A stretch of DNA of 51,213 nt from Gammaproteobacteria bacterium (GTDB taxonomy: Bacteria; Pseudomonadota; Gammaproteobacteria; GCA-001735895): contig JASJCI010000018.1 in assembly GCA_030066085.1 (NCBI GenBank), positions 1 through 51,213 of the forward strand. Reading direction: 5' to 3'. The translations under genes were made by a program, and so were the position numbers. The notes below the pieces were generated by a model. It was not told the DNA's origin. It worked only from the letters and a program-made list of their open reading frames with translations, and ran no database searches. Of the stretch, positions 1-51,213 are shown piece after piece (position 1 is the first letter of the stretch; every line of letters starts with the position of its first letter).

Positions 1-40
1 GTCGCGGGATGACAAGGGAAGGGTCAGGTCGCGGGATGAC
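1..40. repeat. Two copies of a GTCGCGGGATGAC intergenic repeat
   Basis: The 13-mer gtcgcgggatgac occurs at 1-13 and again at 28-40. It resembles the GTCATCCCGCG-type dispersed intergenic repeats at 18195-18480 and 27828-27850. The unit is cut by the window edge, so its full extent is unknown. No gene is visible between position 1 and the rpoD stop codon at 104. Confidence 0.6.
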
Positions 41-54
41 GGTGTAGGTGGCAA

Positions 55-82
55 CAAAAAACCGCCCTGGGGGCGGCTTTTT
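55..82 (-). terminator. Intrinsic terminator of rpoD
   Basis: A GC stem (ccgccc 62-67, loop tgg, gggcgg 71-76) is flanked by an A run and a T run. Read on the minus strand it ends in six T, immediately after the rpoD stop. The symmetry means it could also stop transcription coming from the left on the plus strand. Confidence 0.8.
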
Positions 83-103
83 GCTGGTTGCCTTGTGGTC
101 GGC

Positions 104-1906
104 CTAGTCGGCGTCGATGAAGCTGCGCAGCTGCTCGGAGCGGCTGGGGTGGCGCAGCTTGCGCAGCGCCTTGGCTTCGATCTGGCGGATCCGCTCGCGG
201 GTAACGTCGAACTGTTTGCCGACTTCCTCCAGCGTATGGTCCGTGTTCATGTCGATGCCGAAACGCATGCGCAGCACCTTGGCTTCGCGCGGCGTCAGGC
301 TGGCGAGGATTTCGCGCGTGGTCTCCGACAGGCCGGCGTTGGTGGCCGTGTCCGCCGGCAGCAGCACGTTGGTGTCCTCGATGAAATCGCCCAGGTTCGA
401 ATCCTCGTCGTCACCGATCGGTGTCGCCATCGAAATCGGCTCCTTCGAGATCTTGAGCACCTTGCGCACCTTGTCCTCGGGCAGATCCATGCGTTCGGCG
501 AGCTCTTCCGGCTGCGGTTCGCGGCCGAGTTCCTGCAGCATCTGGCGCGAGATGCGGTTGAGCTTGTTGATCGTCTCGATCATGTGTACCGGGATACGGA
601 TGGTGCGCGCCTGGTCCGCGATCGAGCGCGTAATCGCCTGGCGAATCCACCAGGTGGCGTAGGTCGAGAACTTGTAGCCGCGGCGGTATTCGAACTTGTC
701 GACCGCCTTCATCAGGCCGATGTTGCCTTCCTGGATCAGGTCGAGGAACTGCAGGCCGCGGTTGGTGTATTTCTTCGCGATCGAGATCACGAGGCGCAGG
801 TTGGCCTCGATCATTTCCTTCTTCGCGCGCCGCGCCTTGGCTTCGCCGATCGACATCCGGCGGTTGATTTCCTTGATGTCGTGGATCGACAGGTGGGAGT
901 CCTTCTCGATTTTCTTCAGGCGCTTCTGGTAGCGCAGGATTTCTTCCTTGCAGTTTCCCAGCGCACGCACGTATTTCTCGCCCGACTTCAGGTGCGAGTT
1001 GATCCAGTTCAGGTTGGTCTCGTTGGCCTTGAAGGTGTCGATGAAGGTCTTGCGCGGCATGTTGGCCTGCTTGACGCAGAGATCGAGAATCGCGCGCTCG
1101 TTGCTGCGGATGCGGTTGATCACGTCCTTCAGGTTGATTGAGAGGCGGTCGATGAACAGCGGCAGCAGCTTGATTTCCATCAGCTCCTTGACCGCGCGGT
1201 TCATGTTGCGCTCGTAACCTTTCTCGTCGTCCTTCTCGACGCATTTCATCGCGCGGTTGAACGCGCGCTCGATCGACGTGAAACGCTTTTCCGCTTCTTC
1301 CGGATCGGGACCGCTGTCGTCGACCGCTTCGTCGTTATCGTCGTCGCCCTGGTTCTGCGCCGATGCCGGCAGCGGGATCGAATCCGGGTCTTCCTCGGGA
1401 TCGACGAAGCCGACCAGCAGGTCGCTGAGCTTGGCTTCTTCCTCGCGCACGTCGTTGTAGCGCATGATGATCAGGCGCATGGTGTCGGGATAACGCGCGA
1501 GCGAGGTCATCGCCTGGTTGAGGCCGTTCTCGATGCGCCGCGCGATCTTGATTTCACCCTCGCGGGTCAGCAGCTCGACCGTACCCATTTCACGCATGTA
1601 CATGCGCACGGGATCGGTGGTACGGCCGAATTCGCTATCAAGCGACGCCAGCGCGGCAGCGGCCTCTTCGGCGGCGTCCTCGTCGGGTTCTGTTTCGGTG
1701 TCCGACAGGATGTCGGTGGTCTCTTCCGGTGCGCTCTCGTGGACCTTGATCCCCATGTCGTTGATCATGCGGATGATGTCCTCGATCTGCTCCGGTTCGA
1801 CGATACCCTCGGGCAGGTGATCGTTGACCTCGGTATAAGTCAGAAACCCCTGTTCCTTGCCTTTCGCAATGAGTTCTTTAAGCCGGGATTGCTGGTCTTG
1901 ATCCAT
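104..1906 (-). CDS. rpoD: RNA polymerase primary sigma factor RpoD (sigma-70)
   Basis: Housekeeping sigma factor that directs core RNA polymerase to -35/-10 promoters. The 600-residue product has a region 1.1 N-terminus, an acidic linker near residues 65-90 and 170-205, and a non-conserved region rich in K and E. Core region 2 contains [15 protein letters not shown], which recognises and melts the -10. Region 4 near 558-586 contains [20 protein letters not shown], the helix-turn-helix for the -35. Length is typical of gammaproteobacterial RpoD (about 610). The ATG is preceded by GAGG. It lies 79 bp downstream of dnaG, as in the classical rpsU-dnaG-rpoD operon, but rpsU is 18 kb away here, so it probably relies on its own promoter at 1945-1973. 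Confidence 0.98.
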
Positions 1907-1944
1907 GGTGCCTCGTCGTCGGTCATGTAGCAGGGTAATCCACC

Positions 1945-1973
1945 AGTATATAAGACTTCCGGCACTTTTTCCA
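1945..1973 (-). promoter_or_regulatory. Putative sigma-70 promoter of rpoD
   Basis: On the minus strand, TGGAAA (1968-1973) is followed after 17 bp by TATACT (1945-1950), which matches 5 of 6 bases of TATAAT. The site lies in the dnaG-rpoD gap, about 40 bp before the rpoD ATG. The -35 matches 4 of 6 bases. This is a prediction from motif and position only. Confidence 0.5.
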
Positions 1974-1985
1974 AGGTGAGTCAGC

Positions 1986-3710
1986 CTAGACTGGTTGATT
2001 GGTGAACAATTGTCGATGTTCGGTTTTTTCCGCCTCGGAAAGGGTTTCCCCGGCCTGAAGCTTGTCGATCAGGCGCTTGCGGCGGTGGTCAATATACTGT
2101 TTTTGCAGGCGTTGTAAACAGTCCTCGAACATGCGCTCGAGGCTGTCGTCGGCGGTCGTCTGCGGGTCCATTGCGGCCAGCTTGTAGAGATGGGATTCGT
2201 GCGCATCGCCGCGAAAGCGATCGAGCAGGTTTTGCGTGCTGATGGCCGGTTCGTCGTGGATCTCGTCGAGCAGCCTGAGCAACAGATCGACGCCCGGGAT
2301 ACCGCTGTCGGCGAGTTCGTGCGGCGTGCCGGTCAGCGCCGCCAGTTTGGGCTGTCTCAGCAGCAGGTTGATCGCCAGCCGGGTCGGGGTCCAGTGGGTT
2401 TCCGGTACCCGCGGGCGGGCAGTCTCGACCGCCCGGGGCTCGCCCAGCACGCGCAGCATGCGCCCGTCGACCTTTTGCCCGATGCGCGACTCGACCTCGG
2501 CGAGGATCTGGTCCTTGAGGCTCTGCAGCGGGATTTTCGCGAGGTAGGGCCGCAGGCGGTCGAGAAACTGCGCGCGACCCTCGAGGGTCCGGATGTTGCA
2601 TTCGCCCAGCAGGTTTTCGAACAGGAACTCGGTCAGCGTCGAGGCGCACCCGACCAGTTCGTCGAAAGCGGCCTGGCCGAACTCGCTGATATAGCTGTCG
2701 GGATCCTGGCCATCGGGCAGAAACAGGAAGCGGGCGAGGCGGCCTTCCTTTAGCGATGCGAGGCATTCCTCGAGCGAGCGCCACGCGGCCTTCTTGCCGG
2801 CGGCATCGCCGTCGAAGCAAAACACCAGGTTCTTGCACAGCCGGAACAGGGTTTCGATCTGGCGGTTGTTGATCGCGGTGCCTAGAGTGGCAACCGCGGT
2901 TTTGACGCCGTACTCGTGCAGCGCCAACACGTCCATGTAGCCCTCGGTGACGTAGATCCGCTCGATGTTGGTTACGGACTGCTTCAGTTCGTGCAGGCCG
3001 TAGATTTCGGCGCCCTTGTGAAACAGTTTCGACTCGGGGGAGTTCAGGTATTTCGGATTGTCCTCGGGATCGATCACGCGCCCGCCGAACGCGATCGTGC
3101 GCCCGCGCCGGTCGCGGATCGGGAACATCAGGCGGTTGCGAAAACGATCGTAGGGTTTGCCGCCGTCCTTTTGCAGCAGCATGCCGGTGTCGAGCAATTT
3201 CTGGGTGTCACCCTGTACGCTGTTCCAGCCCGGTGGCGCGTAGCCGATGGCGAAGGTCTTGGCGGTCTGGCCGCTGATGCCGCGGTTTTTCAGGTAATCG
3301 ACCGCCACCGGGCTGTCGCGCAGCTGCTGCTGGTAGTAGGCGGAACATTTTTCCATCGTCTGCAGCAGCGGTTCGAGATCATCTCGCGGTCGCGGCGGCG
3401 CGCTGCCTTCCTCGTAAGGTACCTCGATCCCGAGCGAGCCCGCCAGTGACTCGATCGCCTCGACGAACTCCATGTGGTCGTAGTCCATCAAAAATCCGAC
3501 CGCGTTGCCGGATTTCTGGCAACCGAAGCAGTGGTAGAACTGCTTGGTCGGGCTGACCGAGAACGACGGTGTCTTCTCGCCATGGAAGGGACAGCAGGCC
3601 CAGTATTCACGGCCCTTTTTCTTCAGCGGCACGCGGCTGTCGATAATCTCGACGATGTCGACGCGATTCAGCAGGTCATCGATGAAGCTGCGCGGAATCT
3701 TGCCTGCCAT
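1986..3710 (-). CDS. dnaG: DNA primase DnaG
   Basis: Synthesises RNA primers for lagging-strand replication with the DnaB helicase. The 574-residue product opens with a CHC2 zinc finger (Cys40, His43, Cys61, Cys64; spacing C-x2-H-x17-C-x2-C). A Toprim catalytic domain follows, with the acidic motif TEGYMD and later [12 protein letters not shown]. The C-terminal half is the DnaB-interacting region. I chose the ATG at 3710 because the product then begins [14 protein letters not shown], the family N-terminus. The open frame runs 25 codons further upstream without similarity. No strong ribosome-binding site is seen. The gene upstream is gltB rather than rpsU/yqeY, which is unusual. Confidence 0.97.
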
Positions 3711-3754
3711 GATGGTTAGCCGAGCCCGAATGGACTCGATGCAGGCGGGTGGGG

Positions 3755-3858
3755 CGTCATTGCGAGGCCCGGCGAGCCGAAGCATTCTCCCGGCGCTGCC
3801 GACCCTGGAGGTTGCTTCGCGGAGCCTGCCCCGGCGAAAGCCGGGGCTCGCATTGACG
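3755..3858. repeat. MITE-like element with 12-bp terminal inverted repeats
   Basis: The dnaG-gltB gap carries CGTCATTGCGAG at 3755-3766 and its near-inverse CTCGCATTGACG at 3847-3858 (11 of 12 complementary). Between them are an internal palindrome near 3830-3846 (ccccggc/gccgggg) and gcttcgcgg-type segments. The 15-mer CGTCATTGCGAGGCC at 3755-3769 recurs inverted at 18549-18563, beside hemE. It has no coding capacity and looks like a dispersed non-autonomous repeat. Confidence 0.6.
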
Positions 3859-3864
3859 GGCCAG

Positions 3865-8335
<4,471 letters not shown>

Positions 8336-8346
<11 letters not shown>

Positions 8347-8363
8347 TCCTCTGTGCTCATTCC
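8336..8363 (-). repeat. 14-bp tandem duplication spanning the gltB start
   Basis: On the minus strand GGAATGAGCACAGA occurs twice, head to tail, with no mismatch. Each copy holds an ATG. The upstream ATG (8360) reads Met-Ser-Thr-Glu-Glu and then stops at TGA (8345-8343), which overlaps the gltB ATG (8346-8344) as ATGA. The duplication therefore makes a five-codon upstream ORF. In each copy GGA directly abuts the ATG, so neither start has a well-spaced Shine-Dalgarno sequence. Confidence 0.8.
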
Positions 8364-8422
8364 GATACTGCCACCAGGCGCCGCCTTGGCGCCGCATTTT
8401 CCCGCACGCAAAAAAGCAGGCC

Positions 8423-8452
8423 ATTATACATCTGGCTTCGTCGACGTGAAAA
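8423..8452 (-). promoter_or_regulatory. Putative sigma-70 promoter of gltB
   Basis: On the minus strand a perfect TATAAT (8423-8428) is preceded by an 18-bp spacer and TTTTCA (8447-8452, 4 of 6 matches). It would give a leader of about 70 nt ahead of gltB. The gap back to aroB is about 250 bp, which fits independent transcription of gltB. No transcription-factor site was recognised. Confidence 0.55.
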
Positions 8453-8595
8453 GCGCGATTCCACCACGAGCCCATGCGCCCCCTTTTGGTGCATTGAGTC
8501 GAAATTACTGGTTGTCAGTTCGCGTGAAACTGCTCCAGCAGGCTCTTTGCGCCTGACGGTAGTCTGCTTCGACGCGTCAACGAGTCGCTGGTGGG

Positions 8596-9681
8596 TCAGG
8601 CGGCGAGCGTGGCTTCGAGTTTGGCCGGGTCGTAGTCGTCGCAGACGAAGGCTTCGCCGAGAGCGCGCAGCAGCACCAGGCGGATCTGGCCGTCGACGGC
8701 TTTCTTGTCGACCGCCATCAGGTCGAGAAACTGCTCGACGCGGATCCCGGGCGGTGGCGCCACCGGCAAACCCGCGCGTTCGAGCAGCGCCAGGCTGCGA
8801 CGGCGTACATCCTCGTCGATCCAGCCCTGCCGTATCGACAGGTCGATCGCCATGACCATGCCGGCGGCCACGGCCTCGCCGTGCAGCCAGTTGCCGTAAC
8901 CCATCGCGGTCTCGATCGCGTGACCGAAGGTATGGCCCAGATTCAGGATCGCGCGCAGGCCGGCCTCGCGCTCGTCGAGTTCGACTACCTTTGCCTTGGT
9001 GCGGCAGGAAACCAGCACCGCCTCGGCCAGCAGTTCGGGCTCGCCGGCGACCAGCTCGTCCATGTGCTGCTCGAGCCAGTCGAAAAACGCGGCGTCGTGG
9101 ATCAGGCCGTACTTGATCACCTCGGCCAGCCCGGCACTGAGTTCGCGCGCGGGCAGGGTGGCGAGGCTGCCGATGTCGGCGATGACGCATTGCGGCTGGT
9201 AGAAGGCGCCGATCATGTTCTTGCCCATGGGATGGTTGACGCCGGTTTTTCCGCCGACCGACGAATCCACCTGCGACAGCAGCGTGGTCGGTACCTGGAT
9301 GAAGTTGACGCCGCGCTGGTAAATGGCCGCGGCAAACCCGGCGATGTCGCCGACCACGCCGCCACCGAGGGCGATGATCGTCGAGCGCCGGTCGTGGCGA
9401 TTTTCCAGCAGGTGGTCGAGGATTTGTTCGACGGCAGCCATCGTCTTGTGCTGTTCGCCATCGGGTAAAACAAGCTGATCGCGGCGAACGCCGATGGTAT
9501 CGAGCGCAGCGGCGACGGCGTCGAGGTAGAGCGGCGCGACGGTTTGATTGCTGACGATCAGCGCCGAGCTGCCGTGCAGGTGCGGCCGCAGCAGCCCGGC
9601 ATCGCCGAGCAATTGACTGCCGATGTAAATGGGGTAGCTGCGATCGCCGAGATCAACGTCGAGGGTATGTGTCGGTTGCAT
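8596..9681 (-). CDS. aroB: 3-dehydroquinate synthase AroB
   Basis: Second step of the shikimate pathway: cyclises DAHP to 3-dehydroquinate with NAD+ and a divalent metal. The 361-residue length matches the family (E. coli 362). The NAD-binding segment contains [13 protein letters not shown], and the active-site stretch is [16 protein letters not shown]. Metal-binding histidines lie in [11 protein letters not shown]. It follows aroK after 14 bp on the same strand, the usual aroK-aroB pair behind the pilM-Q operon. The damX gene often found next is absent; gltB follows. Confidence 0.98.
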
Positions 9682-9695
9682 GCGGATCCAGGGCC

Positions 9696-10217
9696 TTACT
9701 TCAGGTTGTCGGGCAGGCGGTTGATGATATCAGCCGCGAGGCGGCGCGCCACGCGCTTGTCGGTCTTGATCGCGAGATCGGCCAGGTCGAGGTAGATCGG
9801 GCGTCGCTCGTCGAACAGTTTTTCCAGTCGCTCGCGCGGATTATCGGTTTGCAGCAGCGGTCGTTTCTTGTCGCGCCGCAGGCGCTGCATCTGCTGGTTT
9901 ACCGAGGTATCGAGAAAAACGATGTAACCCTTTTGTTTCAGCAGCTTCTGGTTTTCCGCGCGCAGGACCGATCCGCCGCCGGTGGCGATTACCCGGTTGT
10001 TACGACCCAGCAGGTCGCGCAGCGCGTTGCTCTCGCGCTCGCGAAAACCTTCCTCGCCCTCGATATCGAAGATCCGGGCAATGTCGACGCCGGTGCGCTC
10101 CTCGATGTAGTGGTCGCTATCCTGGAACTCGCGGTTGAGCCGTTTCGCCATGATGTTGCCGATGGTCGACTTGCCGGAGCCCATCGGCCCGATCAGGATG
10201 ATGTTGCGTTGATCCAT
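9696..10217 (-). CDS. aroK: Shikimate kinase AroK
   Basis: Phosphorylates shikimate at the 3-hydroxyl with ATP. The P-loop GPMGSGKST is at residues 10-18, the shikimate-binding acidic site is in [10 protein letters not shown], and ATGGGSVL is the GGG shikimate-binding motif. From the ATG at 10217 the product is 173 residues and begins [10 protein letters not shown], aligning with E. coli AroK (173). An in-frame ATG six codons upstream (10235) cannot be excluded. It lies 14 bp ahead of aroB and is probably co-transcribed with it. Confidence 0.97.
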
Positions 10218-10254
10218 CGGCGTATCATAACGCATAAAATAACGCGCCTAACAA

Positions 10255-10282
10255 GAAAGGGCAGCCGTCTGGCTGCCCTTTC
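10255..10282 (-). terminator. Terminator-like hairpin after pilQ
   Basis: A perfect 12-bp inverted repeat (gaaagggcagcc 10255-10266, loop gtct, ggctgcccttt c 10271-10282) lies 20 bp past the pilQ stop. On the minus strand it ends in a T-rich run interrupted by C and G. It could attenuate rather than abolish read-through from pilQ into aroK. Confidence 0.7.
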
Positions 10283-10302
10283 GTGCGGAGTTGCGGAGCC
10301 TG

Positions 10303-12462
10303 TCAGCGGACGTCGAGCGAGGCGCCCTGCAGGATCTTCGGCGTAACGAAAATCAGCAGTTCGCTGCGATCGTCGCGCTGTATCGACGACTTGAACAGGT
10401 TGCCGATGACCGGGATGTCGCTGAAGAAGGGCACCCGGGTCACCTGGGTCGCGTTGGTGGTCTCGTAGATACCGCCCAGCACCACGGTCTGGCCGTTGTC
10501 GACCAGCAGCTGCGACTGCACCTCGCGTGTGTCGATGGTCGGTGCCGACAGGTTGCCGCCGAAGGATACGTCCTCGCCACGGGCGTCTTTCTTGACGTCG
10601 AGATCCATGATGATGCGGTCGTCCGGGGTGATCTGCGGCGTGACCTCGAGCGACAGCACGGCCTTTCTGAACTTCAGCGTGGCGTCGCCATCATCGAGTT
10701 CGAGGTAGGGGATTTCGACACCCTGCTCGATGCGCGCCGTGTGCGAATCGGCGGTGATTACACGCGGGCTGGAGACGACTTCGCCGCGACCCTCGACCTG
10801 GGCCGCCGACAGCTCGAGCTCGAGCAGCGTGCCGAGCGGCAGGCTGGCGAGCGCAAGCGCGAAGGAGCCGGCCGGGTTCACCAGCGGCATGTTGACATTG
10901 AGCCCGTCCGAGAGATTTAACGGGTTGTTGTTTATCAGGTCGTTGACCCCGTTCAGGGTACCCGACGTGACTGCGCCGTCGCCGGTGGTGTCGGTTTCAA
11001 AGCTGTCGTTGCTGATGCCGAAGCGAACGCCGAGTTCCTTGCTAAAGTCGTCGTTGGCGATGACCACGCGCGATTCGATCAGGACCTGGCGTACCGGGAT
11101 GTCCAGTTCCGTCAGCAGGGTGCGGACTTCGCCGAGGCTGGAGCTGGTGTCCTTGACCAGCAGCGTGTTGGTACGCTCGTCGACGCTGACCGAGCCGCGC
11201 GGCGACAGGATCTTGTTGTCTTCCTTGCTCAGCAGGTCGGCGATGTCGGCCGCCTTGGCGTAGTTGACCTTGATGAACTCGGTGCGCAGGCGCTCGAGCT
11301 CCTCGACCTGCTTGCGCGCCTCGAGTTCGAGTTTTTCGCGCGCGGCGATCTCGTCGGTCGGTGCGATCAGGATGACGTTGCCGGCGCGGCGCTGGTCGAG
11401 TCCCTTGGTCTTGAGAATGATATCCATCGCCTGGTCCCAGGGTACGTTCTTGAGACGCAGGGTCAGGTTACCCTCGACCGAGTCGGACACGACCAGGTTG
11501 AGACCGGTGAAGTCGGCCAGCAGCTGCAGCACCGAGCGGACCTCGATATCCTGGAAGTTGAGCGACAGGCGTTCGCCGGTGAAACCGAATTTTTCCTTCT
11601 TGCGCTGCTCTTCCTCTTCCTTGGAGATTGGCGCCACCTCGATGGTGTAAACGCGATCGGCCTGGTAGGCGAGGTGATCGAAATCACCCTCGGAGCTAAT
11701 CGTCATAAGGATGTTTGCGCCTTCCTGGATCGCGTCGATGGTCGAGATCGGCGTGGCGAAGTCGCTGACATCCATGCGTCGCTGCAGTTCGGCCGGCAGC
11801 TGGGCCCCGATCAGCTCGACGTTGACCTGGTTATTTTCACGCCAGACATCGGTGCTGATCGACGTGGTAGTGAGGTCGATGATGACCCGGCCCTCGCCGT
11901 TGGGGCCGCGCTTGAAATCGATGTTGGTTACGCCCTTGGCATCGCCGATTATCGGCGCCGCGGTGGTAACCGTGGTGGCGCCACCCACGGTGCTCGAGGT
12001 GCTCGCGGGCTGCGCGGCGGCGGCCTGCTGGGCGGCTGCCGCGACCGGGGTGCCCGCCTCGCCGCCGGCCAGGGTCAGCGTAACCTGGTTGCCGCTGATG
12101 CTGGTGGCGTAGTCGGTCCTGCGCGACAGGTTGAGTACCACGCGGGTGCGATCCTTGGACGCGGCCGAGATAATGCTCTGCATGGCGCCGATGCCGACCT
12201 GCATGTTGCGCTGTTCGAGCTTGTTCTCGGTCGCGGCGAAGTCGAGCGCGATACGCGCCGGTTCGTCGATCGTGAAGGTGCGCGGCTCGACCGCGGGCTC
12301 GTCGAAAGTGAACACGACCTGCACGGTGTTACCGGTCATGACCGAGTAGTCCAGTCCCACCAGCGCGCGCGCCGAGGCGTCGGCGAATGCCATCAGGCAG
12401 ACGCTTGCCAGCGAGACCTTGATCAGCGAGGCTCTTGTCAATTTCTTAATCACACTGTTCAT
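10303..12462 (-). CDS. pilQ: Type IV pilus secretin PilQ
   Basis: Outer-membrane channel through which the type IV pilus leaves the cell. The 719-residue product has a signal peptide (residues 1 to about 33, ending ADASARA). Two AMIN-type beta domains rich in FTFDEPA-like segments follow. An Ala-rich linker near 150-170 comes next, then the secretin N-domains (LNFQDIEVRSVLQLLADFTG) and the C-terminal secretin barrel (VLIESRVVIANDDFSKELG; VVLGGIYE). Length is typical of PilQ. It is last in the pilMNOPQ operon, 13 bp after pilP. Confidence 0.98.
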   Translation of the reverse strand: MNSVIKKLTRASLIKVSLASVCLMAFADASARALVGLDYSVMTGNTVQVVFTFDEPAVEPRTFTIDEPARIALDFAATENKLEQRNMQVGIGAMQSIISAASKDRTRVVLNLSRRTDYATSISGNQVTLTLAGGEAGTPVAAAAQQAAAAQPASTSSTVGGATTVTTAAPIIGDAKGVTNIDFKRGPNGEGRVIIDLTTTSISTDVWRENNQVNVELIGAQLPAELQRRMDVSDFATPISTIDAIQEGANILMTISSEGDFDHLAYQADRVYTIEVAPISKEEEEQRKKEKFGFTGERLSLNFQDIEVRSVLQLLADFTGLNLVVSDSVEGNLTLRLKNVPWDQAMDIILKTKGLDQRRAGNVILIAPTDEIAAREKLELEARKQVEELERLRTEFIKVNYAKAADIADLLSKEDNKILSPRGSVSVDERTNTLLVKDTSSSLGEVRTLLTELDIPVRQVLIESRVVIANDDFSKELGVRFGISNDSFETDTTGDGAVTSGTLNGVNDLINNNPLNLSDGLNVNMPLVNPAGSFALALASLPLGTLLELELSAAQVEGRGEVVSSPRVITADSHTARIEQGVEIPYLELDDGDATLKFRKAVLSLEVTPQITPDDRIIMDLDVKKDARGEDVSFGGNLSAPTIDTREVQSQLLVDNGQTVVLGGIYETTNATQVTRVPFFSDIPVIGNLFKSSIQRDDRSELLIFVTPKILQGASLDVR

Positions 12463-12475
12463 TGGTTTTCCCCAT

Positions 12476-13024
12476 TTACTCGATCAGCGCTACGCTCGAT
12501 TGCCGTTCGATGTAGTTCCCCAGTCCGTCAGGGACAATTTCAGTCAATTCGATGTTCTGGTCGCTCACCGAGATGATGCGCCCGTGGTTCTGCCCCATGT
12601 AATTGCCCTCGATCACGCGGTGGATCGTGTTATCCGGGGCGAAAATCAGGCCCCACTTGATGCCGTCCTTGTCGTCGATCGTGCCCTTGAGGCGCAGCGT
12701 ATCGAGCGGAAAGTCTTCCAGCGGCTCCTTCACGCGGTTCGCGTCGGGACGCGGGCCGGTCGCGGTTTCGCTGATTTCTTCTTCCAGCTCCTCGGGACGG
12801 CGAAAATCGACCAGCTTGAACGGATCGCGCAGGTCATGCGAGGCATATTCGAAATTCTGGTAGGGCTGAAACTCCGGAATCGGCTCGATACGACCCGGCG
12901 GCTTGGCACGCGTCTGCTGCACGAACTGCTGCAGGTCGCCGAGACCCTCGCCACAGCCGGCGAGCGCTGCTCCGAGCGCGGCCAGGACGGTGAGCCGACA
13001 AGCCCTGCGAAATCCCTGGCTCAT
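12476..13024 (-). CDS. pilP: Type IV pilus assembly lipoprotein PilP
   Basis: Inner-membrane lipoprotein linking the PilMNO platform to the PilQ secretin. The 182-residue product has a type II signal peptide with the lipobox LAGC, the lipidated Cys being about residue 23. A proline-rich flexible segment follows, then a beta domain (LKGTIDDKDGIKWGLI; VIEGNYMGQNHGRI) typical of PilP. Its ATG overlaps the pilO stop as ATGA, indicating translational coupling. Confidence 0.96.
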   Translation of the reverse strand: MSQGFRRACRLTVLAALGAALAGCGEGLGDLQQFVQQTRAKPPGRIEPIPEFQPYQNFEYASHDLRDPFKLVDFRRPEELEEEISETATGPRPDANRVKEPLEDFPLDTLRLKGTIDDKDGIKWGLIFAPDNTIHRVIEGNYMGQNHGRIISVSDQNIELTEIVPDGLGNYIERQSSVALIE

Positions 13025-13641
13025 TGCTCATCCTCCTGCAGGTAGCGATAGGTTTTCGCGGTGGCGGTCATCTTGAGCTTGTCCGAGTCGTCGTTGTCTT
13101 CCTCGTTGTTGGCGTCCTTGCTGTTCGGGTCGAGTTTCATGTCGTGAATCGTGACGATTCGCGGCAGCGCGGCGATGCCGCTGATGAAGGTCGCGAGCTG
13201 GTGATAGGAACCCGTGACTTCCAGCGATATCGGCAGCTCGGCGTAGAAGCCTTTCTTTTCTTCCGCGCTGGGTTTGAATTTCTTGATTTCGAGTCCGGCG
13301 GCGAGACCGGTTTGCGATACGTCGACCAGCAGTGACTCGACCTCGGTGGTTTCCGGCAGCTGGCGCAGCAGGGCGCCGAAAGAGGCCTCCATTTCCGCGA
13401 GCTGTTCCTTGTACAGTTCGAGCTTGGCAGCCTGGTCGGCCTTGATCTTGAATTCGTCCTTGAGTTCGACTTCCTTGCGCTCGTGTTTCTCGAGCACGGT
13501 CAACTGGTTACGCGTGTCGAAGTAGATGCCGGCGGCGAGCACGGCGACGAAGATGAAAACGAAAACACCGATCTTGACCCCCATCGGCGCGTTGCCGATG
13601 TTGTCGGGCTCCATGTGGTGCTGGAGTTCTTCCCAATTCAT
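13021..13641 (-). CDS. pilO: Type IV pilus alignment protein PilO
   Basis: Bitopic inner-membrane protein that pairs with PilN to form the alignment subcomplex. The 206-residue product has a short cytosolic N-terminus, one membrane segment near residues 25-43, a periplasmic coiled coil rich in K/E/L, and a ferredoxin-like fold. The C-terminus is acidic (DANNEEDNDDSDKLK), which is a little unusual. It overlaps both pilN and pilP by ATGA junctions. Confidence 0.96.
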   Translation of the reverse strand: MNWEELQHHMEPDNIGNAPMGVKIGVFVFIFVAVLAAGIYFDTRNQLTVLEKHERKEVELKDEFKIKADQAAKLELYKEQLAEMEASFGALLRQLPETTEVESLLVDVSQTGLAAGLEIKKFKPSAEEKKGFYAELPISLEVTGSYHQLATFISGIAALPRIVTIHDMKLDPNSKDANNEEDNDDSDKLKMTATAKTYRYLQEDEQ

Positions 13642-14231
13642 TGCGTCAGCCCTCCGTCATCCTCTTCCTCTTCCTCGGTCGCGTTGGGCGAGGTCTGCTT
13701 GACCGTCAGGGTGAAATTACTGATGCGGTTGACCGTGATGTCTTCGATTTCGATGACCGTCAGGTTCGGGTCCTTGAGCCACTCGGAGCCGGACAGGTTG
13801 CGCATGTAGGTCGAAACCCGCGCGTTGGACTCGGCGAGACCGTTGATCAGCAGGTTGCCACCGGTCTGGGTCATGGATTCGAGGTAAACACCGTTGGGCA
13901 CGGTCGAAACGATTTCGCTGAACAGGTGCACGATCGACGGGCGCGCGGCCTGCAGGTCCTGGATAACCTCCATCCGTTCCACCAGGCTGCGGCGCACCTT
14001 CTTGAGTTCGCGAATTTCCTTGATTTCCTCGTCTACCTTGGCGATTTCCTGCTGCAGGAAACCGTTGCGCGACACCTGGTAGTCGATCTTGGCCTGCATC
14101 TGGAAGTGAATCAGGCCGACCATTGCCGCGGACAGGATGAAAGTCATCAGGACCATCATCAGGAACTGTTTCTTCTGCTCCTGGCGTAGTTCTTCGCGCC
14201 ACGGCAGCAGGTTGATCCGTGTCATGATCAT
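13638..14231 (-). CDS. pilN: Type IV pilus assembly protein PilN
   Basis: Inner-membrane protein that docks the actin-like PilM through its cytosolic N-terminal motif INLLPWRE, seen here at residues 5-12. One membrane segment lies near 24-42, followed by a periplasmic coiled coil and a globular domain. The product has 197 residues. I prefer the first ATG (14231), which overlaps the pilM stop and has GAGGAG about 10 nt upstream. A second in-frame ATG two codons later is possible. The C-terminus is acidic (EEEEEDD). Confidence 0.96.
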   Translation of the reverse strand: MIMTRINLLPWREELRQEQKKQFLMMVLMTFILSAAMVGLIHFQMQAKIDYQVSRNGFLQQEIAKVDEEIKEIRELKKVRRSLVERMEVIQDLQAARPSIVHLFSEIVSTVPNGVYLESMTQTGGNLLINGLAESNARVSTYMRNLSGSEWLKDPNLTVIEIEDITVNRISNFTLTVKQTSPNATEEEEEDDGGLTQ

Positions 14232-15295
14232 GTGTAGTCAACTCCTCGGATGGCCAGCCCCGCCGCGATCAGGAACGACGGCGCGTCCGCTTCCAGGTTG
14301 GCCTTGTTGACCCGGCTCGACGACGACATGTCGGCAAACGGATTTGCAATCGTGGTCGGTACGCCGATGTGCGATTCGGTGAGTTCCGCGATATTCGGCA
14401 GCGAGGCGGTACCGCCGGCCAGCACGAGGTGATCGATATCGCCGATCGGGCCGCCCGCGGAGTAGAAAAACTGCAGGAAACGACTGACCTGCTGGGCCGT
14501 GGTTTCCTTGAAGGGTTCCAGTACTTCCGGCTCGTAGTTGTCCGGCAGGCCACCCTGGCGCTTGGCCAGGCCGGCTTCCTCGTAGGACAGGCCGTAGCGG
14601 CGCATGATTTCCTCGGTCAGCTGCTTGCCGCCGAAGTTCTGTTCACGCGTATAGATCAGGCGATGATTGTGAATAACGCTGAGACTGGTCATGGTGGCGC
14701 CGATGTCGACGATCGCAATCGTCTTGTCCATACCCTCGTCCGGCATTTGCGACGCCATGACCGAAAACACGGTTTCCACCGTGTAAGCCTCGATGTCGAC
14801 GATTTTCGGCGTCAGGCCGGCGAGTTCCACTGCCGCGACGCGATCGTCGACGTTTTCCGAGCGACATGCCGCGAGCAGGACATCGACGGTCTCGGGATTG
14901 TTCTCGGTCTCACCCATGACATGGAAGTCGAGGTTGACTTCCTCCAGCGGGTAGGGGATGTATTGATCGGCCTCGAGCTGGATCTGTCCCTCCATCTCGT
15001 CTTCGGAAAGGGCGGCCGGCATGGTAATCTTCTTGGTAATGACCGACGAGCCGGAAACCGCGATCGCGCAAAACTTGTTTTTTATTTTTGACTTGGCCAG
15101 AGCACGCTTTACACTCTCACCGACCGACTCGACCTCGGCGACATTTTTTTCGACGACCGCGTTGGCCGGCAGGGGCTCCACGCCGATACCTTCGATACGA
15201 TAGCTCGAGCCGGTCTTGCTGAGTTCCATCAGCTTGACCGACGTAGAGCTGATATCGAGCCCGATGAGTGGCGGTTTTTTGCGCGATAAAAACAC
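14228..15295 (-). CDS. pilM: Type IV pilus actin-like ATPase PilM
   Basis: Cytosolic actin/FtsA-fold protein that binds PilN and helps assemble the pilus platform. The 355-residue product has the phosphate-1 motif GLDISSTSVKLMELS, the phosphate-2 motif IAIVDIGATMTSLSV and the adenosine motif LVLAGGTASLPN. I chose the GTG at 15295: GAGGG lies six bases upstream and the product begins like known PilM proteins. A TTG ten codons upstream (15325) has no ribosome-binding site. It is the first gene of pilMNOPQ and diverges from mrcA, the common gammaproteobacterial arrangement. Confidence 0.97.
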   Translation of the reverse strand: MFLSRKKPPLIGLDISSTSVKLMELSKTGSSYRIEGIGVEPLPANAVVEKNVAEVESVGESVKRALAKSKIKNKFCAIAVSGSSVITKKITMPAALSEDEMEGQIQLEADQYIPYPLEEVNLDFHVMGETENNPETVDVLLAACRSENVDDRVAAVELAGLTPKIVDIEAYTVETVFSVMASQMPDEGMDKTIAIVDIGATMTSLSVIHNHRLIYTREQNFGGKQLTEEIMRRYGLSYEEAGLAKRQGGLPDNYEPEVLEPFKETTAQQVSRFLQFFYSAGGPIGDIDHLVLAGGTASLPNIAELTESHIGVPTTIANPFADMSSSSRVNKANLEADAPSFLIAAGLAIRGVDYT

Positions 15296-15473
15296 CCGGT
15301 ATCCCTCGTTGTCGTGCCTGAACAATCGATCTTATATGTGAAATTACATTAAGATCTAGGTGTAAGTGTATAAAATGTTAAATTATTCTAATTAGACCAG
15401 TCAGAGTCTAGTGCAAGAAATAACAGTTGTCGATACTTTGTCAAGTTGTCCATTATGTATATAGCCTAAGCTG
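15296..15473. promoter_or_regulatory. AT-rich divergent promoter region of pilM and mrcA
   Basis: This 178-bp gap is much more AT-rich than its surroundings and must hold the promoters of both the pil operon (minus) and mrcA (plus). Several weak -10-like hexamers are present, for example TATACA on the minus strand near 15369 and TATAGC on the plus strand near 15461. None has a convincing -35 partner, so I do not assign exact promoters. No sigma-54 GG-N10-GC signature was seen. Confidence 0.45.
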
Positions 15474-18155
15474 ATGAAAAAGCTCGTAAAAATCGTCTCA
15501 TGGCTGTTTGCGGCGGGATCGATCGTGCTGATCGGCGGGGTATTGTACATTTATGCCGTCATGGTGCCCTCGCTGCCGTCGATCGAGGGGCTGGAGGACG
15601 CCCAGTACCAGGTGCCGCTGCGGATCTACGATCGCAACGAAATACTGCTCGCCGAGTTTGGCGAACACCGCCGCATTCCGGTCGATTTCGACAAGATTCC
15701 GCGCTACCTGATAGACGCGGTGGTCGCGGTCGAGGATGACCAGTTCTGGAACCACTTCGGGATCGATTTATATGCGCTGGCCGCCGCCGCGTACGAGGAG
15801 TTTCTGACCGGCGGGCGCAAGACTCGCGGCGGCAGCACGATCACGATGCAGGTCGCGCGCAATTTCTTCCTGACCCGGGAACAGACCTACGAGCGCAAGT
15901 TCAAGGAAATCCTGCTCGCGCTGAAAATCGAATCAGAGCTCGAAAAGGAAAAGATCATAGAGCTCTACCTCAACAAGATCTTCCTCGGTCACCGCGCTTA
16001 CGGTATCAGCGCGGCTTCGCAGGTGTATTACGACAAGCCGCTGGACGAATTGACGCTCGCGCAGGCGGCGATGATTGCCGGGCTGCCCAAGGCGCCATCC
16101 AAGTACAACCCGATATCGAATCCCGAACGCGCGCTGACGCGGCGCAATTACATACTCGGCCGCATGCGTATTCTCGATTTCATCGGCGAGGACGAGTTTC
16201 GCCTCGCGCTCGATGAACCCATCACCGCGGAGCTTCACCGCACGCGCACCGTGGCCGATGCGCAGTACGTGTCGGAGCTGGTACGGGCGCAGTTGTTCGA
16301 GCAGTATGGCGAGGAAGTCTACAAGGCCGGGTTGCGCGTCTACACCAGTATCGACGGCGAGCTGCAGGCCGCGGCCAACCGCGCGCTGCGGCGTTCGCTG
16401 CTCGACTATGTCCGACGCCACGGTTATCGCGGAACCCTCGGGCATGTCGAACTGGCCGAGATCGAGGAAGACCCGTTCGAGGAAGACCTGGTGACCGACG
16501 AGCGTTTCGGCGGGTTGCGCAAGGGTATCGTGATCACGATCAACGAGGCCGTCGAGGCGGCCGAGGACGGCGGCACCGAGGCGATACCGGCTTCGGCGAC
16601 GGTGATGATCTCGAGCCTGGACCTGATCGATCTGCCGTTCGTCGGCGGCATCGACTGGGCCGCTCCTTTTGTCGACGAAGACAACCAGGGGCCGAAACCG
16701 GAGAAGGTCGGCGACGTGCTCAAACCCGGAGACGTCATCTGGCTCGAAAACCGTGACGGGCAATGGCTGCTCGCCGACTTGCCGCGCATCGAGGGTGCGC
16801 TGGTCTCGATCGATCCTGCCGATGGCGGTATTCGCGCCATGGTCGGTGGCTTCGATTACTTCAGGAACAAGTTCAACCGGGCTACCCAGGCGCGGCGTCA
16901 ACCGGGTTCCAACTTCAAGCCGTTCATTTACTCGGCGGCACTGGAAAAGGGTTTTACCGCGGCCAGCGTCATCAACGATGCACCGGTGGTATTCGAAGAC
17001 GATTCCCTCGAGGCGACGTGGCGACCGGAGAATTATTCCGGCAAGTTTTACGGCCCCACGCGGATGCGAGAAGCGCTGGTCAAGTCACGCAACCTGGTAT
17101 CGATTCGCATCCTGCAGTCGATCGGTCTGCGTTATGCCACCAACTACCTCCAGCGTTTCGGGTTCAGCCGTGAACAAATGCCCTATGACCTGTCGCTGGC
17201 GCTCGGCAGCGGCAGTTTCTCGCCGCTGCAGACCGCGCGCGGTTACGCCGTGTTTGCCAATGGCGGTTACCTCATCGAGCCCTACATCGTGCAACGCGTC
17301 GAGGGCGTCGACGGCGAGATTCTGTACGAGAATCGACCGATGAAGGTTTGCCAGGGCTGCGAGATCGAAGACATGCAAGCGCTGGCCGAGGCCGAGGCGC
17401 TGGCGGCGATGCAGCAGGAGTTTGCCGCCGCGCAGGGGGAAGCCGAGCTGGTCGACGCGCAGAGCGATGAGGCGGCACTGTTACAGGCCACCCAGCTGCG
17501 CAGTCTCGGGGATGGTGCCGCGGCGGTTGCGGACGAGGACGGCGTTGAAGCGGAAATCAACGGTGAGGCAATCGAAGCGGATGCTGAAGTGACGCCAGAC
17601 GAAACGCTGGTGGAAGAGCCGACCGAAGTTTTTGCGCCGCGCGTGATCTCGGCCCAGAACGCGTTCATCATGCGCTCGATTATGCGCGAGATCATACAGC
17701 GCGGTACCGCGGTGCGCGCCAAGGTCCTGGGGCGCAGCGATATCGCTGGCAAGACCGGCACTACCAACGACCAGATCGATGCCTGGTTCAGCGGCTTCAA
17801 CGACCAGGTCGTGACCACCACCTGGGTCGGTTTCGACAATCAGCGCAAGATGGGGCGCAAGGAAACCGGCAGTCGCGCCGCGCTGCCGATGTGGATCGAG
17901 TTCATGCGATTCGCGCTCGAGGGGCGTCCGGAAAATCTGCAGGAACAGCCGGCCGGCCTGGTCACCGTGCGCATCGATGCCGAGACCGGCAAGCGCGCCG
18001 CGCTGGATTCCGCCAACAGCCTGTTCGAGATCTTTCGCGAGGAAAACGCGCCGCGCGAGATTGCCACGGCCAATACCTCGGCCACCGACGAGTCCACCGG
18101 CGTGGTCGTCAGCGTGCCCGAAACCGAAGACGAAATCGTCGAAGACATTTTTTAA
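15474..18155 (+). CDS. mrcA: Penicillin-binding protein 1A (class A, bifunctional)
   Basis: Polymerises glycan strands and cross-links peptidoglycan at the cell wall. The 893-residue product has a membrane anchor (about 8-31), then a GT51 glycosyltransferase domain with catalytic Glu87 in VAVEDDQFW and the motif GGSTITMQVARNFFL. An OB-like insertion near 300-440 follows. The transpeptidase has Ser479 in SNFK, Ser538-Arg-Asn540, and KTGT starting at Lys760. Residues about 623-717, between the SRN and KTG motifs, form an acidic Ala/Glu-rich insertion starting with a CxxC pair (VCQGC). The tail is also acidic. Divergent from pilM, as is common. Confidence 0.96.
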   Translation: MKKLVKIVSWLFAAGSIVLIGGVLYIYAVMVPSLPSIEGLEDAQYQVPLRIYDRNEILLAEFGEHRRIPVDFDKIPRYLIDAVVAVEDDQFWNHFGIDLYALAAAAYEEFLTGGRKTRGGSTITMQVARNFFLTREQTYERKFKEILLALKIESELEKEKIIELYLNKIFLGHRAYGISAASQVYYDKPLDELTLAQAAMIAGLPKAPSKYNPISNPERALTRRNYILGRMRILDFIGEDEFRLALDEPITAELHRTRTVADAQYVSELVRAQLFEQYGEEVYKAGLRVYTSIDGELQAAANRALRRSLLDYVRRHGYRGTLGHVELAEIEEDPFEEDLVTDERFGGLRKGIVITINEAVEAAEDGGTEAIPASATVMISSLDLIDLPFVGGIDWAAPFVDEDNQGPKPEKVGDVLKPGDVIWLENRDGQWLLADLPRIEGALVSIDPADGGIRAMVGGFDYFRNKFNRATQARRQPGSNFKPFIYSAALEKGFTAASVINDAPVVFEDDSLEATWRPENYSGKFYGPTRMREALVKSRNLVSIRILQSIGLRYATNYLQRFGFSREQMPYDLSLALGSGSFSPLQTARGYAVFANGGYLIEPYIVQRVEGVDGEILYENRPMKVCQGCEIEDMQALAEAEALAAMQQEFAAAQGEAELVDAQSDEAALLQATQLRSLGDGAAAVADEDGVEAEINGEAIEADAEVTPDETLVEEPTEVFAPRVISAQNAFIMRSIMREIIQRGTAVRAKVLGRSDIAGKTGTTNDQIDAWFSGFNDQVVTTTWVGFDNQRKMGRKETGSRAALPMWIEFMRFALEGRPENLQEQPAGLVTVRIDAETGKRAALDSANSLFEIFREENAPREIATANTSATDESTGVVVSVPETEDEIVEDIF

Positions 18156-18161
18156 AGAGCA

Positions 18162-18186
18162 GTCGATTTCGCCTGGCGAAATCGAC
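18162..18186. terminator. Hairpin downstream of mrcA
   Basis: A perfect 11-bp inverted repeat (gtcgatttcgc, loop ctg, gcgaaatcgac) starts 6 bp after the mrcA stop. It lacks a T run on the plus strand, so it may be a weak terminator or an mRNA 3'-end stabiliser rather than a full intrinsic terminator. Confidence 0.55.
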
Positions 18187-18194
18187 ACCTCAAA

Positions 18195-18563
18195 CCGTCA
18201 TCCCCGCGAAAGCGGGGACCTCCCGAAGCCTTCTCCATAAAACGTCATCCCGCTTCGGCGGACCGCCGCGCAAGCGGGGATCTCACGACGCCTCCAACAT
18301 ACATTATAAAAGGGTCATCGCCGCGCAAGCCTGCGCGGCCTGGCAGGCCTTCGGACGATGCCAACATCGCAAGATCCCCGCTTGCGCGGGGATGACGATG
18401 AGGGCTAGTTGATGCCGTTGCTTGCGCGGGGATGACGATGAGCGCTGGTTGATGTCGTTGCTTGCGCAGGAATGACGGATCTGGTCGATCGCAGCGAAGC
18501 GTTACCTGGCCGATGGCGCAGGATGCGAAAGATTGCTTCAGCCTTGCAGGCCTCGCAATGACG
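18195..18563. repeat. Gene-free cluster of palindromic and dispersed repeats
   Basis: The 416-bp gap between mrcA and hemE holds no credible gene. It contains a series of GTCATCCCCGC/GCGGGGATGAC palindromes: 18202-18217 (stem ccccgc), one near 18249-18282 with an interrupted stem, one near 18319-18339 (gccgcgca/tgcgcggc), and one near 18375-18394 (atccccgc/gcggggat). A second family member at 18549-18563 is the inverse of the 15-mer at 3755-3769. The look is that of REP-type intergenic repeats. Confidence 0.7.
18380..18478. repeat. 40-bp tandem repeat, about 2.4 copies
   Basis: A 40-bp unit starting gcttgcgcggggatgacgat runs 18380-18419 and 18420-18459, with a partial third copy to about 18478. 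Copies 1 and 2 differ at only a few bases (agggctag versus agcgctgg). It sits inside the palindrome cluster between mrcA and hemE. Too few copies and no unique spacers, so not a CRISPR array. Confidence 0.75.
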
Positions 18564-18571
18564 GTATTTAA

Positions 18572-19638
18572 TCAGATCTTGCGGATGTCGCGACCGAACT
18601 CGTGCACCGCGTCGACCAGTACCTTGACGTTTTCCGGGTCGATGGACTGGTGGATGCCGTGACCCAGGTTGAACACGTGGCCGGGGTGATTGCCGAAACG
18701 CTCGATGATATCGCGCGCACGTTCACGAACCGTTGCGGGATCGGCATAGAGCACGCAGGGATCGAGATTGCCCTGCAGCGCTACCCGATCGCCGATACGC
18801 GCGCGCGCGGCGTCGATATCGACGGTCCAGTCGAGGCCGACCGCGTTGCAGCCACTGTCGGCAATATCTTCCAGCCACATGCCCCCACCCTTGGTAAACA
18901 GCGTGACCGGGATGGTCTGGCCTTCGTATTCGCGGTGCAATCCGTCCACGATGCGGCGCATGTATTCGAGCGAAAACTCGCGGTAAGCCGTCGGCGCGAG
19001 TACGCCGCCCCAGGTATCGAAAACCATGACGGCCTGGGCGCCGGCCTCGATTTGCGCGTTTAAATAATGTGTAACCGCCTGCGCCAGCTTGTCGAGCAGG
19101 CGATGCAGGGTTGCCGGTTCGCGGAACAGCATGCCCTTGACGAAGCGATACTCCTTGGAGCTGCCGCCCTCGACCATGTAGGTCGACAGGGTCCAGGGGC
19201 TGCCGCTGAAGCCGATCAGCGGTACCTGGCCATCGAGTTCGCGCCGGATCAGGCTGACCGCGTCGGTGACGTAGCGTAAATCGTCCGCCGGGTCGGGCAC
19301 GCCGAGTGCATCGATCTGCGCAGCGCTGCGCAGCGGTCGCTCGAACCTGGGCCCTTCGCCCTCGGCGAAGTAGAGGCCGAGCCCCATTGCATCCGGGATG
19401 GTGAGGATATCGGAAAAAAGGATTGCGGCGTCGAGCTCGAAGCGGCGCAGCGGCTGCAGCGTAACCTCGCAGGCCAGCTCCTTGTTTTTACACAGGTCCA
19501 GAAAACTGCCGGCTTGCGCGCGCGTCTCGCGGTACTCGGGCAGGTAACGCCCGGCCTGGCGCATGATCCACAGCGGCGTGGTGTCGGTCGGCTGGCGTAA
19601 CAGCGCCCGGATCAGGCGATCGTTCTTGAGTGGAGTCA

Positions 19639-19639
<1 letters not shown>
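18572..19639 (-). CDS. hemE: Uroporphyrinogen decarboxylase HemE
   Basis: Decarboxylates the four acetate side chains of uroporphyrinogen III to give coproporphyrinogen III in heme synthesis. The 355-residue length matches the family. The conserved N-terminal active-site segment is [14 protein letters not shown], and downstream signatures include [12 protein letters not shown] and [10 protein letters not shown]. Its ATG overlaps the gltD stop by one base, so gltD-hemE is co-translated, as in other gammaproteobacteria. The heme product is relevant to the oxidase genes further on. Confidence 0.98.
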
Positions 19640-21057
<1,418 letters not shown>

Positions 21058-21510
21058 TCAGGCTGACAGCCGCGATTTGACCAGTTGACTGACCTTGCCC
21101 ATGTCGGCGCGACCCTGCAGCTGCGGCTTGAGCGCGCCCATCAGTTTTCCCATGTCCCGGATGCTGGCCGCGCCGGTGCTGGCGATCGACTGCTCGACCA
21201 GGGATTCGATTTCGGCTTCGGACAGGGCCGCCGGCAGGTATTCCCGGATGATTGACAGCTCGTCCTGCTCGATGGTCAACAGGTCGTCGCGACCCGCGGC
21301 TTCGAACTGCGTGATGGACTCACGCCGTTGCTTGGCCATCTTGTCCAGCGTCGCGACGATGCGCGCATCGTCGAGTTCGATGCGTTCGTCGACCTCGACC
21401 TGCTTGATCGCGGAGAGCATCAGTCGGATCACGCCCAGGCGTGCCTTGTCACCGCTTTTCATCGATGACTTCATGTCGGCCTGGAGACGTGATTTGAGGG
21501 ATTCGGACAT
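21058..21510 (-). CDS. yqeY: GatB/YqeY domain protein
   Basis: Small alpha-helical protein related to the tail domain of the tRNA amidotransferase subunit GatB, thought to bind tRNA. Its exact role is unknown. From the ATG at 21510 the product is 150 residues, the usual size, beginning MSESLKSRLQADMKSSMKSG. It contains the family segments RLMLSAIKQVEVD and LPAALSEAEIESLV, and ends in a helical GKVSQLVKSRL. The longer open frame to 21828 only reads across rpsU. It starts 5 bp after the rpsU stop, the standard rpsU-yqeY order, but is followed by gltD rather than dnaG. Confidence 0.95.
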   Translation of the reverse strand: MSESLKSRLQADMKSSMKSGDKARLGVIRLMLSAIKQVEVDERIELDDARIVATLDKMAKQRRESITQFEAAGRDDLLTIEQDELSIIREYLPAALSEAEIESLVEQSIASTGAASIRDMGKLMGALKPQLQGRADMGKVSQLVKSRLSA

Positions 21511-21515
21511 CGCGC

Positions 21516-21731
21516 TCAGTACATGCGCTTGCGGGTTCCGAATTCCTTGGCAACGCGCTTGTAGTTGCGCTTTACCGCGGCGGCGAACTTGCGCTTGCGC
21601 ACGGCGGTCGGTTTTTCGTAATGCTGGCGACGGCGGGTTTCGGTCAGGACGCCCGCTTTTTCGCAGGAGCGCTTGAAGCGGCGCAGCGCAAAATCGAAAG
21701 GCTCGTTGTCCTTTACTTTGACAGATGGCAT
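21516..21731 (-). CDS. rpsU: 30S ribosomal protein bS21
   Basis: Small basic protein of the 30S subunit, needed for initiation on natural mRNAs. The 71-residue product begins [20 protein letters not shown] and ends in an Arg/Lys-rich tail ([20 protein letters not shown]), as in all bS21 proteins. It is first in the operon and divergent from tsaD, the standard gammaproteobacterial arrangement. A strong promoter lies upstream. Confidence 0.98.
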
Positions 21732-21793
21732 ATTGTTGATCCAGATGGTTTAAACACGGCGCCGTAACCGGCCCCGAACTCAGGAGCCGGCCA

Positions 21794-21821
21794 ATTATAA
21801 GGAGCCGGCACCAAATATCAA
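21794..21821 (-). promoter_or_regulatory. Strong sigma-70 promoter of rpsU
   Basis: On the minus strand TTGATA (21816-21821; 5 of 6) and a perfect TATAAT (21794-21799) are separated by 16 bp. The -10 is flanked by two direct copies of GCCGGCTCCT (21800-21809 and 21782-21791). The downstream copy can also pair with GGGGCCGG to form a leader hairpin (CCGGCTCC, loop TGAGTTC, GGGGCCGG) at about 21767-21789. The repeats could be an operator or simply an 18-bp duplication. Confidence 0.7.
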
Positions 21822-21851
21822 TCGTCAAGTTGAATTAAATCCCTGTTTTTT

Positions 21852-22871
21852 ATGAAAGTATTGGGCATCGAAACCTCCTGCGACGAGACCGGAATCGCGG
21901 TTTACGACAGCGTCAGCGGCGAACTCTCGCAGCGGCTTTATTCGCAGGTCGAAAAACATCGCGAGTACGGTGGCGTGGTTCCCGAGATCGCGTCGCGCGA
22001 TCACGTCGCCAGGGCCGCGCCACTGGTAACCGATATCCTGCAGGAAATTGGCGCGATCGGCGATATCGACGCGATTGCCTACACCCGCGGCCCGGGCCTG
22101 ATCGGTGCGTTGATGGTCGGTGCGAACCTGGCGCGAGGTCTTGCCTGGGCAATGCAGCGGCCGCTGCTCGGCGTGCATCACATGGAAGGGCATTTGCTCG
22201 CTCCGCTGATGGCGACGGAAAAACCCGACTTCCCGTTCGTTGCCCTGCTGGTCTCCGGCGGCCATACCCTGCTGGTCGATGCGCGTGCCATCGGCGACTA
22301 CCGCATCCTCGGCGAGACCCTCGACGACGCCGTGGGCGAGGCTTTCGACAAGACCGCCAAGCTGCTCGGCCTGCCGTACCCGGGCGGCCCGCAACTGGCG
22401 GCCCTGGCCGACCAGGTGGCGTCCAGCCGGTTCGATTTTCCGCGCCCGATGACCAACCGCCCGGGGCTGGAGTTCAGTTTCTCCGGGCTCAAGACCGCGG
22501 CGCTGGTACTGGTGCAGAACGAGACGCCGCTGGACGATTCAACTCGATCAGAGATTGCCTACGCGTTTCAGCGGGCGGTGGTGGATACCCTGCGGATCAA
22601 GTGCGAACGCGCGCTCGAGGCGACCGGTTATGCCGACCTCGTTATCGCGGGCGGTGTCGGCGCCAACCGTTTGTTGCGCGCCGAGCTCAAGCGCGCCTGC
22701 GAGGCGCGCGGCGCACGCGCGTGGTTCCCGGCGCTGGAATACTGCACCGATAACGGCGCGATGATCGCCTATGCCGGCGCCCAGCGACTCGCCGCCGGGC
22801 AGGTAGACGAAGCAGTGCACGACGTCCTGCCGCGCTGGTCCCTCGAGTCCCTGCCGGCTCTGCAAGGATAG
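21852..22871 (+). CDS. tsaD: tRNA N6-threonylcarbamoyladenosine transferase TsaD
   Basis: Transfers the threonylcarbamoyl group to A37 of ANN-decoding tRNAs, together with TsaB and TsaE. The 339-residue product starts [14 protein letters not shown], the ATPase phosphate motif. Near residue 110 it carries the metal-binding HMEGH motif ([13 protein letters not shown]). VSGGHTLL and the C-terminal [13 protein letters not shown] follow. Length is typical (E. coli 337). It diverges from rpsU and converges with plsY. Confidence 0.98.
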
Positions 22872-22910
22872 CCAACTAACGCAAGGCCCCGATTGCCCGA
22901 ATCCGTCTCT

Positions 22911-23486
22911 TCAGGATTCGGTGCCCTGCAGCAGGCGCTGGATGTTACCGCGGTGGCGCCAGATCAGGATCGACGATATCGCGATAAAAACCGCCATGAC
23001 GTCTATCTCCGGTACACGCCAGTAAACCACCGCCGGCAGGATCGCGAACGACACGATGGCCGCCAGCGAAGAAATCCGGAAAACCTTGGCGAACAGCAAC
23101 CAGACACCGATCAGGATCGCGCCCGTCAGCCAGTCGAAAGCGACCGTGCCGGCAATCGCGGTAGCGACACCCTTGCCACCGCGAAACTGGAAGAAGAGCG
23201 GGAAGCAGTGCCCGATAAAGGCGGCGAACGCGGTCAGGGCCAGCGTCAGCGCGTCGGCGCCGAGGCCGTGGGCCAGCATGACCGGAGCGAAGCCCTTGAG
23301 GCAATCGCCGACCAGCGTCAGGAAGGCCGCTTTCTTGCCGGCGATGCGCAGTACGTTGGTTGCGCCGGGGTTGTTCGAGCCGTCGCTGCGCGGATCCGGG
23401 AAGCCCATGATCCGGCTCAACAGGATGGCGGAGGAAATCGATCCGAGCAGGTAAGCGATGACGAACAGTAGCCCGGTTTGTAACAT
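22911..23486 (-). CDS. plsY: Acyl-phosphate:glycerol-3-phosphate acyltransferase PlsY
   Basis: Inner-membrane enzyme that acylates glycerol-3-phosphate from acyl-phosphate, the first step of phospholipid synthesis. The 191-residue product has about five membrane segments and the family motifs GSISSAILLSRI, SNNPGATNVLR and FQFRGGKGVATA. Its stop lies in an 8-bp-stem hairpin (CCGAATCC/GGATTCGG, 22897-22921) shared with the tsaD 3' side, without a T run. An extended -10 (TGTTAGAGT) lies upstream near 23516-23524. folB, its frequent neighbour in gammaproteobacteria, is 26 kb away here. Confidence 0.97.
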   Translation of the reverse strand: MLQTGLLFVIAYLLGSISSAILLSRIMGFPDPRSDGSNNPGATNVLRIAGKKAAFLTLVGDCLKGFAPVMLAHGLGADALTLALTAFAAFIGHCFPLFFQFRGGKGVATAIAGTVAFDWLTGAILIGVWLLFAKVFRISSLAAIVSFAILPAVVYWRVPEIDVMAVFIAISSILIWRHRGNIQRLLQGTES

Positions 23487-23567
23487 GCGCGCGGGTGTCG
23501 GTTGAATGGGCGGTCACTCTAACAGATCCGTGCAACCTTCGCCTAATGCCTGCATTACAATGGCGCG

Positions 23568-24302
23568 ATGAAAGCGGATTCACTGATCGTATTGCACGGC
23601 TGGAGCATGAATCCCGCGGTATTCGACGATCTGCGCCGTTGCCTGCCGGCGGGCAGCTCGGTGCATACCCCGTCGTTGCCGGGGTACCCCGGCAGTGCCT
23701 GGCCGTCCCGTGACAGCTTTGCACGTGAAGTCGAGGCCATGGGGCGAGACCTGCCCGCGGGACGACTGGTCGGCTGGTCGCTCGGCGGCCTGTACGCGAT
23801 CGAGCTGGCGCACAGGTTTCCGGGACGTTTCGATGCGCTGGCGCTGATTGCGAGCAATCCGTGTTTCGTGCGACGCGGGGGCTGGCCGTGTGCCCTCGAG
23901 GCCTCGGCTTTCGACGATTTCTACGCTGACCTGGAGCGTGACTGGCGGCGCGCATTGCGTCGATTCCTCGCGTTGCAGACGCTCGGCGGGCCCGGTCAGC
24001 GTGGCGTATTGCGCGCACTGGCGCGCGCAATCGAGGACGCTGGCGAACCCGGCGCCGATGTTCTGCGCCTCGGGCTGGACCGGTTGCGCGCGCTCGATTG
24101 TCGCGCGACCCTGGCCGGTCTGGCGCAGCCACGCCTGCTGGTACTGGGTGACCACGATCGCCTGGTGCCGCCAGCGCTGGGGCTTGAAATGACTGATCTT
24201 GCGCCAGAGATTCGGGTAGAATCCGTCGCCGGTGCCGCGCATGCACCGTTTTTGTCACATCCCGCAAGGGTTGCCAATCTGCTGGCAGGCTTCGGGCAAT
24301 AA
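23568..24302 (+). CDS. bioH: Pimeloyl-ACP methyl ester carboxylesterase BioH
   Basis: Alpha/beta hydrolase that removes the methyl ester from pimeloyl-ACP to end the BioC-BioH pimelate route for biotin. The 244-residue product has the oxyanion segment LHGWSMN and nucleophile Ser71 in GWSLGG. The acid Asp is in LGDHDRLVP and the His in AAHAPFLSHP. IASNPCF and RRFLALQTLGG are characteristic of BioH. bioC follows after 15 bp, which settles the assignment. A TACAAT -10-like hexamer lies only 6 bp before the ATG, so a leaderless mRNA is possible but unproven. Confidence 0.94.
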   Translation: MKADSLIVLHGWSMNPAVFDDLRRCLPAGSSVHTPSLPGYPGSAWPSRDSFAREVEAMGRDLPAGRLVGWSLGGLYAIELAHRFPGRFDALALIASNPCFVRRGGWPCALEASAFDDFYADLERDWRRALRRFLALQTLGGPGQRGVLRALARAIEDAGEPGADVLRLGLDRLRALDCRATLAGLAQPRLLVLGDHDRLVPPALGLEMTDLAPEIRVESVAGAAHAPFLSHPARVANLLAGFGQ

Positions 24303-24317
24303 CCGCTGGAAAACCAC

Positions 24318-25139
24318 TTGGACCTGCTGAATCCGCCTCGACTGGACAAGCAATCTGTCAAGAAATTCTTCAATCGTGCAGCTAAAAGCTACGATAACGC
24401 AGCTATTTTGCAGGAAGAGGTCTTAGGTAGACTGTTGGGCCGGCTGCAGTACATTCGTCACCGGCCGACCACTATCGCCGACATCGGCTGTGGCACCGGC
24501 AAGGCAGTTCCGGGCCTGCAAAAGGCCTATGGAGGCGCCCGCATCGTTGCCATCGACCTCGCGCACGAAATGGCCCGTAAGGCCCGCGAACGTTACCGCT
24601 GGCTGGCAAAGAAAAGGGTCGTGACCGCGGATATGGAGCGGTTGCCGTTTGCCAGCGACAGCTTCGACCTGGTGTTTTCGTCGCTCGCGCTACAGTGGTG
24701 CAACGACCTCGACAGCACGCTGGCCGAATTTGCCCGGGTCGGACGCCCCGGAACCCTGCTGATGTTTGCGAGTTTCGGCCCCGGAACCCTGCAGGAGCTG
24801 GCCGCGAGCTGGCGCGCGATCGACGATCGGCACGCCCACGTGCACCAGTTTATCGACATGCACGACGTCGGCGACGCCATGCTGCGCGCCGGTTTCGCCG
24901 ACCCGGTGGTCGACGCGGAAACCATACGCATGGAGTATCGCGAGTTCCGCCGGCTGCTGGATGACCTGCGTGAGATCGGTGCCAGCAATGCCGGGATGAA
25001 CCGGCGACGCGGACTCATGACTCCCGCACAACTGCGCCGGCTCGAAGCGAGCTACCGCGAACACGGATTCGACGGTGACCGTTACGTTGCATCCTACGAG
25101 GTAGTGTACGGGCACGCCTGGCTGCCCGGCGCGGCCTAG
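24318..25139 (+). CDS. bioC: Malonyl-ACP O-methyltransferase BioC
   Basis: Methylates malonyl-ACP with SAM, so that fatty-acid synthase can extend it to pimeloyl-ACP methyl ester for biotin. The 273-residue product has an N-terminal VKKFFNRAAKSYD typical of BioC. The SAM motif is ADIGCGTGKA, followed by acidic AIDLAHEM and the post-motif LVFSSLALQWC. The start appears to be TTG (24318), with TGGA nearby and no ATG close by. The stop shares the palindrome CTAG with the stop of the convergent DUF2909 gene. Other bio genes (bioA, B, D, F) are not in the window. Confidence 0.94.
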   Translation: MDLLNPPRLDKQSVKKFFNRAAKSYDNAAILQEEVLGRLLGRLQYIRHRPTTIADIGCGTGKAVPGLQKAYGGARIVAIDLAHEMARKARERYRWLAKKRVVTADMERLPFASDSFDLVFSSLALQWCNDLDSTLAEFARVGRPGTLLMFASFGPGTLQELAASWRAIDDRHAHVHQFIDMHDVGDAMLRAGFADPVVDAETIRMEYREFRRLLDDLREIGASNAGMNRRRGLMTPAQLRRLEASYREHGFDGDRYVASYEVVYGHAWLPGAA

Positions 25140-25357
25140 CCGTGTGTCGGGATAATGCCGTGCGGTCGTATCCAGTCCATGTAGAAGGCGAAGGCCATAA
25201 ACAGGAAAACCGCGATCGACAGCGCAATCCGCACGGTCAGGAAGGTAACCGTGCGGCGCGAATTGTTGCCGTCTTTTACCAGGCTGAACATGCTCGCCGC
25301 GAGGCTGGCGATGATCAGCAGTAGCATCACGACAATGACGGGTTTGACAAAAGGCAT
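25136..25357 (-). CDS. DUF2909 twin-transmembrane protein
   Basis: A 73-residue inner-membrane protein with two hydrophobic segments (about 5-26 and 41-62) joined by a basic loop, LVKDGNNSRRTVTFLTVRI. This loop is characteristic of the DUF2909 family, which is typically found beside SURF1 and cytochrome oxidase genes. Its function is unknown; an oxidase-assembly role is inferred from context. It is divergent from SURF1 and overlaps the bioC stop tail to tail by 4 bp. Confidence 0.85.
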   Translation of the reverse strand: MPFVKPVIVVMLLLIIASLAASMFSLVKDGNNSRRTVTFLTVRIALSIAVFLFMAFAFYMDWIRPHGIIPTHG

Positions 25358-25414
25358 GGGGCTTTATACGCAGCGAGTCGGAAATAGTTTACCCGATGCC
25401 GGGGCAGGGTCGCC

Positions 25415-26131
25415 ATGACTGTTTTCGGTCGTCGCTTTCAGCCTTCCGCCCGGGCCCTGCTGCTGACGGTGGCCGCGGTGACGGTGTTCGCCCTGCTGGG
25501 AAGCTGGCAGCTCGAGCGCGCGGCTTACAAGCAGGCGCTCGAGGATCGCTTCGAGAACCGCCTGCAGCAGGACTTCCAGCGTTTCGATGCCGACCAGCCG
25601 CTGGACGACCTGCAGTACCGCCGGCTGGTATTCAACGGTACCTACGACGTCGAGCGCCAGTTTTTGCTCGACAACCAGACCTATCGCGGCCGCGCGGGTT
25701 ACCAGGTGCTGACCCCACTGTATTTGCGTGACAGCGATGCGGTATTGCTGGTCAACCGTGGCTGGACAGCCTGGGGCGAAAGCCGCGCGAACATTCCCGC
25801 GCCGCAGCCGCCGGTGCAGCCCGGTGAAGCGGCGGGAATCGTTTTTTATCCCGGCGATCCGGCGCTCAGGCTGGGGACGTATATGCAGGGCGACGACTGG
25901 CCGCGGCTGGTGCCCTACGTCGATATGGATGAATTGCAGCCGCACGTGTCCGGCCGCCTGTTACCATTCGTGCTGTGGCTATCGCCCGAGCGACCGGGCG
26001 CCTACCTGCGCGCGTGGGATCCGGTCTGGCTGCCGCCGGAAAAGAGCCGCGCCTACGCGCTGCAATGGTTTGCATTCGCCGCGATCGCGGTTGTGCTGTT
26101 CGTGATACTGAATTTGCGGAAAGAGGAATGA
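25415..26131 (+). CDS. SURF1 family cytochrome oxidase assembly protein
   Basis: Helps insert heme a into subunit I of aa3-type oxidases. The 238-residue product has one N-terminal membrane segment (about 13-31) followed by the family GxWQxxR motif in LGSWQLERA. A periplasmic domain with LVFNGTYD and VLLVNRGW follows, then a second membrane segment near the C-terminus (about 211-231). It is first in an operon with the CxxxC protein, which it overlaps by ATGA. Confidence 0.94.
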   Translation: MTVFGRRFQPSARALLLTVAAVTVFALLGSWQLERAAYKQALEDRFENRLQQDFQRFDADQPLDDLQYRRLVFNGTYDVERQFLLDNQTYRGRAGYQVLTPLYLRDSDAVLLVNRGWTAWGESRANIPAPQPPVQPGEAAGIVFYPGDPALRLGTYMQGDDWPRLVPYVDMDELQPHVSGRLLPFVLWLSPERPGAYLRAWDPVWLPPEKSRAYALQWFAFAAIAVVLFVILNLRKEE

Positions 26132-26739
26132 GCGAAACCCAAAATCAACCTGAAAAACTGTTCTGGTACCGGGTCAAGCTGGTGACGCTGATCGTGGTAT
26201 TTGCGTCGCCCTTCATCGGTGGCTGGCTTGCGTTCTACGTGTTCGAGTTGCGCCCGGAAAGCGGTAACTACGGGCAGCTGGTGCAGCCCGTGCGCAAGAT
26301 CGAGTGGCCGCTGTTGACCGATGTAAACGGCAACGAGCATGTCGGCGGCTTCGGTCGCAAGTGGACCTTCGTGCTGTTCGCGCAAGAGGGTTGCGCGGAA
26401 CGCTGCTACGAGGATCTCTACTATATGCGCCAGATCCGTACCCTGCTCGGGCGCGACACGGCCCGCCTGCAGAACCTGTTTGTCAGCGGGCGGCCCCTGA
26501 GCGAAGAAACGCGCGCGTTCCTGCGCGAGTATCCGAACCTGGTCGTTATCGAAGACTACCGCGATGACCTCCTGCTGCGGCAATTCTCGCTCGAAGGGGA
26601 GGCTCCGGTCGGCACGAGCGAAAAGCTCTACCTGGTCGATCCGGACCGCAATTTCATGATGCATTACCCGGCGGTGAAGGATCAGGACCGTGTGCTGGAG
26701 GATATCCGCAAGCTGCTGAAGTTATCCAGGATCGGGTGA
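26128..26739 (+). CDS. Membrane-anchored CxxxC protein, possible oxidase copper/thiol factor
   Basis: A 203-residue protein with a single membrane anchor (about 17-38) and a periplasmic thioredoxin-like domain. Cys89 and Cys93 form CAERC, the CxxxC spacing used by SCO copper chaperones, preceded by TFVLFAQ as in thioredoxin folds. It occupies the slot between SURF1 and the heme A genes where many gammaproteobacteria carry an uncharacterised protein. The ATG at 26128 overlaps the SURF1 stop and has AGAGGA upstream. Metal binding has not been shown; the role is inferred from motif and context. Confidence 0.8.
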   Translation: MSETQNQPEKLFWYRVKLVTLIVVFASPFIGGWLAFYVFELRPESGNYGQLVQPVRKIEWPLLTDVNGNEHVGGFGRKWTFVLFAQEGCAERCYEDLYYMRQIRTLLGRDTARLQNLFVSGRPLSEETRAFLREYPNLVVIEDYRDDLLLRQFSLEGEAPVGTSEKLYLVDPDRNFMMHYPAVKDQDRVLEDIRKLLKLSRIG

Positions 26740-26824
26740 GCCGGTTGCGATTCGCCGATTGATTCGGCGGCACAAAGACTGTATAACGGCCGCCACGCGC
26801 GACAGCACTAACAGCCGTGAATTC

Positions 26825-27727
26825 ATGACCACCCTGACACTCGCTTCCTGGACGCAGTATTACAACCTGACCAAACCCAAGGTTGTCCTGTTGATCGTGT
26901 TCACCGCGATGGTGGGCATGTTGCTGGCGGCCGAGGGTGCGCCGCCGCTCGACATATTCGTTTTCGGCCTGGTCGGCATCGGCCTGGCGGCAGCGTCGGG
27001 CGCGGCAATCAATCACGTGGTCGACGAGCACATCGACCGAATCATGGAACGAACCCGCAACCGACCGCTGGTCAGTGGCGGTCTCGATCATCGTTCCGCA
27101 CTGGTTTTTGCGCTCGCGATCGGCGCCTTCGGTCTGGTCCTGCTGGCACTGTTCGTCAACCTGTTGACCGCGGTGCTGACTTTCTTCTCGCTGGTCGGTT
27201 ACGCGCTGATCTATACCATGTACCTCAAGCGCGCGACGCCGCAAAACATCGTTCTCGGCGGCGCGGCCGGAGCGGCACCGCCGCTGCTCGGCTGGACCGC
27301 GGTCACCGGCACGGTCGATACCGAGGCGCTGCTGCTGTTCCTGATCATCTTCGTATGGACGCCGCCGCACTTCTGGGCGCTTGCGATCAGGCGCCGCGAG
27401 GAATACGCCCGGGCCGATATACCGATGCTGCCGGTCACCCATGGCGTGCTGTTCACCAAGCTGCAAATCCTGCTGTACACGATCCTGCTGTTCGTGGTGT
27501 CGATCATGCCGTTCCTGGTGCAGATGAGCGGGCTGATCTACCTTGCCGGAGCGCTCGCGCTCGGGGTCGGCTTCCTGTACTACGCGATCAAGCTCTACCG
27601 CGACGATCAGCCCAATTCGATCGCGATGAAAACCTTTGGCTACTCGATTTTCTACCTGAGCCTGCTGTTCATGTTCCTGCTCGCGGACCACTACGCGCGC
27701 GTGTTCATCCGCGGCTGGTTTTTATAA
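26825..27727 (+). CDS. ctaB: Protoheme IX farnesyltransferase (heme O synthase)
   Basis: Attaches a farnesyl chain to heme b, giving heme o, the precursor of heme a. The 300-residue, multi-spanning product carries the prenyltransferase aspartate-rich region AINHVVDEHIDRIMERTRNRPL and a later WTPPHFWALAIRRREEYA. I chose the ATG at 26825 (MTTLTLASW) because the family N-terminus begins there; the frame extends 22 codons upstream without similarity. The heme A synthase gene ctaA (COX15), usually directly before it, is absent from the window. Confidence 0.96.
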   Translation: MTTLTLASWTQYYNLTKPKVVLLIVFTAMVGMLLAAEGAPPLDIFVFGLVGIGLAAASGAAINHVVDEHIDRIMERTRNRPLVSGGLDHRSALVFALAIGAFGLVLLALFVNLLTAVLTFFSLVGYALIYTMYLKRATPQNIVLGGAAGAAPPLLGWTAVTGTVDTEALLLFLIIFVWTPPHFWALAIRRREEYARADIPMLPVTHGVLFTKLQILLYTILLFVVSIMPFLVQMSGLIYLAGALALGVGFLYYAIKLYRDDQPNSIAMKTFGYSIFYLSLLFMFLLADHYARVFIRGWFL

Positions 27728-27827
27728 GCGCTCGCGTCACCGATTCCGTGCGTCGCCCTGTGGCTTGCACCCGAGGGGCCCAGAACCGCGGGATCCACTG
27801 AAGTCCAATTGTGACAGGGGTGTCTGG

Positions 27828-27850
27828 ATCCCGCGGTCGAGCCGCGGGAT
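27828..27850. repeat. GTCATCCCGCG-type palindrome downstream of ctaB
   Basis: A perfect 9-bp stem (atcccgcgg 27828-27836, loop tcgag, ccgcgggat 27842-27850) is followed by gac, giving the ATCCCGCGG/CCGCGGGATGAC form seen at the left window edge. Degenerate half copies (ccgcgggat) occur at 27786-27794 and 27873-27881. The gap 27728-27922 holds no gene. It may act as a terminator for ctaB, but it lacks a T run. Confidence 0.65.
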
Positions 27851-27922
27851 GACAGGTCCAGGTTGCCGCGGGATGGCGGGTGCCGGGTGCTGCAGGATGG
27901 CCGCCGAGATAATGTGGCGCGC

Positions 27923-28153
27923 TCAGCTGCCGGCGAAGTGCAGCACCAGCTGGACCACGCCAACCAGCGTCAGCACGAACGCGGCGCCGAGAATCAGGCC
28001 CATCCAGATGAAGTGCGACATCTTGCCGTGGCGGAAATCACGTTCCCGGTTGGCGTTGCTCTGCACCCCGAGAAAGGCCATCGCCGTGCTTTTGAAAGTA
28101 TCGACAAAGGACAGTTCGCGGTTTTCGTCACCGCTTTTTCCTGGTTGATTCAA
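27923..28153 (-). CDS. DUF2970 family small membrane protein
   Basis: A 76-residue protein with the signature AFLGVQSNANRERDF, then HGKMSHFIWMG, and one C-terminal membrane segment (about 50-72). This pattern matches the DUF2970 family, often encoded within or beside cytochrome oxidase operons. Function unknown. The apparent start is TTG (28153) with no clear ribosome-binding site, so the true N-terminus is uncertain. It is divergent from the DUF2244 gene. Confidence 0.8.
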   Translation of the reverse strand: MNQPGKSGDENRELSFVDTFKSTAMAFLGVQSNANRERDFRHGKMSHFIWMGLILGAAFVLTLVGVVQLVLHFAGS

Positions 28154-28245
28154 GCTTGATATCCCGGCGTAATCGGACTAGATTATGCATTGTCGCAAGA
28201 GCGGGGCGACGAAGGAATATCTCTGGACGGATAGGTTATAGCGTC

Positions 28246-28728
28246 TTGATTCGTATCGACCAGGTTGTGCCCGACGGCGCCTACCGCATCGTGCTCTCGC
28301 CCAACTGCTCCATTCGTTGGCGCGATCTCGTGCTTTTTTACATCTTCACCTGCGTGGTCGCACTCGCGATCGGCATTTTCTTTACCCTGCAGGGGCTCTG
28401 GCTGGTGCTGCCGTTCTCCGGACTCGAAATGCTGGCGCTCGGCTACTGCCTCTACCTCACCTCGCGCAAAGTATACCGCCAGGAAGTCATTACCCTGGAT
28501 GCGGACCGCACGCGGGTGGAAAAAGGCGTGCAGCGAGTCCATGACAGCTGGGAATTCGAGACACCCTGGCTACGGCTCGTGGACGAGCCGCGGGGGCACC
28601 GGAAACGGCACCGCAGGCTTGCCCTCGGCAGCCACGGAAACTATGTCGAAGTCGGTGATTTTCTGGATAACTCGGAGAAGGATGCGCTAGCGTTTCAACT
28701 TAAAGACTGTATAATTCGACGAGATTAA
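28246..28728 (+). CDS. DUF2244 family membrane protein
   Basis: A 160-residue protein with two adjacent membrane segments (roughly residues 25-70) and a soluble C-terminal domain. YRIVLSPNCSIRWRD before the membrane part and SRKVYRQEVITLDADRTRVEKG after it match the DUF2244 family, which commonly sits just upstream of coxB. Function unknown. The open frame extends to 28156, but the family N-terminus supports the TTG at 28246 (LIRIDQVVPDGAYR). A terminator follows 4 bp after the stop, separating it from the coxB transcript. Confidence 0.8.
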   Translation: MIRIDQVVPDGAYRIVLSPNCSIRWRDLVLFYIFTCVVALAIGIFFTLQGLWLVLPFSGLEMLALGYCLYLTSRKVYRQEVITLDADRTRVEKGVQRVHDSWEFETPWLRLVDEPRGHRKRHRRLALGSHGNYVEVGDFLDNSEKDALAFQLKDCIIRRD

Positions 28729-28731
28729 AGC

Positions 28732-28767
28732 GCCGTCTGAATTCCAGGATTCAGGTGGCATTTTTTT
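28732..28767 (+). terminator. Intrinsic terminator after the DUF2244 gene
   Basis: An 11-bp stem with two wobble pairs (gccgtctgaat 28732-28742, loop tccagg, attcaggtggc 28749-28759) is followed by seven T (28761-28767). It isolates or attenuates transcription entering the coxB operon, whose own promoter must then lie in the remaining 70 bp. Confidence 0.75.
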
Positions 28768-28838
28768 GGTAAGTACTGTCATGTTCACCGTGGGGCGACT
28801 CACATAAGCGCGGGCGCATGATTAGGGGGTTTACAAGA

Positions 28839-29975
28839 ATGTTTCTGCACAAGAAGCCGGGGCGGATTGCCGTGGCTATGACAGGAGCGGTGTCGATGCT
28901 GTCCATGGCATCGGCCCAGGCTGCCTACCAGCTCAACATGACCGAGAGCGTGACGCCGATCGGTCGCCAACTCTACGGTCTGCACATGCTGGTATTCGGC
29001 ATCTGCGTCGTCATCGGGGTCGGGGTCTTCGGCGTCATGGCCTGGTCGATCTTTCATCACCGCAAATCGAAGGGCGCCGTGCCCGCGGATTTCCACGAGA
29101 GCACCAAGGTCGAGGTGGCGTGGACGGTAGTGCCGCTGCTGATCCTGATCGGGATCGCGATTCCGGCCACCGGTACGCTGATCGAGCTCGAGGACGCCAA
29201 GACCGATGCCGAGATCACGCTGCAGGTCACCGGCATCCAGTGGAAGTGGAAATACACCTACGTCGACGAAGGCATCAGCTTCGTCAGCAACCTCGCGCAG
29301 TCCAGCCGGGACGTAATGAAAGACCCGACCGGAAACGAGAATTACCTGCTCGAGGTCGACAACCCGATCGTGCTGCCGGTAAACAAGAAGATCCGGTTCC
29401 TGTTCCACGCCGACGACGTGATTCATGCCTGGTGGGTGCCGGAGCTGGCGGTAAAGCAGGACGCGATCCCCGGCTTCATCAACGACTCCTGGGCAATCAT
29501 CGAGGAACCCGGCGTATACCGCGGTCAGTGCGCGGAGCTTTGCGGCAAGGATCACGGCTTTATGCCGATCGTGGTCAACGCGGTTTCCGAGGCCGAGTAC
29601 CAGGAATGGGTCGCCGGCATGCAGGCCGAGGCCGCGGCGGCGGCGTCGGCCGCAACGCAGGAATGGAGCATGGCGGACCTGGTTGAGCGCGGTGAAACCG
29701 TGTACCAGGCGAACTGCTCGGCCTGTCACGGCCCGACCGGCGCCGGTATCCCGGGCGCCTTCCCGGCGATTACCGGTAGCAGCATCGTGCTCGATGCCGA
29801 CCCGGCCGCGCACATCGACATCGTCGTCAACGGCAAGGCCGGCACGGCCATGGCCGCATTCAAGAACCAGCTCAACGATATCGATATCGCAGCCGCACTC
29901 ACTTACCAGCGCAACGGACTGGGCAACAGCGTTGGAGACACCATACAGCCGTCGACCATCGCGGCCGCAAGATAG
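28839..29975 (+). CDS. coxB: Cytochrome c oxidase subunit II with fused cytochrome c domain
   Basis: Carries the CuA centre that takes electrons from cytochrome c. From the ATG at 28839 the product is 378 residues. AGGGGG lies 9 bases before this ATG, while an in-frame ATG seven codons upstream (28818) has no such site. It has a signal peptide ending ASAQA, two membrane segments, then the cupredoxin domain with CuA ligands in GQCAELCGKDHGFM. The C-terminal cytochrome c domain has the heme motif CSACH, so the enzyme is of the caa3-like type. First gene of coxB-coxA-small ORF-ctaG-coxC. Confidence 0.97.
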   Translation: MFLHKKPGRIAVAMTGAVSMLSMASAQAAYQLNMTESVTPIGRQLYGLHMLVFGICVVIGVGVFGVMAWSIFHHRKSKGAVPADFHESTKVEVAWTVVPLLILIGIAIPATGTLIELEDAKTDAEITLQVTGIQWKWKYTYVDEGISFVSNLAQSSRDVMKDPTGNENYLLEVDNPIVLPVNKKIRFLFHADDVIHAWWVPELAVKQDAIPGFINDSWAIIEEPGVYRGQCAELCGKDHGFMPIVVNAVSEAEYQEWVAGMQAEAAAAASAATQEWSMADLVERGETVYQANCSACHGPTGAGIPGAFPAITGSSIVLDADPAAHIDIVVNGKAGTAMAAFKNQLNDIDIAAALTYQRNGLGNSVGDTIQPSTIAAAR

Positions 29976-29986
29976 GGGTTTTTTTG

Positions 29987-31582
29987 ATGTCTACAGAAAT
30001 CGCACACGAAACCGCTCACGACGAGCATCACGATCACGGTCCGGCCAAGGGCCTGATGCGCTGGGTCACGACGACCAACCACAAGGACATCGGTACCCTT
30101 TACCTCTGGCTGTCGTTCATCATGCTGCTTTACGGCGGCGCGATGGCAATGGTGATCCGGCTCGAGCTGTTCCAGCCCGGGTTGCAGTGGGTCGAGCCGC
30201 ATTTCTTCAACCAGATGACCACGATGCACGGCCTGGTGATGGTGTTCGGCGCAATCATGCCGGCCTTCGTCGGCCTCGCCAACTGGTTGCTGCCGATGAT
30301 GATCGGCGCGCCCGACATGGCGCTGCCGCGGATGAACAACTGGAGTTTCTGGATCCTGCCTTTCGCGTTCGCGATGCTTGCTTCGACCACCTTCATGGAG
30401 GGCGGCGCACCGGCTTTCGGCTGGACCTTCTACGCGCCCTTGTCGACAACCTTCGCGCCGGCGAGTACCGACTTTTTCATCTTCGCCGTGCACCTGATGG
30501 GTATCTCGTCGGTGATGGGTTCGATCAACATCATCGCCACCATCCTCAACATGCGTGCGCCCGGCATGACGCTGATGAAAATGCCGCTGTTCGTCTGGAC
30601 CTGGCTGATCACGGCTTACCTGCTGATCGCGGTTATGCCCGTGCTGGCGGGTGCGGTTACCATGATGCTCACCGACCGTCACTTCGGCACCTCGTTCTTC
30701 GACGCCGCCGGCGGCGGTGACCCGGTCATGTTCCAGCACATCTTCTGGTTCTTCGGCCATCCCGAGGTCTACATCATGATCCTGCCGGCCTTCGGCGTGA
30801 TCTCCGCGATCATCCCGACCTTCGCGCGCAAGCCGCTGTTCGGCTACAGCTCGATGGTCTATGCCTCGGCATCGATCGCGATCCTGTCCTTCATGGTATG
30901 GGCACACCACATGTTCACCACCGGCATGCCGGTCGCGGGCGAACTCTATTTCATGTACGCGACTATCCTGATCTCGGTACCGACCGGGGTGAAGGTATTC
31001 AACTGGGTTACTACCATGTGGAAAGGCTCGATGACCTTCGAGACCCCGATGCTGTTCGCGCTCGGCTTCATCGTCATGTTCACGATCGGCGGTTTCTCCG
31101 GCCTGATGCTCGGTGTCGCGCCGGTAGACACGCAATATCACGATACCTACTTCGTGGTGGCGCACTTCCACTACGTCCTGGTGACCGGCGCGCTGTATTC
31201 GATCATTGCCGCGTTCTACTACTGGGTCCCGAAGTGGACCGGGCACATGTATGACGAGCGCCTGGGCAAGATACATTTCTGGTGGTCGACCATCGCGGTT
31301 AACGTGCTGTTCTTCCCGCAGCATTTCGTCGGTCTTGCCGGCATGCCGCGGCGGATCCCGGATTACGCCCTGCAGTTCGCCGAGTTCAACCAGATCTCGA
31401 GCATCGGCGGTTTTGCTTTCGGCCTGGCGCAGGTCTTTTTCCTCTACATCGTGATCAAGACGATTCGCGGTGGAGAGAAAGCGACCGACCGGGTCTGGGA
31501 AGGCGCGACCGGCCTCGAGTTCGAGCAGCTGCCGTCGCCGCCGCCGTACCACAGCTTCAACGAACCGCCCCCGGTCAAGTAA
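29987..31582 (+). CDS. coxA: Cytochrome c oxidase subunit I
   Basis: Catalytic subunit with heme a and the heme a3-CuB oxygen-reduction site; pumps protons. The 531-residue product has twelve membrane segments. The CuB/cross-link motif is WFFGHPEVYI, and the heme ligands are in VVAHFHYVLVTGA. A His-rich cytosolic N-terminus (HETAHDEHHDHG) precedes the first helix. The ATG at 29987 has AGGGG eight bases upstream; a TTG directly before it is less likely. It lies 11 bp after coxB. Confidence 0.98.
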   Translation: MSTEIAHETAHDEHHDHGPAKGLMRWVTTTNHKDIGTLYLWLSFIMLLYGGAMAMVIRLELFQPGLQWVEPHFFNQMTTMHGLVMVFGAIMPAFVGLANWLLPMMIGAPDMALPRMNNWSFWILPFAFAMLASTTFMEGGAPAFGWTFYAPLSTTFAPASTDFFIFAVHLMGISSVMGSINIIATILNMRAPGMTLMKMPLFVWTWLITAYLLIAVMPVLAGAVTMMLTDRHFGTSFFDAAGGGDPVMFQHIFWFFGHPEVYIMILPAFGVISAIIPTFARKPLFGYSSMVYASASIAILSFMVWAHHMFTTGMPVAGELYFMYATILISVPTGVKVFNWVTTMWKGSMTFETPMLFALGFIVMFTIGGFSGLMLGVAPVDTQYHDTYFVVAHFHYVLVTGALYSIIAAFYYWVPKWTGHMYDERLGKIHFWWSTIAVNVLFFPQHFVGLAGMPRRIPDYALQFAEFNQISSIGGFAFGLAQVFFLYIVIKTIRGGEKATDRVWEGATGLEFEQLPSPPPYHSFNEPPPVK

Positions 31583-31603
31583 ACCGGGGCCGGGTTCGAC
31601 ACG

Positions 31604-31750
31604 ATGCAGACGATGTCCCAGCAACAGCACGAGCAGGATGACTTCAACTCGGCGGCACGCCGCAAGCGCACCCGCTGGATCCTGGTCGCGCACCTGCTGA
31701 TCGTCGCGACCTTTTTTGCCGCGTCGTTCATCTGGGGCAAGTTCGCGTGA
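31604..31750 (+). CDS. Small single-span protein between coxA and ctaG
   Basis: A 48-residue ORF beginning MQTMSQQQHEQDDFNSA, with a basic stretch ARRKRTR and one membrane segment, WILVAHLLIVATFFAASFIW, near the C-terminus. It starts 21 bp after coxA, and its TGA overlaps the GTG start of ctaG (GTGA), so translation looks coupled. Position and shape match the family called cytochrome oxidase small assembly protein in some annotations. Function unproven. Confidence 0.8.
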   Translation: MQTMSQQQHEQDDFNSAARRKRTRWILVAHLLIVATFFAASFIWGKFA

Positions 31751-32265
31751 AGCAGCAGACCAGTCCGCTCAAGCTGGCACTGATCCCGGTGCTGATGTTC
31801 GGTTTCGGCTTCGCGCTGGTGCCGTTGTACGACGTGTTTTGCGATATTACCGGGCTGAACGGTAAAACCGGTCGCATCGAGGCGTCGGAGATCGATGCCG
31901 GCCTGGTCGACGATTCGCGCATCATCACGGTGCGCTTCCTGGCGCAGACCAATACCGGGCTGCCCTGGTCGTTCGAACCCCTGGTGGAAAAGATGGAAGT
32001 GCACCCGGGGCAGGTCTACGAAGCCGTCTACCGGGTGCGCAGTACCAGCAGCCAGGCGACCAAGGGCCAGGCCGTGCCGAGCGTATCGCCCGGGCTGGCC
32101 GCCGAACATTTCAACAAGACGGAATGTTTCTGTTTCGTGCAGCAGGAGCTGGGGCCGCTCGAAGTGCGCGACATGCCGATGCGATTCGTCATCGGGCCGA
32201 ATATTTCGGACAAGATCGATCAAGTAACCCTGTCCTATACCTTTTTTAGCCTGGACCGGGGATAA
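31747..32265 (+). CDS. ctaG: Cytochrome c oxidase assembly protein CtaG/Cox11
   Basis: Copper chaperone that delivers CuB to subunit I. The 172-residue product starts at GTG and has one N-terminal membrane anchor (about 9-27, ending VPLYDVFCDITG). The periplasmic Ig-like domain carries the copper-binding CFCF motif in TECFCFVQQELGP. Length is typical. Lies between coxA and coxC, the usual position. Confidence 0.96.
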   Translation: MKQQTSPLKLALIPVLMFGFGFALVPLYDVFCDITGLNGKTGRIEASEIDAGLVDDSRIITVRFLAQTNTGLPWSFEPLVEKMEVHPGQVYEAVYRVRSTSSQATKGQAVPSVSPGLAAEHFNKTECFCFVQQELGPLEVRDMPMRFVIGPNISDKIDQVTLSYTFFSLDRG

Positions 32266-32302
32266 CAATATCTAGGGCTTGGAACAAGAGAGAAAAGATC
32301 CA

Positions 32303-33178
32303 ATGAGTAGTGCTTCCGATCAAGACTATTACGTACCGCACGGCACTCACTGGCCGATCATCGGGTCCGTAGGGCTGACCCTGAGCGTCGTCGGTTTCGC
32401 CAATTATCTGCATGACACCTGGAGCCTGACGCCAACGCTGGTTGGTCTCGCCATCCTGTTTTTCATGATGTTCGGCTGGTTCGGGCAGGTGATCAACGAG
32501 TCGCTGTCCGGGCTTTACAACAAGCAGGTGGACCTGTCCTTCCGCTGGAGCATGAGCTGGTTCATCTTCTCCGAGGTGATGTTTTTCGGCGCGTTTTTCG
32601 GCGCGCTGTTCTATGCCCGGATGTACTCCATTCCCTGGCTCGACGGCGCATCCAATAACGATGCGACCGCGCAGTACCTGTGGCCCGATTTCGAGGCCGC
32701 GTGGCCGCTGCTGACGGTGCCGCTGGCCGAGAAGTACGAGGTAGCCAAGGCGTTCATCGGCCCCTGGGGTCTGCCCGCGATCAACACCGTGATCCTGCTG
32801 ACCTCGGGCCTGACCGTAACCTTCGCGCACTGGGCGCTGAAGAAAAACGACACGCCAAAGCTGGTGTACTGGCTGGCAGCTACCGTTGCCCTGGGTTTCG
32901 GCTTCGTCGTGCTGCAGGGCTACGAGTATGTTCACCTCTACCGGGACCTGAACCTGCGACTCGATTCGGGTATCTACGGCAGCACCTTCTTCATGCTGAC
33001 CGGTTTCCACGGGTTCCACGTGACCATGGGCGCCACGATGCTGCTGATCATCATGATCCGCGCGGCCAAGGGACACTTCACGCCCGAAAATCACTTCGCC
33101 TTCGAGGGAGTGGCCTGGTACTGGCACTTCGTCGACGTGGTCTGGCTGGGATTGTTTATTTTCGTCTACTGGATCTGA
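32303..33178 (+). CDS. coxC: Cytochrome c oxidase subunit III
   Basis: Seven-span subunit that stabilises subunit I and the proton-uptake path. The 291-residue product begins MSSASDQDYYVPHGTHWPI, the family start. FSEVMFFGAFFGALFYAR (with the conserved membrane Glu) and LTGFHGFHVTMG and FVDVVWLGLFIFVYWI are typical of subunit III. I chose the ATG at 32303 over a TTG eight codons upstream. It is last in the cox operon and is followed by a strong terminator. Confidence 0.97.
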   Translation: MSSASDQDYYVPHGTHWPIIGSVGLTLSVVGFANYLHDTWSLTPTLVGLAILFFMMFGWFGQVINESLSGLYNKQVDLSFRWSMSWFIFSEVMFFGAFFGALFYARMYSIPWLDGASNNDATAQYLWPDFEAAWPLLTVPLAEKYEVAKAFIGPWGLPAINTVILLTSGLTVTFAHWALKKNDTPKLVYWLAATVALGFGFVVLQGYEYVHLYRDLNLRLDSGIYGSTFFMLTGFHGFHVTMGATMLLIIMIRAAKGHFTPENHFAFEGVAWYWHFVDVVWLGLFIFVYWI

Positions 33179-33198
33179 CGACAGTCAGCAGCAATACC

Positions 33199-33228
33199 GA
33201 AAAAGCCCGGTTCGTCCGGGCTTTTTTT
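33199..33228 (+). terminator. Intrinsic terminator of the cox operon
   Basis: Stem agcccgg (33204-33210), loop ttcgt, ccgggct (33216-33222), ending in a run of seven T. Located 20 bp after coxC. The A run on the other side makes it potentially bidirectional against rpoH. Confidence 0.9.
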
Positions 33229-33343
33229 GTCGGCGAGTGATTGCGCCGGGGAGCCGCCCCCGACCCGGAGCTTCGATTGCTTTGGGTCCCCGAAGTGTCT
33301 CGATCGCAAGCCCTGTTCGTGATCCGCCGACAAGCGGCAGGAT

Positions 33344-33369
33344 AAAAAAAGCCCGGACGGTGCCGGGCT
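33344..33369 (-). terminator. Intrinsic terminator of rpoH
   Basis: Stem agcccgg (33350-33356), loop acggtg, ccgggct (33363-33369). On the minus strand it ends in seven T (33344-33350). It lies 23 bp after the rpoH stop. It shares its stem sequence with the facing cox terminator, and the 115 bp between the two hold nothing recognisable. Confidence 0.9.
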
Positions 33370-33392
33370 TTGGAAGGGTATGGAGAAGCGGG

Positions 33393-34256
33393 TTACGCGA
33401 AGGAAGTCTTGATCGACTTGAACGCGTTGGCTTCGATCTGTCGAATCCGCTCGGCGGAAACCCCGAATTCCTCGGCCAGCTCGTGCAGGGTCGACTTGGG
33501 TTCGGTCAACCAGCGGCGGGTGACGATGGTCTTGCTGCGATCGTCGAGCTTGCCCATCGCCGCGGATAACATTTGCATGTTGTTGTCGCTGGTATCCTGC
33601 TTTTCCAGCAGCAATTCCGGTGACGGCGTGTTCGACGACAGGGAGTTTGACGGTGCCAGGTAGGCCGAGTCTTCGTCCTCGTCGGCCGGGGCGTCGAACG
33701 CGAGATCGTAGTTGTTGAGCCGGTTTTCCATCTCGATAACGTTTTCGCGGGTCACGCCGAGGGTTTCCGCAACCTCGTCGATTTCCTCGAGCTTGAACCA
33801 GCCCAGGCGTTTCTTCTGGCTGCGCAGCTTGAAGAACAGCTTGCGCTGGGCCTTGGTCGTGGCCACCTTGACGATGCGCCAGTTCTTCAGGATGTATTCG
33901 TGAATCTCGGCCTTGATCCAGTGCACCGCGAATGAGACCAGGCGCACGCCAACCTCCGGATCGAAACGCTTGACGGCCTTCATCAGGCCGATGCTGCCCT
34001 CCTGGATGAGGTCGGCGATCGGCAGGCCATAACCCGCGTAGTTGTTGGCAATCTTGATGACAAAACGGAGGTGTGGCAGGACGAGCTTTTGCGCGGACTC
34101 GAGGTTGCCGGTCTGCTGCAGGTCCGTTGCCAGCGCGTACTCTTCCTCGGCGGTCAGAACCGGGATGCTCCGGGCGGCCTGAATGTAGGCCTCCAGGTTG
34201 GAGCTGCCGGTCAGCGCGGGCAGGGTGTTGCGGCTAAGGGCCAGTTCTGTGCTCAT
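33393..34256 (-). CDS. rpoH: Heat-shock sigma factor RpoH (sigma-32)
   Basis: Directs RNA polymerase to heat-shock promoters (chaperones, proteases). The 287-residue product has the -10-binding region LVSFAVHWIKAEIHEYIL, the RpoH-specific box QRKLFFKLRSQKKRLGW, and a region 4 helix-turn-helix TLHELAEEFGVSAERIRQIE. Length matches E. coli RpoH (284). The ATG has AGAGGA six bases upstream. A CIRCE-type operator lies 26-52 bp upstream, over the predicted start of transcription. slyD is divergent, and a response regulator plus slyD separate it from ftsX. Confidence 0.98.
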   Translation of the reverse strand: MSTELALSRNTLPALTGSSNLEAYIQAARSIPVLTAEEEYALATDLQQTGNLESAQKLVLPHLRFVIKIANNYAGYGLPIADLIQEGSIGLMKAVKRFDPEVGVRLVSFAVHWIKAEIHEYILKNWRIVKVATTKAQRKLFFKLRSQKKRLGWFKLEEIDEVAETLGVTRENVIEMENRLNNYDLAFDAPADEDEDSAYLAPSNSLSSNTPSPELLLEKQDTSDNNMQMLSAAMGKLDDRSKTIVTRRWLTEPKSTLHELAEEFGVSAERIRQIEANAFKSIKTSFA

Positions 34257-34281
34257 GAATATTCCTCTTCGGTGTCTATTT

Positions 34282-34308
34282 TTAGCACTCTAAGAGATCG
34301 AGTGCCAG
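34282..34308. promoter_or_regulatory. CIRCE-like HrcA operator upstream of rpoH
   Basis: The plus strand reads TTAGCACTC, nine bases (taagagatc), GAGTGCCAG. The CIRCE consensus is TTAGCACTC-N9-GAGTGCTAA. The left arm is perfect and the right arm matches 7 of 9, with exact spacing. It covers about -1 to +25 of the predicted rpoH transcript, a typical place for repression by HrcA. hrcA itself is not in the window. Confidence 0.85.
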
Positions 34309-34310
34309 TA

Positions 34311-34340
34311 ATTAGAGCATAAACAACGCAATAAGTTCAA
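34311..34340 (-). promoter_or_regulatory. Putative sigma-70 promoter of rpoH
   Basis: On the minus strand TTGAAC (34335-34340; 4 of 6) and TCTAAT (34311-34316; 5 of 6) are 18 bp apart. The expected start point falls within the adjacent CIRCE palindrome. CTTGAAC resembles a sigma-32 -35, but no CCCCAT-type -10 follows at 13-14 bp, so I favour sigma-70. Confidence 0.55.
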
Positions 34341-34840
34341 GTAAATTAGCAATTGTTAATATGGTCTGTAAGTACATGTTAAATAAAGAAAAACTAATCA
34401 ATATACGCAGTTTCGGGTGCTTCGGATCAAACCGGAAGGGGTAAACGGGACAGTATTCGCGAGCCAGGTCGACAAGAAGTTCGGATGACGGGCCGGGTCG
34501 CGTCCGTGCCCACGGTTGCCTGCCGCCCGGACTGACGCAGCAGGTCCCGGAAGTGGCATTGTCGTCGCGGCTGCGGTCGCGCAATCGACGGGAATTTCCT
34601 TCGCCGCCAGGCGGCTGCATTGACTACCCGCGGCATGCGGTTACTCTCGTTTCGACTACGGTGGGGCAAGCGGTCGACCGGTCGCTGACTCGGCTCTTCG
34701 CCTGCTGTTATACTGTGCACGCGGTGGAGTTTCGTTCGCTGCAACAGTCTCCAGGATTCTCACCCAGAAAGTCTTGAGCGGGTTTCGTGGAATAGCCATG
34801 AGCAGTCCGCTCGCAGGACGTTTTACAGGAATCCTTTTGT
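34341..34840. other. Gene-poor interval between rpoH and slyD
   Basis: About 500 bp without a credible gene. The first 80 bp are AT-rich (near 34341-34410) and the rest is GC-rich. Open frames on both strands (up to about 105 codons) overlap one another and resemble nothing I recognise. A plausible slyD promoter lies at the far end: CTGACT (34685-34690), 18 bp, TATACT (34709-34714). The remainder could hold a long leader, an unrecognised small RNA or decayed sequence. Confidence 0.5.
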
Positions 34841-35326
34841 ATGAGCATTACCCAGAACAAGGTCGTCAGCATTCACTACAACGTGGTTGACGCCGACAGC
34901 GAGGAGAGCATCGACTCATCTGACGGTCGCGATCCGATGGTGTACCTGCACGGTGCACGTAATATCATCCCGGGGCTCGAGCAGGCGCTCGAAGGCAAGG
35001 CGGCGGGAGATGCGTTCGATGTCACCGTGGCGGCTGTCGATGCCTACGGTGAGCACAGCGACGACCGGGTACAAAAAGTGCCGCGCGAAGCCTTCGCCGA
35101 AATCAGCGAGGTCTATCCCGGTCTGAAGGTCACCGCGCAGACCGACATGGGGCCGATAGAGTTACTGGTCACGGAGGTTGCGGACGACGAGGTTACGGTC
35201 GATGCGAATCACCCGCTGGCGGGGAGGAACCTGAAGTTCAGCGTGCGCGTGGAAGACGTGCGGGACGCAAGCGAGGAAGAGGTTGCTCACGGACATGTGC
35301 ATGGCCCCGGCGGACAGGAGCACTAG
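34841..35326 (+). CDS. slyD: FKBP-type peptidyl-prolyl isomerase, SlyD-like
   Basis: Cytosolic prolyl isomerase and chaperone with a metal-binding tail. The 161-residue product starts MSITQNKVVSIHYNVVD, then DPMVYLHGARNIIPGLEQALEG (FKBP half), an insert-in-flap domain (about 70-120), and LAGRNLKFSVRVEDVRDA. The C-terminal tail is short and modestly His-rich (HGHVHGPGGQEH), much shorter than in E. coli SlyD. AGGA lies about 9 bases before the ATG. Divergent from rpoH, so two proteostasis genes face each other. Confidence 0.93.
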   Translation: MSITQNKVVSIHYNVVDADSEESIDSSDGRDPMVYLHGARNIIPGLEQALEGKAAGDAFDVTVAAVDAYGEHSDDRVQKVPREAFAEISEVYPGLKVTAQTDMGPIELLVTEVADDEVTVDANHPLAGRNLKFSVRVEDVRDASEEEVAHGHVHGPGGQEH

Positions 35327-35392
35327 CGGAGCATTCCTGTGCCGCCATTTTTACGCCCGGGCGGCCTGGATCAACCGCGGCAGCGGCAAGGA

Positions 35393-36223
35393 TCAGGGAT
35401 TCAGAGCTTCGCTCTGGCGCTTGACGTTGACCAGCGTGCGCAGGCGCGTGAGCAGGTCGTGCTCGTCTACCGGCTTGGTAATGAAATCATTGGTTCCGGC
35501 GCCGAAGATGCCGGTGAAGTCGGTGCGCTCGTCTTCGCCGGGCTCGATCGTCATCAACAGCACCGGTAGCGCCAGGTAGTCCAGCTCGAGGTCGTTGCGC
35601 ACCGCCTGGATCAGCTCGAAGCCGTTCATGTCGCCCGACAGCGTCAGGTCGGTGATCATCACGTCGATAGCGGTTTCGCCGTTGTTTACCGCCATGTCCC
35701 GCCGCAGGAACGCCAGCGCCTCGGATGCCTCGCGAAAATGCTGGTACTCGATGTTGTTGCGATCGAGTATCGCGGTCGTAATCGCGGTCGAGGTCGCGCT
35801 CTTGTCGACATAGAGCACCTTGACCGGAAAGTCGTTGCGCGTGCCGAGGTAATTCAGGATAAAGTTGACCAGCGACTTGTGACCTTCCGCCTTGTCGAAA
35901 TAGGCGGTGACCGCATCGGTATCCTCCATGCTGGCGCCCATGACCCGCGTATCGGTATCGCCGGAAACGACGAAAATCGCGGTGTCCTTGTTTTTCGGCG
36001 TTTGCCTGATCTGATCGATCAACTGGTAACCGTCGGTGTCCGGCAGCGATATTCCGGTGGTGATGATTTCGAATTCGAAACGCTTGACCGCGGTCAGTGC
36101 TTCCTTGCCGGTGCCGCAGGCAATGATGTCCAGGTCGGGTGCCTCGGCGGAAATCTCCTTGAACAGGATCGTACGTGCCGAATCGGACGAGTCGATCAGT
36201 AACAGGCGGCGTTTTCCGGACAT
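35393..36223 (-). CDS. Response regulator with two receiver domains, the first degenerate
   Basis: A 276-residue cytosolic protein with two CheY-like receivers (about 6-125 and 134-265) and no output domain. In the second, Asp192 (ITDLTLSG) is the expected phosphoacceptor and Lys250 (ITKPVDE) the conserved lysine. In the first, the phosphoacceptor position is Gly57 (IITTGISLPDTDG), so it cannot be phosphorylated normally, though Lys111 is kept. The ATG at 36223 gives a clean receiver start; the frame continues 19 codons upstream into ftsX. It starts 11 bp after ftsX. Its partner kinase and role are unknown. Confidence 0.85.
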   Translation of the reverse strand: MSGKRRLLLIDSSDSARTILFKEISAEAPDLDIIACGTGKEALTAVKRFEFEIITTGISLPDTDGYQLIDQIRQTPKNKDTAIFVVSGDTDTRVMGASMEDTDAVTAYFDKAEGHKSLVNFILNYLGTRNDFPVKVLYVDKSATSTAITTAILDRNNIEYQHFREASEALAFLRRDMAVNNGETAIDVMITDLTLSGDMNGFELIQAVRNDLELDYLALPVLLMTIEPGEDERTDFTGIFGAGTNDFITKPVDEHDLLTRLRTLVNVKRQSEALNP

Positions 36224-36234
36224 GAACTGCTTCG

Positions 36235-37194
36235 TTAACTGGGTTCTATTTGTTTCAGGTGGCGGGCCACCGCGATCCATGACCCGGCGAGGCCCAGCAA
36301 TGTACTAGAGGTTAGCAGAATAAAGAAGTCGTGCAGGGAAAATGTTATCAGCTGGTGCTCTGACTGGTACAGCAGGTTGAGACGCTGCAGCGGGCCCGAG
36401 ATGGCGAGGTAACCCAGTTCCACGATGAGCCAGGACAGCAGGCCGCCGAACAGGCCGTACCATACCCCGCCGTAAAGAAACGGGCGGCGGATGAAGGCGT
36501 CGGTTGCCCCGATCAGCTTGGTGACGATGATTTCCTGGTAGCGGTTCTGGATATCGAGACGGATCGTGTTGCCGATTACCAGCAGCACCGCGATCGCGAA
36601 CAGCGCGGTAATGATGGCGACCCCGCGCTGCGCGATTTCAAGGATCGTGTACAGGCGTTCGAGCCACTCGGTATCGAGCTTGGCAATATCCACTTCAGGC
36701 AGGGCCTGCAGTTCACCGAGCAGGTTGCGCACGCGAAAACGGTCGATCTCGAGCTGCGGCTCGACCACGATGGTGTGCGGCAGGGGGTTACTGCTGAGCG
36801 TATCGATACTCTTGCCGAAGCCCGAGTCTTGACGAAATTCCTGTAGCGATACCTCGCGCGAAATGAAGCGCGTCGACTCGACGTCGGGCATCGCCGCGAT
36901 CTGTTCGTCCAGCGACCTTGCCCGGTTTTCATCGACACCGAGGTCGAGGAACAGGCTGATCTGCGAACTCGAGCGTAGATCGCCGGACATGGCCTCTATG
37001 TTCTTGAGGAAGAGGTAAAATCCGCCGGGCAGCGACAGCGTAATGCCGATGACCGCTACCGTCATCAGCGTGGTGGCCGGGGCCTGGTAAATCTTGCCCA
37101 GGCTGAAGATGAGCGACTGCAGGTGATGGGCCAGGTAAGCCGATAAATGGATACCGCTGCCTGGCCGCCGGCGCCGACGGTTACTCGTAGCCAT
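36235..37194 (-). CDS. ftsX: Cell division protein FtsX
   Basis: Membrane partner of FtsE; the complex activates periplasmic septal amidase regulators during division. The 319-residue product has a basic cytosolic N-terminus, a first membrane segment (about 42-64), a large periplasmic loop, and three further segments. RLDIQNRYQEIIVTKLIGATDAFIRRPF is the conserved FtsX cytosolic loop. It overlaps ftsE by 14 bp. It is followed by a response regulator rather than rpoH. Confidence 0.96.
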   Translation of the reverse strand: MATSNRRRRRPGSGIHLSAYLAHHLQSLIFSLGKIYQAPATTLMTVAVIGITLSLPGGFYLFLKNIEAMSGDLRSSSQISLFLDLGVDENRARSLDEQIAAMPDVESTRFISREVSLQEFRQDSGFGKSIDTLSSNPLPHTIVVEPQLEIDRFRVRNLLGELQALPEVDIAKLDTEWLERLYTILEIAQRGVAIITALFAIAVLLVIGNTIRLDIQNRYQEIIVTKLIGATDAFIRRPFLYGGVWYGLFGGLLSWLIVELGYLAISGPLQRLNLLYQSEHQLITFSLHDFFILLTSSTLLGLAGSWIAVARHLKQIEPS

Positions 37195-37879
37195 GCAGGA
37201 TTTCCCTCGGCCCGGTGTCGAGATCGTTCAGGATCAGCTCGCCCCGGTTCAGCGTCATGCGCGGTTTTTGCAGTTCGTCGATCAGGCTGAGATCGTGACT
37301 CGCCACCAGCACGGTGACGCCGACCTGGTTGAAATCGACAAAAATTTGCATGATTTCGCGCGACAGCACGGGATCGAGATTACCGGTTGGCTCGTCGGCC
37401 AGCAGCAGCATGGGTTTGTGCACTACCGCGCGGGCGATGCCGACGCGCTGCTGTTCACCGCCCGACAGCGTGATCGGCATCGACTTTTCCTTGTGCAGCA
37501 GGCCGACCTTGTCCAGCGCGGCGCGCGTGCGGCGCGCGATTTCGTGCCGCGGGTATCCCTGGATGAGCAGCGGCATCGCGACATTGTCGAACACCGGCCG
37601 ATCGAACAGGAGCTGGTGATCCTGAAAGATGATGCCGATATTGCGCCGAATATAAGGTACCCGGTGACGCGGCAGGGTATTGAGGTTGATCCGGTTCAGC
37701 AGGGCCTGCCCACGGGTCGGTTTCTCGATCAACGCGATCAGCTTGAGCATGGTGCTTTTGCCGGCACCCGAATGCCCGGTCAGGAACGCCATCTCGCCGT
37801 CGCCGAGAGTCAGCGTCACGTTCTTCAGGGCATCGTAGCCGCCCTCGTAACGCTTGGTGACGTTGTGAAACTCGATCAT
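37181..37879 (-). CDS. ftsE: Cell division ATP-binding protein FtsE
   Basis: ABC ATPase that drives FtsX. The 232-residue product has Walker [10 protein letters not shown], signature [14 protein letters not shown] and Walker [12 protein letters not shown], followed by the H-loop in VASHDLSLI. Starts [14 protein letters not shown], the standard FtsE N-terminus. Lies 12 bp after ftsY and overlaps ftsX, as in the widespread ftsYEX operon. Confidence 0.97.
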
Positions 37880-37891
37880 GCAGGCAATGGG

Positions 37892-38857
37892 TCAGGATTC
37901 GGCGAGCAGGGCGTCGACGAACTCCTCGTGATCGAAGGGACGCAGGTCGGCCGCGGTCTCGCCGACACCGATGAAGCGGATCGGTGTCTGTAGCTGCTCG
38001 GCGACGCCGAAGATCATGCCGCCCTTGGCGGTGCCGTCGAGCTTGGTCAGGATGATGCCGCTGACGCCGATGGTGTCGCGGAAATTCTGCGCCTGCGCCA
38101 TCGCGTTCTGGCCGGTACCAGCGTCGAGTACCAGCAGGGTCTCGTGGGGTGCCTCGGGATCGAGCTTGGTCATGACGCGGCGGATCTTTTCGAGCTCGTC
38201 CATCAGGCTCATCTGGGTGTGCAGGCGGCCGGCGGTATCGGCGATCAACACGTCGATACCGCGCGCCTGGGCCGATTGCAGTGCGTCGAAGATCACCGAC
38301 GCCGAGTCGGCTCCCTGGCCCTGGCTCACTACCGGCACGTCGAGGCGCTCGCCCCAGGTCTGCAGCTGTTCCACCGCCGCCGCGCGGAAGGTATCGCCGG
38401 CGGCGAGCATAACCTTCAGGCCCTGGTCGCGAAAACGCTGTGCGAGCTTGCCGACGGTGGTAGTTTTGCCGGCGCCGTTGACGCCGACCATGAGGATCAC
38501 GAACGGCTTGCGCGCGCGATCGATCTGCAGCGGTGCGGCGCAGGGCTCGAGGATTTCGGCCATGGTCGATTTCAGCGCCGACATCAGGCTGTCGCTGTCA
38601 TCGAGTTCGCGGCGCGCGACTGCCTCGGTCATGCGGGTCGTGATCCGTTGCGTGGCGCCAATACCGACGTCGGCGATCAGCAACTGCTCTTCGAGCGCTT
38701 CGAGCAGGTCGTCGTCGATCTGCTTCTTGCCGAGCAACAGGTCGGCCAGGCCGGAAGACAGGTTCTGGCGGGTTTTACTGAGCCGCTGGCGCAGTGAGGT
38801 GAACAACCCGGTCGCCGGTTGCGCGTCTTCCTTGTTCGCCGATTTGAATCCGAACAT
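37892..38857 (-). CDS. ftsY: Signal recognition particle receptor FtsY
   Basis: Membrane-associated SRP GTPase that receives ribosome-nascent chain complexes. The 321-residue product begins almost directly with the NG domain (LFTSLRQRLSKTRQNLSSGL); the long acidic A domain of E. coli FtsY is lacking. GTPase motifs are GVNGAGKTTTVGKLA, DTAGRLHTQ and TKLDGTAKGG. GGAG precedes the ATG. First of ftsYEX and divergent from rsmD, the standard arrangement. Confidence 0.98.
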   Translation of the reverse strand: MFGFKSANKEDAQPATGLFTSLRQRLSKTRQNLSSGLADLLLGKKQIDDDLLEALEEQLLIADVGIGATQRITTRMTEAVARRELDDSDSLMSALKSTMAEILEPCAAPLQIDRARKPFVILMVGVNGAGKTTTVGKLAQRFRDQGLKVMLAAGDTFRAAAVEQLQTWGERLDVPVVSQGQGADSASVIFDALQSAQARGIDVLIADTAGRLHTQMSLMDELEKIRRVMTKLDPEAPHETLLVLDAGTGQNAMAQAQNFRDTIGVSGIILTKLDGTAKGGMIFGVAEQLQTPIRFIGVGETAADLRPFDHEEFVDALLAES

Positions 38858-38929
38858 CGATTCTCCGGATAGTGGAATTCAGGCACAATATGCTATCAGA
38901 AAGCGGTTCGGGCGGGCACTCCGGCAGAC

Positions 38930-39493
38930 ATGAAATCCGAGGTCAGAATCATTGCCGGGCAGTGGCGTGGACGCAAGCTGCCGGTGGTCGACGTCGCCGG
39001 CTTGCGGCCGACGCCTGACCGGATTCGCGAAACGCTGTTCAACTGGCTCGCGGCGGATTGCCGCGATGCCGTGGTACTGGACTGTTTTGCCGGCAGCGGC
39101 GCGCTAGGCCTCGAAGCGCTGTCGCGCGGTGCCCGGCGGCTGGTTGCGATCGAACGCGACCGGCGCGCGCTGGAGAACCTGGAGCAACTGCGCACGGCTC
39201 TCGGGGACAGCCGTTTCGAACTGCTGGCGGGTGACGCCGCCAGGCTGATTGGCGGACTCGACACCCGCTTCGACATCGTGTTCATCGACCCGCCCTACGC
39301 CGCCGCGGCGCAGCGGCTGGCGATACTCGGCGAGCTCGAAGGCGCGAACTGCCTGCGGGAGGGCGCCAGGCTTTACTTCGAGTGGCCGCGCGGCGGTGAT
39401 GGCGAACCGCACTCCCCGCGCCTGCAATGGCTGAAACGCAAAAGCGCCGGCCAGGTGGATTATGGTGTGGCCGAATGGCGGCGAACTGGTTAA
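38930..39493 (+). CDS. rsmD: 16S rRNA (guanine966-N2)-methyltransferase RsmD
   Basis: Methylates G966 of 16S rRNA with SAM. The 187-residue product starts MKSEVRIIAGQWRGRKLPV. It carries RPTPDRIRETLFNWL, SAM motif I LDCFAGSGALGLEALSRGA, and the amino-methyltransferase catalytic motif DPPY (IDPPYAAAAQ). It diverges from ftsY and precedes coaD by 46 bp, a common gammaproteobacterial order. Confidence 0.97.
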   Translation: MKSEVRIIAGQWRGRKLPVVDVAGLRPTPDRIRETLFNWLAADCRDAVVLDCFAGSGALGLEALSRGARRLVAIERDRRALENLEQLRTALGDSRFELLAGDAARLIGGLDTRFDIVFIDPPYAAAAQRLAILGELEGANCLREGARLYFEWPRGGDGEPHSPRLQWLKRKSAGQVDYGVAEWRRTG

Positions 39494-39539
39494 ACTCTTG
39501 CGGGTTTCGCGCTCGGGTCGCGTTTTGCAGAGGTAGTTA

Positions 39540-40300
<761 letters not shown>

Positions 40301-40319
40301 GCGCTCTGCCGGTCGGGGC

Positions 40320-41987
40320 TCAATAACCCCCGACTGCCCCCTCGCTGCGATTGTCGTAAGCGGCTTCCAGGTAACCCCTGTCATTCAGGCGCACCGCCTT
40401 GATGCGGCCGAGATACGCCGGGCGCTGTTCGACCGTTTCATGGCCGCGCGCCCGCAGCCCCGTGATGAGCTCGGGGGAGAACTTGAATTCATCCATGTAG
40501 AGCTTGTTTGGCAGGAACTGGTGATGCACGCGCGGAAACTGGACCGCGCGATCGATATCGAGGCCGGTTACGAGCACGCGATAGATCGTCTGCACCACGC
40601 TGCTGATGATGCGCGGACCGCCGGCGGCGCCGAGCGTCATGACGATGCGCCCGTCCTTTTCCACCAGTGTCGGGCTCATCGAACTCAGCGGCCGCTTGCC
40701 GGGCTCGACCACGTTGCCGAGTCCCTGCACCAGGCCGAAGGCATTGGGCTCTCCGGGGCGGGTCGTGAAATCGTCCATCTCGTTGTTCAGCGAGATCCCG
40801 AAGCGCTCGGATACCACACCGGAGCCGTAACTGCCGTTCAGCGTTACGGTCAGCGTTATCGCGTTGCCGTCGGCATCGAGAATCGAAAACTGGGTGGTTT
40901 CGTTGGCGTCGTCGACCGTCTTTTCGAGCAGCGGTTCGAGCTGCACCGAACGCGCAAGGTCGATGCTGTCGGCCATCTCCGCGATGTAGTCCTGCGACAG
41001 GATGCGAGCGAAAGGATTGTCGTGGAAATCGGGATCGCCGAGCAGGGCGCGGCCGCGGAAAGAGCGGTTCAGTACTTCGGCCATCAGGTGCATCTCGTCG
41101 ACGCTGAGCGGCGCGTGATCGCCGATTCCGACCTGGTCGAACAGTTCCAGCGCGGTCTTGATCACGGCGCCGCCGCTGCTCGGCGGCGGCATCATGTAGA
41201 CCCGATGCCCGCGGAAATCCGTTACCAGGGGTTCGAGCCAGCGTACGCGGTAGCCCGCAAGATCCTCAACCGTGATCACACCGCCCGCGGCCCGCACCGA
41301 ATCCGCGATATCCCGCGCGACTTCACCGCTATAAAAGCCGTCGGGACCGTTATTGCGCAGCAGTTTCAGGGCCCGCGCGAGCGCCGGTTGACGCAGGGTT
41401 TCGCCGGGTCGATACGGTTGCGCCGGCGTGCGGAAAAAGTGCCGCAGGCCGGCAACGTTGAAACGTTCTGCCTGGCCCTCGGCGTAGCGCGACTCGGTAC
41501 CGGAAAACTCGATGCCTTTCTCCGCCAGCGCGATTGCGCTGTCGAACAGGGTCGACCAGCCGAGCTGGCCATAGCGCTTGTGTAATGCCCACAGGCCGGC
41601 AGGAACACCGGGAACGCCGACCGCGGTGCCGCCGTTCCACGAAGCTCCCCTGGGCCGGGTGACGTAAAAATCGGGTGAGGTGGCCGCCGGCGCCACTTCA
41701 CGAAAATCGAGCACATCGACACCATCGCCCATACTGACCAGCGCAAATCCGCCGCCGCCAAGCGATGCGTTCGATGGATTGGTCACCGCCAGCGTCAGTC
41801 CCACCGCGACCGCGACGTCGATCAGGTTGCCGCCGCGATCGGCGACAGCCTTGCCGGCGTCGACCGCGTAGCCCGAGGGTGCGGAAATCATGATGCGGGT
41901 GCCTTCCGCGGGAACCGCCTGGGCCGGCGAAAGAAATACCAGCGTGCAACCCAGGACCAGGATACGAACGAACGGGGAAACGGGCAT
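40320..41987 (-). CDS. ggt: Gamma-glutamyltransferase (periplasmic)
   Basis: Ntn hydrolase that cleaves or transfers the gamma-glutamyl group of glutathione. The 555-residue precursor has a signal peptide (about 1-24, ending SPAQAVPA). The autoprocessing site is the Thr364-Thr pair in NETTQFSILD; Thr364 becomes the N-terminal nucleophile of the small subunit. LNNEMDDFTTRPGEPNAFGL and GKRPLSSMSPT are substrate-binding signatures. The ATG at 41987 places the signal peptide correctly; the frame extends 19 codons further. It is 104 bp downstream of the class II aldolase family gene and converges with the ferredoxin gene. Confidence 0.95.
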   Translation of the reverse strand: MPVSPFVRILVLGCTLVFLSPAQAVPAEGTRIMISAPSGYAVDAGKAVADRGGNLIDVAVAVGLTLAVTNPSNASLGGGGFALVSMGDGVDVLDFREVAPAATSPDFYVTRPRGASWNGGTAVGVPGVPAGLWALHKRYGQLGWSTLFDSAIALAEKGIEFSGTESRYAEGQAERFNVAGLRHFFRTPAQPYRPGETLRQPALARALKLLRNNGPDGFYSGEVARDIADSVRAAGGVITVEDLAGYRVRWLEPLVTDFRGHRVYMMPPPSSGGAVIKTALELFDQVGIGDHAPLSVDEMHLMAEVLNRSFRGRALLGDPDFHDNPFARILSQDYIAEMADSIDLARSVQLEPLLEKTVDDANETTQFSILDADGNAITLTVTLNGSYGSGVVSERFGISLNNEMDDFTTRPGEPNAFGLVQGLGNVVEPGKRPLSSMSPTLVEKDGRIVMTLGAAGGPRIISSVVQTIYRVLVTGLDIDRAVQFPRVHHQFLPNKLYMDEFKFSPELITGLRARGHETVEQRPAYLGRIKAVRLNDRGYLEAAYDNRSEGAVGGY

Positions 41988-42091
41988 GAGAGGTCTCCGC
42001 GGAGAGGGTCGGTCGATGTTAAAGAAGCGGTCGCGCGCAATCAAGCTACGCGCGCGTTGTCGGACCGAAGTGGCCCGCGGCTCGCCGCTAA

Positions 42092-42850
42092 TCAGTCGGC
42101 GTATCCCGGCAGGCTGCGATCGAGTACCCGCTTCATGGCCTCGAAGTAAAGATGATCGCGCCGACCCTTGTGCCGATCGGCTTCGTCGGGTGTCTGTACC
42201 TGGCGAATGATGTCATCGGAAATCGGTTGTAGCCGGCCGCCGGTGCTCATGGCGCGAATCTGCGCGCGGCACACCCGTTCGAGCAGGTAGAGCAGGCGGT
42301 AGGCGCGCGCCACCGTATCGGCTGCCACCAGCACGCCGTGGTTCTTGAGAAACATGACTTCCCTGTCGCCCAGCAGCCCGGCCAGGCGTTCGCCCTCCTC
42401 GAGCGTGTCCGCGGTACCCGGGTAGTGATCGTCGTAAGCGATGCGACCGGCGAAAAAGGCCGAGGTCTGGCAGGCGGGGACCAGGCGATTGTCCTCGAGC
42501 ATGTTCAGCGCCAGGGCCCAGTTCTGGTGGGTGTGTAACACTACCCTGCGGCCGCTCAGGCGATGCAGCGGCGCGTGTATGCACTGTGCCGACAGTTCCA
42601 CCAGGCCCTCACCTTCGAGGGTTTCGCCCGCCTCGTTGAACACGATCAGGTCGCTGGCGCGCGCTTCCGACCAGTGCAGGCCGAAGGGCAGCACGAGATA
42701 GCGGTCGTCGTAGCCCGGCAGGGTTACCGTGAAATGGTTATCGATACCTTCCTCGAGCTCGTGCATGACCGCCAGGCGCAGGGCCGCGGCGAGATCGATG
42801 CGGGCCTGGATTGCGGCCTCGGTGTTACCGTCGAATGCATGGATGGTCAT
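42092..42850 (-). CDS. Class II aldolase/adducin family protein
   Basis: A 252-residue protein of the class II aldolase/adducin fold, metal-dependent enzymes that cleave or epimerise sugar phosphates and related compounds. Metal-ligand histidines are seen in VLHTHQNWALALNM and FLKNHGVLV. The N-terminal region has LEEGIDNHFTVTLPG, the phosphate-loop position. Substrate cannot be inferred, and several relatives are annotated only by domain. The ATG at 42850 has AGGA six bases upstream. It sits between mutM and ggt on the same strand. Confidence 0.9.
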   Translation of the reverse strand: MTIHAFDGNTEAAIQARIDLAAALRLAVMHELEEGIDNHFTVTLPGYDDRYLVLPFGLHWSEARASDLIVFNEAGETLEGEGLVELSAQCIHAPLHRLSGRRVVLHTHQNWALALNMLEDNRLVPACQTSAFFAGRIAYDDHYPGTADTLEEGERLAGLLGDREVMFLKNHGVLVAADTVARAYRLLYLLERVCRAQIRAMSTGGRLQPISDDIIRQVQTPDEADRHKGRRDHLYFEAMKRVLDRSLPGYAD

Positions 42851-42919
42851 GATGAATCCTCGAATGGTAAGCGGCAAGCATAATGGAACGGTCTGCCCGC
42901 GCCAATCCCGTTGCGGACT

Positions 42920-43729
42920 TCAGGACTGGCACTCGGGGCAATACCAGGTCGCCCGTTGCCCGAGCACAACCTGCTTGATCGTGTGCCCGCAGACGCGGCA
43001 GGCTTCGCGGTTGCCGTACACCTGCAGCTCGTGGCGAAAGTAACCCGGTTTGCCGTCGGCCTGGGTAAAATCCTGCAGGGTCGTGCCGCCGTGTTCGATC
43101 GCGCGCGCAAGGGTGTCGCGCACGCTGTCGACGATGCGCGCGATGCCCGGCCTGCTGATGCGCCGCGCGGCACGCCCCGGCCGGATACCTGCCTGGAACA
43201 GTGCTTCGCTGGCGTAGATATTGCCGACACCGACGACGATATGGCTGTTCATCAACACGTTCTTGATCGCGGCGCTGCGATGACGACAGTGCGCGTGCAG
43301 GTATTCGGCGGTGAACTCGTCACCCAGCGGTTCGGGTCCCAGCGTGCGAATCAGGCGATGCTGCAGCGGGTCGTCCCCGGTATAGAGCAGTGCACCGAAA
43401 CGACGCGGATCGCGGAACTTGAGCGCCTGGCCGTTGTCCAGCCGCATTTCCACGTGCTCGTGATTCTCCGCCGGCGCGCCGATCGGCAGCACCCGCATGC
43501 TGCCGGACATGCCGAGATGCCATATCAGGTGGCCTCGATCCAGCTGCCACAGCAGGTACTTGGCGCGTCGCGCCACGCCCAGAATCCGGCGGCCGCCCAG
43601 TTCGGATACTTCGGGACTGATCGGCCAGCGCAGGCGTGTATCGCGCAGGATCACGCGCTCTATCCGGCGCCCGCGCAAGTGCGGCTCGATGCCGCGGCGC
43701 GTGGTTTCGACCTCGGGGAGTTCCGGCAT
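42920..43729 (-). CDS. mutM: Formamidopyrimidine-DNA glycosylase MutM (Fpg)
   Basis: Removes 8-oxoguanine and formamidopyrimidines and nicks at the abasic site. The 269-residue product starts MPELPEVETTRRGIEPHL, where Pro2 is the nucleophile and Glu3 catalytic; this fixes the start at 43729. VARRAKYLLW holds the conserved Lys. The C-terminal zinc finger is CRVCG...WYCPEC. It begins 4 bp after the MipA-family gene and so may be read from the upstream transporter operon. Confidence 0.98.
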   Translation of the reverse strand: MPELPEVETTRRGIEPHLRGRRIERVILRDTRLRWPISPEVSELGGRRILGVARRAKYLLWQLDRGHLIWHLGMSGSMRVLPIGAPAENHEHVEMRLDNGQALKFRDPRRFGALLYTGDDPLQHRLIRTLGPEPLGDEFTAEYLHAHCRHRSAAIKNVLMNSHIVVGVGNIYASEALFQAGIRPGRAARRISRPGIARIVDSVRDTLARAIEHGGTTLQDFTQADGKPGYFRHELQVYGNREACRVCGHTIKQVVLGQRATWYCPECQS

Positions 43730-43733
43730 GACG

Positions 43734-44522
43734 TCAGCGCTCGAGGAAAACCCAGGTGACGGCCGCGCCCGCGGTCCAGCCATCCTTTTCGGATACCAGC
43801 GGGCTGTCATCGATAGTGGCGCCATGCAGGCCGTCGTAACGCAGGAAACCGCCGAACCAGTACTGGCTGCCGAAACGCTTGCTCCAGGTGAACTCGCCTC
43901 GCCAGCCGCTGAAACCGCCGTCGGCGTCGTACTGCGGTCGCGCAGCGGTTGCGTCCTCCGGGCCTACCGAGTAAAAGTATTCATGGTACTCGCTGCTCGC
44001 GTACAGGGGGCCAAAGTTGAAACGCAGTTTCCACTCGCCGAGGCGGCGAGCAGGCTTGCGCCAGGACAGGCGCGGCTGAAACACCTCGCCGATCTGATCG
44101 AGGTCGCCGTCGATCGTGTAGGCGAAGCGCAACGGCAGGTCGAGCCACCACGCGCTGTCGTCGAATTTTTTGAACCGATAGTTTATCGACGGACCGAACT
44201 CGATGATTGCCTCGAGTTCGTCCATGCCCTCGCGCTCAGGGGTATCGTCGTCCACCGGCAGCGTCAGGTTACCGCTGAACGTGATCAGCAAGTCAGGCTG
44301 TTCGAGCAGGATACCCTGGGCGCCCTCGTCGACGCGCAGGCGCTCGCCCCGATACTTGACATAGGGTACCGGTAGCAGGTAACTCGAATCGTTACGCGAG
44401 CCACGGTAGTCGGGGGCGCTGAGCCCGAGCAGGCCGGCACCGAGTTCCAGTTTTGGCAGTTCGCCGGCGGCCGCCAGCGGCGTGCAAACGAGTGCCAACA
44501 GCAGGCTAGGCAGGCGTTTCAT
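43734..44522 (-). CDS. MipA/OmpV family outer-membrane protein
   Basis: A 262-residue predicted beta-barrel. Signal peptide about 1-19 (LLLALVCTPLAAAG), then LGAGLLGLSAPDYRGS and LPVPYVKYRGERLRVDEG, which are hallmarks of the MipA/OmpV family. Alternating amphipathic strands end in WTAGAAVTWVFLER; the last residue is not the classical aromatic. Members act as scaffolds for murein enzymes or as porins; the role here is unknown. It overlaps the DUF4340 gene by 17 bp. Confidence 0.88.
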   Translation of the reverse strand: MKRLPSLLLALVCTPLAAAGELPKLELGAGLLGLSAPDYRGSRNDSSYLLPVPYVKYRGERLRVDEGAQGILLEQPDLLITFSGNLTLPVDDDTPEREGMDELEAIIEFGPSINYRFKKFDDSAWWLDLPLRFAYTIDGDLDQIGEVFQPRLSWRKPARRLGEWKLRFNFGPLYASSEYHEYFYSVGPEDATAARPQYDADGGFSGWRGEFTWSKRFGSQYWFGGFLRYDGLHGATIDDSPLVSEKDGWTAGAAVTWVFLER

Positions 44523-45372
44523 CGGGCCGCAGCGAAATCAGCTGATAGTAATAATCGGCGCTGAAGTGGTATTGCAGGCCGATGCGGGGATTGGCGATGA
44601 TAATTTCCGGGTCTATCGAAAGCACGAAAAACTCGATGCGCTCGTCGCCCGGGAGTTGCGCCAGGATTTTTTGCCGCGGCGTTGCGCTGGGCTGGTAAGG
44701 TTTTACCCGTGACGCTTCGAGCTGGTGCCAGTTGGCGATGAGTTGCTCGGCCTGTGCCGGGGTCAAACCATCGGTGCCGTCGATTTGCCAGCCGTCCCCG
44801 GCCGTGGCGCTAAGCGTAAGGGTCGGCAGCTCGAGCCGGGTCAGCCCCAGTGCCGCGGGCAACAGCCGCCGGTCGACGAAACCGAGCAGGCCCTGGCTAA
44901 TGAATGGCAGGTGGCGATCCGGCAGCAGGTATACCGCGTCGCCGATCATAACGTAGCGACGTTGGCCGATATTGTTGCTGGCACCGAAGCGAACCGGGGT
45001 ATCGCCGAGCTGCAGCAGCGCCTGCGGGAACTGTAACCCCAGCTTGTCGAGATCGACCTCATCCGGGGGTAGCGGCGCGAGACCGGCTACCCGGGTAACG
45101 TCCATGACCCGTTCCAGGTTGGCGTGATTCGCCGGCCAGCCTATCGGCGAGGACAGCATCCAGGTATCGCCGGCACGCGTCAGCACGAGGTTTGCGGCCG
45201 CGGTACGAATCGACACGTTCTGGACGGCAGCGAGTTCGACGGTCGGGGGCGATTCGGCCGATGTGTCGCCGTCGATGCGCTTGCCGGTGCGCAGGTCGAA
45301 GCTGTTGCCGATATAGGTAAAAACGAGGATCAGCGCAATCAGCCCGAAGTTGATCATCCAGCGTTTCGACAT
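44506..45372 (-). CDS. DUF4340 domain protein, transporter-associated
   Basis: A 288-residue protein with one N-terminal membrane segment (about 7-24) and a periplasmic domain built of repeated beta units (NLVLTRAGDTWMLSSP; RRYVMIGDAVYLL), typical of DUF4340. Such proteins are encoded with GldG-type ABC transporter auxiliaries. Function unknown. It starts 2 bp after the GldG-like gene, so both are probably made together. Confidence 0.85.
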   Translation of the reverse strand: MSKRWMINFGLIALILVFTYIGNSFDLRTGKRIDGDTSAESPPTVELAAVQNVSIRTAAANLVLTRAGDTWMLSSPIGWPANHANLERVMDVTRVAGLAPLPPDEVDLDKLGLQFPQALLQLGDTPVRFGASNNIGQRRYVMIGDAVYLLPDRHLPFISQGLLGFVDRRLLPAALGLTRLELPTLTLSATAGDGWQIDGTDGLTPAQAEQLIANWHQLEASRVKPYQPSATPRQKILAQLPGDERIEFFVLSIDPEIIIANPRIGLQYHFSADYYYQLISLRPDETPA

Positions 45373-45374
45373 CG

Positions 45375-46739
45375 TCAGCGTCTGCGTCGTTTGAGCCAGA
45401 TGCGCAGGCCTCCGCCCAGCAGGCCGAGCGGCAGCAGCAGCAGGAAAAAAAGCGCGATGGATACCTGCTGTGTCTGCGACAGCTCGAGCCGGGTGTCCGG
45501 CGCCGGGCGCGGGCTGATCGAGATCAGGCGGTCGTCATGACTCAGCCAGTTCATCAGGTTGAGACCGATATCCAGGTTGGCGCCGTTACCCAGGTAGCGA
45601 TTGGATACAAAGTCGGCATCGCCGACGATCGCAACGCGTTGCTCGAATAGCGAACCGTCTTCGCCGTGCTGATTGCGCGCGAGACTGACCCCGAGATCCA
45701 GTGGCCCGCCGGATTCGTCGTCGTCGTCGCCGAGAAACAGTTCGCCGCGCATCTGGCCGGTTTCGTTCCAGCTGCGGGCATCGCTTTGCAGGAAGACCTG
45801 CTGCTGCCATTCGTCCTGACCGTGAAAGGCCAGCGCCTGCGCTTCCGGAAACAGCGACAGGCTGATTAGTTCACGCGTGATATCGTGGCGCGGGTAGTCC
45901 GCCACCAGCGCGAAGTCGACCCGGTTCAGTCCCATCAGCTGGCTGTTGGGATCGACGATGATACCGGGCAGGAATTCGAGCGCGAGCAGGTCGGCGAGCC
46001 GGTCGGTGCCGTCCAGCGCCTGCTCGGGATCGGCCAGCCACAGCAGGTTGCCGCCGGCATCGATATAGTCGCGCAGCAGGTCGATTTCACCCGGCAGCAG
46101 CGGCAGCTTGGGGCTGGCCAGTACGAGCACGCTGGTGTTGTCGGGTATCGCGGCGCTGCGCGCGAGGTTCAGGCTCTCGATGGTGAAACCGCGGCTCGCC
46201 AGCTCGGTAGCAAACAGGCTGTAGTCATGGTTGGCGTCGCGGTAGGGGTGGCGTTCGCCATGGCCTTCGAGGAATACCAGCCAGCGTTCACCCTGGCGCA
46301 GCAAACGCTGTATCGCGGTGCTGACGCCCGACTCCGTCACCGGCGAAACCTTTTCCCGGCGATCGCCGTAGCTGATCAGCGCTTCGCCATCATAGCGAAT
46401 GTCGTATTCGCGCAGCAGATCGGGATACAGGTCTGGATTGAGGCTGCGAAACCCGATCTGGTGCTGCGCATCGCGGTAGCGCTCGAACAGGGTTTCGAGC
46501 GCTGGTTTGGCCTCGTTGATCGGCGATACGAACAGGGTTATTTCGAGCGGCTGATCGACGCCATCGAGCAGGCGCAGGGTCTCCGCCGACAGGCTGTTGC
46601 GCTGGTTGCTGCTGAGATCGATGGCGACGTTGAAACGCTGGCTCAGCCAGGCGAGAACACCGAGCAGCACGATGAACAGCACGACGAAAACCGCGGACTG
46701 CACGCGAAATTGCCAGCGGCTGCGTGCATCGACTTTCAC
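45375..46739 (-). CDS. GldG-family ABC transporter auxiliary protein
   Basis: A 454-residue membrane protein. It has an N-terminal membrane segment (about 13-34), a large periplasmic domain with LFVSPINEAKPALETLFERY and VFLEGHGERHPY, and a C-terminal membrane segment followed by a basic tail (RIWLKRRRR). This layout matches GldG, the auxiliary subunit of the transporter linked to gliding in Bacteroidetes, but homologues are widespread in non-gliding bacteria. The start is the GTG at 46739, overlapping the permease stop (GTGA). The frame upstream lies inside the permease gene. Confidence 0.9.
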   Translation of the reverse strand: MKVDARSRWQFRVQSAVFVVLFIVLLGVLAWLSQRFNVAIDLSSNQRNSLSAETLRLLDGVDQPLEITLFVSPINEAKPALETLFERYRDAQHQIGFRSLNPDLYPDLLREYDIRYDGEALISYGDRREKVSPVTESGVSTAIQRLLRQGERWLVFLEGHGERHPYRDANHDYSLFATELASRGFTIESLNLARSAAIPDNTSVLVLASPKLPLLPGEIDLLRDYIDAGGNLLWLADPEQALDGTDRLADLLALEFLPGIIVDPNSQLMGLNRVDFALVADYPRHDITRELISLSLFPEAQALAFHGQDEWQQQVFLQSDARSWNETGQMRGELFLGDDDDESGGPLDLGVSLARNQHGEDGSLFEQRVAIVGDADFVSNRYLGNGANLDIGLNLMNWLSHDDRLISISPRPAPDTRLELSQTQQVSIALFFLLLLPLGLLGGGLRIWLKRRRR

Positions 46740-47485
46740 AGCAGGCGCTCGCGGTCGAGCTGGCGTATCGTCAGGCCGAGGAAGCCGACGATCACGATCG
46801 CGTAGTAGGCGAGGTCGGCGGTATCGAACACACCCTCGAGCATGCGTTGATGATGCTGCAGCATCGACAGGTATGCCACCACGGACTGGCCGCTTTCGAG
46901 CGACGCGCCGGCCCAGTCGATGATCCACAGCATCAGCAAGGTGCCAAAGGTCGATACCGCGGCGATGGTCTGGCTTTCGGTCAGGGACGACAGGTAGAGC
47001 CCGATGGCGGCAAACGCCGACAGCAGCAGGAGCATGCCGACGTAAATCGACAGCAGCTTGCCCGCATCCGGGCTGGTGCCGAGATACAGTGACAGCGGCA
47101 TCAGCATCAGCAGCGATACCAGGATCACGACGAAGCCCACCAGGCCGAAAAATTTGCCGAGCACGATCTCGGTCATCGACAGCGGCGCCGATACCAGCAG
47201 GCTCAGCGTACGCTGGCGTTTTTCCTCGGCAATCGAGCGCATCGTCATCAGCGGCATCACCATCAGCAGGATGATCGCGGCGATCTGCATCAGCGGCGTG
47301 ATCACGATATCGGTGACGCCGGGCGTGTTTTCGAGACGGATCAGCTGCGGCTGCAGGAGAAAGAAGTTATCGAGGTTGGCGAGAAACATGTAGCCCAGGA
47401 TTGCCTGCACCACGGCCAGGATGATCCACGCCAGCGGCGCGAGGAACATGGCCGCGATTTCGCGTCGGGCTATAACCCAGATCAT
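46736..47485 (-). CDS. ABC transporter permease, GldF/NosY-like
   Basis: A 249-residue protein with six predicted membrane segments. IARREIAAMFLAPLAWI at the start and SIAEEKRQRTLSLLVSAPLSMTEIVLGKF in the first cytosolic loop are typical of the ABC-2 type permeases GldF and NosY. Coupled to the ATPase by an ATGA overlap. The substrate is unknown; a homodimeric permease with the GldG and DUF4340 auxiliaries is inferred. Confidence 0.92.
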   Translation of the reverse strand: MIWVIARREIAAMFLAPLAWIILAVVQAILGYMFLANLDNFFLLQPQLIRLENTPGVTDIVITPLMQIAAIILLMVMPLMTMRSIAEEKRQRTLSLLVSAPLSMTEIVLGKFFGLVGFVVILVSLLMLMPLSLYLGTSPDAGKLLSIYVGMLLLLSAFAAIGLYLSSLTESQTIAAVSTFGTLLMLWIIDWAGASLESGQSVVAYLSMLQHHQRMLEGVFDTADLAYYAIVIVGFLGLTIRQLDRERLL

Positions 47486-48414
47486 GACCCGGCGACCTCG
47501 TGTTCGTGGGTCAGCTCGATGAACAGGTCTTCCAGCGACTGCTGTTCGGGCACCAGTTCATACAGGCCCCAGTCTTCGCGCACCGCTGTCTGTACCAGCG
47601 CATCGGAGTCGGCCCCGGGCGCGAGAAATACGCGGAAACGGTCTTCGTCGAGTCGCTCGACATGGTCGACACCGTCAAGCGCGAGCAGGTTGTCGCCATC
47701 GACCGCGGCGCGCAGTGCAACGCGCACGCTGTGTTCGTGACCGCGCTCCAGCGATTCGATCGACGCGTTATAGATCAGTTCGCCGGCGCGGATGATCTGC
47801 ACCCGGTCGCAGGTAGCCTGTACTTCGGACAGGATATGGGTCGACAGGATCACGCTGCGTTCGCTGCCGAGGCTGCGAATGAGGTCACGGATCTCGCGAA
47901 TCTGGATCGGGTCGAGTCCGACCGTGGGTTCGTCGAGAATCACCACCGGTGGATCGTGCACGATCGCCTGGGCGATACCGACTCTTTGCTGGTAGCCCTT
48001 GGACAGGTTGCCGATCAGTCGCGTGCCGACCGAGTCGAGACCACACTGTTGCTTGACCCGCGCGCGCGCGGTGGCGACGTCGGCGCCGCGCAGTCCGTGC
48101 AGACGGGCACAGTAGCTGAGAAACTCGTCGACGCTGGCCTCGCGGTAAACCGGCGGATGTTCGGGCAGGTAACCGAGGTGGCGCTTGGCGGCGCGCGGAT
48201 TGTCGATGATGTCGTGGCCGGCGATACTGATCTCGCCCTCGCTGGGCGCGAGGTTGCCGCTGATCACCTGCATGGTGGTGGATTTGCCGGCGCCGTTGGG
48301 TCCGAGGAAGCCGAGTACCTCGCCGGCCTGGAGGGAAAAGCTGACCTGGTTGACCGCGCGCTGGGCCTGGTAGTCGCGGGACAGGTTGTCGACCCGCACG
48401 AGTGTCTCAGTCAT
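47482..48414 (-). CDS. ABC transporter ATPase, GldA-like
   Basis: A 310-residue ATPase with Walker A GPNGAGKST, signature LSKGYQQRVGIAQAI, Walker B VVILDEPTVGLDP and H-loop LSTHIL. A C-terminal regulatory extension of about 90 residues follows, as in ABC-2 exporters. First gene of a tightly overlapping set: ATPase, permease, GldG-like, DUF4340, MipA and then mutM. No promoter was recognised in the 86 bp before the rpmG terminator. Confidence 0.93.
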   Translation of the reverse strand: MTETLVRVDNLSRDYQAQRAVNQVSFSLQAGEVLGFLGPNGAGKSTTMQVISGNLAPSEGEISIAGHDIIDNPRAAKRHLGYLPEHPPVYREASVDEFLSYCARLHGLRGADVATARARVKQQCGLDSVGTRLIGNLSKGYQQRVGIAQAIVHDPPVVILDEPTVGLDPIQIREIRDLIRSLGSERSVILSTHILSEVQATCDRVQIIRAGELIYNASIESLERGHEHSVRVALRAAVDGDNLLALDGVDHVERLDEDRFRVFLAPGADSDALVQTAVREDWGLYELVPEQQSLEDLFIELTHEHEVAGS

Positions 48415-48499
48415 GGATTCCCGGGTGAAATCATGGCGCTAATCATACCTGACTGCGGCCAATAAGAAAGTCCGCCCGCGACGGCAGGTCTCCAACATC

Positions 48500-48525
48500 A
48501 AAAAGCCGGCGCATGGCCGGCTTTT
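48500..48525 (-). terminator. Intrinsic terminator of rpmBG
   Basis: Perfect 10-bp repeat (aaaagccggc 48501-48510, loop gcatg, gccggctttt 48516-48525). On the minus strand it ends in a T run followed by GATG. It lies 24 bp after the rpmG stop. Confidence 0.85.
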
Positions 48526-48549
48526 CGCGATCATTCGTATCCGTCCGGA

Positions 48550-48705
48550 TTACTTGATCTTGGCTTCCTTGTATTCGACATGCTTGCGCACCACGGGGTC
48601 GTACTTTTTGAATACGAACTTGTCCGGGGTGTTTTTCTTGTTCTTGGTGGTCGTGTAGTAATGGCCGGTGCCGGCACTGGAAACCAGTTTGATTTTTTCC
48701 TGCAT
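48550..48705 (-). CDS. rpmG: 50S ribosomal protein bL33
   Basis: A 51-residue ribosomal protein read directly from the sequence: it begins [20 protein letters not shown] and ends [11 protein letters not shown]. The segment [20 protein letters not shown] is the bL33 core. It has no zinc-binding cysteines, so it is the Cys-minus form. GGGGG lies about 5 bases before the ATG. It follows rpmB by 8 bp, the standard rpmB-rpmG pair. Confidence 0.97.
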
Positions 48706-48713
48706 GATGCCCC

Positions 48714-48950
48714 CTAGACCTTCTCGCCGCGCTTGCGCATGTCGGCGATAACCGCGTCGATGCCGTTCTTGTCGATGATACGCATACCCTTGGCCGAGAC
48801 GCGCAGCTTGACGAAGCGATTCTCGGATTCCACCCAGAAACGGTGGGTGTGCAGGTTCGGCAAAAAGCGCCGGCGCGTCTTGTTGTGCGCGTGCGAAACG
48901 TTGTTTCCGGTAACCGGTTTTTTACCCGTTACCTGGCATACCCGGGACAT
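48714..48950 (-). CDS. rpmB: 50S ribosomal protein bL28
   Basis: A 78-residue ribosomal protein beginning [20 protein letters not shown], with [20 protein letters not shown] and a C-terminal [18 protein letters not shown]. This is the exact size and pattern of gammaproteobacterial bL28. First gene of rpmBG, with a good promoter 43 bp upstream. Confidence 0.98.
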
Positions 48951-48992
48951 GGTGATACTCCGTGAAGTCGAGGGATGTGACAGAGGGCGCGA

Positions 48993-49021
48993 ACTCTAGC
49001 AGATACGTTGCCCGGATTCAA
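48993..49021 (-). promoter_or_regulatory. Sigma-70 promoter of rpmBG
   Basis: On the minus strand TTGAAT (49016-49021) and TAGAGT (48993-48998) are separated by 17 bp, with TG one base before the -10 (extended -10). The expected start point is about 35 bp before the rpmB ATG. Confidence 0.6.
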
Positions 49022-49127
49022 GCCGCCGCGAGGCAAAAATCTTTACGCTTTTCAGCCATTTGGCGTTTTCCTTATCAAGGCCCAGCCGCTAAGATGAGAA
49101 GCCCAGAATCGACCCGGAATGCCACCC

Positions 49128-49487
49128 ATGGATATCGTCTTCATTCGCGAGCTGCAGATCGAGACCGTGATCGGAATTTACGACTGGGAGCGCAAGATTC
49201 GCCAGACCGTCAGCCTCGATATCGAGATGGCCAGGGATATTCGCAAGGCGGCGCAAAGCGACGATATAGAAGATACCCTGAGCTACAAGGACGTGGCCAA
49301 ACGCCTGATCGAGTTCGTCGAAGGCAGCGACTTCGAGCTGGTCGAAGCCCTGGCGGAGGAGATCTGCCGCATCCTGCGCGAGGAATTCGGCACACCCTGG
49401 GTGCGCCTGGTGCTGAACAAGCCCGGCGCGGTGCGCGGTGCGAGATCGGTCGGCGTGATCATCGAGCGCGGCGAAAAACCGGCATGA
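49128..49487 (+). CDS. folB: Dihydroneopterin aldolase FolB
   Basis: Cleaves dihydroneopterin to 6-hydroxymethyl-dihydropterin and glycolaldehyde in folate synthesis. The 119-residue product has VIGIYDWERKIRQ (substrate-binding Glu) and LVLNKPGAVRGARSVGV with the catalytic Lys. I prefer the ATG at 49128 (MDIVFIRELQIE) with GGA nine bases upstream; an in-frame ATG three codons earlier overlaps that GGA. Its stop overlaps the folK start as ATGA. Confidence 0.97.
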   Translation: MDIVFIRELQIETVIGIYDWERKIRQTVSLDIEMARDIRKAAQSDDIEDTLSYKDVAKRLIEFVEGSDFELVEALAEEICRILREEFGTPWVRLVLNKPGAVRGARSVGVIIERGEKPA

Positions 49488-49975
49488 GCGCGACCGTCTT
49501 CGTCGGCATCGGCAGTAACCAGCAGCGTGAAGCGCGGATCCGCGCCGCGATCGCGGCCCTGCGTGAAAACTTCGGTGAAATACGGCTGTCGCCGGTCTAC
49601 AACACCGCCGCGGTCGGTTTCGACGGCAGCGACTTCCTCAATCTCGTCGCCGCGTTCGAAACCGAACTGGGTGCGCAGTCCGTGGTCGATGTGTTTCGCC
49701 GCATCGAGGATGATCTCGGCCGCGACCGCAGCCTGCCGAAATTCGCCAGCCGTCCGATCGATCTCGACATCCTGCTCTACAGCAGCCTGGTCATCGACGT
49801 ACCGGGTATTCGTATTCCCCGCGAAGAAATCCTCGAACAGGCATTCGTGCTCAAACCGCTGCAGGATATCGCGCCCGATCGCCTGCACCCGGAAACCGGC
49901 GATACCTTTGCCGCGCTGTGGCGACAAATGGCAGCCGATGCGCCGCGACTCGAGGTTTACCCGATCGAGCTTTAG
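49484..49975 (+). CDS. folK: Hydroxymethyl-dihydropterin pyrophosphokinase FolK
   Basis: Pyrophosphorylates 6-hydroxymethyl-dihydropterin, the step after FolB. The 163-residue product starts MSATVFVGIGSNQQRE. LSPVYNTAAVG and the family signature SRPIDLDILLY follow, with the metal-binding Asp pair inside it. The open frame to 48962 only reads across folB in another phase; the ATG at 49484 is the family start. It converges with hisC, with 18 bp between the stops. Confidence 0.97.
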   Translation: MSATVFVGIGSNQQREARIRAAIAALRENFGEIRLSPVYNTAAVGFDGSDFLNLVAAFETELGAQSVVDVFRRIEDDLGRDRSLPKFASRPIDLDILLYSSLVIDVPGIRIPREEILEQAFVLKPLQDIAPDRLHPETGDTFAALWRQMAADAPRLEVYPIEL

Positions 49976-49993
49976 GCTCGCCGGAACCAAGAT

Positions 49994-51067
49994 CTAGGCC
50001 AGGATTTGCGCGAGGGCGGCGAGCAGCGTGTCGCACTCGTCCTCGCTGCCGATCGAAATACGCAGGAATCCGTTGATTCGCGGTTTATCGAAGTAGCGCA
50101 CGAGGATGCCGGCCTCGCGCAGCGCGCGATTGATGTCGCCTGCATCACGTTCACGGTGGCGCGCGAACACGAAGTTGGCGTGTGACGACAGGACTTCGAA
50201 ACCGAGTTGATCGAGGGCCTTGCCGACGCGCGCGCGGCTGACGACGATGCGGTCGCGGCAGTCGCGGAAGTAGGCATCGTCGGCCAGTGCCGCGATCCCG
50301 ATCGCGCTCGTCAGCTGGTTGACCGGGTAGGAGTTGAAGGAATTCTTGATGCGCTTGAGGCCCTCGATCAGTGGCGCCTGTCCGAGCGCGCAGCCGAGCC
50401 TGAGGCCGGCAAGGTTACGCGACTTGGAGAAGGTCTGCACCACCAGCAGGTTGGCAAACTCCTCGATCAGCGGCACCGACGTCTCGGCGCCGAAATCGAC
50501 GTAGGCCTCGTCGACGATGACTACCGATTCCGGGTTGTCGGCGAGCAGTTCACGGATCGCCGACTGTGCGAGCGCGATCCCGGTCGGTGCGTTCGGATTG
50601 GGCAGGATGATGCCGCCATTGGCGCGACGGTAGTCGGCAAAAACGATCTCGAAGTTGTCGTCCAGCGGCACGGTGACGTAGTCGATGCGGTACAGGCCGC
50701 AGTACACGGGATAAAAGCTGTAGCTGATGTCGGGAAACAGCAGGGGCTCGGTCTGCTGGAAAAACGCGTGGAACGCGTGGGCCAGTACTTCGTCGGACCC
50801 GTTGCCGACGAAAACCTGCTCACGCGCGAGACCGTGGTAAGCGGCGAGCGCATCTACCAGGGCTCGACTCTCCGGGTCGGGATAGCGGCGCAGCGCGTCG
50901 CTGTCGAACTCGGCGAGCACGCGCGCGACCCCGGGTGCCGGCGGGTAGGGGCTTTCGTTGGTATTGAGCTTGATGTACTGCTGGTCTCGCGGTTGCTCGC
51001 CCGGGACGTAGGGATCGAGGCGGGAGACGATGTCGCTCCAGTACGGCGACCGGTCCACGGTGGTCAT
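49994..51067 (-). CDS. hisC: Histidinol-phosphate aminotransferase HisC
   Basis: PLP enzyme that transaminates imidazole-acetol phosphate in histidine synthesis. The 357-residue product has KLNTNESPYPP, the PLP-binding FVGNGSDEVL, LPNPNAPTG, VDEAYVDFG, and the Schiff-base lysine in TFSKSRNLAGLRLG. Length is typical. No other his gene is near; it overlaps the stop of an SDR gene by ATGA. A broader aromatic aminotransferase role is possible for isolated copies of this family. Confidence 0.93.
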   Translation of the reverse strand: MTTVDRSPYWSDIVSRLDPYVPGEQPRDQQYIKLNTNESPYPPAPGVARVLAEFDSDALRRYPDPESRALVDALAAYHGLAREQVFVGNGSDEVLAHAFHAFFQQTEPLLFPDISYSFYPVYCGLYRIDYVTVPLDDNFEIVFADYRRANGGIILPNPNAPTGIALAQSAIRELLADNPESVVIVDEAYVDFGAETSVPLIEEFANLLVVQTFSKSRNLAGLRLGCALGQAPLIEGLKRIKNSFNSYPVNQLTSAIGIAALADDAYFRDCRDRIVVSRARVGKALDQLGFEVLSSHANFVFARHRERDAGDINRALREAGILVRYFDKPRINGFLRISIGSEDECDTLLAALAQILA

Positions 51068-51213
51068 GTCAGCATGCGCCCTCCATCGACGCGAATGATT
51101 TCTCCGGTAATGTAATCGCTGGTGGCGAGGAACAGCGCGGTATCGGCGATGTCCTGCGCCTCGCCGGTTCGCCGCAGCGGCACCCGCTCGAGGATAGCCT
51201 GGCGATACTCGTC
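51064..51213 (-). CDS. Short-chain dehydrogenase/reductase, C-terminal part
   Basis: The last 49 codons of a gene cut by the window edge. PLRRTGEAQDIADTALFLA and then YITGEIIRVDGGRML are the classical C-terminal SDR segments found in 3-oxoacyl-ACP reductases and pteridine reductases. The neighbourhood of folB-folK makes a FolM-type pteridine reductase possible, but the active site lies outside the window. Its stop overlaps the hisC start. Confidence 0.85.
   Translation of the reverse strand, partial: DEYRQAILERVPLRRTGEAQDIADTALFLATSDYITGEIIRVDGGRMLT

Follow-up and report, generated by a model that had tools for sequence, protein, structure and literature searches.

The transcription start region of rpoH, the gene for sigma-32, probably carries an operator for the repressor HrcA (CIRCE) in this gammaproteobacterium, and by its position on a promoter of the sigma-E type this operator would allow HrcA to block sigma-E-driven transcription. 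This reading is built on what was directly observed, namely the sites and genes themselves, how well they are conserved, and how the palindrome is associated with hrcA across the class.

The CIRCE palindrome at the rpoH locus

The features concerned lie side by side in the window, by which we mean the whole stretch of 51,213 nucleotides that was analysed:

33393..34256, minus strand: rpoH, sigma-32, 287 aa (TIGR02392, 387.8 bits, above the cut-off of 323.1; Pfam sigma-70 regions 1.2, 2 and 4)
34257..34281, minus strand: last part of the untranslated leader, including a purine-rich stretch ahead of the ATG, from reading of the sequence
34282..34308, no strand assigned: predicted HrcA operator, a CIRCE palindrome (arms matching at 16 of 18 positions, spacer of 9; GCACTC/GAGTGC core in 31 of 31 family rows)
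34312..34316, minus strand: predicted -10 box of sigma-E type, TCTAA, read from the letters (hexamer TCTAAT at 34311-34316, in 31 of 31 family rows)
34333..34339, minus strand: predicted -35 box of sigma-E type, TGAACTT, 16 nt before the -10 box (TGAAC in 31 of 31 family rows)

The letters of the plus strand at 34282-34308 are TTAGCACTC-N9-GAGTGCCAG, with two mismatches over 18 arm positions to the CIRCE consensus used here (TTAGCACTC-N9-GAGTGCTAA, few mismatches being allowed). The original prediction of a palindrome agreeing with CIRCE in 16 of the 18 arm positions and having the exact spacer of 9 is confirmed at these coordinates; the distance to the rpoH ATG, which it had put at 26 bp, is 25 bases (34257-34281). 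This is the sole match with three or fewer mismatches in the window, and 100 shuffles of the window gave a mean of 0.01 such matches (one shuffle had one).

The closest named RpoH proteins, at 82-85% identity, belong to uncultured Gammaproteobacteria, and the gene lies near ftsX in the window, as it does in E. coli K-12. A gene between ftsX and rpoH (35393-36280, minus strand) encodes a 295-aa protein whose Pfam matches are limited to two receiver domains. Divergent from rpoH is a gene for a SlyD-like FKBP isomerase (34841-35326, plus strand), and the roughly 500 bases that separate it from the promoter side of rpoH (34340-34840) hold no obvious gene and no Rfam match. The FKBP gene, with its start at 34841 on the plus strand, is rejected as the target of the operator because it lies more than 530 bases away.

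HrcA, RpoE and other CIRCE sites in the same genome

Does the genome encode the repressor? This had been set as a test beforehand, and hrcA was found (TIGR00331, 326 bits against a cut-off of 197), the protein matching both Pfam HrcA domains (C-terminal and DNA-binding). The open frames at this locus have the order hrcA-grpE-dnaK-dnaJ, where those beside hrcA are taken to be grpE, dnaK and dnaJ, named from their sequences. The same genome also encodes rpoE (TIGR02939, 315 bits; cut-off 236).

At three or fewer mismatches, CIRCE matches in the whole genome are restricted to the rpoH site and those before groES. A perfect CIRCE lies at C35:22405-22431, upstream of a groES-like open frame, and is itself preceded by a sigma-32-like promoter, CTTGAAT-N13-CCCCAA. 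Contig C35 of this genome (G000) has two copies here, a perfect one and one with 3 mismatches, which overlap by 3 bases (22405-22455; 2406-2456 of locus L116). A search for further sites at groES, dnaK and grpE had been proposed: the one at groES exists, whereas the 10 kb around hrcA (locus L115; G000 C1:64000-74000) contain no CIRCE at four or fewer mismatches. Since the hrcA region lacks the site over these 10 kb, the predicted HrcA regulon of this genome would consist of groESL and rpoH. No sigma-32-like match occurs in the 500 nt before hrcA, and a weak one, GTTGAAA-N13-CCCTAC, is found shortly before dnaK in L115.

CIRCE before rpoH follows hrcA across the class

How widespread is this arrangement? 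The original prediction had left the matter open. The class was surveyed through an even draw of 159 genomes with completeness of at least 95%; 7 lacked an RpoH match at E 1e-75, and 149 were analysed among the matches listed. A site was counted when a CIRCE with at most three arm mismatches lay within 350 nt upstream of rpoH (the better site where a genome has two RpoH genes), and a genome without a match at E 1e-10 was scored as lacking hrcA; four genomes scored as positive carry only hrcA fragments under the family cut-off. By these measures the arrangement is widespread. CIRCE precedes rpoH in 102 of 110 genomes with hrcA versus 4 of 39 without it (Fisher's test, 6e-22, uncorrected for relatedness), while three or fewer mismatches were reached by none of 2980 resampled sequences and none of 151 neighbouring stretches. 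Two of the sites with 3 mismatches, in G158 and G231, look weak. As a control, CIRCE upstream of genes other than rpoH was assessed by eye at a handful of loci. An additional 19 members of the class gave the same picture, with a site in 3/3 genomes that have hrcA and 0/16 that do not. This distribution suggests that CIRCE-on-rpoH wiring is common in the class and absent from E. coli.

The exceptions go both ways. All eight of the 110 hrcA-bearing genomes without a site at rpoH have a CIRCE elsewhere (two or fewer mismatches), and the rpoH wiring is therefore dispensable. Among the genomes scored as lacking hrcA, G194 has a second CIRCE elsewhere in addition to that at rpoH, a hint that its hrcA was missed. 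The rpoH site is the only CIRCE of G051 and G188; in G147 it has 3 mismatches, and no other CIRCE is present at two or fewer.

Two genomes, G115 (L199, L209) and G231 (L185, L212), have two RpoH genes each, only one copy of which carries a CIRCE-like site (three or fewer mismatches). Upstream of rpoH in L143 (G234) and L286 (G332), variant operators occur, GCAGTC-N9-GACTGC, with both arms altered alike; judging by these letters, the specificity of HrcA may have shifted in the two genomes.

In the family alignment all 31 rows, the window's own among them, keep the GCACTC/GAGTGC core intact, and the surrounding sequence varies. Among 34 further genomes of relatives, 25 of the 28 with hrcA have the site at three or fewer mismatches; of the other three, two have it at 4 mismatches and one has a contig that ends at the gene. 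The site is also found in five of the six relatives without hrcA, and those five assemblies, in which hrcA may lie outside the assembled sequence, are 62-91% complete. Named gammaproteobacterial genomes (50 of 80 loci) divide sharply: 21 of 21 with hrcA have the site, including Alcanivorax, Alishewanella, Rheinheimera, Ketobacter and Thiodiazotropha, versus 0 of 29 without it, including Pseudomonas, Halomonas, Legionella and Aeromonas; one of the latter, L044, has a site at 4 mismatches. Alcanivorax jadensis is one of those with both hrcA and the site. The named set leaves out L034 and L035, which count among the relatives as G023 and G006, and 28 other loci; these 28 are mostly from Pseudomonas and lack any site at five or fewer mismatches. 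The upstream sequence of L036 is that of G013, so that the named and relatives sets share one sequence. Conservation of the palindrome before rpoH, a further point of the original prediction, is thus borne out by the family core and by the way the site tracks hrcA across the class. Together with the presence of hrcA itself, it supports the proposal that HrcA would act over rpoH.

An RpoH tree with 139 rows implies 12 changes of hrcA and 12 of CIRCE, versus 38-45 for shuffled CIRCE labellings (5 of 50 listed). Well-supported branches of this tree provide 5 independent pairs, in which CIRCE goes with hrcA in 4.8 (mean) and in the opposite direction in 0.0; five pairs are too few to reach significance. 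A tree of 144 rows has 17 changes of hrcA and 13 of CIRCE; the smaller tree is without the incomplete hrcA-negative genomes G019, G027, G028 and G040, and without G005, which is not assessable. Neither tree includes G006 or G023; the sites of G004 and G012, at 4 mismatches, were scored as present; and class-survey genomes fetched with just 100 bases of the gene were excluded. Outside the class, 39 of 57 genomes with hrcA were examined: four have the site, all from one family, and another has it at 4 mismatches.

A probable promoter of the sigma-E type

Sigma-E promoters have a GGAACTT-like -35 element and a TCTRA -10 element, 15-17 nt apart. The rpoH promoter of the window, on the minus strand, is TGAACTT-N16-TCTAA and agrees with this consensus at 11 of 12 positions. 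The region had originally been read as TTGAAC-N18-TCTAAT; these letters are indeed present on the minus strand, but the sigma-E reading fits them better. All 31 family rows, the window's own among them, have both TGAAC and TCTAAT.

When 105 sites from the class are aligned on CIRCE, base counts directly upstream favour GGAACT. GAAC, the -35 core of sigma-E promoters, occurs at -16 to -14 from CIRCE in 73 of the 105 (exactly at -15 in 61); elsewhere between -60 and -4 it occurs at most 9 times at any one position. With the usual spacing, a GAAC 14-16 nt before CIRCE would place the -10 element (TCTRA) on CIRCE +7 to +11, inside the operator, and in 60 of 73 genomes having both motifs the -10 does start at CIRCE +7. 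The family of the window departs from this register: its promoter lies 15 bases further upstream and TCTAAT ends 2 bases before CIRCE, leaving the -10 just outside the operator, not within it.

At the threshold used, a sigma-E motif is found in 72 of 102 CIRCE-bearing genomes with hrcA versus 45 of 1490 resampled sequences, and 30 of the 102 have none; where CIRCE is missing, the motif occurs in 4/8 genomes with hrcA and 7/35 without. AAC in the -35 element was a requirement of the scan, and CIRCE itself already supplies the T and C of the -10; the independent evidence is thus the distance of the -35. A generic -35/-10 scan around CIRCE revealed no shared sigma-70 register. From these motifs, the rpoH promoter appears to fit sigma-E better than sigma-70, with a predicted start. 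Sigma-32 promoters follow the consensus CTTGAAA-N11-16-CCCCAT, and the 644 nt upstream of rpoH contain no match to it at 10 or more of 13 positions; autoregulation of rpoH by sigma-32 is rejected on this ground. Binding of sigma-E at rpoH is reported for Salmonella (PMC4577112) and Vibrio alginolyticus (PMC4890791).

Alternative readings

Could HrcA act on a sigma-70 promoter instead, so that rpoH reads HrcA alone and sigma-E is uninvolved in this lineage? We regard this as possible but rather unlikely. TTGAAC-N18-TCTAAT has a spacing of 18 and a TG one base before the hexamer (an extended -10) that is constant in 31 of 31 family rows, and the four genomes of one family outside the class have CIRCE without GAAC at the sigma-E distance. 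In the -10 hexamer sigma-70 favours A as the second base, however, and all 31 family rows have C there; moreover, the class sites show the sigma-E -35 core at a fixed distance, and rpoH of E. coli carries the same sigma-E motif.

A transcript starting inside the first arm could form a 6-bp hairpin at its 5' end, and the palindrome would then be a hairpin or thermometer in rpoH mRNA and not a DNA operator, which is very improbable. The fold of the leader is no better than that of shuffles (z -0.33), and Rfam at gathering level gives no match in the window; an RNA thermometer in the rpoH leader is rejected on these two results. In addition, the presence of the site tracks hrcA, and the commonest register in the class puts the start past the first arm, so that no hairpin is possible there. 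Slightly more improbable still is a relic or chance match that is presently functionless. The four of 39 hrcA-negative genomes that keep a site would suit a relic, but the core is intact in 31 of 31 family rows amid varying nearby sequence, and a chance origin is rejected by the window shuffles (mean 0.01) and by the resampled sequences (0 of 2980 at three or fewer mismatches).

Comparison with known systems

The rpoH gene of E. coli K-12 carries TTGAACTT-N16-TCTGA, compared with TGAACTT-N16-TCTAA here. The GAAC of that motif begins 120 bases before the ATG, and the promoter is known as P3. Unlike the present gene, E. coli K-12 rpoH has no CIRCE, its best match from -350 to +30 having 7 mismatches, and E. 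coli was not among the matches when control genomes were searched for hrcA.

Rodionov et al. (2004, PMC545781) predicted a CIRCE before rpoH in Geobacter sulfurreducens. As here, the site lies shortly upstream of rpoH (at -51 there), hrcA is present and a CIRCE precedes groESL (PMC545781). Unlike here, the organism is a delta-proteobacterium, the only one with an rpoH CIRCE among those covered in the relevant passage, which mentions no sigma-E promoter for rpoH; CIRCE also precedes hrcA-grpE-dnaKJ in G. sulfurreducens (PMC545781), whereas none was found here at four or fewer mismatches in the 10 kb around hrcA. The classical CIRCE/HrcA system of groE and dnaK operons, as outlined there for Bacillus subtilis and others (PMC545781), has the same palindrome, spacing and repressor family. 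In contrast to that system, the target here is a sigma factor gene, and the repressor would therefore govern an entire regulon instead of individual chaperone operons. Apart from Geobacter, our literature search found no CIRCE before rpoH, and Permina and Gelfand 2003, on gammaproteobacterial heat-shock regulons, may already report rpoH sites; the merged sigma-E/CIRCE promoter and the class-wide tie to hrcA were not found in this search.

Proposed mechanism

From the layout of genes and sites we infer binding of HrcA, repression, use of sigma-E and feedback. In the unstressed cell, HrcA on the operator would cover the -10 or start region and keep RNA polymerase from rpoH. Heat or unfolded protein would inactivate HrcA, either directly or by GroEL being drawn away. 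GroEL is thought to be needed by HrcA, from work on HrcA elsewhere. For the direct route, HrcA is presented as a thermosensor in the title of PMC8533110 and also in PMC10696704. On release of HrcA, rpoH would be transcribed, above all with sigma-E active. RpoH would in turn direct transcription of groESL from the sigma-32-like promoter, and the new GroEL would restore HrcA, closing a negative loop. As a whole, rpoH would read 'sigma-E active AND HrcA off'. PMC3224663 reports that hrcA and rpoH mRNA are both up in nitrogen-starved Xylella, a joint rise that is contrary to simple repression, provided that Xylella has the site.

Implications

HrcA/CIRCE and sigma-32 usually count as separate heat-shock circuits. 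In this genome the repressor appears to control the sigma factor at its own gene, with the envelope-stress input (sigma-E) coming in at almost the same bases as HrcA. The chances seem evenly balanced that rpoH in Gammaproteobacteria was ancestrally controlled by the merged sigma-E/HrcA promoter, with its -10 inside the operator, and that the E. coli circuit (translational, with chaperone feedback) was derived after repeated joint loss of hrcA and its rpoH operator. Should the class pattern hold, the majority of hrcA-bearing gammaproteobacteria would have a transcriptional control of sigma-32 that is missing from the E. coli model. Genomes with both hrcA and the site, and those with neither, provide natural before-and-after cases of circuit loss.
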